Below the pieces are notes generated by a model, which worked only from the letters and a program-made list of their open reading frames with translations, was not told the DNA's origin and made no database searches. This document shows, in pieces, positions 1-64,000 of a DNA stretch of 64,000 bases; positions within the stretch are counted from its first letter, which is position 1; every line of letters starts with the position of its first letter. A program made the translations under genes and the position numbers. Source of the stretch: Akkermansia muciniphila (GTDB taxonomy: Bacteria; Pseudomonadota; Gammaproteobacteria; Burkholderiales; Burkholderiaceae_C); the NCBI GenBank assembly GCA_943331105.2, contig CALQKH020000002.1, positions 124,001 to 188,000 of the forward strand, read 5' to 3'.

Positions 1-623
1 CGCTGCTCCACCGGAAAGGTGCGGCCTGACACCATGATGACCGGGGCCGGGCCGTTGCGCGACGCAAAGTGTTTGGCAAAGCGGTCGGCGTCAATCGTGG
101 CTGAGGTCACCACGATTTTGAGGTCTGGGCGGCGCGGCAGGATCTGGCGCAGGTAGCCCAGCAAGAAGTCGATGTTCAGGCTGCGTTCGTGCGCCTCGTC
201 GATGATGATCGTGTCATAGGCCTGCAGCAGCGGATCGGTCTGGGTTTCGGCCAGCAAGATGCCGTCGGTCATGAGCTTGACCGAGGCGTTTTTGCTCAAA
301 CGGTCCTGAAACCGCACCTTGAAACCCACCACATCGCCCAGCGGCGTCTTGAGTTCTTCGGCAATCCGTTTGGCCACCGAGCTGGCCGCAATGCGCCGGG
401 GCTGGGTGTGTCCGATCATGCGCGCCCGCTCGCCAGGCTTGGCGTTCAACTTACCGCGCCCCAGCATCAGTGCAATCTTGGGCAGCTGCGTGGTCTTGCC
501 CGAACCAGTTTCACCGCAGACGATGATGACCTGGTGCTGGTCCATGGCAGCCATGATTTCGTCACGGCGGGCCGAGACCGGCAGGCCTTCGGGGAAGTCG
601 ATTTGGAGGGGGGTGTCAGACAA
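1..623 (-). CDS. hrpA: ATP-dependent RNA helicase HrpA (DEAH box), 3' end outside window
   Basis: This is the N-terminal part of a DEAH-box RNA helicase; the gene runs off the left edge. The reading frame shows a Walker A motif GETGSGKTT (about residues 37-45), the TQPRRIAA motif, a DEAH box in IIDEAHERS (about residue 142) and the TSATID motif. HrpA-family proteins unwind RNA and rescue stalled ribosomes, and are normally about 1300 residues, so roughly five sixths is missing here. I placed the start at a TTG at 623 (reading LSDTPLQ); a second in-frame TTG lies at 647 and a stop closes the frame a little further upstream, so the start is uncertain. The gene diverges from argA across about 90 bp, which must hold both promoters. 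Confidence 0.88.
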
Positions 624-712
624 AGCGGAAACTTCTGTGAAAATCAAGCCAAGAACAGCCCGGGATTATCCCCGGCCCGGCACTCTGCCCCATTCGCCGT
701 ACCTGATTGCCC

Positions 713-2059
713 ATGTCCACAGTTTTCAACTTCACCTTCGTGCCCTGGTTCCGGTCGGTGGCGCCTTACATCCACATGCACCGGGGCAAGACCTTTGTGG
801 TGGGCATCGCGGGCGAGGCCATTGCGGCGGGCAAGCTGCAAAACCTGGCGCAAGACTTGGCGCTGATCCAGAGCATGGGCGTGAAAATCGTGCTGGTCCA
901 CGGCTTTCGTCCGCAGGTGAATGAACAGCTGGCGGCCAAGGGCCACACACCCCAATACTCGCATGGCATCCGCATCACCGACAGCGTCGCTTTGGACTGC
1001 GCCCAAGAGGCAGCAGGCCAGTTGCGCTACGAAATTGAAGCCGCTTTCAGCCAGGGCCTGCCCAACACGCCCATGGCGGGCTCCACCGTGCGGGTGTTGT
1101 CAGGCAACTTCATCACCGCCCGGCCCGTGGGCATTGTGGACGGCGTGGATTTCATCCACTCGGGCCTGGTGCGCAAGGTGGACGTAGACGGCATCATGCG
1201 CACACTGGACATGGGTGCCATGGTTTTGCTCTCGCCATTTGGGTTTTCGCCCACGGGCGAGGCCTTCAACCTGGCCATGGAAGAAGTGGCCACCAGCGTA
1301 GCGGCCGAGTTGCAGGCCGACAAGCTGATTTTTGTGACCGAAGTGCCAGGCATTCGCATTGAGCCGCACGCCCCCGCCAGCGACGACAACCCCATTGACA
1401 CCGAACTGCCGCTGGCCGCTGCCAAGCAGTTGCTGGCCTCGCTGCCCCAGCCTACCGAGCCGACCGACATCGGCTTCTATTTGCAACACTGCGTGAAGGC
1501 TTGCGAAGAAGGCGTGGAGCGCTCCCACATCCTGCCCTTTGCGGTGGACGGCGCTTTGCTGCTGGAGGTGTATGTCCACGACGGCATCGGCACCATGGTG
1601 ATCGATGAAAAACTGGAAGAACTGCGCGAAGCCACTTCGGACGATGTGGGCGGTATCTTGCAACTGATCGAGCCGTTTGAGAAAGACGGCACCCTGGTCA
1701 AACGCGACCGCACCGAGATCGAACGTGACATTGACCACTACACCATCCTTGACCACGATGGCGTGATCTTTGCCTGTGCCGCTCTTTACCCCTACCCCGA
1801 GGCCAAAACGGCCGAGATGGCGGCACTCACTGTGTCACCCCAGTCACAAGGTCAGGGCGATGGCGAGAAGGTGCTCAAGCGCATCGAGCAACGCGCCCGC
1901 GCCATGGGGGTCAAAAGCATTTTTGTGCTGACCACCCGAACCATGCACTGGTTCATCAAACGCGGCTTCGCTCAGGTGGACCCTGACTGGTTGCCTGAGG
2001 CGCGCAAACGCAAATACAACTGGGACCGCAAAAGTCAGGTGTTGGTCAAAAAGCTTTGA
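713..2059 (+). CDS. argA: Amino-acid N-acetyltransferase (N-acetylglutamate synthase) ArgA
   Basis: This enzyme acetylates glutamate with acetyl-CoA, the first committed step of arginine synthesis. The 448-residue product has the usual ArgA layout: an amino-acid-kinase-like domain (about 25-280, with LVHGFRPQVNEQL near 60-72) that typically binds the feedback inhibitor arginine, then a GNAT domain (about 300-448) with the acetyl-CoA loop SPQSQGQGDGEKV. I chose the ATG at 713; a TTG two codons upstream gives the longest frame but has no advantage. It diverges from hrpA and converges with dsbB, whose stop lies 1 bp beyond. argG, a later step of the pathway, is about 28 kb away in this window, so the arginine genes are dispersed. 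Family and length fit well. Confidence 0.95.
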   Translation: MSTVFNFTFVPWFRSVAPYIHMHRGKTFVVGIAGEAIAAGKLQNLAQDLALIQSMGVKIVLVHGFRPQVNEQLAAKGHTPQYSHGIRITDSVALDCAQEAAGQLRYEIEAAFSQGLPNTPMAGSTVRVLSGNFITARPVGIVDGVDFIHSGLVRKVDVDGIMRTLDMGAMVLLSPFGFSPTGEAFNLAMEEVATSVAAELQADKLIFVTEVPGIRIEPHAPASDDNPIDTELPLAAAKQLLASLPQPTEPTDIGFYLQHCVKACEEGVERSHILPFAVDGALLLEVYVHDGIGTMVIDEKLEELREATSDDVGGILQLIEPFEKDGTLVKRDRTEIERDIDHYTILDHDGVIFACAALYPYPEAKTAEMAALTVSPQSQGQGDGEKVLKRIEQRARAMGVKSIFVLTTRTMHWFIKRGFAQVDPDWLPEARKRKYNWDRKSQVLVKKL

Positions 2060-2060
2060 T

Positions 2061-2558
2061 TCAGCGATGGCGAAGCGTTTGAACGGCGATCCACAAAGCG
2101 GCCAGTGCAAACACCACGAAAGCCGCGAATGACCAGTTGGCGATCGAGCCGCCCAAGAAAGTCCAGTCGATCTTGCTGCAGTCTCCGCTGCCTTTGAAGA
2201 TCATGGGAATGGCACGGTTGAGGGGAAAGTTTTCAACCATGCCGTAAAAGTCGCGTCCGCAGTTGACCACCTCGGGCGGGTACCACTGCAACCAACTTTG
2301 GCGAGCAGCGGTGAATCCGCCAAAGCCCGCTGCCAGCGCCAGCAAAACGCCAGACACAGCCAGCCCCCTGCCGCGCAAGCGCCAACCCACCAAGGCCAGC
2401 AGTACCACCCCGATCAAGGCGTAACGCTGCACTATGCACATGGGGCAAGGGTTCAGCCCCACAACATGCTGCAAATACAGGCCAAACACCAGCATACCGA
2501 TGCCCGACAAAGCGATCAGCAACATCCAGCGCTGAGGGGTTACAGAAGGCAGGTTCAT
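2061..2558 (-). CDS. dsbB: Disulfide bond formation protein B
   Basis: DsbB is an inner-membrane quinone reductase that reoxidises periplasmic DsbA. The 165-residue product has four hydrophobic helices and both redox pairs: the periplasmic CPMC motif (Cys38 and Cys41) and a second pair (Cys100 in VVNCGRDFY and Cys127 in SGDCSKIDW). Length and cysteine spacing match the family. It lies downstream of fpr on the same strand, separated by a hairpin that probably limits read-through, and ends tail to tail with argA with 1 bp between the stops. Confidence 0.95.
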   Translation of the reverse strand: MNLPSVTPQRWMLLIALSGIGMLVFGLYLQHVVGLNPCPMCIVQRYALIGVVLLALVGWRLRGRGLAVSGVLLALAAGFGGFTAARQSWLQWYPPEVVNCGRDFYGMVENFPLNRAIPMIFKGSGDCSKIDWTFLGGSIANWSFAAFVVFALAALWIAVQTLRHR

Positions 2559-2576
2559 GGGTACTTTTTGAATAAC

Positions 2577-2599
2577 AACAGGGGCATTTTGCCCCTGTT
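2577..2599 (-). terminator. Hairpin between fpr and dsbB, probable terminator or attenuator
   Basis: A perfect 10-bp stem (AACAGGGGCA pairing with TGCCCCTGTT, 3-nt loop) lies 45 bp past the fpr stop. Read on the minus strand it is followed by GTTATTC, a weak U-rich run, so termination may be partial. On the plus strand the stem is followed by TTTTC. Confidence 0.6.
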
Positions 2600-2643
2600 T
2601 TCATGAATAGCTTGGAGCGCTGGCAGACAAAGCCCCGAAGGAC

Positions 2644-3420
2644 TCAGGATTCGGCAAATGCCCGCTCAATGACGAAAGCACCGGGCGTGCTGGTGTTGCC
2701 TTCTTTGAGGCCACGCTCTTCGCAAATGCGTTTGAGGTCTTTGAGCATTTCGGGCGATCCGCAAATCATCACGCGGTCGGTCTCTGGGTTGAGGGTGGGC
2801 AGACCCAAGTCACCAAACAACTTGCCGTTTTCGATGAGATCGGTCACGCGGCCTTGGTTTTTGTAGGGCTCGCGGGTCACGGTGGGGTAGTACAGCAGCT
2901 GCTGGCTGACCATCTCGCCCAAGAACTCATGGGCGGGCAGGACTTGGGTGATGTAGTCGTGGTAAGCCAGTTCATTGACCTGGCGCACACCATGGACCAG
3001 GATGACTTTTTCAAAACGGTCATAAGTCTCCGGGTCGCGGATGATGCTCATGAAGGGGGCCAAACCCGTGCCTGTGCCCATCAGGTACAGGTTTTTACCG
3101 GGCAGCAAGTAATCAATGAGCAAAGTGCCGGTGGGTTTGCGGCCCACGATGATGGTGTCGCCCACCTGGATGTGCTGCAACTTGGAGGTCAAGGGGCCGT
3201 CAGGCACCTTGATGCTCAAAAACTCTAGATGCTCTTCATAGTTGGCGCTGGCAATCGAGTAAGCACGCAGCAGCGGTTTGCCGTTGTCGCCGCGCAGGCC
3301 AATCATGGTGAAGTGGCCGTTTGAAAAGCGCAGGGCCTGGTCGCGGGTGGTGGTGAAACTGAACAGGCGGTCGGTCCAGTGGTGGACACTCAAAACGCGT
3401 TCTTCAAGAAAAGCACTCAT
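2644..3420 (-). CDS. fpr: Ferredoxin/flavodoxin--NADP+ reductase
   Basis: This FAD enzyme exchanges electrons between NADP(H) and ferredoxin or flavodoxin, supplying reducing power for biosynthesis and oxidative-stress responses. The 258-residue protein has the FAD-binding RAYSIAS motif (about 52-58), the NADP-binding GTGTGLAPF (about 115-123) and the C-terminal [11 protein letters not shown] tail typical of bacterial FprA-type reductases. The chosen ATG at 3420 (MSAFLEE) matches the usual family start; the frame stays open upstream but that stretch does not look like the family. It is transcribed away from yggX; the 200 bp between them should hold both promoters. Confidence 0.93.
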
Positions 3421-3620
3421 TTGGTATTGTTGTGTGTTGGGAGACAAGAGACCCAAAGCCCCGGGGGGATGCTGAAAGCTTGCTACATTTACGGCCTGCA
3501 AGACCACACGAAAAGCGCAACAGGCCGCATTGTCGTGTGATCGGCTTTCAACTGGAAATACTGAAATTCTATATCCGTATAACCAGCGCTTCTTTAGACA
3601 GATCAAGGCTCGACAACACC

Positions 3621-3896
3621 ATGGCACGCACCGTTCAATGCATCAAACTCGGCAAAGAAGCTGAGGGTCTGGATTTTCCGCCCTATCCCGGCGATTTGGG
3701 CAAGCGCATTTGGGAGGGCGTGAGCAAACAAGCTTGGGCCGACTGGCTCAAGCACCAGACCATGCTGGTCAATGAAAACCGCCTGAACCTGGCCGATCTG
3801 CGTGCTCGCCAGTACCTGGCCCGCCAGATGGAAAACCACTTTTTTGGCGATGGCGCCGATGCTGCCCAAGGCTACGTCCCCCCAGCAGCCAGTTGA
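3621..3896 (+). CDS. yggX: Probable Fe(2+)-trafficking protein YggX
   Basis: YggX is a small protein that protects Fe-S clusters from oxidative damage and is thought to handle labile iron. The 91-residue product starts [19 protein letters not shown] and contains the conserved single cysteine near the N terminus, the [10 protein letters not shown] segment and the [16 protein letters not shown]-terminal helix of the family. Start is the ATG at 3621; the open frame extends upstream without family similarity. The upstream 200 bp contains AT-rich stretches near 3565-3585 that could hold a promoter, but I cannot assign boxes with confidence. Confidence 0.95.
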
Positions 3897-3932
3897 TCAT
3901 TTCCCGGTCTTCTCACTTTCAATTTTGAACCT

Positions 3933-5114
3933 TTGAACCGCCCAGCCGAAGCTCGCCAAGCACTGGTCATCGGTGCAGGCTTGTCCGGCTCTGCGGTGGC
4001 CTACAGCTTGGCCCAAAGGGGCTGGTCGGTCACGGTACTCGATCGGGCCTCAGGCCTTGGGGCTGGCGCTTCGGGCTTGCCTGTGGGTTTGGCGGCGCCC
4101 CACGTCTCGCCCGATGACAACGTCTTGTCACGCATCACGCGCGCAGGTGTCGAGGCCACATTGCAGCGCGTCCAAACGCTGCTGAAAGCTGGCACCGACT
4201 GGGCCATGACGGGTGTTTTAGAGCACAGCCTGGCGGGCAAACGCCGCTTGCCTACCAACGCATCTGATCACCACAGCAGTCCGGCCAGCGCCGCCCAAAT
4301 TGCCGCAGCAGGACTGTCCCCGGGCACTCCCGCCATTTGGCATGCACATGCGGGCTGGATTCGGCCCCGACGACTGGTGGCCGCGCAACTGGAAACAACG
4401 GGTGTGCATGTGCGCTGGGGCCAAGATGTGCACGCCATCGAGCGTGAAGGCGAGTTGTGGACCGTGACCGATGCCCAAGGCCAAACTCTGGCTCAATCCC
4501 GTTTTTTGGTGGTGGCCAGCGCCTTTGACAGTTTGGCTTTGCTGCGGCCCCTGCCCGGCTTTGCGGTGCCACTCAACCCTTTGCGCGGACAGATCAGCTA
4601 CGGGCTGATGTCCGATTTAAAGGCCGACTTGGGCGCTTACTCCAACCCAGTTCACGCCCCATCTGCCTTGCCGCCTTTCCCTGTCAACGGCCACGGCAGC
4701 TTCATCAGCGGTGTGCCCACGCCAAAGGGCCTGCTTGGCTGGTACATCGGTTCAACCTTTGAGCGCAACTGCGAGCAAGCCCCTGTGCGCACCGAAGACC
4801 ATGCTGCCAACCAAGAGCGTTTGGCCACCCTGCTGCCCAACTTGGGTCAAGCCATGGCCGGTCAATTTGGGCCGGATCGGGTGATGGGCTGGGCCGGTCT
4901 GCGCTGCACCTTGCCCAACCGCCTGCCTGCGGTGGGGCCCATTGACCCACTGCGCCTGCCGGGGCTTTGGATCAGCGCTGGCATGGGCGCGCGCGGCATC
5001 AGTTTGGCTGTGCTGTGCGGTGAACTCACGGCCACTTGGATGAGTCACGAGCCTTTGCCATTGCCTCCGGGCTTGGTCAAGCATTTGGCGGCAGAGCGGT
5101 ACGCGATGGGCTAG
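3933..5114 (+). CDS. mnmC: FAD-dependent oxidoreductase, MnmC C-terminal (MnmC2-type) domain only
   Basis: The protein is a DAO-fold flavoenzyme resembling the oxidase half of MnmC, which removes the carboxymethyl group from cmnm5s2U at the wobble position of certain tRNAs. Visible features are an N-terminal dinucleotide-binding motif GAGLSGS (14-20), NPLRGQISY, HAGWIRPRRLV and the C-terminal block MGWAGLRCTLPNRLPAVGP followed by ARGISLAVLCGELTA, all with counterparts in MnmC. It is only 393 residues: the SAM-dependent methyltransferase half found at the N terminus of bifunctional MnmC is absent. The start appears to be TTG (3933), with no clear ribosome-binding site. It follows yggX by 36 bp and may be co-transcribed. 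A different glycine-oxidase-like function cannot be ruled out. Confidence 0.75.
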   Translation: MNRPAEARQALVIGAGLSGSAVAYSLAQRGWSVTVLDRASGLGAGASGLPVGLAAPHVSPDDNVLSRITRAGVEATLQRVQTLLKAGTDWAMTGVLEHSLAGKRRLPTNASDHHSSPASAAQIAAAGLSPGTPAIWHAHAGWIRPRRLVAAQLETTGVHVRWGQDVHAIEREGELWTVTDAQGQTLAQSRFLVVASAFDSLALLRPLPGFAVPLNPLRGQISYGLMSDLKADLGAYSNPVHAPSALPPFPVNGHGSFISGVPTPKGLLGWYIGSTFERNCEQAPVRTEDHAANQERLATLLPNLGQAMAGQFGPDRVMGWAGLRCTLPNRLPAVGPIDPLRLPGLWISAGMGARGISLAVLCGELTATWMSHEPLPLPPGLVKHLAAERYAMG

Positions 5115-5196
5115 ATTTAACAAAATCACCAAAAACTACTAGGATGGAACTTTCCAGCACCTTTTGTGGTGGTGGTTTCAACCAGGAGAGCCGCTC

Positions 5197-6810
5197 ATGG
5201 CCCGTCAATCTCTCTCCCGCTACTTGCCATGGTTAGTCACTGCCCCGTTGACCTTGATGGTTTGGCCCCTATCGCCTTGGGCCAGCGCAGTTTTCGGCGT
5301 GTTGTTTGTTTTGGGTTGGCTGGACTTCAGGCAAACCAAACAGGCCGTGCGCCGCAACTACCCCCTGACAGGTCGCCTGCGTTACGCACTGGAATACATC
5401 CGGCCCGAGTTGCGACAGTATTTTTTGGAAAACGATGAGGAAAAGCTCCCGTTTTCGCGCAACCAAAGGGCCATGGTATACGCCCGTTCCAAAGTCGAAA
5501 ACGACAAACGCGGTTTTGGCAGCATCAAAGACATGTACAGCCCTGGCACCGAGTGGATTGCCCATTCTTTACAGCCCGTGCAACCCGACCCGGCCACATT
5601 CAGGGTGAGGGTCGGCGAAGGCCAATGCACGCAAGCCTATGACTTGTCTCTGTTCAACATCTCAGGCATGAGCTTTGGAGCACTGTCGCCCAACGCCGTG
5701 AAAGCCCTGAACCGGGGTGCCGCCCTGGGCGGCTTTGCGCACGACACGGGCGAAGGCAGCATCTCTAGCCACCACCGCGAACACGGCGGCGATCTGATCT
5801 GGCAAATCGCCTCGGGTTACTTTGGTTGCCGCACGCCAGACGGGCATTTTGACCCCGAGCGCTTTACGCAGCAGGCCCAATCGCCGCAGGTCAAGATGAT
5901 CGAAGTCAAGCTGTCGCAAGGGGCCAAACCCGGCCACGGCGGCGTACTGCCCAAGGCCAAAGTCAGCCCAGAGATTGCCGAGGCCCGAGGCGTGCCTATG
6001 GGCCAAGACTGCGTGTCGCCGGCCCGCCACTCGGCCTTTTCGACCCCCATCGAATTGTTGAATTTCGTCACCCAATTGCGCCAGCTGTCTGGCGGAAAAC
6101 CGGTGGGCATCAAGCTGTGTGTGGGCCATCCAGCCGAATGGTTCTCTATCGTCAAAGCCATGCTGGTCACGGGTCAAACACCCGATTTCATTGTGGTCGA
6201 TGGGGCTGAAGGCGGTACTGGCGCGGCCCCGATTGAGTTTGCCGACCATGTGGGCATGCCGCTGCGAGACGGGCTGCGCTTGGTTCACAACAGCTTGGTG
6301 GGCGCGGGTCTGCGGGAGCGCATCAAGATTGGTGCTTCGGGCAAAGTGATCTCGGCTTTTGACATTGCACGCTGCTTGGCGCTGGGAGCCGATTGGTGCA
6401 ATTCGGCGCGGGGCTTCATGTTTGCACTGGGCTGTATTCAGTCACGCAGTTGCCATACCGACCATTGCCCCACGGGCGTCGCCACACAAGACCCGGTGCG
6501 TCAGCGCGCCATTGTGGTGACAGACAAAGCAGAACGGGTGTTTTATTTCCATGCCAACACGATGCATGCGCTGGCAGACTTGGTTGGCGCTGCGGGTTTG
6601 AAACGACCCGGCGACATCACGCCGCACCACCTGATGGTGCGACACCCCCATGGCAATGCGAAATCGCTGGCTGCCAGCATTGAGACGCTGGGGGCCGGCG
6701 CGTTGTTGTCATCCGAAAACCCCAACAACACGGCCGACACATTGCCCAACCTTTTTGCTGAGTTTTGGCCCACCAGCTCAGCCAATCACTGGGGCGTGTC
6801 TCCAGCCTGA
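5197..6810 (+). CDS. FMN-binding glutamate synthase family protein, membrane-anchored
   Basis: The 537-residue protein corresponds to the FMN/Fe-S synthase domain of glutamate synthase large subunit. An AGGAG ribosome-binding site precedes the ATG at 5197. Residues about 10-45 form one or two hydrophobic segments, so it is probably held at the inner membrane. The catalytic part contains SGMSFGALSPNA, GQGAKPGHGG-like SQGAKPGHGGVLPK, DGAEGGTGAAP and, near the C terminus, a cysteine block (CIQSRSCHTDHCPTGVA) whose C-x5-C-x4-C spacing matches the 3Fe-4S ligands of GltB. The glutamine amidotransferase domain and the NADPH-binding small subunit are both absent, so it probably does not make glutamate from glutamine on its own; its substrate is unknown. 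It ends 4 bp before the convergent binding-protein gene. Confidence 0.85.
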   Translation: MARQSLSRYLPWLVTAPLTLMVWPLSPWASAVFGVLFVLGWLDFRQTKQAVRRNYPLTGRLRYALEYIRPELRQYFLENDEEKLPFSRNQRAMVYARSKVENDKRGFGSIKDMYSPGTEWIAHSLQPVQPDPATFRVRVGEGQCTQAYDLSLFNISGMSFGALSPNAVKALNRGAALGGFAHDTGEGSISSHHREHGGDLIWQIASGYFGCRTPDGHFDPERFTQQAQSPQVKMIEVKLSQGAKPGHGGVLPKAKVSPEIAEARGVPMGQDCVSPARHSAFSTPIELLNFVTQLRQLSGGKPVGIKLCVGHPAEWFSIVKAMLVTGQTPDFIVVDGAEGGTGAAPIEFADHVGMPLRDGLRLVHNSLVGAGLRERIKIGASGKVISAFDIARCLALGADWCNSARGFMFALGCIQSRSCHTDHCPTGVATQDPVRQRAIVVTDKAERVFYFHANTMHALADLVGAAGLKRPGDITPHHLMVRHPHGNAKSLAASIETLGAGALLSSENPNNTADTLPNLFAEFWPTSSANHWGVSPA

Positions 6811-6814
6811 AGTT

Positions 6815-8014
6815 TTACTTCATGGCTTCTGCAGGTCGGCGCGAACGCACGTAAGCATCTGTGGGCAAGTGGTTTTTGCCATCGGCATAGCGCCACTGCA
6901 CCATGGTGCCCTTGCCACCCCGCAAATCGAGCTTGCCCACGTAAGCCCCCATGGTGGACTGCTGGTCAATCGCGCGGAATTCAGCCGGGCCGAAAGGCGT
7001 GCTGAATTTGAGGCCGCGCATGGCGATGACCAATTTTTCGTTGTCCAAGCTGCCGGCTTTTTTGATGCCCGCAAAAATCGCCTGCATGGTGGCGTAACCG
7101 ACCACCGAACCCAATTTGGGGTTCTCGCTGAACTTGCGGTAATAGTTGGCAGCAAAGCTGGCGTGTTCACGGGTGTCAATCTGGTCCCAAGGGTAGCCGG
7201 TCACGATCCAGCCCTTGGGGGTTTCGTCTTTCAGCACTTCCAGGTACTCGGGCTCACCCGAGAGCATGGACACCACCGGTGTCTTGGGGAAAACATTGCG
7301 CTGGTTGCCTTCGCGCACCAACCTGGCCAAGTCGGCGCCAAAAGTGACGTTGAAGACCGCATCGGGCTTGGCGGCCATGGTGGCGGTCAACGTGCTGCCC
7401 GCATCGATTTTGCCCAGCGCAGGCCATTGCTCGCTCACAAACTCGACATCGGGGCGCTTGGCCTTGAGCAGCTCTTTGAAGCTGGCCACCGAACTTTGGC
7501 CATATTCGTAATTGGGTGCGATCGTGGCCCAACGCTTGGCAGGCAACTTGGCAGCCTCTTCAACCAGCATGGCCGCTTGCATGTAGGTGCTGGCACGCAG
7601 GCGGAAGGTGTAGCGGTTGCCTTTTTCCCAAACGATGGCGTCGGTCAAAGGCTCGCTGGCGATGAACAATCGCTTGTTTTTGACCGCATGGTCGGCCAAT
7701 GCCAAGCCTACGTTGGACAAAAAGCCACCCGCCAAAATATCGACCTTTTCTTTTGACGTCAGTTCAATCGCATGGCGCAGTGCTTCGTCAGGCTTGCCAG
7801 CATCGTCACGGGCGATCACTTCGACCTTGCGCCCCAGTAAGCCGCCCTGTGCATTGATTTCTTCTACCGCCAACTGCCAGCCTTGCCGATAGGGCTGAGT
7901 GAATTGGGGCATGGACGAGTAACTGTTGATTTCACCAATCTTGATGGGTGTTTGGGCCACAACGGGCGCAGCAGCAGCGGCGAACAACAAACCGAGGGCA
8001 ATGAGGCGATTCAT
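6815..8014 (-). CDS. Branched-chain-amino-acid-type ABC transporter substrate-binding protein
   Basis: A 399-residue periplasmic binding protein of the LivJ/type I fold. It has a cleavable signal peptide (positive MNRL, hydrophobic core to about residue 20, cleavage likely at VVAQ) and the typical start of the mature protein, IKIGEINSYS, followed by GLLGRKVEVIARDD. Such proteins deliver amino acids, amides or urea-like ligands to a membrane ABC complex. No permease or ATPase gene is near, so the partner must be elsewhere. I chose ATG 8014 because the signal peptide starts there; a TTG at 8026 would add four residues. It follows the aminotransferase gene on the same strand by about 100 bp, possibly hinting at an amino-acid ligand (inference). 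Confidence 0.88.
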   Translation of the reverse strand: MNRLIALGLLFAAAAAPVVAQTPIKIGEINSYSSMPQFTQPYRQGWQLAVEEINAQGGLLGRKVEVIARDDAGKPDEALRHAIELTSKEKVDILAGGFLSNVGLALADHAVKNKRLFIASEPLTDAIVWEKGNRYTFRLRASTYMQAAMLVEEAAKLPAKRWATIAPNYEYGQSSVASFKELLKAKRPDVEFVSEQWPALGKIDAGSTLTATMAAKPDAVFNVTFGADLARLVREGNQRNVFPKTPVVSMLSGEPEYLEVLKDETPKGWIVTGYPWDQIDTREHASFAANYYRKFSENPKLGSVVGYATMQAIFAGIKKAGSLDNEKLVIAMRGLKFSTPFGPAEFRAIDQQSTMGAYVGKLDLRGGKGTMVQWRYADGKNHLPTDAYVRSRRPAEAMK

Positions 8015-8113
8015 GGGGATTTCCAAGGCTCAAGAGAAAAATACTGACTGTACCAGCGCCCCAAAAACTTGTCGCTTGGGGGACATAAGCCCCCACCTTG
8101 GATCACGGCCCTT

Positions 8114-9310
8114 TTATCGGGGTGCTGGGTTATTGGCCAACCAAATCGCCAAGCGCTCAACGCCCTGCTGTAAACGCGCCAAGTCTTTGGATGCGAAGCA
8201 CCAACGCAGCCAACCTGCGGCTTCGGAGGCAAAAGCCTCGCCGGGAGCCAGGCCCAGCCCAGCTTCGGCCACCAAGCGTTTGGCAGTCTGGACCGAATCG
8301 GGATGCCCTTCAAGCCTGAAAAATGCGTACATGCCGCCCCGGGCGGGCGCGACTTGCACGCCAGGCACGGCTAGCAAGAGGGGCACCAGGGTGTCGCGAC
8401 AGGTTTTGAGGTGGGCCACCACGCGTGGCGTGATGTCGGCGGTGTTTTGCAGCGCCACCACCCCCGCCTTTTGGGTGAACACCGATGCGCACGAAGTGTT
8501 GAACTCGATCAGCTTGCCCATGTGCGGGGTCATGGCAGCAGGCATGACCAGCCAGCCCAGACGCCAGCCGGTCATCAAAAAGCTCTTGGAAAAGCTGTGC
8601 ACCACCACCAAACGGTCCTCGGGTTCGGCCACATCCAAAAACGACGGGGCACAGCCGTTGGCGGTGTCGGTTTCGTAATACAAGCGCTCGTACACCTCGT
8701 CGGCCAGCACCCAGGTGCCGGTGCTGCGGCAATGCGCCAGCATCTCAGCTTGCTCTGCGCGGCTGAGTGTCCAGCCCGTGGGGTTGTTGGGCGAGTTGAC
8801 GATGAGCAGTCGGGTGGCTGGCGTGATCGCAGCCTTGAGCACGGCCATGTCGAGCTGCCATTGCCCATTCACAGGGCGCAGCGACACGCACTTCAAATTG
8901 GCGCCCATCACCAGCGCTTGCGCCGTGAGGTTGGGCCAAACGGGTGTCACGGCAACCACTTCATCGCCCGCGTCAATCAGGGCTTGCGCGGCCAACATCA
9001 AGGCATTCACGCCGCCCGAGGTGATGGCGAGACGCTCCACGCCAATGGGTCCGTGCAGGGCCGACATGTAATCGGACACGGCCTGACGCAACTCGGGCAA
9101 ACCCAGGTTGTGCGAGTAAAAGGTCTCGCCTTTTTGCATGGAATCGATGGCGGCTTGGCGCACGATGTCGGGCGTCACTTCGTCAGATTCGCCAAACCAA
9201 AAGGCCAGTACATCGGGGCGGCCCATGCCCGCATTGGCGACCTCGCGGATGCGGGACTCTTCCAGGTCCATGACAGCCTGGCGCATGAATGGGGCGGTGT
9301 TTTTGCTCAT
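8114..9310 (-). CDS. Class I/II PLP-dependent aminotransferase
   Basis: A 398-residue fold-type I aminotransferase. Key residues are visible: NSPNNPTG (172-179) with the PLP-contacting Asn, the LADEVY Asp (about 204), the Schiff-base Lys242 in SFSKSFLMTGWR, and a C-terminal LRWCFAS segment that should carry the carboxylate-binding Arg. The family includes aspartate, aromatic and other 2-oxoacid aminotransferases, and I cannot fix the substrate from sequence. The start ATG (9310) is the only sensible one. It is transcribed away from the small secreted-protein gene and towards the binding-protein gene. Confidence 0.88.
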   Translation of the reverse strand: MSKNTAPFMRQAVMDLEESRIREVANAGMGRPDVLAFWFGESDEVTPDIVRQAAIDSMQKGETFYSHNLGLPELRQAVSDYMSALHGPIGVERLAITSGGVNALMLAAQALIDAGDEVVAVTPVWPNLTAQALVMGANLKCVSLRPVNGQWQLDMAVLKAAITPATRLLIVNSPNNPTGWTLSRAEQAEMLAHCRSTGTWVLADEVYERLYYETDTANGCAPSFLDVAEPEDRLVVVHSFSKSFLMTGWRLGWLVMPAAMTPHMGKLIEFNTSCASVFTQKAGVVALQNTADITPRVVAHLKTCRDTLVPLLLAVPGVQVAPARGGMYAFFRLEGHPDSVQTAKRLVAEAGLGLAPGEAFASEAAGWLRWCFASKDLARLQQGVERLAIWLANNPAPR

Positions 9311-9444
9311 GCCAGCATCCTAATGCTTGACGCATTCTGAACGAGTCACCTCTTGCACATGATTCCATCTTGACGGCGCAGGTGCTTGCAGATGTGCCAG
9401 GCTTGCCTATGATGCGTAGGACAACACAAGTCAGGGAGAACAGC

Positions 9445-9711
9445 ATGAAGACTCGGCATTTAGCGTCGACGCTCACCAGCGTGTGTTTAGGTCTTGGATT
9501 GCTGGCGACCTTGCCAGCCAGCTGGGCAACGGACAACTTCACAGCCGTGAGCGCCACAGACAAACCCGCCAAAAAACCGAAACAAGCCAAAGCCCCCAAG
9601 CCGCCCACCCACAAAGGTTCGGCAGAAAACAAGTCTGAGCGCGAAAAACGCCTGATTCGCGAATGCCGGGGCCGACCCAATGCTGGGGCGTGCGAAGGCT
9701 ATGCCAGCTGA
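9445..9711 (+). CDS. Small secreted lysine/proline-rich protein, unknown function
   Basis: An 88-residue predicted exported protein. A good ribosome-binding site (AGGGAGA) sits a few bases before the ATG at 9445. The N terminus is a typical signal peptide (MKTRHLASTLTSVCLGLG, then a hydrophobic run ending at ASWA), so mature protein probably starts near Thr/Asp 30. The mature part is basic (KPAKKPKQAKAPKPPTHKG) and ends with RECRGRPNAGACEGYAS, holding two cysteines that could form one disulfide. I do not recognise a family; the Cys-containing tail may be a small conserved motif of Comamonadaceae proteins. It stands alone between the divergent aminotransferase and the convergent recD. Confidence 0.7.
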   Translation: MKTRHLASTLTSVCLGLGLLATLPASWATDNFTAVSATDKPAKKPKQAKAPKPPTHKGSAENKSEREKRLIRECRGRPNAGACEGYAS

Positions 9712-9750
9712 AGGCGTCAAGGACCTTTTTTCAGCGCTGCCCGCGATGGA

Positions 9751-11823
9751 CTAGACCCACCAATGCGCCAAGCCACTGGCGCGCACGCTGGGGCGCTCAA
9801 TGGCTGCTTCGAGCAAACCGGCCTCGGCCTCGACCAAAGTGAACTGCTGGCGGGCCCGAGTGATGCCGGTGTAGACCAACTCTCGACTGAGCACCTCGGC
9901 GCCGCCCGGGGGCAGCACCAACGCGGTGTGCTCAAACTCCGAGCCCTGGCTTTTGTGCACGGTCATGGCAAACGCGGTGTCAACCTGGGCCAAGCGCATG
10001 ACGCTCACCGAGCGCAAGGCTTCACCGTCCAAAAACCAGACCTTGGGCTTGCCTTCGGTGTTCGGCAACACCACGCCCACGTCGCCATTGAAGACGCCCA
10101 GCTGCGCGTCGTTGCGCGTGACCATGACAGGCCGCCCCTCGTACCACTCGCCCTGGATGCGCAGCAAGCCCGCATCGGCCAAGGCTTTTTGTACCGCCAC
10201 ATTCAGCGCTTGCGTGCCCCAGTCGCCTTGGTGCACGGCGCACAAAATGCGAAACCGCTCAAAGGCCTTGAGCACACTGCTGACCCAGCTGGCGTGCGCT
10301 TCAGCCCCCTGCCCTGCCGGTCCGGTTTGCATGAGGTGCAAATAGTTGGCGTAAGAAGGCTTGCCCGCTGCGCCCAGCGCCAAGGCCCACACAGCTTGGG
10401 GGCTGCCCGGCTGGAGAGCCAGCACCGGCGAGGCTGCCGAGTTGTCTGAGCCACCCAAGCAGGCGCGTGCCGCCGCCGCATCGCCCCGGTTCACCGCCAG
10501 CGCCAGCTGGCCAATCGCGCCTTTGAAACGACGGCTTTGGCGCAGCATCACGGTTTGCTGGGCCAGCACGGGGGCCAGATCGGTCACCACAAATTGGGAT
10601 GCCAGCGTCTGACCCGCTACGCGCTGCACAAACTGCGCCGTGGCCGCGCTGTAGCGGCCCGCTGCAGCGTCTTGGCACAAATCGCCCAGCACCGCACCGG
10701 CTTCGACCGAGGCGAGCTGATCCTTGTCGCCCAACAGCACCAAGCGCGCCGTGGATGGCAAGGCCTTCAACAGAGCGTCCATCATTTCCAAATGCACCAT
10801 CGAGGCTTCATCCACGATCAGCACATCCACGTCGAGCGGGTTGGCCGCGTGGTGGCGAAACTGGCGTGTGTCGGGCCGTGCGCCCAGCAGCGAATGCAGC
10901 GTTCGCGCCGGACCCATGCGGGCGATCAGTGCAGCCAAGTCCAGTCCCGAATCCTTAGGCATGGTCAAGCGGGTCAAGGCATCGTCGATCGATTGCTTCA
11001 GGCGCGCCGCCGCCTTGCCGGTGGGCGCGGCCAGCGCCACACGCAGCGGGCTGCCATCGGGGTGCAGCGCCAGCAGCAGCGCCAGAAAACGGGCGGCGGT
11101 GTAGGTCTTGCCGGTGCCAGGCCCACCCGTGATGACCGACAGCCGCGCGCGCAGTGCCACGGCACAAGCCGCTTTCTGCCAGTCGATGGCGGCGGACTCT
11201 TCGGGCTTGGGCGCAAAGAAGCGGTCCAGCCATTCGCGTGCCGCTGCTTCGTGAACGGGCCATGACTCGCTGGCACGCTGCAGCAGGCTCTGGCCCACGC
11301 GCTGCTCATAGCCCGCATAACGGCGCAAATACAAAAGTGGCGCATCGGCAGATCCGCCCAACACCAGCGGCTGGCCATGGTCGGGGGCATCGGCCAAGCG
11401 CACACAGGCGCTGGGTGGTTGAGCCTGTAAAACCTGCCGCCAATCGGCCAGCGTGGCAGGCAGGTGCGCCCACAAAGCCTTCAGGCCCTGCGCACCGTCC
11501 ACCGCAGCCGCAGGCCAGCCCAGCAAGGCCACGGGCGGCTGGCACAAATCGGCCAAGGCCAGGCAGGTGTGGCCACGCCCTTCCATCTGGGCGAGCACGG
11601 CCGCAGCCACCAGCAAAGGCGCAGATACACCGGTATCTAGGCGAATCACTTGCGCGGCGAAAGCGCTGTCGATGTGGCGCAGCAGGCCTTGGCCGGTCCA
11701 CAGGTTCAACCACTGCAAGGTCTGCGCAGCGGTCAGGCCTTGGGCAGGCAAGTCCTTGAGCCAATCCATTTGCGAGGCGGAGGCGGGCACGGGCGCGGTG
11801 CGTGAGATTTTTTTCAAGTTCAT
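9751..11823 (-). CDS. recD: RecBCD exonuclease V subunit alpha, RecD
   Basis: RecD is the fast 5'-3' helicase of RecBCD, which processes double-strand ends for recombination and degrades linear foreign DNA. The 690-residue protein has an N-terminal RecB-binding region, the Walker A motif GGPGTGKT (about 233-240), the DEAS Walker B and the C-terminal UvrD_C_2 motif TVHKSQGSEF followed by VYTGITRARQQ. The start ATG at 11823 shares its A with the recB stop (TGATG), so the genes are translationally coupled; a GTG one codon upstream is also possible. Last gene of recC-recB-recD. Confidence 0.95.
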   Translation of the reverse strand: MNLKKISRTAPVPASASQMDWLKDLPAQGLTAAQTLQWLNLWTGQGLLRHIDSAFAAQVIRLDTGVSAPLLVAAAVLAQMEGRGHTCLALADLCQPPVALLGWPAAAVDGAQGLKALWAHLPATLADWRQVLQAQPPSACVRLADAPDHGQPLVLGGSADAPLLYLRRYAGYEQRVGQSLLQRASESWPVHEAAAREWLDRFFAPKPEESAAIDWQKAACAVALRARLSVITGGPGTGKTYTAARFLALLLALHPDGSPLRVALAAPTGKAAARLKQSIDDALTRLTMPKDSGLDLAALIARMGPARTLHSLLGARPDTRQFRHHAANPLDVDVLIVDEASMVHLEMMDALLKALPSTARLVLLGDKDQLASVEAGAVLGDLCQDAAAGRYSAATAQFVQRVAGQTLASQFVVTDLAPVLAQQTVMLRQSRRFKGAIGQLALAVNRGDAAAARACLGGSDNSAASPVLALQPGSPQAVWALALGAAGKPSYANYLHLMQTGPAGQGAEAHASWVSSVLKAFERFRILCAVHQGDWGTQALNVAVQKALADAGLLRIQGEWYEGRPVMVTRNDAQLGVFNGDVGVVLPNTEGKPKVWFLDGEALRSVSVMRLAQVDTAFAMTVHKSQGSEFEHTALVLPPGGAEVLSRELVYTGITRARQQFTLVEAEAGLLEAAIERPSVRASGLAHWWV

Positions 11824-14800
11824 CACGCCACCTCGGCATTCAACATGGCGTCCAGACCGTCGAGCAGCGCCAAAGGCGCAGGCAAGGTGCAGCAGCCACC
11901 CGCAGGCCCGTCGATGCCGCGCAAAAACAAGTACACCGCGCCGCCCAACTGCTGCGCCGGGTCGTAGGCATCACCTAGGCGGGCGCGCAACAGTCTGTGC
12001 AACGCCAGCATGTACAGCGCAGCTTGGACATCGTAACGGTGCTGGGCCATGGCCGCATCCAAGGCCTGTGCTGTGTAGGCAGCGTCATCAGGCCCCAAAT
12101 GATTCGATTTGTAGTCGAGCACCCAGTAACGGCCTTGGTGCTCGAACACCAGATCGGCAAAGCCCATCAGCATACCGTGCAGCTGCGCGTCGGGCAGCTG
12201 TGGGCGGCTCACGCCGAGCAACAGGTGCTGCTGGCACAAGGCATCGACTTGGCGTGCATGCAGGCGCTCGGCGGGCAGCCAGAACTCCATCTCGGGCAAC
12301 AGATCACCCAGCGCGTTCAGCGGCGCGTTCGGCCCGCGCAAAGGCTGAGCCACCACACGGCTGAGCCACTGCAGCACGTCGTCGGCTTGGGCCGGGTAAC
12401 CGGCGTTTTCGCAGCGGTATTTCAAGCGCTCGGCCTTGGCTGCATCGATAGCATAGCCATCGGCCGCAAGCCATTCGAGTTGGTCATGTAAAAAATTGCC
12501 CGCCGTAGGGCCTTTGGCAAAACCGTGCCACGGAGCCAAAGCACCAGGGCTGGCCACCCAGGCCGTGGGGGGGGCCGCATCTTCAAGGGGTTCGTCGTCT
12601 GCGGGACGCGGCGGGTTCAGGTGCAGCACCAAAGGCGCCAGGGTTTGCGAAGACAGGTCGCGCGTCAAGCGAGAAAAACTCGCGATGGTCCACGACTTGT
12701 CGATGCGGGCGGTGCAAACCAGCGCTTCTCGCAGTGCGGTGGTCTGCAGGGGCTTGTGCCACAGCGTCAACGGCACCACTTCAGGAGCAAGCTCTAGTTG
12801 CACAAACAAGGCCTTGCCTGCCCCATCGGTTTTCAGCGCTTGCAGCTTCGCCAGCCAATCGGCGGGTTCAAGCGACTGACCGTTTCCGAGCAAATGACCA
12901 GACGCACTGAAGTGGTTGCGGCACTTGTCACTGTTTCCCATTTTGACCGCGCTCCAACCCACCCACAGCGCGTGACGTGCCCGCGTGAGCGCCACGTACC
13001 ACAGGCGCAGGTCTTCACGCAGGCGATCTTGGTCCGCGAGTTTGGAGTCGTCCTTGTCAAAGTCCAGCGTCCAGTGGCGTTCACCCTCGCCCTCACCACC
13101 CGCCAACTGCAGCACGGCGGCTTTGTCGGCCGTGACCACGCGGTGGCTGTGCGCAAAGGGCAAGCACACCACCGGGTACTCCAGGCCCTTGCTGGCGTGG
13201 ATGGTGATGACCTTGACCAGATCCTCGTCGCTTTCGAGCCGCACGGTTTGCTCTTCGCCACCGCTGGCATGGCCCGACTGCGCTTCTTCCATCTGCTGGG
13301 CCAACCAACGGATCAAGGCCTGCTCGCCTTCGATCTGGCCGCTGGCCGTTTGCAACAATTCAGCCAGGTGCAGCACATTGGTCAGACGCCGCTCGCCGTC
13401 GGGCTCACCGCGCCAGCGCCCCGCCAGCTGCAGCACATGCAGCGACTGGCGCAGCATGGCCAGCACGCCCTGGCTTAGCCAGGTCTGGTGCAGCTCGCGC
13501 ATTTGCTCAGCGCGCATGTCCAACAATTCGTCTTGCGTGGCCAAGTCATAAAGCTCGGTCAGCGACAGGCCCACCGTGCGGGTGCCCAATGCAGCGCGCA
13601 GTCGGCGCATGTCTTGTGGCTCGGCCACGCCGCGCAGCCACAGACAAAGGTCTTGCGCCTCGTCGCTGGCGAACACCGAGTCGCGGTCCGACAAATACAC
13701 CGAAGCCACACCGCGCACACGCAGCGCATCGCGCACGGCCGCGGCCTCTTTGCCGGTGCGCACCAGCACAGCGATGTCTTTGGGTTGCAAGGGTTTGTCG
13801 CCGTTTTGTGCATCCGCAAAACGCGCGTGTGAATCGCTCAGCCAGGCCACGATTTGCTCGGCGCACAAGGCCGACAGGTGCGCCTGCGCATCGCGTTGGC
13901 TGCGCAAAATGGCGTCGTGCACCACGGTCATGGCTTGCACATCGCCCGCGCTCGTCCTGAACACTTCAGGGCGGCCCTTCGCCCCCACCGGCTGGAACGG
14001 CAACGGATCTTGATCGTCTAGCTTGTAGCCAAAGGCGTCTGGCGAAATGTCGAACCAGCGGTTGATCACAGCCACCACCGCTTGGGTGGAGCGGAAGTTG
14101 GTGCCCAGCACATGGTGGCGGCCAGCGGTGGCGCGGCGTGCAGCCAAGTAGCTGTGGATATCCGCACCCCGAAAACCATAGATGGATTGCTTGGGGTCAC
14201 CAATGAGCAGCAGCGCGATGTCTGGCAGGTTGTCGGCCGTGCGGTAGATCCGGTCAAAGATGCGGAACTGCAGCGGCGAGGTGTCTTGGAACTCGTCGAT
14301 CATCGCCACCGGAAACTGCTCGCGCAGACGCTGCGCCAAGCGCTCGCCCGATTCGGGGTCGGCCAGTGCAACATCCAGCCGCTGCAGCATGTCGGCAAAG
14401 CCAAACAGCCCGCCGCGCCGCTTGAGCTCGGCCATGCGCTGCAGCACATGGGTGCGGGCGTGCAGGCGGGCGACTTGGGCCGGTTCGGGTAAGGCATTCA
14501 AAGCCGCTTGCAGGTCGGCGTACGCCTGGCTTTCGGGGGGCAAATCCACAGGCGCTTCACCAGGCTTACGGCATTCGACCAGGCCTTGAGGCGTGAAGCG
14601 TGCCCAGCCGGCTTTCATGGTTTTTTCCAAGCGCTTACCGTCTTCTGGCCCTTGCGCCCACTCTTTGAGCACGGCCAGCCACTCGGCACATTTTTTGTAT
14701 GTCAGTTTCCGGCCATCCCAGCTCGACTTGTGATGCGCCAACTGCGCCTCGATCCAACCCAATAAATTGTCGGACTTCTCGTTCCAGCCCTGTTTGAGCG

Positions 14801-15500
14801 CCTGCAGTTGTGCGTCGCGCTCGGCCATGGCCGCGCCGAACACCTGCGCCAGCGTGCCGGGTGCGGCATCGTCCAGCGGCACGGCCATCAGGGCGCGCAT
14901 GTCTTGTTCAAGCGCGGGCACATCGCGCCACACGTTCAGCACCTTTGTCACCAGGGCTGTACCCATGGGGTATAGCTGCTGACGCCAGTAGTCCTGCACC
15001 GCTTCGAGGCGCAGCGCGGCTTCGTCGCCGACCAGGTTTTCTTCAAACAGACTGCCGCTGTCGAACGCGTGTTCGCGCAGCATGCGCTGGCACCAGGCGT
15101 CGATGGTGTACACGGCCGCATCGTCCATGGCCTGCGCCGCCAGCGCCAAGCGGTGGGCGGCTTGTTCGCGGGGCTCTCCTTCGGGGTATTCGTCCTTCAG
15201 TTGTCGCAAGAAGTCATCGTCGGTTTCGGCCATGCCCCGGAACACCTGCGCGGCCTCGGTCAATCGGGCGCGGATGCGGTCAGACAGCTCACGGGTAGCG
15301 GCGCGGGTGAAGGTCATCACCAGCACGTCTTGCGGCAGCATGGGGCGAACAGGTGCGGTACCGTCTTGGCCGTGGCCCAGCACCAAGCGCACATACAAAG
15401 CGGCAATGGTCCAGGTCTTGCCTGTGCCAGCGCTGGCCTCGATCAGGTGGCTGCCGCGCAGGGGAAAGGTGTGCGCATTGAGGGCGTGGGGGATGCTCAT
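11823..15500 (-). CDS. recB: RecBCD exonuclease V subunit beta, RecB
   Basis: RecB is the 3'-5' helicase and only nuclease of RecBCD. The 1225-residue protein has Walker A in EASAGTGKTWT (about 21-31), MIDEFQDTSP as Walker B, YGFRGADI, the helicase motifs SKGLEYPVV and VALTRARHALW, and a C-terminal nuclease domain with the catalytic LDYKSNHLG motif (near 1130). All helicase and nuclease residues I looked for are present. The start ATG (15500) overlaps the recC stop as ATGA. The longest frame extends 35 codons upstream into recC coding sequence, but that peptide is the recC region in another frame, so I rejected it. Confidence 0.95.
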   Translation of the reverse strand: MSIPHALNAHTFPLRGSHLIEASAGTGKTWTIAALYVRLVLGHGQDGTAPVRPMLPQDVLVMTFTRAATRELSDRIRARLTEAAQVFRGMAETDDDFLRQLKDEYPEGEPREQAAHRLALAAQAMDDAAVYTIDAWCQRMLREHAFDSGSLFEENLVGDEAALRLEAVQDYWRQQLYPMGTALVTKVLNVWRDVPALEQDMRALMAVPLDDAAPGTLAQVFGAAMAERDAQLQALKQGWNEKSDNLLGWIEAQLAHHKSSWDGRKLTYKKCAEWLAVLKEWAQGPEDGKRLEKTMKAGWARFTPQGLVECRKPGEAPVDLPPESQAYADLQAALNALPEPAQVARLHARTHVLQRMAELKRRGGLFGFADMLQRLDVALADPESGERLAQRLREQFPVAMIDEFQDTSPLQFRIFDRIYRTADNLPDIALLLIGDPKQSIYGFRGADIHSYLAARRATAGRHHVLGTNFRSTQAVVAVINRWFDISPDAFGYKLDDQDPLPFQPVGAKGRPEVFRTSAGDVQAMTVVHDAILRSQRDAQAHLSALCAEQIVAWLSDSHARFADAQNGDKPLQPKDIAVLVRTGKEAAAVRDALRVRGVASVYLSDRDSVFASDEAQDLCLWLRGVAEPQDMRRLRAALGTRTVGLSLTELYDLATQDELLDMRAEQMRELHQTWLSQGVLAMLRQSLHVLQLAGRWRGEPDGERRLTNVLHLAELLQTASGQIEGEQALIRWLAQQMEEAQSGHASGGEEQTVRLESDEDLVKVITIHASKGLEYPVVCLPFAHSHRVVTADKAAVLQLAGGEGEGERHWTLDFDKDDSKLADQDRLREDLRLWYVALTRARHALWVGWSAVKMGNSDKCRNHFSASGHLLGNGQSLEPADWLAKLQALKTDGAGKALFVQLELAPEVVPLTLWHKPLQTTALREALVCTARIDKSWTIASFSRLTRDLSSQTLAPLVLHLNPPRPADDEPLEDAAPPTAWVASPGALAPWHGFAKGPTAGNFLHDQLEWLAADGYAIDAAKAERLKYRCENAGYPAQADDVLQWLSRVVAQPLRGPNAPLNALGDLLPEMEFWLPAERLHARQVDALCQQHLLLGVSRPQLPDAQLHGMLMGFADLVFEHQGRYWVLDYKSNHLGPDDAAYTAQALDAAMAQHRYDVQAALYMLALHRLLRARLGDAYDPAQQLGGAVYLFLRGIDGPAGGCCTLPAPLALLDGLDAMLNAEVA

Positions 15501-18500
15501 GCCAGCTCTCCCTCTTCGCTGTCTTGGGCCACATCCGGCAAGGCCTCGATCTCGGCTTGCTCGGCCCAGGCCTTCAAGGGGGCGTAAACGGTTTGGACAA
15601 GGCAATCGAACTTGCCCGTGGCCAGCAAGTCCTCTACCGTGGCATAGGTACGGGCCAGTGCCGGGTCTTTGTCTTTTTCGGCGCGTTTGAAGTCAATGCC
15701 CTCATAGGCATCGGCCAGCGCGTTGATGTTGTCTTTGTCTTTGAGCCACTGCAGCGCCACACCGGGCGGCAACGGCAGCGGCCAACGCATGCCTTCGGCC
15801 CAAACGGCCAACAGCTCGGTCAATTGGACACGGGCGGCTTGTGGATCTTGCTCGGCCATGCGCAGCACGGCGTTGCGGCCCACCACCACGCACTTCAAGG
15901 GCTGGTCCATGGCGGCTGCGGCCAGCGACAGCAGCCAAATGTCGATCAGCTTTTCTGGGTGGGCCTGTGGCTTTTGGGTCTTGAAGCTGGCCAGATCGCT
16001 GGCGCGCAGGTGCAAGGACATCTGACTTCCCTCGCCTTCCAGCACATCACCCAGCGCGTCTTGCAAGGCCACTTGGGAATGCGACATGTCCACCAAAAGG
16101 CGTTCGGCTGCATGGGGGTAAGCCTGCCGCTCGTGCAGCGCTGCGCCCAGCATGGCCTGCAGGCGGTCTCTCAGATTTTCTGCGGCGAGTGCCCCCACGC
16201 CCGCCAGTGGCAAGGCGCCGGCCTGGCGCAGGCGCTTAACCACCTTCTGCACATGCGCGGGCAAGGTGTCAGCGTTCAGCGCGATGGGGACGTGCGCCAG
16301 TTCGTGGTCGATCAGTTGATACAGATCCAGGCCCGCCAGTCCAAACAGTTCCTCGTCGTGCAGTTCGCTGCGCTCGCCCTCCAGATGCACTTGCAGGCGT
16401 TCGCGGAAAAACGCGCCCACAGGTTTGCGCAAAAAGCGGGCGAGTTGGGCGAGCGTGATGACCGGCACGCCATTAGCGGATTCCAGCGGCGGCAACAAGG
16501 CAACCGATGACCCGGTAGAAGCGGTCTCCGACCGCGATGATGTTTCGGGTGATCCATCGCGGTCGGAGACCGCTCCTGCAAATGACGAGCTCTGCGCCGC
16601 ACGCCACTCCTTGGCATAGGTTTGCAAACCACTGCCCTCTTCAAAATAAGTGCGGCTGAAGGCTTGCAGTGGGTGCACCGTGGACAGGCGCTTGGCCGTG
16701 TCCTTGCCCCACAGCAGATCAATCTCGTCGCGCAGCTGCGAAACCAGCACCGAGGGCGGTTGCTCGCTGTTGTCGCGCACGCTGCGACCGCTCCAGCTGA
16801 TGTAGAGCACTTGCCGCGCCGACAGCAAGGCTTCCAGCATGAGCTGTCGGTCGTCGTCGCGGCGAGAGCGGTCGCCGGGGCGGCTCATGCCGGGCAGGCC
16901 CATCAGGTCGAAGTCCGCTCGCGGGCTGCGGCGCGGGTAATCGCCGTCGTTCATGCCCAGCAAGCACACGGCCTTGAACGGGATGGCCCGCATGGGCATG
17001 AGCGTGCAAAAGGTCACGCCCCCAGCCCGAAAGCGTTGCTCAAGCCGGGGCGTCTTGAGCGCTTCTAGCCAGGCCGAGCGGGCTACAGCCAGCGGCACCG
17101 CATCGACAAAACCAGCCTCGGCGCAGGCGCGCACCCAGTCGGTCAACGCTTGGTCGAGCGCCGCGATCGCGTTGCGGTCGTTGTCGTCTCGCGGCTTGAA
17201 CATCGCGGCCAGCATGGACCGGCCGCGCTCGGCCCATTGCGCAGGCGTGGCGTCTTGCGTGGCGGTTTGCCACCAGTCGATCAAGACCTGCAACAGGTGC
17301 GCCAAAGACCCGGCCAGCTCGGCATCAAGCCCACCCACTTCAGGGTAAGGCGTGGCCCCTGGCGCATCGGTATCCACCGGGTCGGCCCCACAGGCATAGC
17401 CCATGAGCATGCGCTGAACGCCAAACAGCGCCGAGTTGTCCTCTCCGCACACCCCCAGACCCAGGCCTGCGCGGTGCGGAGCCGACAGGCCCCAGCGGAT
17501 GCCCGAGCCCGCCATCCAACGGGTGAGCGTGGGCAAGCCCTCTTCACTCAGGCCAAAGCGGGCGGCGAGCGCAGGCACTTCGAGCAGCTCGACCAGCTCG
17601 CTCATGCGGCTGCGCTGTTGCGGCAAGGCCAGCAGCCACGCCACCGCATGAATCAGTGGGCTGATGGCCTGTGCGCCCAAGTCGGCAATGTCGAACGGGA
17701 TGAACCGCGCATCTGAGCGCTTGTACTGACCAAAAACGGCTCGAATCGCCGGGGCCATGACTTCAATGTCGGGCACCATGACCACCACGTCGCGGGGTGA
17801 CACAGACTGATTGCCGGGCGGGGAGTGGAACCACTGCAGCAGTTGGTCGTGCAGCACCTCCAGCTCGCGCACAGGGCTGTGGGCGATTTTGAAAACAAGC
17901 GATTCATCACCTTGGGCCCATGGCTCCACAGGGGCACCACCACTGGACGGCTCTAGGTCGCGAATGCGCCGCTGCAACTGGGACAACATTCGCGCGCCGT
18001 CTTCGTCGGGCATGTCCTCAAAAAAGTCCAGGCGCGGCCACTGCGTGAGTTGCTTGGCCGCTTGCAGGTCGTCAAAGGCGTCCAGCTGCCGGATAAAGTC
18101 GCGCCCCTGCCGCCCCCAGGCGGCCAGCAGCGTGGGCGCGTGCAGGTGCATCTGTGCCAGCGGCAAATCGGCCAAAGTCTTGTCCCGGTAAGTGTGGCGG
18201 CGGCGCTCGGCCTGCAGCCATTCACGCCCGTCAATGATGTCTCCCCAGTGGTACTGGCACGGATTGGGCACGGCCAGCATCACCTGGCTGTGCGCGGCCA
18301 GCGCCGCCAGCATCTCGAGCAATTGCCCCGGCATGTGGCTCATGCCAAACACCGACACGCGCCGCGCCACGACGCTGGCCAGGGGCTGGCCCGACTGCAA
18401 ATGCGCCAGTGCCCGCGCGTGCAGCGCCGGTCGGGTGGCTTGGCGCTGGCTGTCATCCAAGGTGGCCAACACACGCCGCCACAGCTCGGCTTGCCAGAGT

Positions 18501-19030
18501 TGGTCTTCTGCCAATGCATCCGAACCTGCAGCCTTGCGCAACACATCCCACCCGGCGGCCCAGTCTTGCAGCCAATCGGGGCGGTAAATCTGGTACTGGT
18601 CAAACAAATCCGCCAAGCGAGAGGCCAGTTGCAACAAGCGGTCGGGCTCATCGCCTCTCAAAAAACCCGCCACAGGCTTGAACACCGGGTCGTTCACGCA
18701 AGTGGGCAGCAAAGCCATCAGCCGCCAGGTCATGGGCAGTTTGTCCAGCGGCGATTCGGGCGGCACATTTTGCGTGCCCAACACCTGCCGGTAGGTGCGC
18801 CACAAAAAGCGCGAAGGCAGCTCCACCCGGGTGGCCGCGCACACACCACCCTGCCGGGCCAATTCGATCTTGATCCACTCGGCCATGCCGTTGCTTTGCA
18901 CCAGCACGACTTCGCTCTCCAACGGATCCAGCGGGTGCGCACGCAACCAGCCCGTCAGGGTGTCGGCCAAAACCTCAGAGCGGTGGCTGTGCAGGGCAAT
19001 GAAACCGGGAGAGATGTGGGAAACAGGCAT
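15497..19030 (-). CDS. recC: RecBCD exonuclease V subunit gamma, RecC
   Basis: RecC is the scaffold of RecBCD: it splits the strands and scans for Chi. The 1177-residue product begins FIALHSHRSEVLADTL after a short leader, matching betaproteobacterial RecC, and contains QSNGMAEWI, FGMSHMPGQLLEML and VCLLGMNDGDYPRR. Oddly, residues about 815-840 (AGAVSDRDGSPETSSRSET and flanks) are encoded by an inverted pair of REP-like palindromes read in frame. The insert lies in a low-complexity linker just before the C-terminal nuclease-like domain (from about VPVITLAQLARFLRKP). Start ATG 19030 has no visible ribosome-binding site. First gene of recC-recB-recD; its promoter must lie in the 294-bp gap shared with the divergent acyl-CoA ligase. 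Confidence 0.93.
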   Translation of the reverse strand: MPVSHISPGFIALHSHRSEVLADTLTGWLRAHPLDPLESEVVLVQSNGMAEWIKIELARQGGVCAATRVELPSRFLWRTYRQVLGTQNVPPESPLDKLPMTWRLMALLPTCVNDPVFKPVAGFLRGDEPDRLLQLASRLADLFDQYQIYRPDWLQDWAAGWDVLRKAAGSDALAEDQLWQAELWRRVLATLDDSQRQATRPALHARALAHLQSGQPLASVVARRVSVFGMSHMPGQLLEMLAALAAHSQVMLAVPNPCQYHWGDIIDGREWLQAERRRHTYRDKTLADLPLAQMHLHAPTLLAAWGRQGRDFIRQLDAFDDLQAAKQLTQWPRLDFFEDMPDEDGARMLSQLQRRIRDLEPSSGGAPVEPWAQGDESLVFKIAHSPVRELEVLHDQLLQWFHSPPGNQSVSPRDVVVMVPDIEVMAPAIRAVFGQYKRSDARFIPFDIADLGAQAISPLIHAVAWLLALPQQRSRMSELVELLEVPALAARFGLSEEGLPTLTRWMAGSGIRWGLSAPHRAGLGLGVCGEDNSALFGVQRMLMGYACGADPVDTDAPGATPYPEVGGLDAELAGSLAHLLQVLIDWWQTATQDATPAQWAERGRSMLAAMFKPRDDNDRNAIAALDQALTDWVRACAEAGFVDAVPLAVARSAWLEALKTPRLEQRFRAGGVTFCTLMPMRAIPFKAVCLLGMNDGDYPRRSPRADFDLMGLPGMSRPGDRSRRDDDRQLMLEALLSARQVLYISWSGRSVRDNSEQPPSVLVSQLRDEIDLLWGKDTAKRLSTVHPLQAFSRTYFEEGSGLQTYAKEWRAAQSSSFAGAVSDRDGSPETSSRSETASTGSSVALLPPLESANGVPVITLAQLARFLRKPVGAFFRERLQVHLEGERSELHDEELFGLAGLDLYQLIDHELAHVPIALNADTLPAHVQKVVKRLRQAGALPLAGVGALAAENLRDRLQAMLGAALHERQAYPHAAERLLVDMSHSQVALQDALGDVLEGEGSQMSLHLRASDLASFKTQKPQAHPEKLIDIWLLSLAAAAMDQPLKCVVVGRNAVLRMAEQDPQAARVQLTELLAVWAEGMRWPLPLPPGVALQWLKDKDNINALADAYEGIDFKRAEKDKDPALARTYATVEDLLATGKFDCLVQTVYAPLKAWAEQAEIEALPDVAQDSEEGELA
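16520..16574. repeat. REP doublet (REPIN/BIME-like) inside recC
   Basis: Two perfect 20-bp inverted arms (16520-16539 and 16555-16574) flank a 15-bp spacer. Each arm contains its own small palindrome, GCGGTC-TCC-GACCGC, the structure of a REP unit; together the head-to-head pair is what is called a REPIN. Similarity continues outwards with two mismatches in five bases (GTAGA versus the complement GCAGG). The element is in frame and stop-free within recC. Such elements are mobilised by RAYT-type tyrosine transposases and are normally extragenic; no RAYT gene lies in this window. I saw no second copy of the GCGGTCTCCGACCGC core here. Confidence 0.85.
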
Positions 19031-19182
19031 GCGGCGAAGGAGGCTGACGAGGAAATAAAGGAACAAGAATAGCTGCAATCATGCCCTCCGCCAGGCTCAT
19101 GGCAAGAGCCCGCCATTGCCTATTTTTTAAGCACTCGCCGTCACGCCAATCAGGATGCGGCTTGGCGCAGTTGTTCAAGGAC

Positions 19183-19191
19183 TTATCCACA
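19183..19191 (+). promoter_or_regulatory. Consensus DnaA box in the recC/acyl-CoA ligase gap
   Basis: TTATCCACA is the exact high-affinity DnaA box. It lies in the 294-bp intergenic region (19031-19324) between divergent recC and the acyl-CoA ligase gene, where promoters of both are expected. A single 9-mer can occur by chance about once in such a window, so function is unproven. Besides this box I see a short TGCAC-GGT-GTGCA hairpin near 19269 and nothing else assignable. Confidence 0.3.
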
Positions 19192-19324
19192 CCTTTGGGC
19201 ACTCGCTTTGGGGGCAACTGGGTGTGGTCATGACCCATGTGACTGCACACTTGGGTTTTCCCTAGCCTGCACGGTGTGCAGTGGGCCGCATGATTTGGGC
19301 AGACAAGAACAACCCACGCCTTTC

Positions 19325-20986
19325 ATGACCACGCCTTCTTCTGCATCCCCCGCCCAGCCGCCCATCTGCAGCACCATGATGCAGATGCCCCTGTCGCTGA
19401 ACCACTTGCTCGAACGGGCAGGCTCTTTGTTTGCCAGCAACGAGATCGTCTCGCGCCTGCCCGACAAGTCGCTGCGCCGGCACAGTTATGGCGCGTTCTA
19501 CCAGCGCACCCGGCAGTTGGCGCAGGCTTTGCAAAACCTGGGCCTGCAAAAAGGCGAGCGCGTGGCCACGCTCTGCTGGAACCACCACGCGCACCTGGAG
19601 TGTTATTTCGGCATCCCGGCCGCGGGCGGCGTGATGCACACCCTCAACCTGCGCCTGTCGCCCGACGAGATCGCTTGGATCGCCAATGACGCGCAAGACA
19701 AGGTGCTGATCATCGACGATGTGTTGCTGCCGCTGTACCAGCAGTTTGCGCACCTGTACCGCTTTGAGCGCGTGATCGTGTTCCCGTTTTCCGGGGCGCC
19801 CGTGCCCGCGCCCTTCACCGACTACGAGCAGCTGCTGGCAGGCACTGACACACAGCGCTTTCAATACGCCCCGCACGCCGAAGACGATGCGGTGTCGATG
19901 TGCTACACCTCGGGCACCACCGGCCGGCCCAAGGGCGTGGTGTACTCGCACCGCTCCACCATCTTGCACACGCTGGTGGGCTGCCTGGGCGACTTCTGGG
20001 GCCTCAAGGGCAGCGATGTGATCTTGCCCGTCACGCCCATGTTCCATGCCAACAGCTGGGGCATCCCTTATGGCGCGGTGATGATGGGCGTCAAGCTGGT
20101 TTTTCCAGGCCCGCACTTGCACCCGGAAGATCTGCTGGACCTGATGACGGCCGAGCCCCCCACGCTGTCGCTGGGCGTGCCCACCATCTGGATGGGGCTG
20201 ATTCAGGCTTTTGAGGCTGCACAAACCACCCAGCCCGGCCGCTGGAAACTGCCCACCGGCATGCGCTCTTTGGTCGGCGGCGCGGCGGTGCCCGAGGCTT
20301 TGATTCGCGCCTTTCATCGGCACGGCATCTGGATTTTGCAAGGCTGGGGCATGACCGAAACCTCACCTTTGTGCACCGTGTCTTACCCCAAGTCGGAGCT
20401 GAAAAACGCCTCCATGGACGAACGTTACCGCCGCGCAGCCATGGCGGGCGTGCCCGTGCCGCTGACCGAACTGCGCATCCGAGGTGAAGACGGACTCGAT
20501 GCCCCCTGGGACGGCCAGCATGTGGGCGAAATACAGGTGCGCGGGCCCTTCATCACCGGCAGCTACCACCAGGTGCCCGTCAGCGAAGACAAATTCAGCG
20601 CCGACGGCTGGCTGCGCACCGGCGATGTGGCCAGCGTGGACGACTTGGGCTTTGTGCGCATCACCGACCGCACCAAAGACCTGATCAAATCCGGCGGCGA
20701 ATGGATCAGTTCGGTCGACTTAGAGAATGCCCTGATGGCCCATCCCGACGTGGCCGAAGCGGCGGTGATCGCCATCCCCGACCCCAAATGGAGCGAGCGC
20801 CCTCTGGCCTGCATCGTACTCAAGCCCGGCAAGCAACCCCAGCCCGAAGCCTTTGCCGCGCATTTGCTGCAGCACGGCTTTGCCAAGTGGCAGGTGCCCG
20901 ACCGCTACGAGTTCATTGACGCCGTGCCCCGCACCTCGACTGGGAAGTTCTACAAACTCAAACTGCGCGAACGCTTTCCAGCATGA
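19325..20986 (+). CDS. Fatty-acid-type acyl-CoA ligase (AMP-forming)
   Basis: A member of the AMP-binding (ANL) superfamily that activates a carboxylic acid to its CoA thioester through an acyl-adenylate. In about 553 residues it shows the phosphate-binding loop CYTSGTTGRPKGVVYSH (near 192-208), the GWGMTETSP motif, WLRTGDVA and a C-terminal VPRTSTGKFYKLKLRE with the catalytic Lys. It most resembles the medium/long-chain and 3-methylmercaptopropionyl-CoA ligase group, but the substrate cannot be fixed. Start uncertain: ATG 19325 or ATG 19377 (MMQMPLSLNHLLERAG), the latter fitting the family better; neither has a strong ribosome-binding site. The upstream frame up to 19208 is intergenic. Confidence 0.88.
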   Translation: MTTPSSASPAQPPICSTMMQMPLSLNHLLERAGSLFASNEIVSRLPDKSLRRHSYGAFYQRTRQLAQALQNLGLQKGERVATLCWNHHAHLECYFGIPAAGGVMHTLNLRLSPDEIAWIANDAQDKVLIIDDVLLPLYQQFAHLYRFERVIVFPFSGAPVPAPFTDYEQLLAGTDTQRFQYAPHAEDDAVSMCYTSGTTGRPKGVVYSHRSTILHTLVGCLGDFWGLKGSDVILPVTPMFHANSWGIPYGAVMMGVKLVFPGPHLHPEDLLDLMTAEPPTLSLGVPTIWMGLIQAFEAAQTTQPGRWKLPTGMRSLVGGAAVPEALIRAFHRHGIWILQGWGMTETSPLCTVSYPKSELKNASMDERYRRAAMAGVPVPLTELRIRGEDGLDAPWDGQHVGEIQVRGPFITGSYHQVPVSEDKFSADGWLRTGDVASVDDLGFVRITDRTKDLIKSGGEWISSVDLENALMAHPDVAEAAVIAIPDPKWSERPLACIVLKPGKQPQPEAFAAHLLQHGFAKWQVPDRYEFIDAVPRTSTGKFYKLKLRERFPA

Positions 20987-21046
20987 CAGGGCTTTTTTCT
21001 GTGTTGCCACGTTCAGGCGCTTGCGAATAGGCAGTCACAAAGAAGA

Positions 21047-21078
21047 AAGGACTTAGCCCCTTTCGAAGCTAAGTCCTT
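21047..21078 (-). terminator. Intrinsic terminator after tRNA-Pro
   Basis: A perfect 11-bp stem (AAGGACTTAGC with GCTAAGTCCTT, 10-nt loop) starts 9 bp past the tRNA-Pro 3' end. On the minus strand it is followed by TCTTCTTTG, a U-rich tract. It ends the MerR/tRNA-Pro transcript. Confidence 0.8.
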
Positions 21079-21086
21079 GATTCATA

Positions 21087-21163
21087 TGGTCGGCGTGGCG
21101 GGATTCGAACTCGCGACCCCTTGCACCCCATGCAAGTGCGCTACCAGGCTGCGCTACACGCCG
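21087..21163 (-). tRNA. tRNA-Pro (GGG)
   Basis: A 77-nt cloverleaf on the minus strand: acceptor CGGCGTG pairs with CACGCCG, followed by the discriminator A and an encoded CCA. The anticodon stem CTTGC/GCAAG encloses the loop ATGGGGT, giving anticodon GGG with U33. The T arm carries the standard GTTCGAATC. It starts 7 bp after the MerR-type regulator stop, so it is probably cut from the same transcript. Confidence 0.95.
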
Positions 21164-21170
21164 ACAAGAC

Positions 21171-21647
21171 TCAAATTATAGCCGGATTATGGGGGCCATT
21201 GACTGTCAGCAGGTCGCGAATCTGCAGTAACTCTTGCTGAATCGACAAATCAGCAGACAGGCCCTGCCAAGACAAAGTACCGGTCGATACAGCAGATGAA
21301 CCGGCGTGGTCATCGGAAACATCCAAGTCGCTGACGCCCTCGGTCAATGGGTCCTGCGCTCCACTTGTTCGGCTTAATTCACGATCCACCTGCACCAGTT
21401 CTTGCAGCTTGTTGCGTGCGCCACTGATGGTGAAGCCTTGGTCGTACAAGAGGCCACGGATCTTGCGGATCATCATGACTTCATGGCGTTGGTAGTAACG
21501 GCGGTTACCACGCCGCTTGACCGGACGCAGCTGGGTGAACTCCTGCTCCCAATAACGCAACACATGGGGCTTGACACCACACAGCTCGCCCACCTCACCG
21601 ATGGTGAAGTAGCGTTTGGCTGGTATGGGTGGGAGCAAACTGTCCAT
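21171..21647 (-). CDS. MerR family transcriptional regulator
   Basis: A 158-residue protein with an N-terminal MerR winged helix (about 12-80): YFTIGEVGELCGVKPHVLRYWEQEF, split here only in naming, then RRGNRRYYQRHEV and IRGLLYDQGFTISGARNKL. The C terminus lacks the metal-binding cysteines of MerR/CueR, so the inducer is unknown. This is the uncharacterised MerR protein that in many beta- and gammaproteobacteria follows ihfA; here ihfA is absent and a tRNA cluster with a terminator lies upstream, so it needs its own promoter in 21648-21750. I chose ATG 21647 (MDSLLPP); the frame continues upstream 22 codons without a plausible alternative. tRNA-Pro follows by 7 bp. Confidence 0.88.
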   Translation of the reverse strand: MDSLLPPIPAKRYFTIGEVGELCGVKPHVLRYWEQEFTQLRPVKRRGNRRYYQRHEVMMIRKIRGLLYDQGFTISGARNKLQELVQVDRELSRTSGAQDPLTEGVSDLDVSDDHAGSSAVSTGTLSWQGLSADLSIQQELLQIRDLLTVNGPHNPAII

Positions 21648-21750
21648 GGCCGACAACAAGTTAAACGGGAAACCTTGTAGCTTACTGCAACTGAGTTTCC
21701 ACAGTCCACACATTTTGAAAAGAAAACAGGATTGGGGGAAAAATCAGGCA

Positions 21751-21784
21751 ATAAAAAAGCCCAAACAGCGAACTGTTTGAGCTT
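21751..21784 (-). terminator. Intrinsic terminator of the tRNA-Ala/Glu/Asp cluster
   Basis: On the minus strand, 8 bp after tRNA-Asp, a stem (GCTT plus CAAACAG pairing with CTGTTTG plus AAGC, one mismatch, loop TTCG on the transcript) is followed by TTTTTTAT. It has the shape of a Rho-independent terminator and separates the tRNA transcript from the MerR gene. Confidence 0.8.
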
Positions 21785-21791
21785 CTTGATT

Positions 21792-21868
21792 TGGCGGAGT
21801 GGACGGGACTCGAACCCGCGACCCCCGGCGTGACAGGCCGGTATTCTAACCAACTGAACTACCACTCC
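21792..21868 (-). tRNA. tRNA-Asp (GTC)
   Basis: A 77-nt cloverleaf: acceptor GGAGTGG pairs with CCACTCC, discriminator G, encoded CCA. The anticodon stem CGGCC/GCCGG encloses TGTCACG region with anticodon GTC; the T loop GTTCGAGTC is standard. Third tRNA of the Ala-Glu-Asp cluster, followed by a terminator. Confidence 0.95.
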
Positions 21869-21924
21869 TGGTAGCTGTAACTTTTGTCAGACTGCTGTTG
21901 CAACTGACCAAGTGCTACAAAACT

Positions 21925-22000
21925 TGGCGACCCTACGGGGATTCGAACCCCGGTACTCACCGTGAAAGGGTGATGTCCTAGGCCTCTAGACGATAGGGTC
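21925..22000 (-). tRNA. tRNA-Glu (TTC)
   Basis: A 76-nt cloverleaf: acceptor GACCCTA, anticodon loop with TTC in CACCC-TTTCACG-GTG context, T loop GTTCGAATC, discriminator G and encoded CCA. It lies just downstream of gltX, which encodes the synthetase that charges it. Confidence 0.95.
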
Positions 22001-22038
22001 ATAACCTGGACGGATTCTTTCGAATCATCTCGACACTT

Positions 22039-22114
<76 letters not shown>

Positions 22115-22173
22115 TTTGGTACAACGCTTTGCATTGCTGCATGTTGCTGCGCCTCGTTGGTGTCGAGACTCGA

Positions 22174-22202
22174 ATTATAGACAGAAATTCAAGCGTTTTG
22201 GA
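22174..22202 (-). promoter_or_regulatory. Probable promoter of the tRNA cluster
   Basis: On the minus strand a perfect TATAAT -10 box (22174-22179) lies about 60 bp before tRNA-Ala, just after the gltX stop. The matching -35 position (17-bp spacer) reads TCCAAA and is weak. This suggests the tRNAs are transcribed independently of, or in addition to, gltX read-through. Confidence 0.5.
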
Positions 22203-23598
22203 GTCGCTCAAGAATTTTTTCTCTATGGCTTAACGCGAGTACGGCATCCAGCGAAGGTGTCTGGGCCGTGCCCATCACCAACACGCGAACAGGCATGGCG
22301 ATTTGCGGCATTTTGAGGCCTGTCTCGCCCAAGGTTTCTTTGATGGCCGCAGCAATCGAAGCCTTGTCCCACACGCATGCGGCCAGTTTGTTGGCCAACA
22401 CAGCCAAGGCAGGTTTGACCGCATCGGTCACATGCTGGGCTTTTTCGTCCGGGTTGGGCACCACGTCCAGATAGAAGGCCGATATCCATTGCGCCAAAAC
22501 CACCAGCGTGTCACAACGGTCTTTGAAAAGGCCGCAGATATGGGCCAGTCGTTCGTCAGACACCACACCCAGTTTGGCGAGGAATGGCTGGACATGTTGG
22601 ACCAATGCGTCATCGCTCATGGCCTTGAGATGTTGGGCGTTGACCCATTTGAGTTTGGCTTCGTCAAACTGCGCGGCGCTGCGGCCCAAATGGTCGAGAT
22701 TGAACCACTCCAGAAACTGCGCACGGCTGAAAATCTCATCGTCGCCGTGACTCCAGCCCAAACGGGCCAAATAATTGACCATCGCATCTGGTAAAAAGCC
22801 TTCGTCTCGGTAAGCCGTAACCGCCTTGGCGCCGTTGCGTTTGCTCATCTTCTCACCCTGCTCGTTGAGCACCGTGGGCAGGTGGGCATAAACCGGGGGC
22901 TCTTGACCCAAGGCTTTGAAAATATTGATTTGGCGCGGCGTGTTGTTCACATGGTCGTCGCCACGGATCACATGCGTGATCTGCATGTCGATGTCGTCCA
23001 CCACCACACAAAAGTTGTAGGTGGGCGTGCCGTCAGGGCGGGCGATCACCAAGTCGTCCAACTCGTCGTTGCTGATTTCAATGCGACCTTTGACCTTGTC
23101 GTCCCACGCCACCACACCGCCGATCGGGTTCTTGAAGCGCAGCACGGGCTTCACACCATCAGGGATGGGAGGCAAGGATTTGCCTGACTCGGGACGCCAA
23201 GTGCCGTCGTACCGAGGCTTTTCCTTGTTGGCCATTTGGCGCTCGCGAAGCGCATCCAACGCTTCCATGCTTGTGTAGCAGGGGTAAACATGCCCCGAGG
23301 CGATCAAATCAGCCAGCACTGCTTTGTAGCGGTCCATGCGCTGCATTTGGTAGAACGGACCTTCGTCATGGTCCAGGCCGAGCCAGGCCATGCCTTCAAT
23401 GATCACGTCCACAGAAGCTTGTGTGGAGCGGTCCAGGTCGGTGTCTTCGATGCGCAAGATGAAGTCGCCGCCCGTGGCGCGGGCAAAAGCCCAAGGGTAC
23501 AAAGCCGAGCGGATGTTGCCCAGATGAATGAAGCCGGTGGGCGATGGGGCAAAGCGGGTGCGCGTATGTGCAGGTGTGCTTGAAAGGGTGTTGGTCAT
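22189..23598 (-). CDS. gltX: Glutamate--tRNA ligase
   Basis: GltX charges tRNA-Glu. The 469-residue class I synthetase begins with the signature [14 protein letters not shown] (the HIGH-type motif at about 25-28) and carries the KMSKR loop (about 249-253 in EKMSKRNGA). Length and order match discriminating GltX enzymes; there is only one gltX here, so I cannot say whether a GatCAB route also exists. The ATG at 23598 starts one base after the metZ stop, indicating coupled translation with metZ. Seven extra codons upstream (MVSIPFD) are possible but lie inside metZ. Confidence 0.96.
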
Positions 23599-23599
23599 A

Positions 23600-24811
23600 T
23601 CAAAGGGTATCGAGACCACGCGAGAGGTCTTTTTGGATGTCTTGTGGGTACTCCAGGCCGACCGCCACGCGGATCAAGCCTTGGCCAATGCCGGCGGCTT
23701 GGCGCTGCGCTTCGGTCAGGCGACCATGCGAGGTACTGGCAGGATGCGCCACCAAGGTTTTGGTGTCTCCCAAGTTGGTAGACAAGGAGAGCATTTGCAT
23801 CTGGTCCATGACATGAAAGGCACGCTGGCGCGCTTGCTCGGGGCCATCGGCCTTGACATCAAAAGACAAGACAGCGCCGCCCAAGCCTGACATTTGACGC
23901 ATGGCCAAGTCGTGCTGAGGGTGGCTGGCCAGTCCAGGGTAATGCACGCGGGCCACCGCAGGATGCTTTTCCAACCATTCGGCCAAGATTTGCGCTCGGG
24001 CTGTCTGAGCACGCATGCGCAGGTCCAGCGTCTCAAGGCCCTTGAGCACCACCCAAGCGTTGAATGGCGCCAGTGTCATGCCGCCGCTTTTGAGCACAGG
24101 CAAAAACTTCTCGGTGATCATTTGCTGTGGGGCGCAAAGCGCACCTGCCATTACCCTGCCCTGGCCATCCAGATACTTGGTCCCCGAATGGGTGATGATG
24201 TCAGCGCCCATTTGTGCGGGACGTTGCAAGGCAGGGGTGGCAAAGCAGTTATCCACCGCAAACAAAGCACCTGCGTTGTGTGCCAAGTCGGCCAACGCCT
24301 GAATGTCGCACACCTCGGTGAGGGGGTTGGTAGGGGTTTCGGCCAACAGCAACCGGGTGCTGGGGCGAATGGCGGCTTGCCACTCTTTGAGGTCGGTTTG
24401 CGACACAAAACTGGACTCAACACCAAACTTGGCCAGGTCGGTGCCGATCAGTTTGATGGTGGAGCCAAACATGGAGCGCGAGCACACCACATGGTCACCT
24501 GCTTTGAGCAAGCCCAAGCACATCATCAAGATGGCCGACATGCCCGATGCCGTGCCCATAGCGGCTTCAGTGCCCTCCAGCGCAGCCAAACGGATTTCCA
24601 TACTGCTGACGGTGGGGTTGCCGTAGCGGCCGTAGGTGTAGCCCTCTTCATCGCCCGCAAAACGGCGGGCAGCGGCTTCGGCCGTGGGCTGCACATAACC
24701 GCTGGTGAGGTACAGGGCTTCGGAATTCTCGCCGTACTGGCTGCGCTCTACAGCAGCACGAACGGCCAGGGTCTCAATGTGCAGGTCATCAAATCGGTGG
24801 GCTTGTGTCAT
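23600..24811 (-). CDS. metZ: O-succinylhomoserine sulfhydrylase
   Basis: A PLP enzyme of the Cys/Met metabolism family that makes homocysteine directly from O-succinylhomoserine and sulfide. The 403-residue protein shows the PLP-binding Lys212 in [13 protein letters not shown], the YGRYGNPT motif and the [19 protein letters not shown] segment near the C terminus. In this lineage the gene regularly follows purF; here it starts 8 bp after the purF stop and is followed within a base by gltX. Cystathionine gamma-synthase is the close alternative, but context favours MetZ. Confidence 0.92.
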
Positions 24812-24819
24812 GGCAGGCC

Positions 24820-26334
24820 TTATACGCTGGCGTTGGGCAAGGCCAAACGAGAGTTGTCGTCATCGCCCTCTTCGACTTGGGGGCGGGTTTCGTTCAAACG
24901 GCTGATGTCATCGGCAGAAATATCGCCCGTCACATAGACACCATCAAAGCAAGAGGCATCGAAATCGGACAAAGCACCTGCCGCATTCACTCGGGCTTGG
25001 GCCACAGCGGTTTTCATGGCGTCCACGTCTTGGTAGATCAGGGCGTCGCAGCCAATGATCTGGCGGATCTCTTCGATGCTGCGGCCATGCGCCACCAGCT
25101 CTTGGCTGGTCGGCATGTCGATGCCGTAGACATTGGGGTAGCGCACGGGTGGCGCAGCGCTGGCCAAATAAACCTTGCGCGCGCCCGCGTCGCGGGCCAT
25201 CTGCACGATCTCTTGGCTGGTGGTTCCGCGCACGATGGAGTCGTCCACCAACAGCACGTTGCGGCCTTTGAATTCGCTGACGATGGTGTTGAGTTTTTGG
25301 CGCACTGATTTTTTACGCACCGACTGGCCCGGCATGATGAACGTGCGGCCCACGTAGCGGTTTTTAACGAATCCTTCGCGGTATGGAATGCCAAGCAATT
25401 GGGCCAACTGCATGGCGCTGGGCCGACTGGATTCGGGAATCGGGATCACCACATCGATGTCGCTCGGGGGCAAGGTCGAAATCACTCGTTTGGCCAATGT
25501 TTCGCCCAAATTCAAACGAGCTTGGTACACGGAGATACCGTCCAGGGTGGAATCTGGCCTGGCCAGGTACACGTACTCAAATATGCAAGGGCTCAATTGC
25601 GACTTGTCGGCGCAGGACTGCGTGTGCATCTGGCCATCAAGGTCAACAAAAATGGCTTCACCAGGGGCCACATCGCGCTCAAACTGGTGCGCTGTGCCAT
25701 CGAGTGCCACCGATTCGCTGGCCAGCATGATGGTGCCGTCGGCACTGCGGCCCATGCACAAAGGGCGAATGCCGTGCGGGTCTCGGAAGGCCACCAAGCC
25801 GTGGCCTGCGATCAAGGCAATCACCGCATAAGACCCTTTGACACGGCGATTCACGCCGCGCACGGCCTCAAACACGTCCACGGGCTTGAGGGGCAAACCC
25901 CGCGTGGTTTTTTCCAGCTCGTGGGCCAACACATTGAGCAAAACCTCCGAATCACTTTCTGTGTTGATGTGGCGGTGGTCCTTAGAAAACAACTCGGCCT
26001 TCAAGGCATGGGCGTTGGTCAGGTTGCCGTTGTGCACCAGCACCAAACCAAAGGGCGCATTCACATAAAAGGGCTGGGCCTCCTCTTCACTGAATGCGTT
26101 GCCAGCCGTGGGGTAGCGCACTTGTCCCAAACCGCAGTTGCCAGGCAGGCTGCGCATGTTGCGGGTGCGAAACACATCACGCACCATGCCTTTGGCCTTG
26201 TGCATGAAAAACTTGCGGTCCAACTGCGTGACGATGCCCGCCGCATCTTGCCCTCGGTGCTGCAGCAAAAGCAAACCATCGTAAATCAGCTGATTGACCG
26301 GTGCGTGACTGACCACGCCGACGATTCCACACAT
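24820..26334 (-). CDS. purF: Amidophosphoribosyltransferase
   Basis: PurF makes 5-phosphoribosylamine from PRPP and glutamine, the first step of purine synthesis. The 504-residue protein starts MCGIVGVV, so the nucleophilic Cys2 is exposed after Met removal and there is no propeptide (E. coli type). The phosphoribosyltransferase motif VLLVDDSIVRGTTS lies at about 355-368. It is the fourth gene of folC-SPOR-cvpA-purF-metZ-gltX, 39 bp after cvpA. purM, a later step of the pathway, lies near the right end of the window. Confidence 0.97.
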   Translation of the reverse strand: MCGIVGVVSHAPVNQLIYDGLLLLQHRGQDAAGIVTQLDRKFFMHKAKGMVRDVFRTRNMRSLPGNCGLGQVRYPTAGNAFSEEEAQPFYVNAPFGLVLVHNGNLTNAHALKAELFSKDHRHINTESDSEVLLNVLAHELEKTTRGLPLKPVDVFEAVRGVNRRVKGSYAVIALIAGHGLVAFRDPHGIRPLCMGRSADGTIMLASESVALDGTAHQFERDVAPGEAIFVDLDGQMHTQSCADKSQLSPCIFEYVYLARPDSTLDGISVYQARLNLGETLAKRVISTLPPSDIDVVIPIPESSRPSAMQLAQLLGIPYREGFVKNRYVGRTFIMPGQSVRKKSVRQKLNTIVSEFKGRNVLLVDDSIVRGTTSQEIVQMARDAGARKVYLASAAPPVRYPNVYGIDMPTSQELVAHGRSIEEIRQIIGCDALIYQDVDAMKTAVAQARVNAAGALSDFDASCFDGVYVTGDISADDISRLNETRPQVEEGDDDNSRLALPNASV

Positions 26335-26373
26335 AAATCTTTATCCGTTCAAAAATCGACTGCCCTGAAAAGT

Positions 26374-26868
26374 TCAGGGTAAAAATGCACCGAATTTTTC
26401 AGGCAACATGGGTTTGAGGCCTTTGATCGCGGTGTCGAGCCAAACAGGTCCTTGGGCCTCTTTCCACCAAGGCTCTGAGGCCATGCCCAAGAGCTGCAGC
26501 AGCACGGTGACCGCCAACAAAACCACCACTCCGCGGGCCACGCCAAACATGGCGCCCAAAGAGCGGTCAACCGGCCTGAGGCCTACGGTTTCCACCAGCT
26601 TCTTGATCAACCAAGACAACATACCCGAGGCAAACAAAGTGGCCACAAACACCACCACAAAGGCCACCGCGTACTGAACCGATTCGGGCGCGCCCTGCAC
26701 AAAGGGCAAAAAGCCAATGGCGTCTTCAGCAAACCATTGAGCGGCCATGAAAGCGGCCAACCAGCCCGCCAGGGACAAAACCTCATAAACCAGACCACGC
26801 CAAAAACCCAGGGCCATCGAGCCCACCAACACCCCCAACAACAACCAATCGGTCAGGGCGATGGCCAT
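26374..26868 (-). CDS. cvpA: CvpA family membrane protein
   Basis: A 164-residue inner-membrane protein with four hydrophobic helices (roughly 8-25, 30-46, 63-85 and 108-128). CvpA proteins were first linked to colicin V production and are usually adjacent to purF, as here; their biochemical role is unclear, with reported links to envelope stress and bile resistance. The ATG at 26868 lies 1 bp after the SPOR gene stop. Confidence 0.92.
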   Translation of the reverse strand: MAIALTDWLLLGVLVGSMALGFWRGLVYEVLSLAGWLAAFMAAQWFAEDAIGFLPFVQGAPESVQYAVAFVVVFVATLFASGMLSWLIKKLVETVGLRPVDRSLGAMFGVARGVVVLLAVTVLLQLLGMASEPWWKEAQGPVWLDTAIKGLKPMLPEKFGAFLP

Positions 26869-26869
26869 G

Positions 26870-27634
26870 TCAGAGCTTCAAAACGGCGGCTGGCAAATCG
26901 AGCTTGCGGATGCGCGCTGCGGCTTTGTCGGCCTCTTCTTTGGTTTCAAAGGGTCCCACACGGATGCGTGTGGTGCTTTTGCCATCTTTTTCGACGATTT
27001 GGGTGTAAGTTTTCAGGCCAGCTTGCTCGAGTTTGCTGCGCACATCGCGGATTTTGGCCGCATCCGTGAAGGCACCGACTTGGATCGCCACCCTGGATAC
27101 TGCGGGTTTAACGGGCTTGCCTTCGAGCAAAGCTTGGGCTTTTTGGCCATCGTCTTTGGGCTTGGTTGCCGTTGGCACTTTGGCTTCGGGTTTGGTTTCT
27201 GCCTTGGCGGTCACCGGCTTTTCAGCCGGCTTTTCGACGGGCTGATCAACCGGCTTGTCGGCCAAGGGTGCCGCAGGTTTGGGCACCACTTCTTCACGGG
27301 CATCCAAGCTGGACTGCGCAGGCACGGTGGCGACCTCGGTGTTGGGCAGCAAAGGCTTGGCGGGCGCTTGGGCCGCAGGCACCGGCACGTTGCTGGCGAG
27401 TGCAGGGGTTTTTTGCCTGTCGGGCACCACGATGGGCGTGTCCACCGAAACAGGTCGAGGCTGGGTGTCAAACAAAAGCGGGAAACCCACCACTGCCAAC
27501 AAAACCAAAACCACGGAACCCGTCAATCGGTGGCGAGCACGGCGACGGACAATTTCGATGCTTTCGCTGGGCCCGGTTGCAACACCCTCGGGGGAAGGGT
27601 TTTGACCAGAAAATCGGAACTTGAAAAACGCCAT
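26870..27634 (-). CDS. SPOR domain protein (DedD-like)
   Basis: A 254-residue bitopic protein: a short cytoplasmic N terminus with a basic stretch (RRRARHRL), one membrane helix (about 38-55), a long Pro/Lys/Ala/Glu-rich periplasmic linker (about 60-175, with VDQPVEKPAEKPV-type repeats) and a C-terminal SPOR domain (about 180-252, RVAIQVGAFTDAAKIRDV). SPOR domains bind denuded septal peptidoglycan, so a division-site role like DedD is likely. It lies 9 bp after folC and 1 bp before cvpA in the same operon, the usual position of this gene in Burkholderiales. Confidence 0.9.
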   Translation of the reverse strand: MAFFKFRFSGQNPSPEGVATGPSESIEIVRRRARHRLTGSVVLVLLAVVGFPLLFDTQPRPVSVDTPIVVPDRQKTPALASNVPVPAAQAPAKPLLPNTEVATVPAQSSLDAREEVVPKPAAPLADKPVDQPVEKPAEKPVTAKAETKPEAKVPTATKPKDDGQKAQALLEGKPVKPAVSRVAIQVGAFTDAAKIRDVRSKLEQAGLKTYTQIVEKDGKSTTRIRVGPFETKEEADKAAARIRKLDLPAAVLKL

Positions 27635-27643
27635 GGCAATTGC

Positions 27644-28933
27644 TCAGGAGCTAAGGTGTTTGGCTTGTAAACGCGGTATGCCGTCCACCAAAACACCGCC
27701 CACCGTATAGAAGGAGCCAAAGACAACGATTCTATCAGCCGGGTCAGCCGCATGCATGGCTGCCTGAAGAGCCAACAATGGGGCGCCATGCACAGTGCTG
27801 GCCGTGTCCATCCTGGTATTTTGGCTTTGCCAAAGCGCCTCCAAATCGGTCGCTTTCGCGGCACGAGGCAAAGGCAAATCGGTGAAATACCAACGGTCCA
27901 CCATGGGGTTCACGCGCTGAAACATGGGCAAAAGGTCTTTATCGGCCATGGCCCCCAGTACGGCGTGGGTGGTGGGGTAAAAGCCCATCGCGTCCAAGTT
28001 GACTGCCAAAGCCGCCACCGAGTGCGGGTTGTGGGCCACATCCAACACCAAAACAGGCTGTCCCGGCACGATCTGAAAGCGGCCGGGCAGTTCCACCATG
28101 GCCAAGCCATTGCGCACGGCTTGAGCCGTCACGGGAATGCGCTGACGCAAAGCCTCTAGAGCAGCCAGCACGCCAGATGCATTGATCAGTTGGTTGGCGC
28201 CTCGCAAGGCCGGATACGCCATGCCGCTGTAGCGGCGATCGCGTCCCGCCCAAGCCCATTGCTGCTTGTCGCCCGAGTAATTGAAATCACGGCCAAACAA
28301 CCACAATTCAGCGCCAAGGGCCGCTGCATGGTCGATCACACTTTGAGGGGGAACCGGATCGCTCACAATCACAGGCCGTCCAGCCCGCATCACACCCGCT
28401 TTTTCACGTCCGATGGTGTCTCGGTCGTGGCCCAAAATAGCGGTGTGGTCGATGTCAATGCTGGTGATGATGGTGCAGTCAGCGTCCACAATGTTGACGG
28501 CATCCAAGCGCCCGCCCAATCCCACTTCCAAAATGGCCACGTCCAAATTGGCACCAGCCATCATGTGCAAGATGGCCAAGGTGCTGAACTCAAAATAAGT
28601 CAGGCTCACATCTCCGCGCACCGCCTCGACAGCTGCAAAAGCATCGGCAAACGCAGCGGAGCTGGCCGATTCGCCATGCAAACGGCAACGTTCTTCAAAG
28701 TGAACCAAATGGGGCGAGGTATATACGCCGGTGCGGTAGCCCGCTTGCAACAAAACCGCCTCCAACATCGCGCAGGTTGAGCCTTTGCCATTGGTGCCCG
28801 CCACCGTGATCACGGGGCAATCAAAACGCAGGTTCATCCGGTCGGCCACGGCTTTGACACGGTTCAGTCCCATGTCAATGGCCACCGGGTGTAGTCGCTC
28901 GCACCAGTCGAGCCATTGTTGTAGAGTCTTCAT
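27644..28933 (-). CDS. folC: Bifunctional dihydrofolate synthase / folylpolyglutamate synthase
   Basis: FolC adds glutamate to dihydropteroate and extends folate polyglutamate tails. The 429-residue Mur-ligase-type protein has the P-loop VAGTNGKGST (about 44-53), TGVYTSPHLVHFEERC, the EVGLGGRLDA motif and VLDVAHNPHS. I chose ATG 28933 (MKTLQQW); the longer frame adds 20 codons of divergent promoter region. It is the first gene of the minus-strand cluster: the trp-accD genes that commonly precede it in this lineage are absent, and a divergent gene lies 37 bp upstream. Confidence 0.94.
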   Translation of the reverse strand: MKTLQQWLDWCERLHPVAIDMGLNRVKAVADRMNLRFDCPVITVAGTNGKGSTCAMLEAVLLQAGYRTGVYTSPHLVHFEERCRLHGESASSAAFADAFAAVEAVRGDVSLTYFEFSTLAILHMMAGANLDVAILEVGLGGRLDAVNIVDADCTIITSIDIDHTAILGHDRDTIGREKAGVMRAGRPVIVSDPVPPQSVIDHAAALGAELWLFGRDFNYSGDKQQWAWAGRDRRYSGMAYPALRGANQLINASGVLAALEALRQRIPVTAQAVRNGLAMVELPGRFQIVPGQPVLVLDVAHNPHSVAALAVNLDAMGFYPTTHAVLGAMADKDLLPMFQRVNPMVDRWYFTDLPLPRAAKATDLEALWQSQNTRMDTASTVHGAPLLALQAAMHAADPADRIVVFGSFYTVGGVLVDGIPRLQAKHLSS

Positions 28934-28970
28934 AGGCCGCGATTGTCGCCCAGACTGACCTGCACAAGCT

Positions 28971-29327
28971 ATGACAAAATCCATGCACCCCATTGTTTAC
29001 GGCATTCCCAACTGCGACACCGTCAAAAAAGCGCGCACTTGGCTGACAGACCAAGGCATTCAGGCCACTTTTCACGATTTCAAAAAACAAGGCGTGCCTG
29101 CCGAGTCGTTAGATCTCTGGCTGGCCGCTGTCGGCTGGGAGACTTTGCTCAACCGCAAAGGCACCACCTGGCGCAAGCTGGATCCTGCCTTGCAGGCCCG
29201 CGTGACCGATACGGCGAGTGCCAAAGCGGTCATGCTGGCTCACGCCAGCACCATCAAGCGCCCGGTGATCACCTGGCCCTCGGGCCGGATCACCGTGGGT
29301 TTCGCACCTGAGGCGTGGCCCGCTTGA
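28971..29327 (+). CDS. ArsC/Spx/YffB-family thioredoxin-fold protein
   Basis: A 118-residue protein of the ArsC-like thioredoxin fold. It has a single N-terminal active-site cysteine (Cys15 in YGIPNCDTVKKART) and the conserved RKGTTWRKL segment typical of the YffB group rather than true arsenate reductases, so arsenate reduction is unlikely; a glutathione- or thiol-related role is presumed but unproven. The start could be ATG 28971 or ATG 28983; neither has a clear ribosome-binding site. It diverges from folC. Confidence 0.85.
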   Translation: MTKSMHPIVYGIPNCDTVKKARTWLTDQGIQATFHDFKKQGVPAESLDLWLAAVGWETLLNRKGTTWRKLDPALQARVTDTASAKAVMLAHASTIKRPVITWPSGRITVGFAPEAWPA

Positions 29328-29442
29328 GACAGCCATAACGCCGGCCTTCACAGCCATTGGCGCTTACCTTTTTTTACTTTTCTGCCTGGCAAAAGGCCAC
29401 CCGACACCGTTAAACTCGCCTGAACTTGAACGGAGAACCGGC

Positions 29443-30099
29443 ATGAAAACTTGGGCGACCACCCTTTTGTTGACCACCATGGGCTTGGCACAAGCCCAAG
29501 AAGTAGGCCAGGTCCTTTCTCGCACACCGGTGTACCAGCAGGTGGCTGTACCGCGCCAGACTTGCAACCAGACCCCCGTAGCGGTGCAAAACCCCACCTC
29601 GGGCGCAGGGGCCCTGATGGGCGCCATTGCCGGGGGCGTGGTGGGCAACCAGATCGGCGGCGGGTCGGGCCGCGCCCTGGCCACCGTGGCCGGTGTGATG
29701 GGCGGTGCCATCATGGGCGACCGCATCGAAAACCCCGGGAGCCAGTTGCAAAACCAGACCACGTGCAGCACACAAACTGTTTACGAAAACAGGCTGACCG
29801 GCTTCAACGTGGTTTATGAATACGCAGGCAAGCAATACAACGTGCAATTGCCGCAAGACCCAGGCCCCACCATTCAGCTGCAAGTCACACCCGTGGGCTT
29901 ACCTCGCAGTGAAGCACCCGTCAACAACGTGGTGAGCACCGTGGCCGCAGCGCCCGCACCGACCACCATCTTCCATGAATCCCGGGTGGTCTACGTACCC
30001 ACTCCGGTCTATCGCAGCTACCCGCCGGTGTCCACCCACATCAACCTGGGATGGGGCTGGAGCGGCGGCTATGGGCACCGCCACGGCCACTGGCGCTGA
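29443..30099 (+). CDS. Glycine-zipper 2TM-domain envelope protein
   Basis: A 218-residue exported protein with a ribosome-binding site (GGAGA) 7 bp before the ATG. It has a signal peptide (about 1-19, ending AQAQ) and a Gly-rich hairpin (about 53-98: GALMGAIAGGVVGNQIGGG and ATVAGVMGGAIMGDRIE) of the glycine-zipper 2TM type found in the Rickettsia 17-kDa antigen and SlyB-like proteins. There is no lipobox Cys at the cleavage site. The C terminus is Pro/Tyr-rich and ends in a His/Gly tail (GGYGHRHGHWR). Likely an outer-membrane or periplasmic structural protein; no precise role known. Confidence 0.82.
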   Translation: MKTWATTLLLTTMGLAQAQEVGQVLSRTPVYQQVAVPRQTCNQTPVAVQNPTSGAGALMGAIAGGVVGNQIGGGSGRALATVAGVMGGAIMGDRIENPGSQLQNQTTCSTQTVYENRLTGFNVVYEYAGKQYNVQLPQDPGPTIQLQVTPVGLPRSEAPVNNVVSTVAAAPAPTTIFHESRVVYVPTPVYRSYPPVSTHINLGWGWSGGYGHRHGHWR

Positions 30100-30168
30100 G
30101 CAAGCCCTTACCCATCGACCTGCGGTAAGACCCAGCGACTGGCCTAAAATGTCGGGTTGATTTGCCGC

Positions 30169-30195
30169 AAAGGGCGTCTCAAGACGCCCTTTTGC
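30169..30195 (+). terminator. Intrinsic terminator after the glycine-zipper gene
   Basis: An 11-bp perfect inverted repeat (AAAGGGCGTCT / AGACGCCCTTT) with a very short loop, ending in TTTTG, about 70 bp past the stop. It separates this gene from ppnP-argG. Confidence 0.7.
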
Positions 30196-30232
30196 ATTCA
30201 CGCGGGAACCGCCACCCCAGAAAGCACCCTCC

Positions 30233-31910
<1,678 letters not shown>

Positions 31911-31925
31911 ATTTTCTAGTCACTT

Positions 31926-31951
31926 AAAAAACGGCCTTCGGGCCGTTTTTT
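31926..31951 (+). terminator. Strong intrinsic terminator after argG
   Basis: AAAAAACGGCC-TTCG-GGCCGTTTTTT: an 11-bp stem with a UUCG tetraloop and a run of six T. The flanking A and T tracts would let it work in both directions. Confidence 0.92.
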
Positions 31952-32036
31952 CATGGCCTACGTTGAGGCCCATGATTTTTGGCCGAGGCCCAAAAACAGC
32001 GTAAATCAGTCTGATGGATGGAATGAGACTCCACGC

Positions 32037-32066
32037 TTGCCGACTTCACTTGTTCAAGACTAAGAT
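32037..32066 (+). promoter_or_regulatory. Candidate sigma70 promoter of the Bug-type gene
   Basis: TTGCCG (32037-32042) and TAAGAT (32061-32066) are spaced by 18 bp, about 20 bp before the start codon, leaving a short leader with a GGAGAG ribosome-binding site. Confidence 0.4.
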
Positions 32067-32087
32067 TCAACATCCTGGAGAGACATC

Positions 32088-33047
32088 ATGAAAAAAATCT
32101 ACGCGTTTGTGTGCTGTCTGATTGCACTCGCCACAATGCCAACTCTTGGCCAGACCTTTCCAAACAAGCCGATCCGATTGATCGTAGGATTCGCCGCAGG
32201 AGGAGGCGCAGATGCGCTGGCGCGTCTGACCGCCACACAACTGACTGAGTCATTGGGGCAGCAGGTGTTTGTGGAAAATCGGGCAGGTGCAGGCGGAACA
32301 CTGGCTGCTGATGCGGTCGCGAAAGCTCCCGCCGATGGGTATACCCTGCTTTTTGGTGAGACGGGCCTCCTGATTGCACCTTCTATTTATGCCTCTGTCC
32401 CCTTCGACCCCATCAAAAGTTTTGCACCAGTTGGTTCGGTCGGTGCCCTCCCTTTGGTGGTGGTGGCTCACCCTTCTCTTCCTGCCAAAAATACGACAGA
32501 ACTTGTCGCCTTGCTCAAGGCCAATCCGGGCAAGTACAGTTATGCGTCCCCAGGTGTTGGTACCGTACACCATCTGGCCATGGAGCTTTTCAAAAAGCAA
32601 GGCAATTTTGACTTCGTGCATGTGCCCTACAAGGGCGCAGCGCCGATCATCCCGGATTTGATCGGGGGCCAGATTCCGTTGGCCATTATTTCTGCATCTC
32701 CGGCCTTGGTACAAGCCAAAGCAGGCAAACTCAAAGCCATTGCGCTGACCAGTCCTGGCAAGCTCAGCAGTGCACCAGACTGGCCGGCTTTGGCAGATAC
32801 TTTTCCCGGTTTTGATGCATCACCGCGTCTTTTCGTTCTGGCGCCTGCAGGAACACCACCGGCCATCATTTCCCGACTCGATAACGCCATCAAGTTGATG
32901 TTGACCAAATCAACCGTGCAGGAAGCACTCGTTTCTCAGGGTGCAACAGCAGTCCCTGGAAGTGCAGAGGAACTTGGCGTTTTCATGGCCAACGAAGTCC
33001 GAAAATGGAGTGTGGTCGCGAAAAATTCTGGCGCAACTGCTCAGTGA
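32088..33047 (+). CDS. Tripartite tricarboxylate transporter (Bug/TctC) substrate-binding protein
   Basis: A 319-residue periplasmic binding protein of the Bug family, very abundant in Burkholderiales. It has a signal peptide (about 1-21, MKKIYAFVCC to TLGQ) and family motifs FPNKPIRLIVGFAAGGGADALAR, here split over residues 24-45, VENRAGAGGTLAADAVAKA and DGYTLLFG. A GGAGAG ribosome-binding site precedes the ATG. Ligands of the family range over carboxylates and other small acids; none can be named here. There are no TctA/TctB genes nearby. Its wording by eye looks less GC-biased than flanking genes, possibly acquired. Confidence 0.9.
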   Translation: MKKIYAFVCCLIALATMPTLGQTFPNKPIRLIVGFAAGGGADALARLTATQLTESLGQQVFVENRAGAGGTLAADAVAKAPADGYTLLFGETGLLIAPSIYASVPFDPIKSFAPVGSVGALPLVVVAHPSLPAKNTTELVALLKANPGKYSYASPGVGTVHHLAMELFKKQGNFDFVHVPYKGAAPIIPDLIGGQIPLAIISASPALVQAKAGKLKAIALTSPGKLSSAPDWPALADTFPGFDASPRLFVLAPAGTPPAIISRLDNAIKLMLTKSTVQEALVSQGATAVPGSAEELGVFMANEVRKWSVVAKNSGATAQ

Positions 33048-33146
33048 TAACAGCCACTGCAAGACCCGATAGACTCATTCAAAAGCAAGGCCGCTTGGCC
33101 ATTTGGTCCTGAACGCTGTTGAAACGGCCATCCCAATGGAGCCTTC

Positions 33147-34199
33147 TCAAATGACCACAGGTTCAGGCTCCAGCCGAATTCCAAACCGCTCGTACACGCT
33201 GGTCTGTATGGCCTTGGCCAGCGTCATCACCTCACCGCCTGTACAGGGGCTCTCTCGCCCACCCCGGTTCACCAAAACAAGCGCCTGCTTTTCATACACG
33301 CCGGCGTGGCCCACGGTTTTGCCTTTCCAGCCACAGGCATCGATCAACCAGCCTGCCGCCAGCTTGATGCTGCCATCTGGCATGGGGTAATGCACCACCT
33401 TGGGGTCTCGGGCGATGATGTCGGCGCACTGCTCTGCGGTGACCGTGGGGTTTTTGAAGAAACTGCCCGCGTTGCCAATCACCTGCGGGTCGGGCAGTTT
33501 GGCGCGGCGGATCGCCACCACCCAGTCGAAAATCTGCCGGGCATCGGGGCTGTCGATGCCGGTCTCGGCCATCTTGCGCTCCAGGTCCAGATAGCCCAGC
33601 TCAGGCTTCCAGCGCTTGGGCAGCGCAAAACGCACCCGCAAAATGACGGCTCGGCCTGCCAGGCCCAGACCCTCGGGGCCGCCCGAGGCATGTTTGAACA
33701 CAGAATCGCGGTAACTGAAGCCGCATTGGGCTGCGTTCAAGCTGAACAACTCGCCGGTGAACATGTCCATGGCATCCAGCGAGTCAAACCTGTCTTGCAG
33801 CTCCACGCCGTAGGCACCGATGTTTTGCACGGGTGAAGCGCCCACCGTGCCAGGGATCAGGGCCATGTTTTCCAAACCTGGATAGCCGTTGTCCAGCGTC
33901 CAGGCCACAAAAGCATGCCAGTCAACGCCCGCGCCCGCCTCGATCACCCAATGCTTATCGGTCTCGCTGGCCAGGCGCAGTCCAGGCACTTCGATTTTGA
34001 GCACCAAGGCTTTCACATCACCGGTGAGGACAATGTTGCTGCCCCCGCCCAGCACTTGCCGAGGCAGACTCGCCAATTGCGGGTCAGCCAACACGGCCAG
34101 CAGGTCACCATCGGAGCGTATGCGCACCAAAGCCTGGGCCTTGGCGGCGATGCCGAAGGTGTTGTAGGGCTGCAGGGCGACATTTTTCTCAAGGAACAT
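33147..34199 (-). CDS. murB: UDP-N-acetylmuramate dehydrogenase
   Basis: MurB reduces UDP-GlcNAc-enolpyruvate to UDP-MurNAc in peptidoglycan synthesis, using FAD and NADPH. The 350-residue protein is of the E. coli-like type [10 protein letters not shown], the FAD loop [38 protein letters not shown] and the catalytic serine in [10 protein letters not shown], ending EPEPVVI. It diverges from yajQ (40 bp between start codons) and converges with the Bug-type gene. Confidence 0.96.
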
Positions 34200-34239
34200 G
34201 GGAGAATTGTCGCATTCTCAACCTTTGACTTTTATCACC

Positions 34240-34725
34240 ATGCCCTCGTTTGATACCGTTTGCGAACCCAACATGGTCGAAGTGCGCAACGCTGTTGACA
34301 CCTCTGCCAAAGAAATCGGCACCCGCTTTGACTTCAAAGGCACTTCGGCCAACATCGAACTCAAGGACAAAGAGATCACGATGTTCGGTGATGCCGAATT
34401 TCAACTCACGCAAGTCGAAGACATCCTGCGCAACAAGCTGACCAAGCGCAACGTGGACGTGCGCTTTCTGGACATCGGCAAGGTCGAAAAAATCGGTGGC
34501 GACAAGGTCAAGCAAGTGGTCAAGGTCAAAAACGGAATCGAGACCGAGGATGCCAAAAAGATCACCCGCCTCATCAAGGACAGCAAGATCAAGGTGCAAG
34601 CGTCCATTCAGGGCGACGCTGTGCGCGTCACGGGCACCAAGCGCGATGATTTGCAGGCCGCCATGGCGATGCTTCGCAAAGACATGCCGGACTTGCCCCT
34701 GTCTTTCGACAACTTCAGAGATTGA
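34240..34725 (+). CDS. yajQ: YajQ family nucleotide-binding protein
   Basis: A 161-residue protein of the YajQ family, which binds nucleotides and, in some species, cyclic-di-GMP to act with transcription factors. It begins [20 protein letters not shown] and contains [13 protein letters not shown] and [16 protein letters not shown]-type ending (here [15 protein letters not shown]). The chosen ATG 34240 matches the universal family start; the ORF's upstream codons overlap the divergent murB promoter. Confidence 0.94.
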
Positions 34726-34741
34726 CGCGTCCCGTCAGCCC

Positions 34742-35104
34742 TCAGCGGCTATTCACAGCCGCAGTGACCACCACCTCGATCAAATAAGCCGGATTGGCCA
34801 GGGCGGCCTGCACCGTGGCTCGGGGCGGTGCGCTGCCTGAGACCACCCAGGCATCCCATACCTCGTTCATGGCCGCGATGTCGGTGATGTCCTTCAGGAA
34901 AATCTGGGTGCGCAAAATACGGGTTTTGTCGCTGCCCGCCTCGGTCAATCGCTGATCGATCTGGCGCAGCACATCGGCCGTCTGACTCCGGATGTCGGTG
35001 GCTTCGCACTCAGGCACCATGCCCGCCAGGTACACCACGCCGTTGAAGACGGCTGCCTCGCTGTATCGGACAGCCACATGCAGTCTTTGAATGTCCTGGC
35101 TCAT
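34742..35104 (-). CDS. RidA family (enamine/imine deaminase-like) protein
   Basis: A 120-residue Rid-superfamily protein. Canonical RidA hydrolyses reactive enamine/imine intermediates made by PLP enzymes. Here the arginine in PPRATVQAALANPAYLIEVVV corresponds to the carboxylate-binding Arg of RidA, so deaminase activity is plausible, but subgroup (RidA or Rid1-7) cannot be assigned. ATG 35104 overlaps the plsY stop as ATGA, coupling the two. The longer frame into plsY is rejected. Confidence 0.88.
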   Translation of the reverse strand: MSQDIQRLHVAVRYSEAAVFNGVVYLAGMVPECEATDIRSQTADVLRQIDQRLTEAGSDKTRILRTQIFLKDITDIAAMNEVWDAWVVSGSAPPRATVQAALANPAYLIEVVVTAAVNSR

Positions 35105-35730
35105 GCTTTTTTCTTTCCCAGTTGGGACTCGGTGCCCGCCAACAATCGCTGGATGTTCTCGCGGTGCCGCCAAACCAGCAGCAAGGCCATGACCGCCAAG
35201 CTCACAACCTCGGGCGCAGACGCTTGCCAAGCGACCCCATCACCGAACAGGTAAAAAGCGGGGGCGAACACCGCGGCGACCATCGAGGCCAAAGACACGT
35301 AGCGCGAGAAAAACAACACGATGGCAAAGCTGAGAACCACCGCCAGCGCCAAGATGCCGTTGACACCCACCAACACGCCCACAGCCGTGGCCACGCCTTT
35401 ACCCCCGGCAAAGCCAAAAAAAACCGGGTACAGGTGCCCTAAAAAAGCGGCCAAACCAGCCACAGCTGCCAGCTCCGGACCCAAGCCAAATTCTGGGCCC
35501 CAAGCCAGAACCAAAGCCACCGGCAACCAGCCCTTGAAAGCGTCCAGGAACAACGTCAAGATGGCGGCCTTTTTGCTACCGGATCTCAACACGTTGGTGG
35601 CTCCTGGGTTTTTACTGCCATAACTGCGTGGATCGTTCAGGCCCATCAACCGGCTCACGATCACCGCAAAACTGAGTGAACCCAACAAATATCCGGCCAC
35701 CACCACGGCCACTGGCATCAACGCATCCAT
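35101..35730 (-). CDS. plsY: Glycerol-3-phosphate acyltransferase PlsY
   Basis: PlsY acylates glycerol-3-phosphate from acyl-phosphate in phospholipid synthesis. The 209-residue integral membrane protein has about five helices and the three family motifs: SYGSKNPGATNVLRSG, FKGWLPVALVL and FAGGKGVATAVGVL. The start is ATG 35730 (MDALMPV). It follows ybaK by 28 bp and overlaps the RidA-family start. Confidence 0.95.
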   Translation of the reverse strand: MDALMPVAVVVAGYLLGSLSFAVIVSRLMGLNDPRSYGSKNPGATNVLRSGSKKAAILTLFLDAFKGWLPVALVLAWGPEFGLGPELAAVAGLAAFLGHLYPVFFGFAGGKGVATAVGVLVGVNGILALAVVLSFAIVLFFSRYVSLASMVAAVFAPAFYLFGDGVAWQASAPEVVSLAVMALLLVWRHRENIQRLLAGTESQLGKKKA

Positions 35731-35758
35731 CCTAAGCACCCTTGTTCTTGTATGAGCG

Positions 35759-36250
35759 TCATTCTGCCAGTGCGCAGTTCACGGGCTTGGCATCCAGCAG
35801 TTGAACGCAGACCTGCGGGTTGATGCCCACCAAATAACCTCGCCTGCCGCCGTTGATGCAAATGCGCGGCAAAGTCAAGATGCTCTGTTCGATGAAAACC
35901 GGCATGGCACGACGCGTTGCAAAGGGCGAGGTGCCCCCGACCAGGTAGCCGCTGTGCCGGTTGGCCACCTCGGGCGCGCAAGGCTCGACCGATTTCAAGC
36001 CGATCTGACGCGCCAAATTTTTTGTAGAGACTTTGCGATTGCCGTGCATCAGCACCACCAGGGGTTTGGCGTCCTGGTCTTGCATGATCAGGGTTTTGAC
36101 GACGGCAAAGGGGTCGATGCCCAGCACCTGCGCACTGTGCTGGGCGCCGCCATGCTCCAGGTAATCGTAGGGGTGCTCGGTGAAGCTCACCCCCTGCTGG
36201 CGCAAAAGCGCCGTGGCCGGGGTTTCGCTGACTTTGTCTTTTTTGGCCAT
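35759..36250 (-). CDS. ybaK: Cys-tRNA(Pro)/Cys-tRNA(Cys) deacylase YbaK
   Basis: A 163-residue INS-domain protein that clears cysteine mischarged onto tRNA-Pro. It starts MAKKDKVSETPATALLRQQG and contains AVVKTLIMQD and GYLVGGTSPFATRRAMPVF, as in YbaK/EbsC. It follows the aldo/keto reductase by 9 bp and precedes plsY by 28 bp, so the four minus-strand genes probably form one transcript. Confidence 0.93.
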   Translation of the reverse strand: MAKKDKVSETPATALLRQQGVSFTEHPYDYLEHGGAQHSAQVLGIDPFAVVKTLIMQDQDAKPLVVLMHGNRKVSTKNLARQIGLKSVEPCAPEVANRHSGYLVGGTSPFATRRAMPVFIEQSILTLPRICINGGRRGYLVGINPQVCVQLLDAKPVNCALAE

Positions 36251-36259
36251 GGACCGGAA

Positions 36260-37321
36260 TCACAAAGCCGGGTCGCGCATTTCCCAACGGATGGCGTCAA
36301 TGGCCTTGAGCACATCGGGACTCAACTCGGTGTTCCAAGCCCCCAAGTCTTCGTTCAACTGCGCCACCGAGGTCACCCCGATGATGGTGCTGGCCACGCT
36401 CCAGCGGTGGTAGCAAAACGCCAGCGCCATCTGCGTGGGCGTCATGCCGTTGTCGCGGGCCAACTGGTTGTAGCGGCGTGCGGCGGCAAGGGCTTCGGGG
36501 CGGCCCCAGCGCTGCTTGCGCATCGATTCGTAGCGGGCAATGCGGCCGCCATCGGGCACCAAGGGGCCAGATAAATCTTCTTGATCGTATTTGCCAGTGA
36601 GCAAGCCAAAACCCAGCGGCGAATACGCCAACATGGACACGTTCAAACGGTAGCAAGTCTCGTCCAAACCGTTGTCGTAAGCGCGGCTGACCAAGCAATA
36701 AGGGTTTTGTACCGTGGTCACGCGCGGAAGACCGTGCTGCTCGGCCAAGCGGACAAATTCGTGAACACCATACGGGCTTTCGTTGGACAACCCGATGTAA
36801 CGCACCTTACCTGCCTTGACCAATTTGGAAAGCGCTTCGAGTTGCTCGTGGATCGGGGTGACGGACTTGTCTTTACTCGGGTCAAAGTAGGCCATGCCAA
36901 ACACCGGCACATGGCGCTCAGGCCAGTGGATCTGGTACAGGTCGATCACATCCGTTTGCAAACGGCGCAAACTGGCATCGCAAGAATTCAGAATGTCTTG
37001 CCCTGTCATGCCCGAGCCCTCGCGAACCCAGGGCATGCCTCGCGAGGGGCCCGCCACTTTGGTGGCCAACACGAGCTTTTGACGAACACCAGGATTTTTG
37101 GCGAACCAGTTGCCGATGTAGGTTTCGGTGAAACCACAAGTGTCTGCGGTGGTGGGCACGGCATAGATCTCGGCGGTGTCGATGAAGTTGATGCCTGCGT
37201 CCAGAGATCGGTCCAAGATGGCGTGCGAATCGGCTTCATTCACTTGCTGGCCAAAGGTCATGGTGCCCAGGCAAATGGGGGTGACGTGTAAATCGGATTG
37301 TCCGAGTTGAACGGTTTTCAT
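36260..37321 (-). CDS. Aldo/keto reductase (Tas-like)
   Basis: A 353-residue NADP-dependent TIM-barrel reductase closest to the Tas/YgdS group. The catalytic tetrad is visible: Asp48 and Tyr53 (FIDTAEIYA), Lys88 (LATKVAG) and His132 (YQIHWPER). The substrate is unknown; Tas was named for suppressing tyrosine auxotrophy in E. coli. Start ATG 37321 (MKTVQLGQSDL). Head of the group AKR-ybaK-plsY-ridA. Confidence 0.9.
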   Translation of the reverse strand: MKTVQLGQSDLHVTPICLGTMTFGQQVNEADSHAILDRSLDAGINFIDTAEIYAVPTTADTCGFTETYIGNWFAKNPGVRQKLVLATKVAGPSRGMPWVREGSGMTGQDILNSCDASLRRLQTDVIDLYQIHWPERHVPVFGMAYFDPSKDKSVTPIHEQLEALSKLVKAGKVRYIGLSNESPYGVHEFVRLAEQHGLPRVTTVQNPYCLVSRAYDNGLDETCYRLNVSMLAYSPLGFGLLTGKYDQEDLSGPLVPDGGRIARYESMRKQRWGRPEALAAARRYNQLARDNGMTPTQMALAFCYHRWSVASTIIGVTSVAQLNEDLGAWNTELSPDVLKAIDAIRWEMRDPAL

Positions 37322-37399
37322 GGTGTTTCCTTGGGGTTTCGTGTCAGCTGCTGCGCCCCAAACTCAAGCCCAGGGCGAATGGGAAGATTTTGTCACGCG

Positions 37400-39169
37400 T
37401 TAGGCCTTGGCAGCGACGCCGGCTGTCGCGCGTGCTTCCTCCAGCAAACGCAACACGCGGCGCTGCACCTTGCCCGTGGTGGTCATGGGCAGTTGGTCGA
37501 TGAACTCGATCTCTTTGGGGTATTCGTAAGGGGCCAGCAAACCTTTCACATGGGACTGGAGTTCGCGGCGCACCGCGTCGTCAAAGTCAGCTTGCTGCAC
37601 ACCCGAAGGCCGGCGAGCCAGCCAGTCGGGCGACAACACCACATAGGCCTTGACCACCGCACCACGGTCAACATCGGGCTTGGGCACCACAGCGGCATTC
37701 TGCACGGCCGGATGTTTCACCAAACAGTTTTCAATCTCGCCCGGCCCAATGCGGTAGCCCGCCGCTTTGAACATGTCATCGGTGCGGCCTTGGTACCAAA
37801 GGTAGCCGTCCTCATCCGCCACCGCCATGTCGCCTGTGCGGCACCAGTCGCCCGTGTATTTGGCCTTTGTGGCCTTGTCGTTGTTCCAGTAACCCAAAAA
37901 GAACACCGGATCGGGCTGGCCGTGCACATCCAAACGGTTCACGGCCACCTCGCCCGGCGTGCCGGGTGGGCACAACCGGCCTGCCTCGTCGATGACCGCG
38001 ACCTGGTGGCCCGGGTAGCCCTTGCCCATGCTGCCGGGCTTGGCCGGCCATAGGCGGGTGCAATTGCCCACCACGTAGTTGATCTCGGTCTGACCAAACA
38101 TCTCGTTCACCGTGACGCCCATCTGCTGCTGGACATAGGCAAACACCGCGTCACCCACCGCTTCGCCTGCGCTCATCATGGCTTGCAGCTTGAGCTTGTA
38201 ACGGGCTTTCACGTCGGGCACGGCCTTCATCATGGCTTTGAGTGCGGTGGGGAACAAAAAGGTGTGCGTCACGCCCTGTTTTTGCAAAATCTCAAACGCC
38301 GCTTCGGGCGAAAAGCGCCCGTTGAAGGCCACGATCGGCCGCCCAAAGTACAGACTGGGCAGCAAGGCGTCCATCAAGCCCCCGGTCCAGGCCCAGTCCG
38401 CCGGTGACCAAAACACCGCTTTGGACGCTCGGCTGGCGTCAAACGGGTCAAAACCAAACCAATTCTGGCTGCACACAAACCCCGTCAGGTTGCCGATCAG
38501 CGCCCGGTGCGGGATGAGTGCGCCCTTGGGGTTGCCGGTGGTGCCACTGGTGTAGATCAGCACAGCCGGGTCTTCGGCCAGAGTGCTGACAGCTTTGAAC
38601 GATGTAGCTTGGCTGGCCATGGCCTGCGCGCAATCCAAATCGGCCAGTGCCCCGGCTTGCCCCACCCCGATCAGGGTTTGCAAACCAGGGCAATCGGGCC
38701 TTGCCTGTTGCAAAGCCTGCACAGTCGATTCATCGCACACCGCCACGCGGGCCTGGCTGTCGTTGATGCGAAAAGACAGCGCCTCAGGCCCGAACAGCAT
38801 GGACAAAGGCATGGCCACCGCCCCCATTTGCAACACGGCCATGTAAGCCACAGCGGTTTCAAAACGCTGGGGCATGACAATCGCCACCCGGTCACCGCGC
38901 TGCACGCCTTGGCTGTGCAGCACATGGCTCAAGCGGTTGGCCGCATTTTGAAGCTGACCGAATGTCCAGCTTTGCCCCAAACCCTGCCCCGCTACATGCT
39001 CTTGAATGGCCACACGCCGCGAGGTGGCAGCTTGCGCCGCCCATTGCCCGCAGCACGCTTGGGCCATGTTGAAGCGACGCGGCACTTTCCAGCCAAAGCC
39101 CTGATGAATAACCGCATAGCGGTCCAGGGTGACTGGGTTGTTGCGGTCTTGGTTGCGACTGACGCTCAT
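37400..39169 (-). CDS. Acyl-CoA synthetase (AMP-binding, medium-chain/acetyl-CoA synthetase-like)
   Basis: A 589-residue ANL-superfamily ligase with IYTSGTTGNPKGALIPHRA, FWSPADWAWTGG, MFGQTEINYVVGNC, WCRTGDMAVADEDGY, FKAAGYRIGPGEIE and the catalytic Lys of TTTGKVQRRVLR (about 567). These motifs are closest to medium-chain or acetoacetyl/benzoate-type acyl-CoA synthetases rather than to FadD. Substrate unknown. The start ATG 39169 lies 25 bp from the divergent hydrolase start; the pair may be co-regulated. Confidence 0.9.
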   Translation of the reverse strand: MSVSRNQDRNNPVTLDRYAVIHQGFGWKVPRRFNMAQACCGQWAAQAATSRRVAIQEHVAGQGLGQSWTFGQLQNAANRLSHVLHSQGVQRGDRVAIVMPQRFETAVAYMAVLQMGAVAMPLSMLFGPEALSFRINDSQARVAVCDESTVQALQQARPDCPGLQTLIGVGQAGALADLDCAQAMASQATSFKAVSTLAEDPAVLIYTSGTTGNPKGALIPHRALIGNLTGFVCSQNWFGFDPFDASRASKAVFWSPADWAWTGGLMDALLPSLYFGRPIVAFNGRFSPEAAFEILQKQGVTHTFLFPTALKAMMKAVPDVKARYKLKLQAMMSAGEAVGDAVFAYVQQQMGVTVNEMFGQTEINYVVGNCTRLWPAKPGSMGKGYPGHQVAVIDEAGRLCPPGTPGEVAVNRLDVHGQPDPVFFLGYWNNDKATKAKYTGDWCRTGDMAVADEDGYLWYQGRTDDMFKAAGYRIGPGEIENCLVKHPAVQNAAVVPKPDVDRGAVVKAYVVLSPDWLARRPSGVQQADFDDAVRRELQSHVKGLLAPYEYPKEIEFIDQLPMTTTGKVQRRVLRLLEEARATAGVAAKA

Positions 39170-39194
39170 CGTGTGTCTCCTTATGATCGAAAGT

Positions 39195-40109
39195 ATGTAC
39201 CAAGTTTTACGCGAATCACACAGCCACTGGGTGCCGCTGCGCGGCTGCCGCTACCACGTCCGTCAATGGGGGACACCCTCACCCGCTGCGACGCCGCTCG
39301 TGCTGGCCCACGGCTGGATGGACGTGGCCGCCTCTTACCAGTTCATGGTCGACGCCTTCAGCGAGGCTTTTGTCAGCCAACGCCCCATCGTCGCCATGGA
39401 CTGGCGAGGCTACGGCCTGACTGAGACCCCGGCCACCGACAGCTACTGGTTCCCCGATTACCTGGCCGATCTGGACGCCCTGCTCGATGTGCTCTACCCC
39501 GGACAAGCCATTGACCTGGTCGGCCACAGCATGGGCGGCAACGTGGTCATGATGTACGCGGGCACCCGCCCAGAGCGCATCCGCCGCTTGGTTAACCTCG
39601 AAGGCTTTGGCATGGCCGACACCCAGCCTGCCCAAGCCCCCACCCGCATGGCCCAGTGGCTCGACGAACTCAAAGCGCAACGCGCGGGCGACAACTCGCT
39701 CAAACCCTACCCCGACGCCGCGGGTGTGGCGGCCCGCCTGATGAAGACCAACGCTCGCCTGGGCCAAGACAAAGCCAACTGGCTGGCCCAACACTGGGCG
39801 CAACCGGACCCCAACGGCCAGTGGCGCATACTGGGCGACACGGCGCACAAGGTCATCAACCCGTATCTTTTCCATGTCGAAGAAGCGCTGGCCATGTACT
39901 GCCGCATCAGCGCCCCGGTTCTGGTCGTGGAAGCTTCAGATGACTCGCTCAGCCAGTGGTGGAAAGGCAAATACACGTTGGCCGAGTTTCACGAGCGCCT
40001 GAAATCCGTGCCCACCCTGCAACAAGCCGTGATCCAGGAAGCCGGACACATGCTGCACCATGACCAACCTCAGGCTTTGGCTGCACTGCTTGAAAATTTT
40101 CTGAGCTGA
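39195..40109 (+). CDS. Alpha/beta hydrolase
   Basis: A 304-residue alpha/beta-hydrolase-fold enzyme: oxyanion motif AHGWMD (about 38-43), nucleophile Ser112 in VGHSMGGNV, an acidic residue in VEASDDSLS and the final His in EAGHMLHHDQP. Start ATG 39195 (MYQVLRES) or ATG 39184; the longer frame runs into the divergent synthetase gene. It may be an esterase or thioesterase acting with that synthetase, but this is only inferred from location. Confidence 0.85.
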   Translation: MYQVLRESHSHWVPLRGCRYHVRQWGTPSPAATPLVLAHGWMDVAASYQFMVDAFSEAFVSQRPIVAMDWRGYGLTETPATDSYWFPDYLADLDALLDVLYPGQAIDLVGHSMGGNVVMMYAGTRPERIRRLVNLEGFGMADTQPAQAPTRMAQWLDELKAQRAGDNSLKPYPDAAGVAARLMKTNARLGQDKANWLAQHWAQPDPNGQWRILGDTAHKVINPYLFHVEEALAMYCRISAPVLVVEASDDSLSQWWKGKYTLAEFHERLKSVPTLQQAVIQEAGHMLHHDQPQALAALLENFLS

Positions 40110-40153
40110 TCGGCAACTTACAATCCGCCAACTTTTTTCACAACGAGCTCCTC

Positions 40154-40684
40154 ATGAAACTGTTGGCCCACTCCAAAATTCAGGTCATCCTCTGCGCCTT
40201 GGCACTGGCGGCCCTGCCCGCGATGTCCCAAGAAACCCGCTATTGCCCTTCTTTTTTGGGTGTCAAAGGCGCAGCTGAGCCCGTAAAAAGGGGTGAAATC
40301 ACGTTTTCCCCTTATACCCATCACTGGAGTCACAACCCGGAACACAAACATGTGGTGCTCTTGGCCTTGGACGAGCAACTGCCAGGCAACCGTTTTTGCG
40401 GAGTGAGCTTTTTCAGCAACTCATTTGGTCAACCCTCGGTGTATCTCTACGCTGGTCAACAATTCAATGGCTTGCTGGGTTCGCCTAAATTGTTTGTGAA
40501 AGTGACGGCAGGCATTCTTTACGGCTACGTGGCGCCCTACGAAGACAAAGTGCCCTTGAACCACCATGGTTTTTCACCCGCCATCATTCCTTCTTTGGGC
40601 TACAAGATCAGTCCACAAGACTCTCTGCAAATGAAAATTTTGGGTAATGCGGGATTGATGTTCTCTTGGGGTCGTCTTTTTTAA
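40154..40684 (+). CDS. Uncharacterised exported protein, probable outer-membrane beta-barrel
   Basis: A 176-residue protein with a signal peptide (about 1-26, MKLLAHSKIQVILCALALAA to AMSQ). The mature part is rich in aromatic and beta-prone residues (FSPYTHHWSHNPEHKHVVLLA, given here in part, VSFFSNSFGQPSVYLYAGQQ, VTAGILYGYVAPYEDKVPLN) and ends in SWGRLF, a terminal Phe as in outer-membrane barrels. Similar proteins occur as hypothetical proteins in related bacteria; I cannot name a family. Conserved His and Asn in the HHWS and NSFGQ segments could be catalytic, as in lipid A-modifying barrels, but this is a guess. It stands 44 bp after the hydrolase. Confidence 0.7.
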   Translation: MKLLAHSKIQVILCALALAALPAMSQETRYCPSFLGVKGAAEPVKRGEITFSPYTHHWSHNPEHKHVVLLALDEQLPGNRFCGVSFFSNSFGQPSVYLYAGQQFNGLLGSPKLFVKVTAGILYGYVAPYEDKVPLNHHGFSPAIIPSLGYKISPQDSLQMKILGNAGLMFSWGRLF

Positions 40685-40776
40685 TTTTTCTGGAGCCACC
40701 TGACAGCGCTGATCAGCACAGCTTGAAGCGGGCAAGTCATGAGAAAATGCCCGGTTTACCGGATCGGAGTTTCCCC

Positions 40777-41881
40777 ATGGACGCAGAACACATCAACCAA
40801 ATCGGCGCATCCCTCACAGACCTGACCGCTCGTACCCACGAGTTACGGGGGTATCTTTGACTACGATGCCAAATCTGAACGGCTGAGAACCGTCAACGCA
40901 TCCCTCGAAGATCCTGCGGTCTGGAATGACCCCAAAAAAGCCCAAGAACTGGGCAAAGAAAAAAAAGCCTTGGACGGCGTGGTGGTGACCATCACCAACC
41001 TGACCAGCGAACTGGCGGATAACCTTGAACTCTTCGAGATGAGCAAGGAAGAAGGCGATGACGATGGACTGAGGACCATTGAAGCGGAAGCCGCCAAATT
41101 GACTGCACTGGTCGAAGACCTCGAGTTCCGCCGAATGTTCCGCCACGAAGCCGACCCGCTCAATTGCTTTGTCGACATCCAAGCGGGCGCGGGCGGCACC
41201 GAAGCCTGCGATTGGGCCAGCATGCTGTTGCGCCAATACATCAAATACGCCGAGCGCAAGGGCTTCAAGGCCACCGTGGAAGACGAAACACCGGGTGATA
41301 CCGCAGGCATCAAGGGCGCTACCATCAAGATCGAAGGCGAGTACGCTTTTGGCTTGCTGCGCACCGAAACTGGCGTCCACCGTTTGGTCCGCAAGAGCCC
41401 GTTCGACTCATCGGGTGGCCGTCATACCTCATTCGCCTCGCTGTTTGTTTACCCCGAAATCGACGACTCGATTGAGATCAACATCAACCCGTCTGATGTA
41501 CGCACCGACACTTTTAGAGCCAGTGGCGCGGGGGGTCAGCACATCAACAAAACCGACTCGGCTGTGCGCCTGACGCACATTCCCACTGGCATCGTGGTCC
41601 AGTGCCAAGATGGCCGCAGCCAGCACAGCAACCGCGACGTGGCTTGGCAACGCCTGCGCTCACGCCTGTATGACTTTGAAATGCGCAAACGCATGGAAGA
41701 ACAGCAAAAGCTGGAAGACACCAAGACCGATGTGGGATGGGGTCACCAGATCCGCAGCTATGTGCTGGACAACAGCAGGATCAAAGATCTGCGCACCAAC
41801 GTCGAGATTTCGGCCACCCAAAAAGTGCTCGATGGCGACCTCGATGCTTTCATCGAAGCCTCACTGAAACAAGGCCTCTGA
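40777..41881 (+). CDS. prfB: Peptide chain release factor 2, with programmed +1 frameshift
   Basis: RF2 ends translation at UGA and UAA. The gene is read as 27 codons from ATG 40777 to CTT (40855-40857), then slips one base past the in-frame TGA at 40858-40860 and continues to 41881, giving 367 residues. The second part contains the GGQ motif ([16 protein letters not shown]) and the SPF anticodon-like tripeptide ([10 protein letters not shown]). The start has a GGAG ribosome-binding site 8 bp upstream. Low RF2 lets the ribosome frameshift, giving autoregulation. lysS, the usual follower, is not here; pepN is. Confidence 0.97.
40845..40861 (+). other. prfB programmed +1 frameshift site
   Basis: The string ACGGGGGTATCTTTGAC (40845-40861) contains the internal Shine-Dalgarno-like GGGGG, the slippery CTT and the stop TGA followed by C, nearly identical to the E. 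coli signal. The poor termination context UGAC and the SD-like spacing both promote slippage. Confidence 0.95.
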
Positions 41882-41914
41882 GCTGCTCAGACCTCAAAGA
41901 AAATGGAGTTAGTG

Positions 41915-44638
41915 ATGCGTGAAGGACAACCCACCGCAATCCACCGGGAGGCTTATGTCGCCCCGGCTTTCTGGATTGACACAGTCGATTTGACGTTCGA
42001 CTTGGACCCCGCCAAAACCCGGGTTTTGAACAAAATGCGCTTGCGTCGAAACACTGGCGTAGCGGCACAACCCCTGCGCTTGGATGGCGAAGAGTTGAAC
42101 TTGGCCCGCGTGTTGGTCAACGGTGCGGGCACCTCATTCAAGATGGATGGTGGGCAGTTGGTATTGGAAAATTTGCCTGAAGACTCTGAAGCCTTCGATC
42201 TGGAAATTTTCACGACCTGCAACCCCGAAAAAAACACGCAGCTGATGGGCTTGTACGTCAGCCAGGGGACGTTCTTTACGCAATGCGAGGCTGAGGGTTT
42301 TAGACGAATCACCTATTTTTTGGACCGTCCGGACGTGATGGCCAGCTACACCGTCACGCTGCGTGCCGACAAGGCCAAGTACCCGGTGCTGCTGAGTAAT
42401 GGCAATTTGGTCGAGCAAGGCGCTCTGGAAGACGGCCCCAACGGCCCGAGACATTTTGCCAAGTGGGTCGATCCGCACAAAAAGCCCTGCTACTTGTTTG
42501 CACTGGTCGCGGGCCAGCTGGTCGCGCGTGAGCAACGCATCACCAGCCGCAGCGGCACCGAGCATTTGCTGCAAGTGTTTGTGCGTCCTGGCGACCTGGA
42601 CAAAACCGAACACGCCATGAACTCGCTCATGGCCAGCGTGGCTTGGGACGAAGCCCGCTTCGGTCTGCCGCTGGATTTGGAACGTTTCATGATCGTCGCC
42701 ACCAGCGACTTCAACATGGGCGCAATGGAAAACAAGGGCCTGAACATCTTCAATACCAAGTACGTGCTGGCCAACCCAAACACCGCCACCGACATGGATT
42801 TCGGAGGCATCGAAAGCGTGGTGGGCCATGAGTACTTTCACAACTGGACTGGCAACCGCATCACCTGTCGCGACTGGTTTCAATTGTCCCTCAAAGAGGG
42901 CCTGACGGTCTTCCGCGACCAAGAGTTCAGCCAGGACATGGCGGGCGAAGCCAGCGCCCGCGCAGTCAAGCGCATCGAAGACGTGCGTGTTTTGCGCACC
43001 GTGCAGTTTGCCGAAGACGCTGGACCCATGGCACACCCGGTGCGCCCCGACAGTTATGTGGAGATCAACAACTTCTACACGGTCACCATCTACGAAAAAG
43101 GCTCCGAAGTCGTTCGCATGATGCAAACGCTGGTGGCCACACCTGCTGACAGCCAAGGCCGCGATGGATTCGCAAAGGGCATGAAGCTCTATTTTGAACG
43201 CCACGACGGCCAAGCTGTGACCTGTGACGATTTTGCGCAAGCTATTGCTGATGCAAACCCTGGCTCGGCACTGGCCAATCACTTGGCTGAGTTCAAAAAC
43301 TGGTACAGCCAAGCCGGTACACCGCGCCTGCAAGCCAGCGGCGCCTTCAACGCCGCTGAGCGAAGCTATACCCTGACACTCAGCCAAAGCTGTCCAGCGA
43401 CGCCTGATCAAAACCACAAAGCGCCCTTCGTCATTCCCGTCACTTTGGGTTTGCTCAGTCGCGAAGGGGCAGCCATGCCCTTGCAACTCGCAGGTGCTGA
43501 TGATTCTGCAGCACAAGTGACCTTGGTGCTCACACAAGCCAGCGCCAGCTACACCTTTGTCAACATCGACAGCGAGCCCGTGCCCTCTTTGCTGCGTTCC
43601 TTCAGCGCCCCTGTTGTGCTGGAAGATGGCCTGAACGCCGACGACCTGCTGATCTTGTTGGCCCACGACAACGATCCCTTCAACCAATGGGAAGCAGGCC
43701 AACGCCTGATGCTGCGAAGCGCATTGGAGGCGATCCAAAAAAACAAGGACTTGACGGGCCAACCCGTGCTGTCCGAGGCTCTGGTCGCGGCCTTGCGAAA
43801 TGTGCTGCGCCATCCCAAGTTGGATGCGGCTTTCAAAGACTTGGCGCTCACGCTACCGTCTGAGAATTACATCGCCGACCAGCTGGATGTGGTGGATCCC
43901 CAGCGCGTGCACGCCCTTCGCGAGAACATGCGTCTACAACTGGCCTCAACCCTCCACGCCGACTGGCAATGGGCATGGGATGCCCACAAGCACAACGGTG
44001 CCTATACGCCCGACGCCAAGTCGAGCGGTCGACGTGCCTTGGCAGGTCTGTCCATGACCATGCTGTGCGTGGCCGCCGTGCACAGCGGTGACTCAATCAC
44101 GCCCGGACGCGTTTACCAGCAGTTCAAGGACGCGGGCAACATGACCGACCGTTTCAACGCCCTGTCAGCCTTGGTGGTGAGCGGGCATGCATTGGCACAG
44201 GAAGCCTTGGCAATGTTCCACAAGCAGTTCGAGCACGAAGCCTTGGTGATCGACAAATGGTTTGCCTTGCAAGCCGGTGCCCCCGACCGCGCCGGCGACG
44301 TCTTGCCGCGTGTGCGCCAGCTCATGCAACACCATGATTTCAGCCTGCGCAACCCTAACCGCGCCCGCAGCCTGATCTTCAGCTACTGCAGTGCCAACCC
44401 GGCTGGCTTTCACCGCGCCGACGCTGCTGGCTATGTGTATTGGAGCGAACAAGTATTGGCGCTTGACGCCATCAACCCGCAAGTGGCTGCCCGCTTAGCC
44501 CGCGCCATGGACCGCTGGAGCCGTCTGGCAGAGCCCTACCGTAGCGCAGCCAAAGTCGCCATTGAGCGCGTGGCCGCCAAAGCTGACCTCTCCAACGACG
44601 TGCGCGAAGTCATCAGCCGTGCCCTGAAAGGGGCATGA
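41915..44638 (+). CDS. pepN: Aminopeptidase N
   Basis: A zinc aminopeptidase of the M1 family that trims N-terminal residues from peptides. The roughly 907-residue protein has the exopeptidase motif MGAMENKGLNIFN, the zinc site VGHEYFHNWTGNR with the third ligand Glu in the following helix (LKEGLTVFRDQEF), and the long C-terminal helical domain of E. coli PepN. I prefer ATG 41915 because GGAG sits 6 bp before it; ATG 41903 would include that GGAG inside the coding sequence. It follows prfB by 33 bp. Confidence 0.95.
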   Translation: MREGQPTAIHREAYVAPAFWIDTVDLTFDLDPAKTRVLNKMRLRRNTGVAAQPLRLDGEELNLARVLVNGAGTSFKMDGGQLVLENLPEDSEAFDLEIFTTCNPEKNTQLMGLYVSQGTFFTQCEAEGFRRITYFLDRPDVMASYTVTLRADKAKYPVLLSNGNLVEQGALEDGPNGPRHFAKWVDPHKKPCYLFALVAGQLVAREQRITSRSGTEHLLQVFVRPGDLDKTEHAMNSLMASVAWDEARFGLPLDLERFMIVATSDFNMGAMENKGLNIFNTKYVLANPNTATDMDFGGIESVVGHEYFHNWTGNRITCRDWFQLSLKEGLTVFRDQEFSQDMAGEASARAVKRIEDVRVLRTVQFAEDAGPMAHPVRPDSYVEINNFYTVTIYEKGSEVVRMMQTLVATPADSQGRDGFAKGMKLYFERHDGQAVTCDDFAQAIADANPGSALANHLAEFKNWYSQAGTPRLQASGAFNAAERSYTLTLSQSCPATPDQNHKAPFVIPVTLGLLSREGAAMPLQLAGADDSAAQVTLVLTQASASYTFVNIDSEPVPSLLRSFSAPVVLEDGLNADDLLILLAHDNDPFNQWEAGQRLMLRSALEAIQKNKDLTGQPVLSEALVAALRNVLRHPKLDAAFKDLALTLPSENYIADQLDVVDPQRVHALRENMRLQLASTLHADWQWAWDAHKHNGAYTPDAKSSGRRALAGLSMTMLCVAAVHSGDSITPGRVYQQFKDAGNMTDRFNALSALVVSGHALAQEALAMFHKQFEHEALVIDKWFALQAGAPDRAGDVLPRVRQLMQHHDFSLRNPNRARSLIFSYCSANPAGFHRADAAGYVYWSEQVLALDAINPQVAARLARAMDRWSRLAEPYRSAAKVAIERVAAKADLSNDVREVISRALKGA

Positions 44639-44692
44639 CGTCAAGCTCGAAGTGCAGCACCAGACCTCGACGCCAGAACCCAAGGAATGAAG

Positions 44693-45700
44693 ATGAGCTC
44701 GAAAATTTCCCTCTCCCGCTACCTTGTCGAACAACAACGCGACAAAGGCCACATCCCGGCCGATTTGCGCTTGTTGCTCGAAGTGGTGGCTCGCGCTTGC
44801 AAAAGCATCAGCCACGCCGTGAACAAAGGTGCTTTGGGCGGGGTACTGGGCAGCGCTGACAGCGAGAACGTGCAAGGTGAAGTGCAAAAGAAACTGGACA
44901 TCATCGCCAACGAGGTGCTGCTCGAAGCCAACGAATGGGGTGGGCACCTAGCGGCCATGGCCAGCGAAGAGATGGACAGCATCTACCTGGTACCCAACCG
45001 TTACCCACAAGGCGAATACCTGCTGATGTTTGACCCACTCGATGGCTCTTCCAACATTGATGTCAACGTCAGCATCGGCACGATTTTTAGCGTGTTGAAA
45101 AAATCCGACGGTGGTCAAGGCGTGACCGAGCAAGACTTTTTACAACCGGGCAAACAGCAAGTGGCCGCCGGCTACTGCGTCTATGGTCCTCAAACCACGC
45201 TGGTGCTCACCGTGGGCGATGGCGTGGCGATGTTCACCCTGGATCGCGAGCAAGGCTCCTTTGTTTTGACGCAGGAGAACGTGCAGGTACCCGCCGACAC
45301 CAAAGAATTCGCCATCAACATGAGCAATATGCGCCACTGGGACGAGCCCGTGCGCCGCTACATCGAAGAGTGCCTCCTAGGCAAGGACGGCCCCAGAGGC
45401 AAAGACTTCAACATGCGCTGGATCGCCAGCATGGTGGCCGATGTGCACCGCATCTTGACCCGTGGTGGTGTGTTCATGTACCCCTGGGACAAGCGCGAAC
45501 CGCACAAACCCGGCAAACTTCGCCTGCTTTACGAAGCAAACCCTATGAGCTGGCTGATTGAACAAGCTGGCGGCGCTGCCACCAACGGCAAGGAACGCAT
45601 TCTGGATTTGCAACCCAGCCAGTTGCACGAACGCGTGAGTGTGGTTTTGGGATCCAAAAACGAAGTCGATCGTGTGACGCGCTACCACACCCAAGCCTGA
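44693..45700 (+). CDS. fbp: Fructose-1,6-bisphosphatase class I
   Basis: Gluconeogenic phosphatase. The 335-residue protein shows the metal site [20 protein letters not shown], the EE pair upstream (MASEEMD) and the C-terminal [10 protein letters not shown] and [15 protein letters not shown] blocks. An AAGGA motif six bases before the ATG at 44693 favours it over the ATG at 44687. Adjacent to pepN and convergent with the NYN gene. Confidence 0.95.
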
Positions 45701-45753
45701 ATTCGCGCCGCTGAGACATTTGCAAAAAAGCAACCACGCAGGGCGCGGCTTGA

Positions 45754-46653
45754 TCAATCGTCAGTGTCTGGCGGCAACCCGGCCAATGCTGAAGATGCCT
45801 GAGGTGAAGGTGCAGCAACCACTGTCCGCAGGGTTTCGCGCAACATTTTTTTCTCAGGGAGGCTCAAGGCTCGGGTCAAACGCTGACGCATGCGCAGCAA
45901 AAGCTGGCGGTCCACCTCTTGCGGAATGCCGCGGCTGACTTGCAGCGCGTCGCGCAAATCTTCACGCAGGTCTTCGGGTTCATCGGTCCACCAAGCCGTG
46001 ATGACCTCGTGCATGGATTGACGCAGTTCTTCCACATCCTCAACAGCCAAACCCATACCAACAGGCAACTTGCCTTGCAGCATGTCGGCCAAAACTTGTG
46101 AATTGACCACCACCCTGCGGTCCGCTTGAGCCAACAAACGCGCCCAGCCCGGGTCGGTACGGACCATTTGAGGCATGTTCCGAGCCGATTCATCCGCCAA
46201 AATGTGTACACTGATACCGCCAAGTTGGGCCTCATCAATGAGGGACAAAAAGCGCTCATCGTCACTGGCCATCAACACATGGTCACACGCATGGTGCTGG
46301 ACCAACTGCTTGAGGTCATGACCCAAGGAACGGATCAAAGAGGCACCACCATCGGTATCGTGTGTTTGAACCAAGCGCACAATTTGATCGTCGATGACCA
46401 AACCATCTGGTCGATCGCTGTACCAATAAATGCGTCGCACATCGACATCCAAACCCGATTGCGACAGTGCCAACGACAACAAGTTCAACAAACCCTGCCG
46501 ATTGACCGAATCACCCGTGGCCCCTGTGGCACCTTGTTGTGCAAGCCACATCAAAAATCTGCCATCGATCAGGGCCATGCATGTGCCGCCGCGGTGCTCG
46601 CCAAAGCGTCGCTCAGTTCGGTTGTCTTGGGAGGAAAAATCGCGTTTCATCAC
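45754..46653 (-). CDS. NYN (PIN-like) domain protein, unknown function
   Basis: A 299-residue protein whose N-terminal half (about 25-180) has the NYN/PIN-like nuclease layout: MALIDGRFLMW (Asp30), DVDVRRIYWYSD, GASLIRSLGHDLKQLV, and HVLMASDDERFLSLIDEA, where the last block corresponds to the family's xSGDSDFxPL motif, followed by SVHILAD. The C-terminal part (about 185-299) is mainly helical and charged, with no domain I recognise. NYN proteins often cut RNA, but substrate and activity are unknown. It starts at ATG 46653 or 46650, stands alone between fbp and the divergent Nudix gene, and shares no operon. Confidence 0.78.
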   Translation of the reverse strand: MMKRDFSSQDNRTERRFGEHRGGTCMALIDGRFLMWLAQQGATGATGDSVNRQGLLNLLSLALSQSGLDVDVRRIYWYSDRPDGLVIDDQIVRLVQTHDTDGGASLIRSLGHDLKQLVQHHACDHVLMASDDERFLSLIDEAQLGGISVHILADESARNMPQMVRTDPGWARLLAQADRRVVVNSQVLADMLQGKLPVGMGLAVEDVEELRQSMHEVITAWWTDEPEDLREDLRDALQVSRGIPQEVDRQLLLRMRQRLTRALSLPEKKMLRETLRTVVAAPSPQASSALAGLPPDTDD

Positions 46654-46765
46654 TATTCCGTATTTCTAAATCAATAACGTTGCTAAGGTACGCAACATGT
46701 CGATTTTACGGCTTGAACTGAGGGCGAGGCAGAGCCCTTGATCTTCTCGGTTATAAATACCCACT

Positions 46766-47500
46766 GTGTCCAAAAAACCTCTCTTTGATCCGCGTCAGGT
46801 GCCCGTTTGGCAGATCGATCACGATTTGCCCGCCGTGCCGTCCTCGCATCTCTCGCCCCAAGCATTGAGAGCGCGTTTTTTGAATCCACCGTTCTGGCAA
46901 CCCGAGGTGGTGAGGGAAAACTTTTCTTCCGATCGAGCTCCGGCGCAGGCTGCAGTATTGGTGCCGATCATCATGCGTGGACCCAATGCCTGCTCGCCAA
47001 CGGTTTTATTGACGCAGCGTGCCGCACACATGAACACACATTCCGGACAAATTGCCTTTCCGGGTGGCAAAGTGGACCCCGAAGATGCCAACCACCAGGC
47101 AACGGCTTTGCGAGAGGCGCAAGAAGAGGTCGGACTCGACGCCAAGCATGTTCAAGTCATTGGTGAATTGCCCACCTACATCACGGGCACTGCATTTTGG
47201 GTGACGCCAGTGGTTGGCTTGGTCTCACCCGATCTGGTGCTTTGCCCCAATGCAGACGAAGTGGACGATGTTTTTGAAGTGCCCCTTTCTTTTTTGATGA
47301 ATCCAGCCAATCACCAACGGCACGCCATGGATTGGCAAGGCCAAAAGCGACACTGGTTTTCCATGCCCTACCTCGAAAGTCGCGCCAACCAAACCACTCA
47401 AAACGGCGAGCTTGAGTCGATTGAGCGCTTTATTTGGGGCGCTACGGCCGGCATGTTGCGAAACTTTTACCGCTTTCTAGCGGCCAAACCGACCCCATGA
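46766..47500 (+). CDS. CoA pyrophosphatase-type Nudix hydrolase (NudL/YeaB)
   Basis: A 244-residue Nudix protein. It contains the CoA-pyrophosphatase-specific lead-in VLLTQRAAHMNTHSGQIAFPGG, continuous with the Nudix box whose catalytic part reads TALREAQEEVGL; a role in degrading CoA or its derivatives to 3',5'-ADP and phosphopantetheine is likely. The start is GTG (46766), preceded by no ATG in frame. The CobD-like gene follows after 7 bp, so they are probably co-transcribed. Confidence 0.88.
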   Translation: MSKKPLFDPRQVPVWQIDHDLPAVPSSHLSPQALRARFLNPPFWQPEVVRENFSSDRAPAQAAVLVPIIMRGPNACSPTVLLTQRAAHMNTHSGQIAFPGGKVDPEDANHQATALREAQEEVGLDAKHVQVIGELPTYITGTAFWVTPVVGLVSPDLVLCPNADEVDDVFEVPLSFLMNPANHQRHAMDWQGQKRHWFSMPYLESRANQTTQNGELESIERFIWGATAGMLRNFYRFLAAKPTP

Positions 47501-47507
47501 GGCAACC

Positions 47508-48470
47508 ATGAGTTTTTTTGCCATCTTGCTGGCTCTTGTCCTGGAGCAGGCACGCCCACTCAAGGCCGATAACGTGGTGTTTTCGACGGTCAACCGTTGG
47601 ATACTGTGGACTGTGCGCACGCTTGATGCGGGCGCTCGCTCTCAAGCCTGGATCACATGGGGTGTGACAGTGATTGGGCCTGCCCTGCTGGTCATGCTGG
47701 TGCATTGGGTGCTGACATGGGGACTGGGTTGGTGGGTGGCTGTGTTGTGGAATATCGCCCTTCTATATGCCACGCTGGGATTTCGCCAATTCAGCCACCA
47801 TTTCACGGGTATCCGTGAAGCTTTGGACGGGGGCGACGAGGACAAGGCCCGAGAGCTTTTGGCCCAATGGCAACAGGTGCAGGTCGGTCAAATCCCCCGC
47901 AGCGAAATTGTTCGCCACGTGATCGAGTACTCGGTGATCGCCGCACACCGCCATGTGTTCGGTGTCTTTTTTTGGTACGCCGCCTTGTCCATCTTCGGAC
48001 TCGGTCCCGTGGGCGCCGTGATTTACCGGCTGACCGAGTTGGCGCAGCGCCGCTGGCAAGAACCCGCAGCTGATGGTTCGTGGGCCAGCGAGGTGCTGCG
48101 CTCTGTCAGTTTGCGGGCATGGCGAGCCATGGACTGGCTTCCCTCTCGCATGACCGCCTTGGGTTTTGCCATCGTGGGCAGCTTTGAGGACGCCATGGAT
48201 GGATGGCGAAACCATGCGCAAAGCTTTCCGGACGACAACGATGGTGTCATTCTGGCGGCCACCGCTGGCGCCATCAATATCCGCTTAGGTGGCGCTGCCC
48301 TCGCAACCTCCAACGAGGATGAGTCCAACGAACAGGGTGACAGCAGCAGCACACCAGGACGAATCGCCAGTTTGGCTCACTTCGCACAAGTGGTTGGGCT
48401 GGTTTGGCGCACCGTGATCTTGTGGCTGCTGTTATTGGCCTTGTTGACCATGGCCAATTTGGTGGGCTGA
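47508..48470 (+). CDS. CobD/CbiB-like (AmpE-like) integral membrane protein
   Basis: A 320-residue membrane protein with about five hydrophobic segments (N-terminal 2-20, 48-90 as two or three, 148-172 and the C-terminal 297-320). It resembles the CobD/CbiB fold, with the RHVIEYSVIAAHRHVFGVFFW segment similar to catalytic regions in that family, and AmpE relatives. True CobD attaches the aminopropanol arm of cobalamin, but no cobalamin gene is nearby, and this Burkholderiales gene sits next to rsgA and orn by habit, so the annotation 'cobalamin synthesis' is doubtful. It follows the Nudix gene by 7 bp. Confidence 0.72.
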   Translation: MSFFAILLALVLEQARPLKADNVVFSTVNRWILWTVRTLDAGARSQAWITWGVTVIGPALLVMLVHWVLTWGLGWWVAVLWNIALLYATLGFRQFSHHFTGIREALDGGDEDKARELLAQWQQVQVGQIPRSEIVRHVIEYSVIAAHRHVFGVFFWYAALSIFGLGPVGAVIYRLTELAQRRWQEPAADGSWASEVLRSVSLRAWRAMDWLPSRMTALGFAIVGSFEDAMDGWRNHAQSFPDDNDGVILAATAGAINIRLGGAALATSNEDESNEQGDSSSTPGRIASLAHFAQVVGLVWRTVILWLLLLALLTMANLVG

Positions 48471-48484
48471 AAAGGCCTGCGTCT

Positions 48485-49465
48485 TCACCAGCGTTGCTGG
48501 CCCAACTCTTCAAACAGCTGCGCATAAATACGGTGGCGACGCACGCTGATGGTGCCCGACTTTTCTGCGCTTTCCACCTGCGCCAAAACGGCGCAACCGG
48601 GCTCATGCAAATGCGTGCAGTTATAAAATTTGCATCCACCCAAGTGCTTTCGCAAATCGGGCATGCAGTCGGCCAAGCGGGCGGGTTCGATGTGGTTCAA
48701 GCCAAACTCTTGAAAGCCTGGCGAATCAATCAGTGCTCCGCGCATGGCCCCCGATTCGGCAGAGGCATCGAGCGCAGGCACCCAATACCAGCGCGTGCTG
48801 GTGGTGGTGTGTTTTCCTGAATTGAGTGCCAACGAAATTTCGCCAGTTTCGACCTGCGCATCGGGTACCAATCGGTTGATCAGCGTGCTTTTACCGCTGC
48901 CCGACGGCCCCAGTACCAGCGTGGTCAGGCCTTGCAATAAAGCGCACAATTGCGCCACGCCGTCATCGGTCACAGGGCTGCGTGGGCTCAAGCTGATGGG
49001 CATGACGCTGTAACCCATGGCACGGTAAGGGGCCAAGCGCTCCCAAGCCAGGGCAAATGGCTGAGCCAGATCGCTTTTGTTGAGCGCAATGATGGGCGTG
49101 ATGCGCTCGGCTTCGGCCGCAACCAGCGCACGCGAAAGCTGACTTTCAGAGTATTCAGGGTCAGCGGCGATCAGGATCAGCACGCGGTCCAAGTTGGCAG
49201 CAAAGGATTTGGTGCGGATTTCGTCTTGGCGATAAAACAGATTGCGGCGATCCTGCAATTTTTCGATGCTGCCCTCGTCACCGGCTGTTTGCCATAAGAC
49301 TTGGTCGCCTACCACCACCTGGTTTTTCTTACCCCTGGGGTGGCAAATCAGGCGTCGGCCTTCGGGCGTCTCAACCAAGCAGTGACGGCCATAGGTGGCG
49401 ACCACAAAGCCTGTCTCCAGATCTTGGGCTTGGGGCAAGGCCGGACGCGCTTTGGGTTTATTCAT
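48485..49465 (-). CDS. rsgA: Ribosome small-subunit-dependent GTPase A
   Basis: RsgA helps mature the 30S subunit. The 326-residue protein has an N-terminal OB fold, then the circularly permuted GTPase: G4 LNKSD first, then G1 GPSGSGKST, G2 region ending TTTS, and G3 DSPGF, and a C-terminal zinc knuckle (GCKFYNCTHLHEPGC). It is the last gene of a minus-strand group led by the M48 protease; phhB ends 6 bp upstream. Confidence 0.95.
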   Translation of the reverse strand: MNKPKARPALPQAQDLETGFVVATYGRHCLVETPEGRRLICHPRGKKNQVVVGDQVLWQTAGDEGSIEKLQDRRNLFYRQDEIRTKSFAANLDRVLILIAADPEYSESQLSRALVAAEAERITPIIALNKSDLAQPFALAWERLAPYRAMGYSVMPISLSPRSPVTDDGVAQLCALLQGLTTLVLGPSGSGKSTLINRLVPDAQVETGEISLALNSGKHTTTSTRWYWVPALDASAESGAMRGALIDSPGFQEFGLNHIEPARLADCMPDLRKHLGGCKFYNCTHLHEPGCAVLAQVESAEKSGTISVRRHRIYAQLFEELGQQRW

Positions 49466-49471
49466 GCCGCA

Positions 49472-49783
49472 TCATGCCGGTAACAATGCATCGGTTTGGG
49501 TCGCGGCCTCAAAGTCCAGTCGGCTCAAACCGCGCACATCGTGCGTGTTCCAGCGCACCACGCAGCGGCGGTAGGTCAACACCAGCTCCGGGTGGTGGTT
49601 GAGCATTTCAGACAACCAACCCACGCTGTTGACGAACAGCAGCGCATGGGTATGCTCAGCAAATTGAAAGGTTTTCTCAATCGCGACGTTCTCGCCATCA
49701 CCCGTTAATCGCCATCCTGCAATCTGGCCAAGCGCCATGATGATTTCGGTGGGTTTCAGTGCGCGAACTTCAGGGGTGTTCAT
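49472..49783 (-). CDS. phhB: 4a-hydroxytetrahydrobiopterin dehydratase
   Basis: Pterin-4a-carbinolamine dehydratase recycles the tetrahydropterin used by aromatic amino-acid hydroxylases. The 103-residue protein has NHHPELVLTYRRCVVRW and THDVRGLSRLDFEAA, matching the family's HHP plus basic region. No phenylalanine hydroxylase is in the window. Its ATG overlaps the M48 protease stop (ATGA). Confidence 0.93.
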   Translation of the reverse strand: MNTPEVRALKPTEIIMALGQIAGWRLTGDGENVAIEKTFQFAEHTHALLFVNSVGWLSEMLNHHPELVLTYRRCVVRWNTHDVRGLSRLDFEAATQTDALLPA

Positions 49784-51039
49784 GCGGCTTTCATCCTCAA
49801 CAAACGCTCACTGGCGGGTGGGTGTGAGTAATAAAACTTCACATACCAAGGGTCTGGCGTCAGGGTTGCGGCGTTGTCTTGATAAAGCTTGAGCAAGGCA
49901 GAAGTCAAGTCTTTGCTTGGAGTTTGAGACACTGCATAAGCATCGGCCTCAAACTCTGCTTGGCGTGAACGCCATGCAGAAATCGGGGCAAAAAAGAAGG
50001 TGAATACAGGGATGACCAACATGAACAAGACCAAAGCCAGCGCATCGTTACTGCTGGTCAAATTGGGCATCACACCCAAACCGGTGTAAAACCATAGCTG
50101 CTTTGCCAACCAGCCCAACAAAGCCAAGCAGCCCAAGGTCATGGCAAAGCTGGTCGCCATCATTTTGACAATGTGTTTGTGCTTGAAATGCCCCAGCTCA
50201 TGGGCCAGCACCGCTTCCATTTCAGCCGGGCTCAGTTGCTTGAGCAAGGTGTCGAAAAACACCACGCGCTTGCTGGCCCCAAAGCCTGTGAAAAACGCAT
50301 TCGAGTGCGCCGAGCGACGGCTACCGTCCATCACAAAAAACCCTTTGGCGGTGAAACCTGCGCGTTGCATCAATGCCTGCACGCGCTCCTTGAGCGACTC
50401 GTCCTCCAAGGGCGTGAATTTGTTGAACAGCGGCATGATGACGTTCGGCGCAATCGCCATCAAAAACAACTGCCAGCCCACCAACACGCCCCATGCCCAC
50501 AGCCACCACCACTCGCCCCCGGCCTGCATGAGCCACAGCACCACCCACAGCAGAGGCAGGCCCAGCAGAAGGCCCAATGTCAGACCTTTGACCATGTCGC
50601 CCAGCCACAAGGCAGGCGTGATCTTGTTGAAACCAAACTGCTGCTCCACGCCAAAGGTTTGCATCAGCGACAAGGGCAAACCGATCAGGCCGCCCACCAA
50701 GGTGAAGCCCAACACCAAGGCCATTTGCTGAACCAGACCAGGACCCATCCAGCCCAGCAGCACTTGGTTGAGCGCATCGAGCCCACCCAGAAGCGTCCAG
50801 CCCAGCAGCACCGCGGCATCCAGGGCGATGTCAATTTGCGACAGACGTGCTTTGGCCAAGGTGTAGTCAGCCGCTTTTTGGTGGTCAGTCAAGCCCATGG
50901 TGTCAGCGTAAGCCAACGGCACCGAATCGCGGTGGCGGGCCACATTCCGCACTTGGCGTGCGTTCAGCCAGAACTTAAGAGCCACATGGGCCAGTAAGGC
51001 CACCACCAGTGTCAGAGTCAAAGTCAGAGATGCATTCAT
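49780..51039 (-). CDS. M48 family metalloprotease (Ste24/CAAX-type)
   Basis: A 419-residue integral membrane zinc protease of the Ste24 group. The zinc motif is [13 protein letters not shown] (HELGH), with the third ligand Glu in [11 protein letters not shown]. About six to seven hydrophobic helices are spread along the chain. In bacteria these enzymes appear to act in membrane-protein quality control rather than CAAX processing. I chose ATG 51039 (MNASLTLT); the longer frame would run through the divergent orn promoter region. First gene of M48-phhB-rsgA; orn is divergent. Confidence 0.9.
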
Positions 51040-51134
51040 GCTGTCATTGTAGAAGCCGCATGCGGCAAGCTCTTGAGAGCGCAGCGATTCAAGCCCACCA
51101 CCAAGGGGCTCATGGCATCGGCGACAATCTTGGC

Positions 51135-51725
51135 ATGTCTGATGCGAACCCCCACACCCCCTCCACTGAAGTTGCAGAGCTGCCAAAGTCCGATCAAAAC
51201 TTGGTTTGGATCGATTGCGAAATGACGGGCCTCGACCCTGAAAAAGAACGCTTGCTTGAAATTGCCGTGATCGTGACCGGCCCACACCTGTCCCCCCGAA
51301 TCGAAGGCCCTGTTCTGGTCATTCACCAAAGTGATGAACTGCTCAATCAAATGGACAAATGGAACAAGGGCACACACGGCAAGAGTGGGTTGATCGACAA
51401 GGTGAAGGCCTCGACCACCAGCGAAGCCGATGCCGAAGAACAAATCCTGGCCTTTTTGAAAAAGTACGTCCCCAAGAACAGTTCACCTCTTTGCGGCAAC
51501 ACCATCAGCCAGGACCGCCGCTTTTTGGTCAAGTTCATGCCCAAGTTGGAAGCGTTTTTTCACTACCGAAACTTGGATGTGAGCACGCTCAAGGAACTGT
51601 CGCGTCGCTGGAAGCCTGAGGTCTACGCCAGTTTCAAAAAACAGCAAAAGCACACGGCACTGGCCGATGTGCATGAATCCATTGATGAATTGACGCATTA
51701 CCGTGATCAATTCATTCGACTTTGA
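51135..51725 (+). CDS. orn: Oligoribonuclease
   Basis: Orn degrades di- and oligoribonucleotides, completing mRNA decay and c-di-GMP turnover. The 196-residue DEDDh exonuclease has the first acidic motif [22 protein letters not shown] and the [17 protein letters not shown] motif with the final Asp and His. The start ATG 51135 (MSDANP) is chosen; the open frame upstream overlaps the divergent M48 gene. It is monocistronic or reads into the DEAD-box leader. Confidence 0.95.
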
Positions 51726-51988
51726 AATTTTTCAGGGAAAACCCTAGATTTTTTCTTTGGGTCATGTCATAATTGTTATCTTGCTGCACTACAGGTGCTG
51801 CATTTCTCACATCTCCCTTCATGCCTTGACCCAAAGATAGGGTCACTCACAGCGGCCAGGCAACATGCCAAGCGCCACTCGCGAGCACCGTTTGATGGTT
51901 GATGTTTTTTCAACCTTGCGGTGCCTGCGGCCATCAGCAACAGTTATCTGTTAGCGGCCGTTGTTCCGTGCGAGTTTTATACACACAC
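51726..51988 (+). promoter_or_regulatory. Structured leader of the DEAD-box RNA helicase gene
   Basis: A 263-bp region between orn and the helicase. A weak sigma70-like promoter (TTGAAA 51722-51727, TAGATT 51745-51750, 17-bp spacer) can be drawn. It holds a perfect 11-bp inverted repeat (TCTTTGGGTCA 51754-51764, TGACCCAAAGA 51827-51837) and a competing shorter hairpin (TGACCC 51827-51832 with GGGTCA 51840-51845), so the same TGACCC can pair two ways. A further stem-loop lies at 51928-51960 (CGGCC/GGCCG with inner AACAG/CTGTT). No Shine-Dalgarno is visible before ATG 51989, and the helicase frame stays open back to ATG 51902. Confidence 0.5.
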
Positions 51989-54067
51989 ATGACTGACACT
52001 TTGAACACAGTGCAGGACGACTTGTCGCCTGCCCAAATCACATCCATGACCGACGATACGACTGCTCAAGCCGCCCAGAAAAACTTGGCCACCGAAATCA
52101 TGGTCGCCGCAGCGGCCGAGGTTGTCCCTGATGCATTACAAGAAGCCACGACTGAAGTGGCCGAAGAAATTGAAGCCATCTCTGATGTGCCCAATGGCTT
52201 CATCGAACTGGGCCTAGCCCCTGAACTGGTTCAAGCCGTGGCCGATCTGGGCTACACCCAGCCTACCGCCGTGCAATTGCGCGCCATTCCCTTGGCATTG
52301 CCCACAGCGGGTGGCTCCAAAGACGGCAAGTCCAATGGCTACACCGACTTGATGGTTTCCAGCCAGACCGGCAGCGGCAAAACCGCAGCCTTCTTGCTGC
52401 CCGTGCTGCACACGCTGATTCAGCAAATGGCCGATCAAGAAGCCGCCGAGCGCGCTGAATTTGACCAGGCCTGCGCCGATGCCGTAGCCAAAGGTGAACC
52501 AGCCCCCAAACGCGCCAAACGCAAAGACCCTACCAACCCACGCAACTTCAAGGCCCCAACACCTGGTGCGCTGATCTTGTGCCCCACTCGCGAGTTGGCC
52601 CAGCAAGTGGCGCAAGACGCCATTGAACTGGTCAAGCACACACGCGGTCTGCGCGTGGCCAACGTGGTCGGCGGCATTCCATACCAATTGCAAATTGCCA
52701 AGTTGCAAAATGCCAACTTGGTGGTGGCCACCCCTGGCCGTTTGCTCGACCTGCAACGGTCCATGCAAATCAAGCTGGACAAGGTGCAATTTTTGGTTGT
52801 GGACGAGGCCGACCGCATGCTCGACTTGGGCTTCTCGGACGACTTGGCTGACATCAACGACATGACCAGCCAGCGTCGCCAGACCATGATGTTCAGCGCC
52901 ACCTTTGCGCCACGCATTCAACAATTGGCGATGCGTGTCATGCACGACGGCGGCTCTTCGGTCCAAAAAATCCAAATCGACAACCCCCAGGAAAAGCACA
53001 ACAACATCAAGCAGGTGTTGTTTTGGGCTGATAACGCTCAACACAAGCGCCAGATGCTTGACCACTGGTTGCGTGACGCCACGATTGACCAAGCCATCGT
53101 GTTCTCCAGCACCCAAATCGAATGCGACGGCTTGGCCGCAGACTTGCAGCAAGACGGCTTTTCTGCTGTGGCCCTGCACGGCGCTTTGAGCCAGGGCATC
53201 CGCAACCGCCGCTTGATGGCGCTGCGCAATGGCCAAGTTCAGATTTTGGTCGCCACCGATGTGGCCGCTCGCGGCATTGACGTGCCCACCATCACCCACG
53301 TGTTCAACTTCGGCCTGCCGATGAAAGCCGAAGACTACACACACCGCATTGGCCGCACAGGCCGTGCTGGTCGCGATGGCTTGGCCGTGACCTTTGCTGA
53401 GATCCGTGACCGCCGCAAGATCGGGGACATCGAGTCCTACACACGGCAGCCCTTCAAGGCCGAAGTGATTCCGGGCCTGGAGCCCAAGGTTCGCATGCCT
53501 GAAGCCCGCAAGCCCATGGGACGTGGCGGTGACCGCTTTGGTGGTGAGCGCAATTACGCCAATGCCGGTGGCGGTTTCCGTGGTGGTCGTCCTGTCCCGG
53601 GCGGTCGCGACTTCGGTGGTAACCGCGACCGTGACCATGGTGGTGGTTTTGATAACCGCGCTCCGCGTGGCAACTTCCGCGACGAGCAGCCACGCTTTGA
53701 CGCCCGCAAAGAAGGTGGTGGTCGTTTTGATGCCCCTCGTGGCGACAGCCGTCATGACAACCGCGGCGGTGACCGTTTTGAACAGCGTGCGGCTCCAGCC
53801 CATCCTTGGGACAAAGGCGATAGCCGCCCTGCCCCGCGTCAAGACGCGCGTCAAGACGGTCCTCGTCAAGGTGGCCGTTGGGAAGAGCGCGGCGGTGACA
53901 ACCGCAACGCAGCCCGTCCAGCACCACGCGGTGCCGCCGGCGCCGGTGACAAGTTTGCCCGTGGCCCCAAGCAATTTGGCGCCGGCAACTTCAAACCACA
54001 TGCTGCAGGCGATGGCCCTGCTGGCAAGCGCGGCGGTACCCGTGTCTTGAAAATCACTCGCGGTTGA
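51989..54067 (+). CDS. DEAD-box ATP-dependent RNA helicase (RhlE-like)
   Basis: A 692-residue DEAD-box helicase. After an acidic, Ala/Thr-rich N terminus come the Q motif region (FIELGLAPELV), SSQTGSGKTAAF, PTRELAQQV, VVDEADRMLD, the SAT motif, VATDVAARGIDV and HRIGRTGRAGR. The Walker region holds an insertion (about 150-180, charged) relative to compact RhlE. The C-terminal third is disordered and basic with RGG/GGR repeats (GGRPVPGGRDFGGNRDRD and similar), an RNA-binding tail. Such helicases aid ribosome assembly and mRNA turnover, often in the cold. ATG 51989 is chosen; ATG 51902 in the same frame is possible. A terminator follows. Confidence 0.92.
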   Translation: MTDTLNTVQDDLSPAQITSMTDDTTAQAAQKNLATEIMVAAAAEVVPDALQEATTEVAEEIEAISDVPNGFIELGLAPELVQAVADLGYTQPTAVQLRAIPLALPTAGGSKDGKSNGYTDLMVSSQTGSGKTAAFLLPVLHTLIQQMADQEAAERAEFDQACADAVAKGEPAPKRAKRKDPTNPRNFKAPTPGALILCPTRELAQQVAQDAIELVKHTRGLRVANVVGGIPYQLQIAKLQNANLVVATPGRLLDLQRSMQIKLDKVQFLVVDEADRMLDLGFSDDLADINDMTSQRRQTMMFSATFAPRIQQLAMRVMHDGGSSVQKIQIDNPQEKHNNIKQVLFWADNAQHKRQMLDHWLRDATIDQAIVFSSTQIECDGLAADLQQDGFSAVALHGALSQGIRNRRLMALRNGQVQILVATDVAARGIDVPTITHVFNFGLPMKAEDYTHRIGRTGRAGRDGLAVTFAEIRDRRKIGDIESYTRQPFKAEVIPGLEPKVRMPEARKPMGRGGDRFGGERNYANAGGGFRGGRPVPGGRDFGGNRDRDHGGGFDNRAPRGNFRDEQPRFDARKEGGGRFDAPRGDSRHDNRGGDRFEQRAAPAHPWDKGDSRPAPRQDARQDGPRQGGRWEERGGDNRNAARPAPRGAAGAGDKFARGPKQFGAGNFKPHAAGDGPAGKRGGTRVLKITRG

Positions 54068-54107
54068 TCGTATTCCTGGGCCGATCCCAGGACTTCAAGA
54101 TCCTATG

Positions 54108-54140
54108 AAAGGTCTTGCCCTCACCGGCAAGACCTTTTTT
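54108..54140 (+). terminator. Intrinsic terminator after the helicase
   Basis: A perfect 12-bp stem (AAAGGTCTTGCC / GGCAAGACCTTT) with a 6-nt loop followed by further T residues, 41 bp past the helicase stop. Confidence 0.9.
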
Positions 54141-54186
54141 CTTGAGCATCAAAATTTGATGGTTTGATCGCTTTGAACGTGCCCAT

Positions 54187-54225
54187 AAAAAAACCGCCCT
54201 GGGCGCAAACCCGGGCGGTTTTTCA
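54187..54225 (-). terminator. Intrinsic terminator of rpsP-rimM-trmD-rplS
   Basis: A GC-rich stem with A/T flanks (AAAAACCGCCC pairing with GGGCGGTTTTT, extended by GGG/CCC inside the loop). On the minus strand it lies about 17 bp past the rplS stop and is followed by a long T run. It faces the helicase terminator with about 45 bp between. Confidence 0.9.
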
Positions 54226-54241
54226 TTGGGCCGAAAAGGCT

Positions 54242-54625
54242 TTACGCTTTGACAGCAGGTGCTGCTTTGCGCTGGGGCAACTTTTCTTTGATACGAGCCG
54301 ACTTGCCGCTGCGGTCACGCAGGTAGTACAACTTGGCGCGGCGCACATCACCACGGCGCTTGACTTCAATGCTGGCGATCACAGGGCTGTAAGTCTGGAA
54401 CGTACGCTCCACACCTTCGCCACTGGAGATCTTGCGCACAGTGAAGCCGCTGTTCAGACCACGGTTACGCTTGGCGATCACAACACCTTCGTAGGCTTGG
54501 ACACGCTTGCGCGCACCTTCCACCACGTTGACGCTGACGATCACGGTGTCGCCGGGGGCAAATTCAGGAATCACTTTACCCAAACGGGCAATTTCTTCCT
54601 GCTCAAGAGTTTGAATCAAATTCAT
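54242..54625 (-). CDS. rplS: 50S ribosomal protein L19
   Basis: A 127-residue ribosomal protein at the subunit interface. It shows [29 protein letters not shown], given in short, then [37 protein letters not shown] 54625 has a GGAG ribosome-binding site. Last gene of the rpsP operon; 116 bp after trmD, more than in the rest of the operon, leaving room for a second promoter or processing. Confidence 0.98.
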
Positions 54626-54741
54626 TTTTGAACTCCGTCCGATCATGCCTCGCTACACAAGGGGCGTTCTGTGTTGTAAGGGCCATGCATACAACATGAC
54701 TGAACCAGATCGCGGCGGGTAGAGGATCGAAAAGCCCTTGA

Positions 54742-55539
54742 TTATAGCTTTTTCTTTGGACTGGGCTGTGCAACTTGGGTCATGTTGGCTTTTAACCTCT
54801 GGAGCGAAGACTCGTCTTGACGGCTGAGCTTGCCAAGCTGTCGGGCCTGCTCCAGCAATTCGGGGCGGTGAATGGCCGTCAAACTCAGGCTTTGTTCGCG
54901 CCGCCACCGTTCGATGTGCGCGTGGTGGCCCGACATCAATTCAGGCGGTACAGCATGGCCTTGCCAAACTTCGGGGCGGGTGTAATGCGGGCTGTCCAGC
55001 AAACCATCGAGCGACGGATTGAAGCTGTCCAGTTGATGGCTTCCCTCGTCGTTCAACACACCCGGCTGCAAACGGGCTAAAGCATCCAGCAGGGCCATCG
55101 CCGCGATTTCGCCTCCCGAGAGCACAAAGTCGCCCAAGCTGATTTGTTGGTCAACATACTGGTCTATGAAACGTTGGTCAACGCCTTCGTAACGGCCACA
55201 CAACAACACAGCACCCGCGCTGGCTGACCATTGCGCCACGGCAGTGTGGTTCAAAGCTTGGCCTATGGGCGAAAACAGCACCAAGGGTGCGGGTTCTGCT
55301 TCTCTCCGATCGTCTCTGATCGCGCTCAAACACTTGAACAACGGCTCGGCCATCATGACCATGCCAGGACCACCGCCAAAAGAACGGTCATCGACACGGC
55401 GGTAATTGCCTTCGGCGTGGTCGCGGGGGTTCCACAGATGAACATCAACCAATCCGGCCTCATAGGCGCGGCGGGTGATACCGCTGGTCAAGAGCGGCGC
55501 AAAGAGCTCGGGAAACAGCGTGATGATGTCAAAGCGCAT
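54742..55539 (-). CDS. trmD: tRNA (guanine-N1)-methyltransferase
   Basis: TrmD methylates G37 of tRNAs that read CNN codons, preventing +1 frameshifting; tRNA-Pro(GGG), present in this window, is a canonical substrate. The 265-residue protein has the SPOUT trefoil knot with LCGRYEGVDQRFID and ISLGDFVLSGGEIAAM, and the DDRSFGGGPGMVM loop. Follows rimM by 29 bp. Confidence 0.97.
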   Translation of the reverse strand: MRFDIITLFPELFAPLLTSGITRRAYEAGLVDVHLWNPRDHAEGNYRRVDDRSFGGGPGMVMMAEPLFKCLSAIRDDRREAEPAPLVLFSPIGQALNHTAVAQWSASAGAVLLCGRYEGVDQRFIDQYVDQQISLGDFVLSGGEIAAMALLDALARLQPGVLNDEGSHQLDSFNPSLDGLLDSPHYTRPEVWQGHAVPPELMSGHHAHIERWRREQSLSLTAIHRPELLEQARQLGKLSRQDESSLQRLKANMTQVAQPSPKKKL

Positions 55540-55568
55540 GGGGATGGCCCTCTACGGCCGAATACAAC

Positions 55569-56186
55569 TCAGTAATCGGGCTGCCAGTCAACAGTGATGC
55601 GCTTGCCAGGCAAGTCAACACCATCAACAAAGGCCGAAACAAAGGGGATCATGCGCTCCAAAGCTTTACCGCCTTCGGTTTCAGGCGCTGCCTCGATGAC
55701 CAACACCGTTTGCGGGCCCGTGGACATGAGATCTCGCACTTGACCCAAGTCAAGACCCTCGCGATTAACCACTTGCAAGCCCAGCAAATCGACCCAGTAG
55801 TACTCGCCATCGGCGGCGGCTGGGAAACTGGAACGTGGCACAAAAATGCGTGCGCCGCGCAAAGACTCAGCCGCATTGCGGTCTTCCAGGCCATGAGCGC
55901 AGGCCACCACCGAATCGGAGTGGTTCTTGACTTCTTTGATGGGGAGCAGCAAAGGCTCGTTCCAGTTCGTCTGAGAGACCGGCGCTGAAGCCGTTGCAGT
56001 CGAACGCTTGGGTTTCATAGGCCGATCAGGCGGCAACAAAAACCAAGCCTTGGATGAAAAAAGCGCCTCAGGGGAGGCGCTGTGGGGCAAGACCTTGAAC
56101 CAGCCTTTGATGCCCCATGCATCGGTAATGCGCCCGATTTCGATGGCATCGGCCGGCAAAGCGGCACTTTCCAAAGACGGGTGCAT
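55569..56186 (-). CDS. rimM: 16S rRNA processing protein RimM
   Basis: RimM binds ribosomal protein S19 and aids 30S head maturation. The 205-residue protein has an N-terminal RimM domain (IEIGRITDAWGIKGWFKV) and a C-terminal PRC-barrel (EYYWVDLLGLQVVN, ending RITVDWQPDY). A longish Ser/Thr/Pro-rich loop (about 55-75, KPKRSTATASAPVSQTN) sits inside the first domain. It follows rpsP by 16 bp. Confidence 0.95.
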   Translation of the reverse strand: MHPSLESAALPADAIEIGRITDAWGIKGWFKVLPHSASPEALFSSKAWFLLPPDRPMKPKRSTATASAPVSQTNWNEPLLLPIKEVKNHSDSVVACAHGLEDRNAAESLRGARIFVPRSSFPAAADGEYYWVDLLGLQVVNREGLDLGQVRDLMSTGPQTVLVIEAAPETEGGKALERMIPFVSAFVDGVDLPGKRITVDWQPDY

Positions 56187-56202
56187 GACCTTGCTGGGCT
56201 GA

Positions 56203-56454
56203 TCAGGCAGCTGTTTTGCCAGCTTGACGGATCAGGCGTTCCACGGTGGGAGATGCCTGAGCGCCAACGCCTTTCCAGTAGGTCAAGCGGTCTTGAGCAA
56301 TGCGCAGACCTTCTTCGCCGCCTTTGGCTGTAGGGTTGTAGAAACCAATGCGCTCGAGGAAGCGGCCATCGCGACGCACGCGCTTGTCAGCAACGACGAT
56401 GTTGAAGAATGGACGTGCCTTAGAGCCGCCGCGGTTCAAACGAATAACAACCAT
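56203..56454 (-). CDS. rpsP: 30S ribosomal protein S16
   Basis: An 83-residue ribosomal protein, [20 protein letters not shown] with [21 protein letters not shown], of normal length. First gene of rpsP-rimM-trmD-rplS. The operon promoter should lie in 56455-56591, shared with the divergent acetyltransferase. Confidence 0.98.
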
Positions 56455-56591
56455 GATTTATCCTTGGGTGGTTGGGTCTCTCCGGAACAATTGCCGGGAA
56501 ACCCGTTTTCTTTCAGAGTTTGAGACACGCAAGTGGCCACCCGGCCATTGACACACTGAAAAGCCCACCATTATACAACGGGAGCCTTGCC

Positions 56592-57113
56592 TTGCCTCTG
56601 ATCCGACCCAGCCGTGACGAAGACGTCACCGCCATTACCGCCATCTACCGGCACCACGTCCTCACCGGCACGGGTACCTTCGAAATAGATCCTCCCAACG
56701 AGGTCGACATGGCCAACCGGCGAGAAGACGTGCTGTCCAAGGGTTTGCCATATTTGGTGGTTGAAGACGAAGGCCGTGTGATCGGATTTGCTTATTGCAA
56801 TTGGTTCAAACCACGCCCAGCCTATCGATTTTCTGCCGAAGACTCGATCTACATGGCGCCGGATGCGCACCGAAACGGCTTGGGCAAGGCTTTGCTGGCC
56901 GAGTTATGCGCTCAAGCTGAACGCGCGGGCGTTCGAAAGCTTTTAGCGGTCATCGGTGATTCGGCCAATGCAGGCTCCATTGGGTTACACCGTGCATTGG
57001 GCTTTGGCCATGTTGGGACGCTCAAATCGTGCGGTTGGAAATTTGACCGCTGGCTGGATGTGGTGATGATGGAAAAGCCTTTGGGTGCAGGTGACAGCAA
57101 GGCTCCGCAATAA
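56592..57113 (+). CDS. GNAT family N-acetyltransferase (phosphinothricin-acetyltransferase-like)
   Basis: A 173-residue acetyltransferase resembling the PAT/Pat group: IRPSRDEDVTAITAIYRHHV at the N terminus, GFAYCNWFKPRPAYRFSAEDSIYM, and the acetyl-CoA loop APDAHRNGLGKALLAEL. Members can acetylate phosphinothricin or methionine sulfone; the natural substrate here is unknown. The start is a TTG at 56592 with GGAG seven bases before it; no ATG fits. It precedes the TM2 gene by 7 bp. Confidence 0.85.
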   Translation: MPLIRPSRDEDVTAITAIYRHHVLTGTGTFEIDPPNEVDMANRREDVLSKGLPYLVVEDEGRVIGFAYCNWFKPRPAYRFSAEDSIYMAPDAHRNGLGKALLAELCAQAERAGVRKLLAVIGDSANAGSIGLHRALGFGHVGTLKSCGWKFDRWLDVVMMEKPLGAGDSKAPQ

Positions 57114-57120
57114 TCAAAGC

Positions 57121-57567
57121 ATGAAAAATAAAACTCTCGCGACTTGGTTGGCTTTTTGGGGAGGCCCGTTGGGCTTGCACCGCTTCTACCTTCACGGCTT
57201 CAAAGACATGTTGGCGTGGATGTTGCCTATCCCGACCGCGTTGGGGTTTTATGGTTTGGAACGGGTCAAGCAGTTTGGACAAGACGACACGCTCAGTTGG
57301 ATGTTGATTCCCTTGCTGGGCTTTACCTTGGCCGGTTGCGCCATGACTGCGATTTTTTATGGGCTCATGTCCATTGAAAAATGGAATGCCCGTTTCAACC
57401 CGCAAGCCGAAGCTCTGAACCCGGCAGGCCAAACGCAATGGGCCACCATCATCGGCATTGTCACGGCTTTGCTGCTGGGCACAACCGTCATGATGTCCAG
57501 CTTGGTCTTCAGCTTCCAACGTTATTTTGAATTCCAGATTGAAGCGGCCCGCCTGATCAGCCAGTGA
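57121..57567 (+). CDS. TM2-domain membrane protein, unknown function
   Basis: A 148-residue membrane protein. The N terminus has the TM2-type motif AFWGGPLGLHRFYLHG followed by a hydrophobic hairpin; two further helices lie at about 60-85 and 107-132. TM2 proteins have no agreed role. The ATG at 57121 is preceded by 7 bp from the acetyltransferase stop. Its 3' end overlaps the convergent folK by 11 bp. Confidence 0.75.
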   Translation: MKNKTLATWLAFWGGPLGLHRFYLHGFKDMLAWMLPIPTALGFYGLERVKQFGQDDTLSWMLIPLLGFTLAGCAMTAIFYGLMSIEKWNARFNPQAEALNPAGQTQWATIIGIVTALLLGTTVMMSSLVFSFQRYFEFQIEAARLISQ

Positions 57568-58057
57568 GGCTATCCGGCTGCGAGAAACGCTCAATCTGCT
57601 GATCAGCAACCGCTGCCAGCAACTCTTGCGCAACAAGGCTTGGGCAAACATCTGCCAAAGGCACCAAGACAAATGCACGCTCGGTCCACCGGGGGTGGGG
57701 CAAAGTCAAACGAGGACTTTGCACGCGGGCATCCCCGTAAAACAACAAATCAAGATCCAAAGTACGCGGGGCATGGGAGTAAGGCCTCAAGCGACCCGCT
57801 TGATGTTCTAGGCTGAGCAAGGCGTCCAATAGATCAGGCGCACTCAATCGGGTGGCAATTTCGGCCACCGCATTGACAAAATCAGGTCCTAGCGCCTCAT
57901 GGGGGACCGTGCGATAAAGACTCGACCGAGCGGTCAGCTGGGTGCCCGGCAAAAGCGCCAGCGCATCAAATGCCCGAAGCACTGTTTGTTGGGCTTCGCC
58001 CAGATTGGCACCCAACGCCACGTAAGCCATGACGGGGGCTTTTTGTAACTGGGGCAT
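57557..58057 (-). CDS. folK: 2-amino-4-hydroxy-6-hydroxymethyldihydropteridine diphosphokinase
   Basis: HPPK pyrophosphorylates the pterin for folate synthesis. The 166-residue protein shows VALGANLGEAQQTV, SSLYRTVPHEALGPDFVNAV and PRTLDLDLLFYGD, then LPHPRWTERAFVLVPLADV. It follows pcnB by 25 bp, the usual pairing. It overlaps the TM2 gene tail to tail. Confidence 0.95.
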   Translation of the reverse strand: MPQLQKAPVMAYVALGANLGEAQQTVLRAFDALALLPGTQLTARSSLYRTVPHEALGPDFVNAVAEIATRLSAPDLLDALLSLEHQAGRLRPYSHAPRTLDLDLLFYGDARVQSPRLTLPHPRWTERAFVLVPLADVCPSLVAQELLAAVADQQIERFSQPDSLTG

Positions 58058-58082
58058 GGCCGAAATTCAAGCGCCCAGTCGA

Positions 58083-59648
58083 TCAAAACTGGGGTTCTGT
58101 TGATTGACTGCCCGCATCGCCACTTTCACCCGGTTTGCGGCGACGGCGGCGACGCTTTTTGGGCGCACCCTCTTGTGCATGATCGGGTGCCGTGTCTTCA
58201 GGCCTTGATTCTGTGGCTGCAGACGCAGCAGCACCCTCGGGGCGAGGTGCACGACGCACGCGCGGTTTGGCGGCTTGTGCCATCTGCTGTTCTGCCTTGG
58301 CCGCTTGTATCAAGTCTTCACGCTCCGAGTCACTGGCCATGCTGAACTCTTGCCACCAGTCGGCCAAACGGATGTCGACCTCTTCAATGTCGGCACGCAA
58401 TCGCAAGAAGTCAAAGCCTGCGCGAAAGCGTGGCTGCTCGACCAAGCCAAAAGGCGTGCTGCCCACGCGCTTTTCAAAGCGCGGCTGCATCATCCAGATC
58501 TCGCGCATGTCAGCGGCCAGCTTGCCGCGCCCGGACACATCGCCAATGCGCGCATCAAACACTTCATCGATGGCATCTTGCAAAGCCGGGTGCGGGTGCT
58601 CCTTGCGCGCCAAGCGCTTGGCCCAGCCCTCTCGCACATCGGCCCACAGCACGCAAGCGAGCAAAAAGCTCGGCGCCACGGGCTTGCCCTCGCCCACGCG
58701 GCGGTCGGTATCGGCCAGGGCCACTTGCACAAAAGCGCTGTCGGCCCGCTCCACCACCACATCCAGCAGGGGGTAAATACCGGTGGCCAAGCCCAAATTT
58801 TTCAGCTGTGCAATCGAGGCCAGGGCGTGCCCGGTTTGCAGCAGCTTGTGCATCTCGTCAAACAGGCGGCTTTGCGGCACGTCGGCCAACAAAGTCGCGG
58901 ACTGGGCCAAAGGCTTGGCTGTTTTGGCTTCAAGTTTGAAGCCCAACGGATTGAGTTTGGCCGAAAAACGCACGGCACGGATGATGCGCACCGGGTCTTC
59001 GCGGTAACGCGCCACCGGGTCGCCGATCATGCGCAACACGCGCTTTTTCGAATCCTGAATGCCGCCGTGGTAGTCCACCACGATTTGCGACTCGGGGTCG
59101 TAGTACATGGCGTTCACCGTGAAGTCACGGCGCGTGGCGTCTTCATCTTGCGGGCCCCAAACGTTGTCGCGCAAAACGCGACCACTGGAATCGACTGCGT
59201 GCTGCATGCCTTCAAGTTGACGCTTGCTGGTGCGCTCATTGCCTTTGACCTGTTCTGCGGCCACGTTGTCCAGGTGCGCCCTGAAAGTAGAGACCTCAAT
59301 CACCTCGTTGTCACGCCCTCGGCCATACACCACATGGACGATGCGAAAGCGACGCCCAATGATGAAAGCACGTCGAAACAGGCCCTTGACCTGTTCGGGC
59401 GTGGCATCGGTGGCTACATCAAAGTCTTTGGGGCGCAGGCCCAGCAGCAGGTCTCGTACCGCGCCGCCCACGATGTAGGCCTCAAACCCCGCTTGTTGCA
59501 GTGTGCGTGTCACGTGGATGGCGCGCTCGTCTACCAGGTTCGGGTCAATGCCATGCACCGATGCGGGCACCTCGGTGCGGCGGCCAAAGTGGGGCTTGCT
59601 GTTTTTGGGCGTCTTGCCCATCAGCTTGTCGATGAATTGTTTGATCAT
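58083..59648 (-). CDS. pcnB: Polynucleotide adenylyltransferase (poly(A) polymerase I)
   Basis: PcnB adds poly(A) tails that mark RNA for decay. The 521-residue protein has the class II nucleotidyltransferase core VGGAVRDLLLGLRPKDFDVATDA, the RRDFTVNAMYYDP motif and RYREDPVRIIRAVRFSAK, with a longer C-terminal tail (about 455-521) that is disordered and ends in a strongly basic run (KKRRRRRRKPGESG). CCA-adding enzymes are relatives, but the C-terminal features fit PcnB. Its ATG overlaps the HAD stop. Confidence 0.93.
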   Translation of the reverse strand: MIKQFIDKLMGKTPKNSKPHFGRRTEVPASVHGIDPNLVDERAIHVTRTLQQAGFEAYIVGGAVRDLLLGLRPKDFDVATDATPEQVKGLFRRAFIIGRRFRIVHVVYGRGRDNEVIEVSTFRAHLDNVAAEQVKGNERTSKRQLEGMQHAVDSSGRVLRDNVWGPQDEDATRRDFTVNAMYYDPESQIVVDYHGGIQDSKKRVLRMIGDPVARYREDPVRIIRAVRFSAKLNPLGFKLEAKTAKPLAQSATLLADVPQSRLFDEMHKLLQTGHALASIAQLKNLGLATGIYPLLDVVVERADSAFVQVALADTDRRVGEGKPVAPSFLLACVLWADVREGWAKRLARKEHPHPALQDAIDEVFDARIGDVSGRGKLAADMREIWMMQPRFEKRVGSTPFGLVEQPRFRAGFDFLRLRADIEEVDIRLADWWQEFSMASDSEREDLIQAAKAEQQMAQAAKPRVRRAPRPEGAAASAATESRPEDTAPDHAQEGAPKKRRRRRRKPGESGDAGSQSTEPQF

Positions 59649-60313
59649 TCTTGAAAGAGGTCGAGGATGCGCCAGCCGCGTTCCGTGGCCAGTTGACGCA
59701 ACCGAGCGTCAGGGTTCGTTGCCACCGGATGGTGGGCTTTTTCCAGAAGGGGCAAGTCGTTCATGGAGTCCGAGTAGAACGTCATTTCCACGTCGCTCCA
59801 GCCCAAACCTTTTTGGTCCAACCAATGCGAAACCCGGATGACTTTACCCTCCCTGAACGACGGGATGCCACGGATCTCGCCCGTGATCCAGCCGCTGGCA
59901 TCGCGTTCCAGGTCTACCGCGATCAATTCGCTGACCCCGAAGGCCTGGGCAATCGGGCGGGTCACAAACTCGTTGGTGGCGGTCACGATCACAACCGTGT
60001 CACCCGCGTGCTGGTGCGATCGTACCAGCGACAGCGCCTCGGGCGTGATCCGCGGACGGATCACTTCGTCCATGTAGCGAGCATGCGCCTGCGCAGCCTC
60101 GGCTGCGCCGCGTTCTCGCACTGCGCGGGTGGCAAAGCGTACGTAGTCATGAATGTCCAGCGTACCTGCTTGGTAATGGGCATAGAACTCATCGTTGCGT
60201 TGACTGAAAACCGCTGGATCGGTCCAGCCCATTTCTGTCGTGAACACGCCCCAAGTGTGGTCAGAGTCCAGCGGCAACAAGGTGTGGTCCAAGTCGAAGA
60301 GGGCGAGTTTCAT
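59645..60313 (-). CDS. HAD-IB family hydrolase (SerB/CicA-like phosphatase)
   Basis: A 222-residue haloacid-dehalogenase phosphatase with motif I FDLDHT (Asp7, Asp9), motif II (IVTATNEF), motif III Lys (REGKVIRV) and motif IV YSDSMNDLPLL. It resembles SerB and CicA-type enzymes, but the substrate is unknown. Overlaps both neighbours by four bases (hda stop upstream, pcnB start downstream). Confidence 0.88.
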   Translation of the reverse strand: MKLALFDLDHTLLPLDSDHTWGVFTTEMGWTDPAVFSQRNDEFYAHYQAGTLDIHDYVRFATRAVRERGAAEAAQAHARYMDEVIRPRITPEALSLVRSHQHAGDTVVIVTATNEFVTRPIAQAFGVSELIAVDLERDASGWITGEIRGIPSFREGKVIRVSHWLDQKGLGWSDVEMTFYSDSMNDLPLLEKAHHPVATNPDARLRQLATERGWRILDLFQE

Positions 60314-60996
60314 TCATTCTCCAGCATGGCGCGCACCAGTGGAATGGTCAGCGCGCGCTGCGTTTGCAAAGCATAGTGGTCCAGGTGGTCGAGCAGCTGC
60401 ATCAGACTGCCCAAATCACGCGAAAAGCGATTGAGCATGTAGGACATGACCTCATCGCTCAAAAAAAGTCCCCGAGCATCGGCCTCTTGGCGCAGCACAG
60501 CGCGGCGCTCAGACTCGTCCAACACCTGAAGGGCATCCACGCGGCCCCAACCCAAACGGCTGCGCAGGTCATCGCGCAGCTTCAAATCAGCGGGCGGCAA
60601 TGCCCCTGTCGCCAGGACCCAGCGCGGCAAACCTGTTCGAGGGGTCAGCGCGTTCACAAACCAATTGAATGCCGTGTGCTGTTGCTCAGCGTTGTACAAA
60701 TGCACGTCGTCCATCAACACCACCGCCCAATCGTCGTGGAACTCTGGCGGATTCATGGTGTGGGCGTCCAGCCAGCCGACTTGGACGCCCTGCTCGTTCA
60801 AGACATGGTGAACAGCGTGCAACAAATGCGTTTTACCGGAACCGCTTTCACCCCAAATGTACGTGGGCACTGGCGCGCGGCTGCTCGAAGCCGTCCACAA
60901 ACGCAAATGGTTCAAAGCGTCGGCATTGGGGCCCGGGAAAAAATTTCCCAACGTTGGCTTTGAGGCCAAGCCGATGTCCAAAGCCAACTGCTTCAT
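60310..60996 (-). CDS. hda: DnaA regulatory inactivator Hda
   Basis: Hda, with the DNA-loaded clamp, stimulates ATP hydrolysis by DnaA to limit re-initiation. The 228-residue AAA+ protein carries an N-terminal clamp-binding motif (KQLALDI), Walker A GESGSGKTH, VLMDDVHL and SRDLGSLMQLLDHLD. It is translationally coupled to perM upstream and to the HAD gene downstream. Hda is shorter than DnaA and lacks its DNA-binding domain, as expected. Confidence 0.93.
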   Translation of the reverse strand: MKQLALDIGLASKPTLGNFFPGPNADALNHLRLWTASSSRAPVPTYIWGESGSGKTHLLHAVHHVLNEQGVQVGWLDAHTMNPPEFHDDWAVVLMDDVHLYNAEQQHTAFNWFVNALTPRTGLPRWVLATGALPPADLKLRDDLRSRLGWGRVDALQVLDESERRAVLRQEADARGLFLSDEVMSYMLNRFSRDLGSLMQLLDHLDHYALQTQRALTIPLVRAMLENE

Positions 60997-62138
60997 GCCT
61001 GATCAGGCCCCTGCTCTGACGCACCCGAGCCGCTTTTTTGGTAGAGATCGCTTTGCAGGTACTGATCTCGCAGTCTGCGCAAGCCCACCAACAAAACCGC
61101 ACTTGCAGGCAAAGCCATCAAGACACCCACAAAGCCGAACACCTGACCAAAAGCCATCAATGACAAAATGACAGCGAGCGGGTGCAAGCCAATGCGCTCA
61201 CCCACCAATCGGGGCGTGAGCACGAAACTTTCAAGCAACTGCCCGAGCCCGTAGACCACGGCCACCATGACCAGCGCTTGTGCCGAGGCGAATTGCAACA
61301 AGCCTGCCAACAAGGCCAAAACCAAACCAAGTCCAAAGCCCAGATAAGGCACAAACACGGCCAAGCCAGTGAACACACCAATGGGCAAGGCCAAATCCAG
61401 ACCAAACAGGCCCAAACCCACGGTGTAGAAGACCGCCAAAGCCAACATCACCAAAAGTTGCCCCCGCAGGTATTCGCCCAAGACCAAGTCGCAGTCGTGC
61501 ATGAAACTGTCAAAACGCTCCCGCCAAGAGGGGGGAACCAGCACCAAAACGCTGTTCACCAGACGCGTCCAGTCGTAAAGCATGTAAAACAAGGCTACAG
61601 GCACCAGCACCGCATAACCGGCCAAGGCCAAGGCCACACTCCCACCCAGCTTGAGCGAGGACATCAATGGTGCCCACCAGTCCTCCCGGTTGGCACTCAA
61701 ATAGGTGACCAAATGGTTTCTGAGCTCGGCAACGTCCAAAGAGATGTTCAAACCCAGTTGGGCCAACAAGGGGTTGATCACCCCACCCATACGGTCCAGC
61801 AAGACCGGCAATTGCTGCTGCAGCAAGGGCCATTCGCGCACCAAGATTGGCACCAAAAGCAACAACAACCCCAAAAGTGCCAGCAGCGCTACGGCTTCAA
61901 CCAAGACAACGGCCAAAGCGCGGGGCAAGCGTGGGCCGGCAAGCCTCTCCAATTTGAGCACCAAAGGATGCAAAACATAAGCCAATACCGCAGCGATGAC
62001 AAAGGGCGCCAAGACCGGCGCCAGCAACCAAAAAACCACGGCCAGAACCAAGCCCACACCCAACCATGCGGCCAATCGGGTCATCAAAAAAGGAAGGGGT
62101 GCTTGCATGGGTTGGTGTGTTTTGTCAGGCAAGGCCAT
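60993..62138 (-). CDS. AI-2E transporter family membrane protein (PerM-like)
   Basis: A 381-residue membrane protein of the PerM/AI-2E family with about eight helices and the usual order: an N-terminal pair, a periplasmic region about 95-170 (LPVLLDRMGGVINPLLAQ), a helical GGSVALALAGYAVLVPVALFY, and the C-terminal PYLGFGLGLVLALLAGLLQF with GERIGLHPLAVILSL. Despite the name, few members export AI-2; ion or other transport is as likely. Diverges from purM and its stop overlaps the hda start. Confidence 0.9.
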   Translation of the reverse strand: MALPDKTHQPMQAPLPFLMTRLAAWLGVGLVLAVVFWLLAPVLAPFVIAAVLAYVLHPLVLKLERLAGPRLPRALAVVLVEAVALLALLGLLLLLVPILVREWPLLQQQLPVLLDRMGGVINPLLAQLGLNISLDVAELRNHLVTYLSANREDWWAPLMSSLKLGGSVALALAGYAVLVPVALFYMLYDWTRLVNSVLVLVPPSWRERFDSFMHDCDLVLGEYLRGQLLVMLALAVFYTVGLGLFGLDLALPIGVFTGLAVFVPYLGFGLGLVLALLAGLLQFASAQALVMVAVVYGLGQLLESFVLTPRLVGERIGLHPLAVILSLMAFGQVFGFVGVLMALPASAVLLVGLRRLRDQYLQSDLYQKSGSGASEQGPDQA

Positions 62139-62238
62139 GGTGGGACTGGGTCAAGCCTTAAAATAGGCCTTGATTTTAGTCTGCCGGCTCATTGATAGGC
62201 CCCTGCTTCACTCTGAATGCCCCATGCGGGCCAAAACC

Positions 62239-63270
62239 ATGACCCAAACCCCACTTTCTTACAAAGACGCTGGCGTCGACATTGTCGCGGGAGATGCTCT
62301 GGTTGAGCGCATCAAGCCCTTGGCCAAAAAAACCATGCGCGAAGGCGTACTGGCTGGCATCGGCGGTTTTGGCGCGCTCTTTGAGGTGCCCAAACGCTAC
62401 AAAGAGCCTGTACTGGTCAGCGGTACCGACGGGGTGGGCACCAAACTCAAGCTGGCGTTTGAGTGGGACATGCACGACACCGTGGGCATCGATTTGGTGG
62501 CCATGAGCGTGAACGATGTGCTCGTGCAAGGTGCTGAGCCGTTGTTTTTCCTCGATTACTTTGCATGCGGCAAGCTGGATGTCGACACCGCCGCTGCCGT
62601 GGTGGGTGGCATTGCCAAAGGCTGCGAATTGTCTGGCTGCGCTCTGATTGGCGGTGAAACCGCCGAGATGCCCGGCATGTACCCTGCTGGCGAATACGAC
62701 TTGGCCGGATTTGCGGTGGGGGCGGTCGAAAAATCCAAAATTTTGACAGGCCAGAATGTGAAAGCAGGCGATGTGGTTTTGGGCCTGGCCTCCAGCGGCG
62801 TGCACTCCAATGGTTTCAGTTTGGTGCGCAAATGCATTGAACGCGCTGGCACCAACGCCCCCGCCACGCTGGACGGCCAACCGTTCAAACAAGCCCTGAT
62901 GGCTCCCACACGGCTTTATGTGTTGAACGTCTTGGCCGCGCTGGCGGCACACCCTATCAAAGCACTGGCCCATATCACGGGCGGCGGTTTGCTGGAAAAC
63001 ATCCCTCGCGTTCTGCCCGACGGCCTGGCTGCGCACCTGCAAAAAGGCAGCTGGCCACAAACTGAATTGTTCGCTTGGCTGCAAGCGACTGCAGGCATTG
63101 ATGACGTCGAAATGAACCGGACCTTCAACAACGGCATTGGCATGGTGGTGGTGATTGACGAAACCGAGGCCCAAGCCTGCGCCGCAACCCTGCGTGCATC
63201 TGGTGAGCAGGTCTACACGATTGGCCGCATTGCACCTCAAGGCGACACAGCACAAGTGTTGGTTGCCTGA
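62239..63270 (+). CDS. purM: Phosphoribosylformylglycinamidine cyclo-ligase
   Basis: PurM closes the imidazole ring to give AIR in purine synthesis. The 343-residue protein shows [81 protein letters not shown] and [11 protein letters not shown]. The start could be ATG 62239 (MTQTPLS), as in relatives, or ATG 62224; neither has a clear ribosome-binding site. It diverges from perM across about 100 bp. Confidence 0.95.
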
Positions 63271-63348
63271 TCGTATTCAAAACTCGTCTTTTAAAACGTT
63301 TCTGTGCGCTGGATTTGAGCAGGGGCCTGCCTACAAAAAGTTGGGCGA

Positions 63349-64000
63349 TCAAAGGCCGGAGAGCTCGCTTACCCGTTCCCTGAGCGCCGCTGTGTCCGGC
63401 GCCGAAGGTGCAGCATCCAAGTAAATCCTCAAGTCCTGCAAGGCTTCGTGCACCTGACCCATCTCAGCATGCACCAAACCCCGATCACGCCGCGCGGTCC
63501 AGGCCTCAGGCAACAAAATCACCAACCGGTCTTGCACTTGCAACATGCGAGGCCAATCCTCTTGTGACCTGAAAATTTCTTTCAAGTTGCGCAGCATTCG
63601 GGCCAACAGATCGCGCGGTGGGCAAGCTTGCAAATACAAACCCAAGGGTGTCTCTCCGTCGTCCAAGTCCGGGGCGGCTTTCTGGTCGATGGGGTCGCGA
63701 TAAGGGCTCAATCGCTCGGCCAAGTTGTCCAAGCCCAAGGACTCGCCCGATAGGGGATCAAGGACCACCAAGCCCCCATCCAACGACACCTTGACCAAAA
63801 AATGACCCGGGAAAGAAACTCCTTGCGCTTGCAAGTCGAGTGCCTGGGCCAACTCCAGCCAAATCACGGCCAAAGAAATCGGGATGCCACGGCGCGTCCT
63901 CAACACATCGTTGATGTAACTGTTTTCAGGGGCGTAGTAATCGTTGGCGTTGACGCCAAATCCGAGGTCTTTGTAAAAAACCTGCGTCAATATGGCCAAA
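63349..64000 (-). CDS. SirB1/transglutaminase-like family protein, 5' end outside window
   Basis: The C-terminal 216 or more residues of a SirB1-family protein. The frame stays open to the right edge, and relatives are about 270-290 residues, so the true start is outside. The N-terminal part shows NDYYAPENSYINDVLRTRRG, IPISLAVIWLEL and VSFPGHFLVKV with the Cys/His-less transglutaminase fold, and the end holds tetratricopeptide-like helices (AWTARRDRGLVHAEMGQVHEALQDL). It is convergent with purM. Function is unknown; it is not a regulator in the sense implied by the name. Confidence 0.8.
   Translation of the reverse strand, partial: LAILTQVFYKDLGFGVNANDYYAPENSYINDVLRTRRGIPISLAVIWLELAQALDLQAQGVSFPGHFLVKVSLDGGLVVLDPLSGESLGLDNLAERLSPYRDPIDQKAAPDLDDGETPLGLYLQACPPRDLLARMLRNLKEIFRSQEDWPRMLQVQDRLVILLPEAWTARRDRGLVHAEMGQVHEALQDLRIYLDAAPSAPDTAALRERVSELSGL

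Follow-up and report, generated by a model that had tools for sequence, protein, structure and literature searches.

A GTAG-type REP doublet in the recC reading frame, at a linker that holds several REP families in the Limnohabitans lineage

The recC gene of genome G000 contains an inverted repeat that is a GTAG-type REP doublet (REPIN), real and ordinary in kind. It is probably a tolerated passenger and here a relict: a GTAG-class REPIN kept in a flexible RecC loop that is a recurrent REP site. The part most worth following is the turnover of multiple REP families in this loop, which is echoed in RecD and MutL. The window, i.e. the whole stretch of DNA analysed, comprises 64,000 nucleotides (G000:C2:124001-188000) of a 3.41-Mb genome of 29 contigs that is 99.93% complete. 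Judged by RecC, its relatives are Limnohabitans species and members of the Comamonadaceae or Burkholderiales. On the minus strand the gene order is recC, then recB and recD, and the features concerned are these:

15497-19078, minus strand: recC, exodeoxyribonuclease V gamma subunit, 1193 aa (ORF; matches E. coli RecC, PDB 1w36_C, E 5.2e-153)
16496-16591, minus strand: variable recC linker, residues 830-861 (SSSFAGAVSDRDGSPETSSRSETASTGSSVAL), with other REP families in relatives (alignments; pLDDT below 50 at 833-856)
16515-16579, no strand assigned: whole REPIN, two inverted REPs with outward GTAG/GCAG tags (sequence; tag rule from PMC3733652)
16517-16539, plus strand: REP arm 1, perfect part 16520-16539 (inverted-repeat search)
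16555-16577, minus strand: REP arm 2, perfect part 16555-16574 (inverted-repeat search)
16515-16518, plus strand: intact GTAG tag of arm 1 (read from the sequence)
11823-15605, minus strand: recB, its start overlapping the end of recC (ORF; named from sequence and position)
9751-11826, minus strand: recD; its loop NRGDAAAAR..LALQPG is without a REP here and carries REPs in relatives (recD loci compared)

Structure of the doublet and its place in RecC

The perfect parts of the two arms form a 20-bp inverted repeat around a 15-nt loop, and the full arms are 96% complementary across 23 nt. Among the 14 inverted repeats of the 64-kb window (at least 16 nt, within 150 nt) this one ranks first. Each arm is itself a GCGGTC-TCC-GACCGC hairpin. 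The 17-mer GCGGTCTCCGACCGCGA has two exact occurrences in the window against 0.24 expected (at most three mismatches), and two of 100 shuffles gave at least two matches.

Arm 1 follows the format GTAG, two spacer bases, GCGGTC-TCC-GACCGC and a GAT tail, with an intact tag; arm 2 has GCAG as its tag (16576-16579, minus strand). The two units are inverted with their tags outside, producing one larger hairpin, as expected of a REPIN doublet. The parts of Di Nocera et al. 2013 (PMC3733652) covered here describe the GTAG-1/2 format as a tag, two extra bases, a stem, a short loop and a 3-nt tail, in doublets with the tags outside; REPINs were defined by Bertels and Rainey 2011 (PMC3116915, likewise covered in part). 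The recC doublet resembles these elements in its GTAG tag, two extra bases, 6-bp stem, 3-nt loop and 3-nt tail, in its inverted arrangement, in that the copies in relatives are mostly non-coding, and in that a Y1 gene lies between the same REPs in three relatives. It differs in being in frame inside a gene, where GTAG REPs and REPINs are mostly extragenic, and in being the sole copy found in its genome.

The doublet is translated in the recC frame as residues 834-854 (AGAVSDRDGSPETSSRSETAS). In the alignment to E. coli RecC (1w36_C), the linker that holds it falls at approximately residues 807-826, before the C-terminal part. In an AlphaFold model of RecC built on a 45-row alignment (mean pLDDT 80.4), pLDDT falls below 50 at residues 833-856; low pLDDT is no more than a proxy for disorder, and the REP-bearing stretch is accordingly modelled as a low-confidence, presumably flexible loop. 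A sequence-only reading of the window had described a REPIN that is read through in frame in a linker preceding the C-terminal domain of RecC. That description is right, and the linker proves to be variable.

The REP family in the host genome and its relatives

When genome G000 was searched with GCGGTCTCCGACCGCGA at up to two mismatches, the two recC arms alone matched, and a reversed control pattern gave three matches. A looser pattern for the family, here designated family A, found two further places, both unrelated-looking. The many dispersed copies typical of REPs are thus missing from G000 and present in relatives: exact family-A copies occur in 10 of 90 genomes of the genus Limnohabitans, G000 included, and the nine others hold 39 (G027), 10 (G028), 8 (G122), 7 (G022), or one or two each. 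These dispersed exact copies, as many as 39 in one relative, place the recC element in a REP family and rule out a chance palindrome. The sequence-only reading would have abandoned the element had the genome held no other copy; this is literally what was found, and family membership nevertheless stands on the copies in relatives.

In three relatives, G022, G028 and G122, family-A REPs stand on either side of a Y1 transposase gene. The genes of G022 and G028 match NCBIfam NF047646 at 141.1 and 135.6 bits (cut-off 80) and are REP-associated tyrosine transposases (RAYTs). No cognate RAYT, i.e. one flanked by family-A REPs, was found in G000. Its one Y1 gene above the Pfam cut-off (L056, G000:C8, gene 1171-1866) scores 78.9 against NF047646, and its terminal repeats are AATTGGGGTCAGATCCCAATT-like and other than family A; such ends are present at 15 of 30 Y1 loci, in 14 of the 15 relatives searched. 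Since neither another family-A copy nor a cognate RAYT was found in G000, the recC copy is read as a relict. Its family is repetitive in relatives, but we do not count the copy in G000 as part of an active population. A single in-gene REP copy can persist where no other copy or matching RAYT is found. For comparison, the parts of PMC8049555 covered here report that E. coli genomes with a RAYT hold more REPINs than those without. A plasmid search with 301 nt returned no match.

For families A, C, D and E, Y1 genes were seen with REPs of the corresponding family on their flanks. Four loci each have a Y1 transposase gene flanked by a single family: D at L368 and L373, E at L370 and C at L378. Family B, from other recC genes, may be a CGTC-tagged REP, a type that has no dedicated RAYT: CGTC is present in linkers such as those of L019 (GCGTCATCGCCAGG) and L164 (CCGTCATTCCCGCG), and no family-B match (up to three mismatches) was found in any of 30 Y1 loci from 15 genomes.

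Turnover of REPs in the RecC linker and REPs in other genes

RecC-bearing stretches numbered 149, of which 140 covered the linker and 114 were unique. A RecC tree was built with the linker columns left out from 50 rows (above 53% identity, minus six rows, two of which were returned as outgroup), and 45 of these make up the Limnohabitans RecC lineage. A REP is present in the linker of 28 of the 45, drawn from five families. By pattern, ten linkers carry family A, eleven B, three C, three D and one E, and 17 carry none; L026 and L069 are B and A by eye and "none" by pattern, and the count of changes is 19 either way. These 19 changes among six linker states on the RecC tree become 17 without the outgroup and three decayed rows. 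Support is weak for twelve of the tree's 47 inner branches, and the count may be inflated by recombination between recC alleles.

The change in linker content is local. L023 (family E) and L038 (B) are 94.9% identical outside the linker and 39% inside; the corresponding figures are 90.6% and 33% for L031 (B) and L010 (A), and 88.8% and 51% for L018 (D) and L034 (C). Most flanking windows of such close pairs stay at about 90% identity, against 33-51% in the linker. The first 50 alignment columns downstream fall to 70-75% in three pairs, so the edges are fuzzy. Large recombination tracts as the sole cause of the swaps were rejected, as the close pairs retain most of their flank identity. Taken together, the sequence comparisons mark the RecC loop as unusually prone to hold REP inserts.

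Outside the lineage, palindromic repeats were found in two RecC rows. In L164 (G187, another genus) the same linker holds a perfect doublet of CGTC-type REPs, read in frame, on the minus strand at about 1230-1310, and in L143 (another genus) it holds a GC-rich palindromic repeat. The remaining RecC rows of other genera showed no repeats by eye. Within the lineage, the family-B linker of L031 is lengthened by a short tandem repeat, GCRDGYDEGFRDGYDEGCRDGYGEG.

In RecD, one loop carries REPs of three families across 30 loci: A in six (L235-L238, L241, L255), C in five (L247, L250, L253, L257, L260) and D in two (L252, L259); at one locus, L243, the loop anchors did not fit. L260 (G123:C31) apparently has two recD genes, of which only one carries a family-C REP in the loop. 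The interdomain linker of MutL was compared at 33 loci, 30 from the search and three picked for carrying REPs, and holds family A in eight (L205, L206, L211, L214, L216, L221, L116, L336) and C in two (L220, L439); some of the mutL REPs are decayed. L118 is also listed among the mutL loci with in-frame linker REPs (A in some genomes, C in others). A family-E match at the mutL locus L220 lies outside the linker and was dropped.

Copies in coding-like frames were surveyed for three families. Of 98 distinct family-A sites, 79 have no coding-like frame and 19 have one; four of the latter (L268, L280, L313, L334) were judged chance matches to apparently conserved motifs, leaving 15: two in recC, three in recD, six in mutL and four in rfbB-like genes. 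Family B, surveyed over the loci returned by the search (a subset of all matches), gave 11 coding-like sites in 30, with five in recC and two each in uvrA, purL and selO; one site, L350, was fetched because a recC location was expected. The five family-C sites among 93, from a survey that hardly sampled the C-rich genomes G024 (152 matches) and G105 (120), fall one each in mutL and in genes for an aconitase-like protein, a DegT aminotransferase, a YgiQ-type radical SAM protein and an ABC permease. The coding filter misses some sites: L340 (recD) and L282 (recC) were not flagged despite their REPs. Matches in the N-terminal part of UreF-like proteins (L102, L111) were set aside, the start codon being unsure. 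Confinement of REPs to repair genes is ruled out by the seven other genes that carry them.

Two further observations concern individual genes. A UvrA-like ORF at L294 (G115:C10) has two separate in-frame family-B REPs, one of them followed by a tandem ARDDxxGxARDD expansion. At L272, L320, L328 and L339, in-frame family-A REPs occupy a loop of a sugar-nucleotide dehydratase (rfbB-like).

Origin and retention of the recC insert

The doublet loop GATGGATCACCCGAAACATC (up to three mismatches) was found only in the recC genes of G000 and Limnohabitans sp. Bal53 among all loci compared. For this one pair and its 32 linker codons, pN and pS are 0.118 and 0.357 in the linker and, elsewhere in recC, 0.103 and 0.462, and pN/pS is 0.33 against 0.22, which is not neutral-looking. 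In nine A-bearing rows with the other loop type, linker pN/pS is 0.70 against 0.15 elsewhere and pS is 0.351 against 0.309; protein constraint in the loop of these related rows is weak. The two family-A loop types agree at 7 of 17 inner positions, and 16% of shuffles agree as well. Since this is no better than chance, they may be separate insertions, and the data do not demonstrate a single event ancestral to every A-bearing recC gene. The linker of L061, a row of the same clade, is 15 residues long and REP-free.

We propose that a GTAG-class REPIN, presumably carried by a RAYT, inserted into an ancestral recC, at the latest before the recC genes of G000 and Bal53 parted or were exchanged. It would have been retained having landed in a flexible loop, in a stop-free frame, where many in-frame peptides are tolerated, and the insert probably has little effect on RecBCD. 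Other family-A copies would formerly have been present in G000 and then lost. In the Limnohabitans lineage, REPs of five families have been gained, lost or exchanged at this loop repeatedly, and in other genera it holds two more palindromic repeats.

The sequence-only reading had instead suggested a recent, RAYT-driven insertion in the window's strain. Both arms are indeed perfect and equal to the canonical family sequence, and the nearest RecC rows have a different loop; the intact arms could also reflect refreshment, or selection acting on the hairpin. However, neither another family-A copy nor a family-A-flanked RAYT was found in G000, and the Bal53 recC has a doublet with the same loop and gene-like divergence, so that a recent origin is scarcely credible and the insertion appears, on present evidence, not to be recent. 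A better, though still unlikely, candidate is that the linker was acquired by recombination with the recC allele of a REP-rich relative such as Bal53 (39 exact copies). The restriction of the GATGGATCACCCGAAACATC loop to these two genes points that way, as does the other family-A loop type in the near rows L007 and L051. Against it, identity to the Bal53 recC shows no flank peak (81-90% upstream of the linker, 63-85% downstream) and lies below that to nearer rows, with the linker itself at 82%. Any tract that was exchanged may have been old or very short. A role for the hairpin in recC mRNA, either as a brake on translation between two domains or through transcript stability upstream of recB, would be served by its strength: the recC-strand RNA of the doublet folds at -49.7 kcal/mol (z -6.9), a stability reached by none of 200 shuffles. 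The hairpin also precedes the C-terminal domain, and in several rows the REP linkers of other families are likewise well folded. Fold z-scores of the 11 A-bearing linkers nevertheless run from -7.2 to 0.0, and seven are weaker than -3 although the peptide persists, while 18 chosen linkers without a REP span -1.6 to 1.2. A conserved RNA hairpin is ruled out by these scores. The sequence-only reading had raised an effect of the hairpin on the mRNA; a conserved role of this kind is therefore unlikely, and any mRNA role is very improbable.

A wider proposal, after the mutator idea of Di Nocera et al. 2013, is that REPs are kept in RecC, RecD, MutL and UvrA for their effect on repair, which would be dampened or tuned so that recombination or mutation becomes easier. 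With the four chance matches set aside, 19 of 31 coding-like sites (one of them, L350, fetched in expectation of recC) lie in recC, recD, mutL or uvrA. Repair genes make up 4 of the 11 genes concerned, for which the binomial probability is 0.0002-0.009, or 0.003-0.04 without recC, at an assumed repair share of 3-8% and from a partial survey. Three families share the RecD loop and two the MutL linker, and the parts of PMC3733652 covered here report the same bias in other species. The inserts sit, however, in variable, weakly constrained loops; RecC, UvrA and MutL are long proteins or have linkers; and rfbB-like, purL, selO, YgiQ-type radical SAM, aconitase-like, DegT aminotransferase and ABC permease genes carry REPs too. 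We consider repair tuning improbable, and equally doubtful its bolder form, in which the RecC, RecD and MutL loops of Limnohabitans are a selected landing zone for several unrelated REP families whose changes tune the RecBCD nuclease and the mismatch-repair barrier. If that were true, gain and loss of a selfish hairpin would be a switch for recombination with foreign DNA. A tolerated passenger in a recurrent site is still the reading we favour.

Repeats inside repair genes were already known. In the parts of Di Nocera et al. 2013 (PMC3733652) covered here, intragenic REPs are an accepted minority, many of them in replication and repair genes with recBCD and uvrABCD named, and there is speculation on mutators. 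Given that report and the 28 REP-bearing RecC rows above, the intragenic position is less unusual than the sequence-only reading had held. The elements described here resemble those in that report: in-frame doublets are found in uvrA and the recBCD genes, among others, two Xanthomonas species have different REPs near one recB site, and in some species a repair gene is the sole coding sequence that carries a tagged REP. The main text of that report mentions neither recC nor mutL nor Limnohabitans, and a search for literature on Limnohabitans palindromic repeats or intragenic REPs in recC, with subscription papers mostly outside its scope, found nothing on recC beyond this paper. Relative to the covered parts of that report, the present analysis traces one RecC loop across 45 rows of one lineage, with five families, adds RecD and MutL loops with several, and measures constraint. 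The RecC loop thus offers a replicated example of mobile hairpins turning into protein sequence: swaps have been many, and the protein belongs to the main machinery of break repair. The 2013 claim of a REP preference for repair genes becomes testable in one freshwater genus, which provides natural pairs with and without inserts.

Neisseria DNA uptake sequences are over-represented in genome maintenance genes and, as short repeats enriched in repair genes, recall the REPs described here; unlike them, the REPs are hairpin elements associated with a transposase. Rickettsia palindromic elements (RPE) are palindromic repeats translated in frame as protein inserts. The recC doublet is similar to RPE in this respect. 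RPE in protein genes are also mentioned in the covered parts of PMC3733652.
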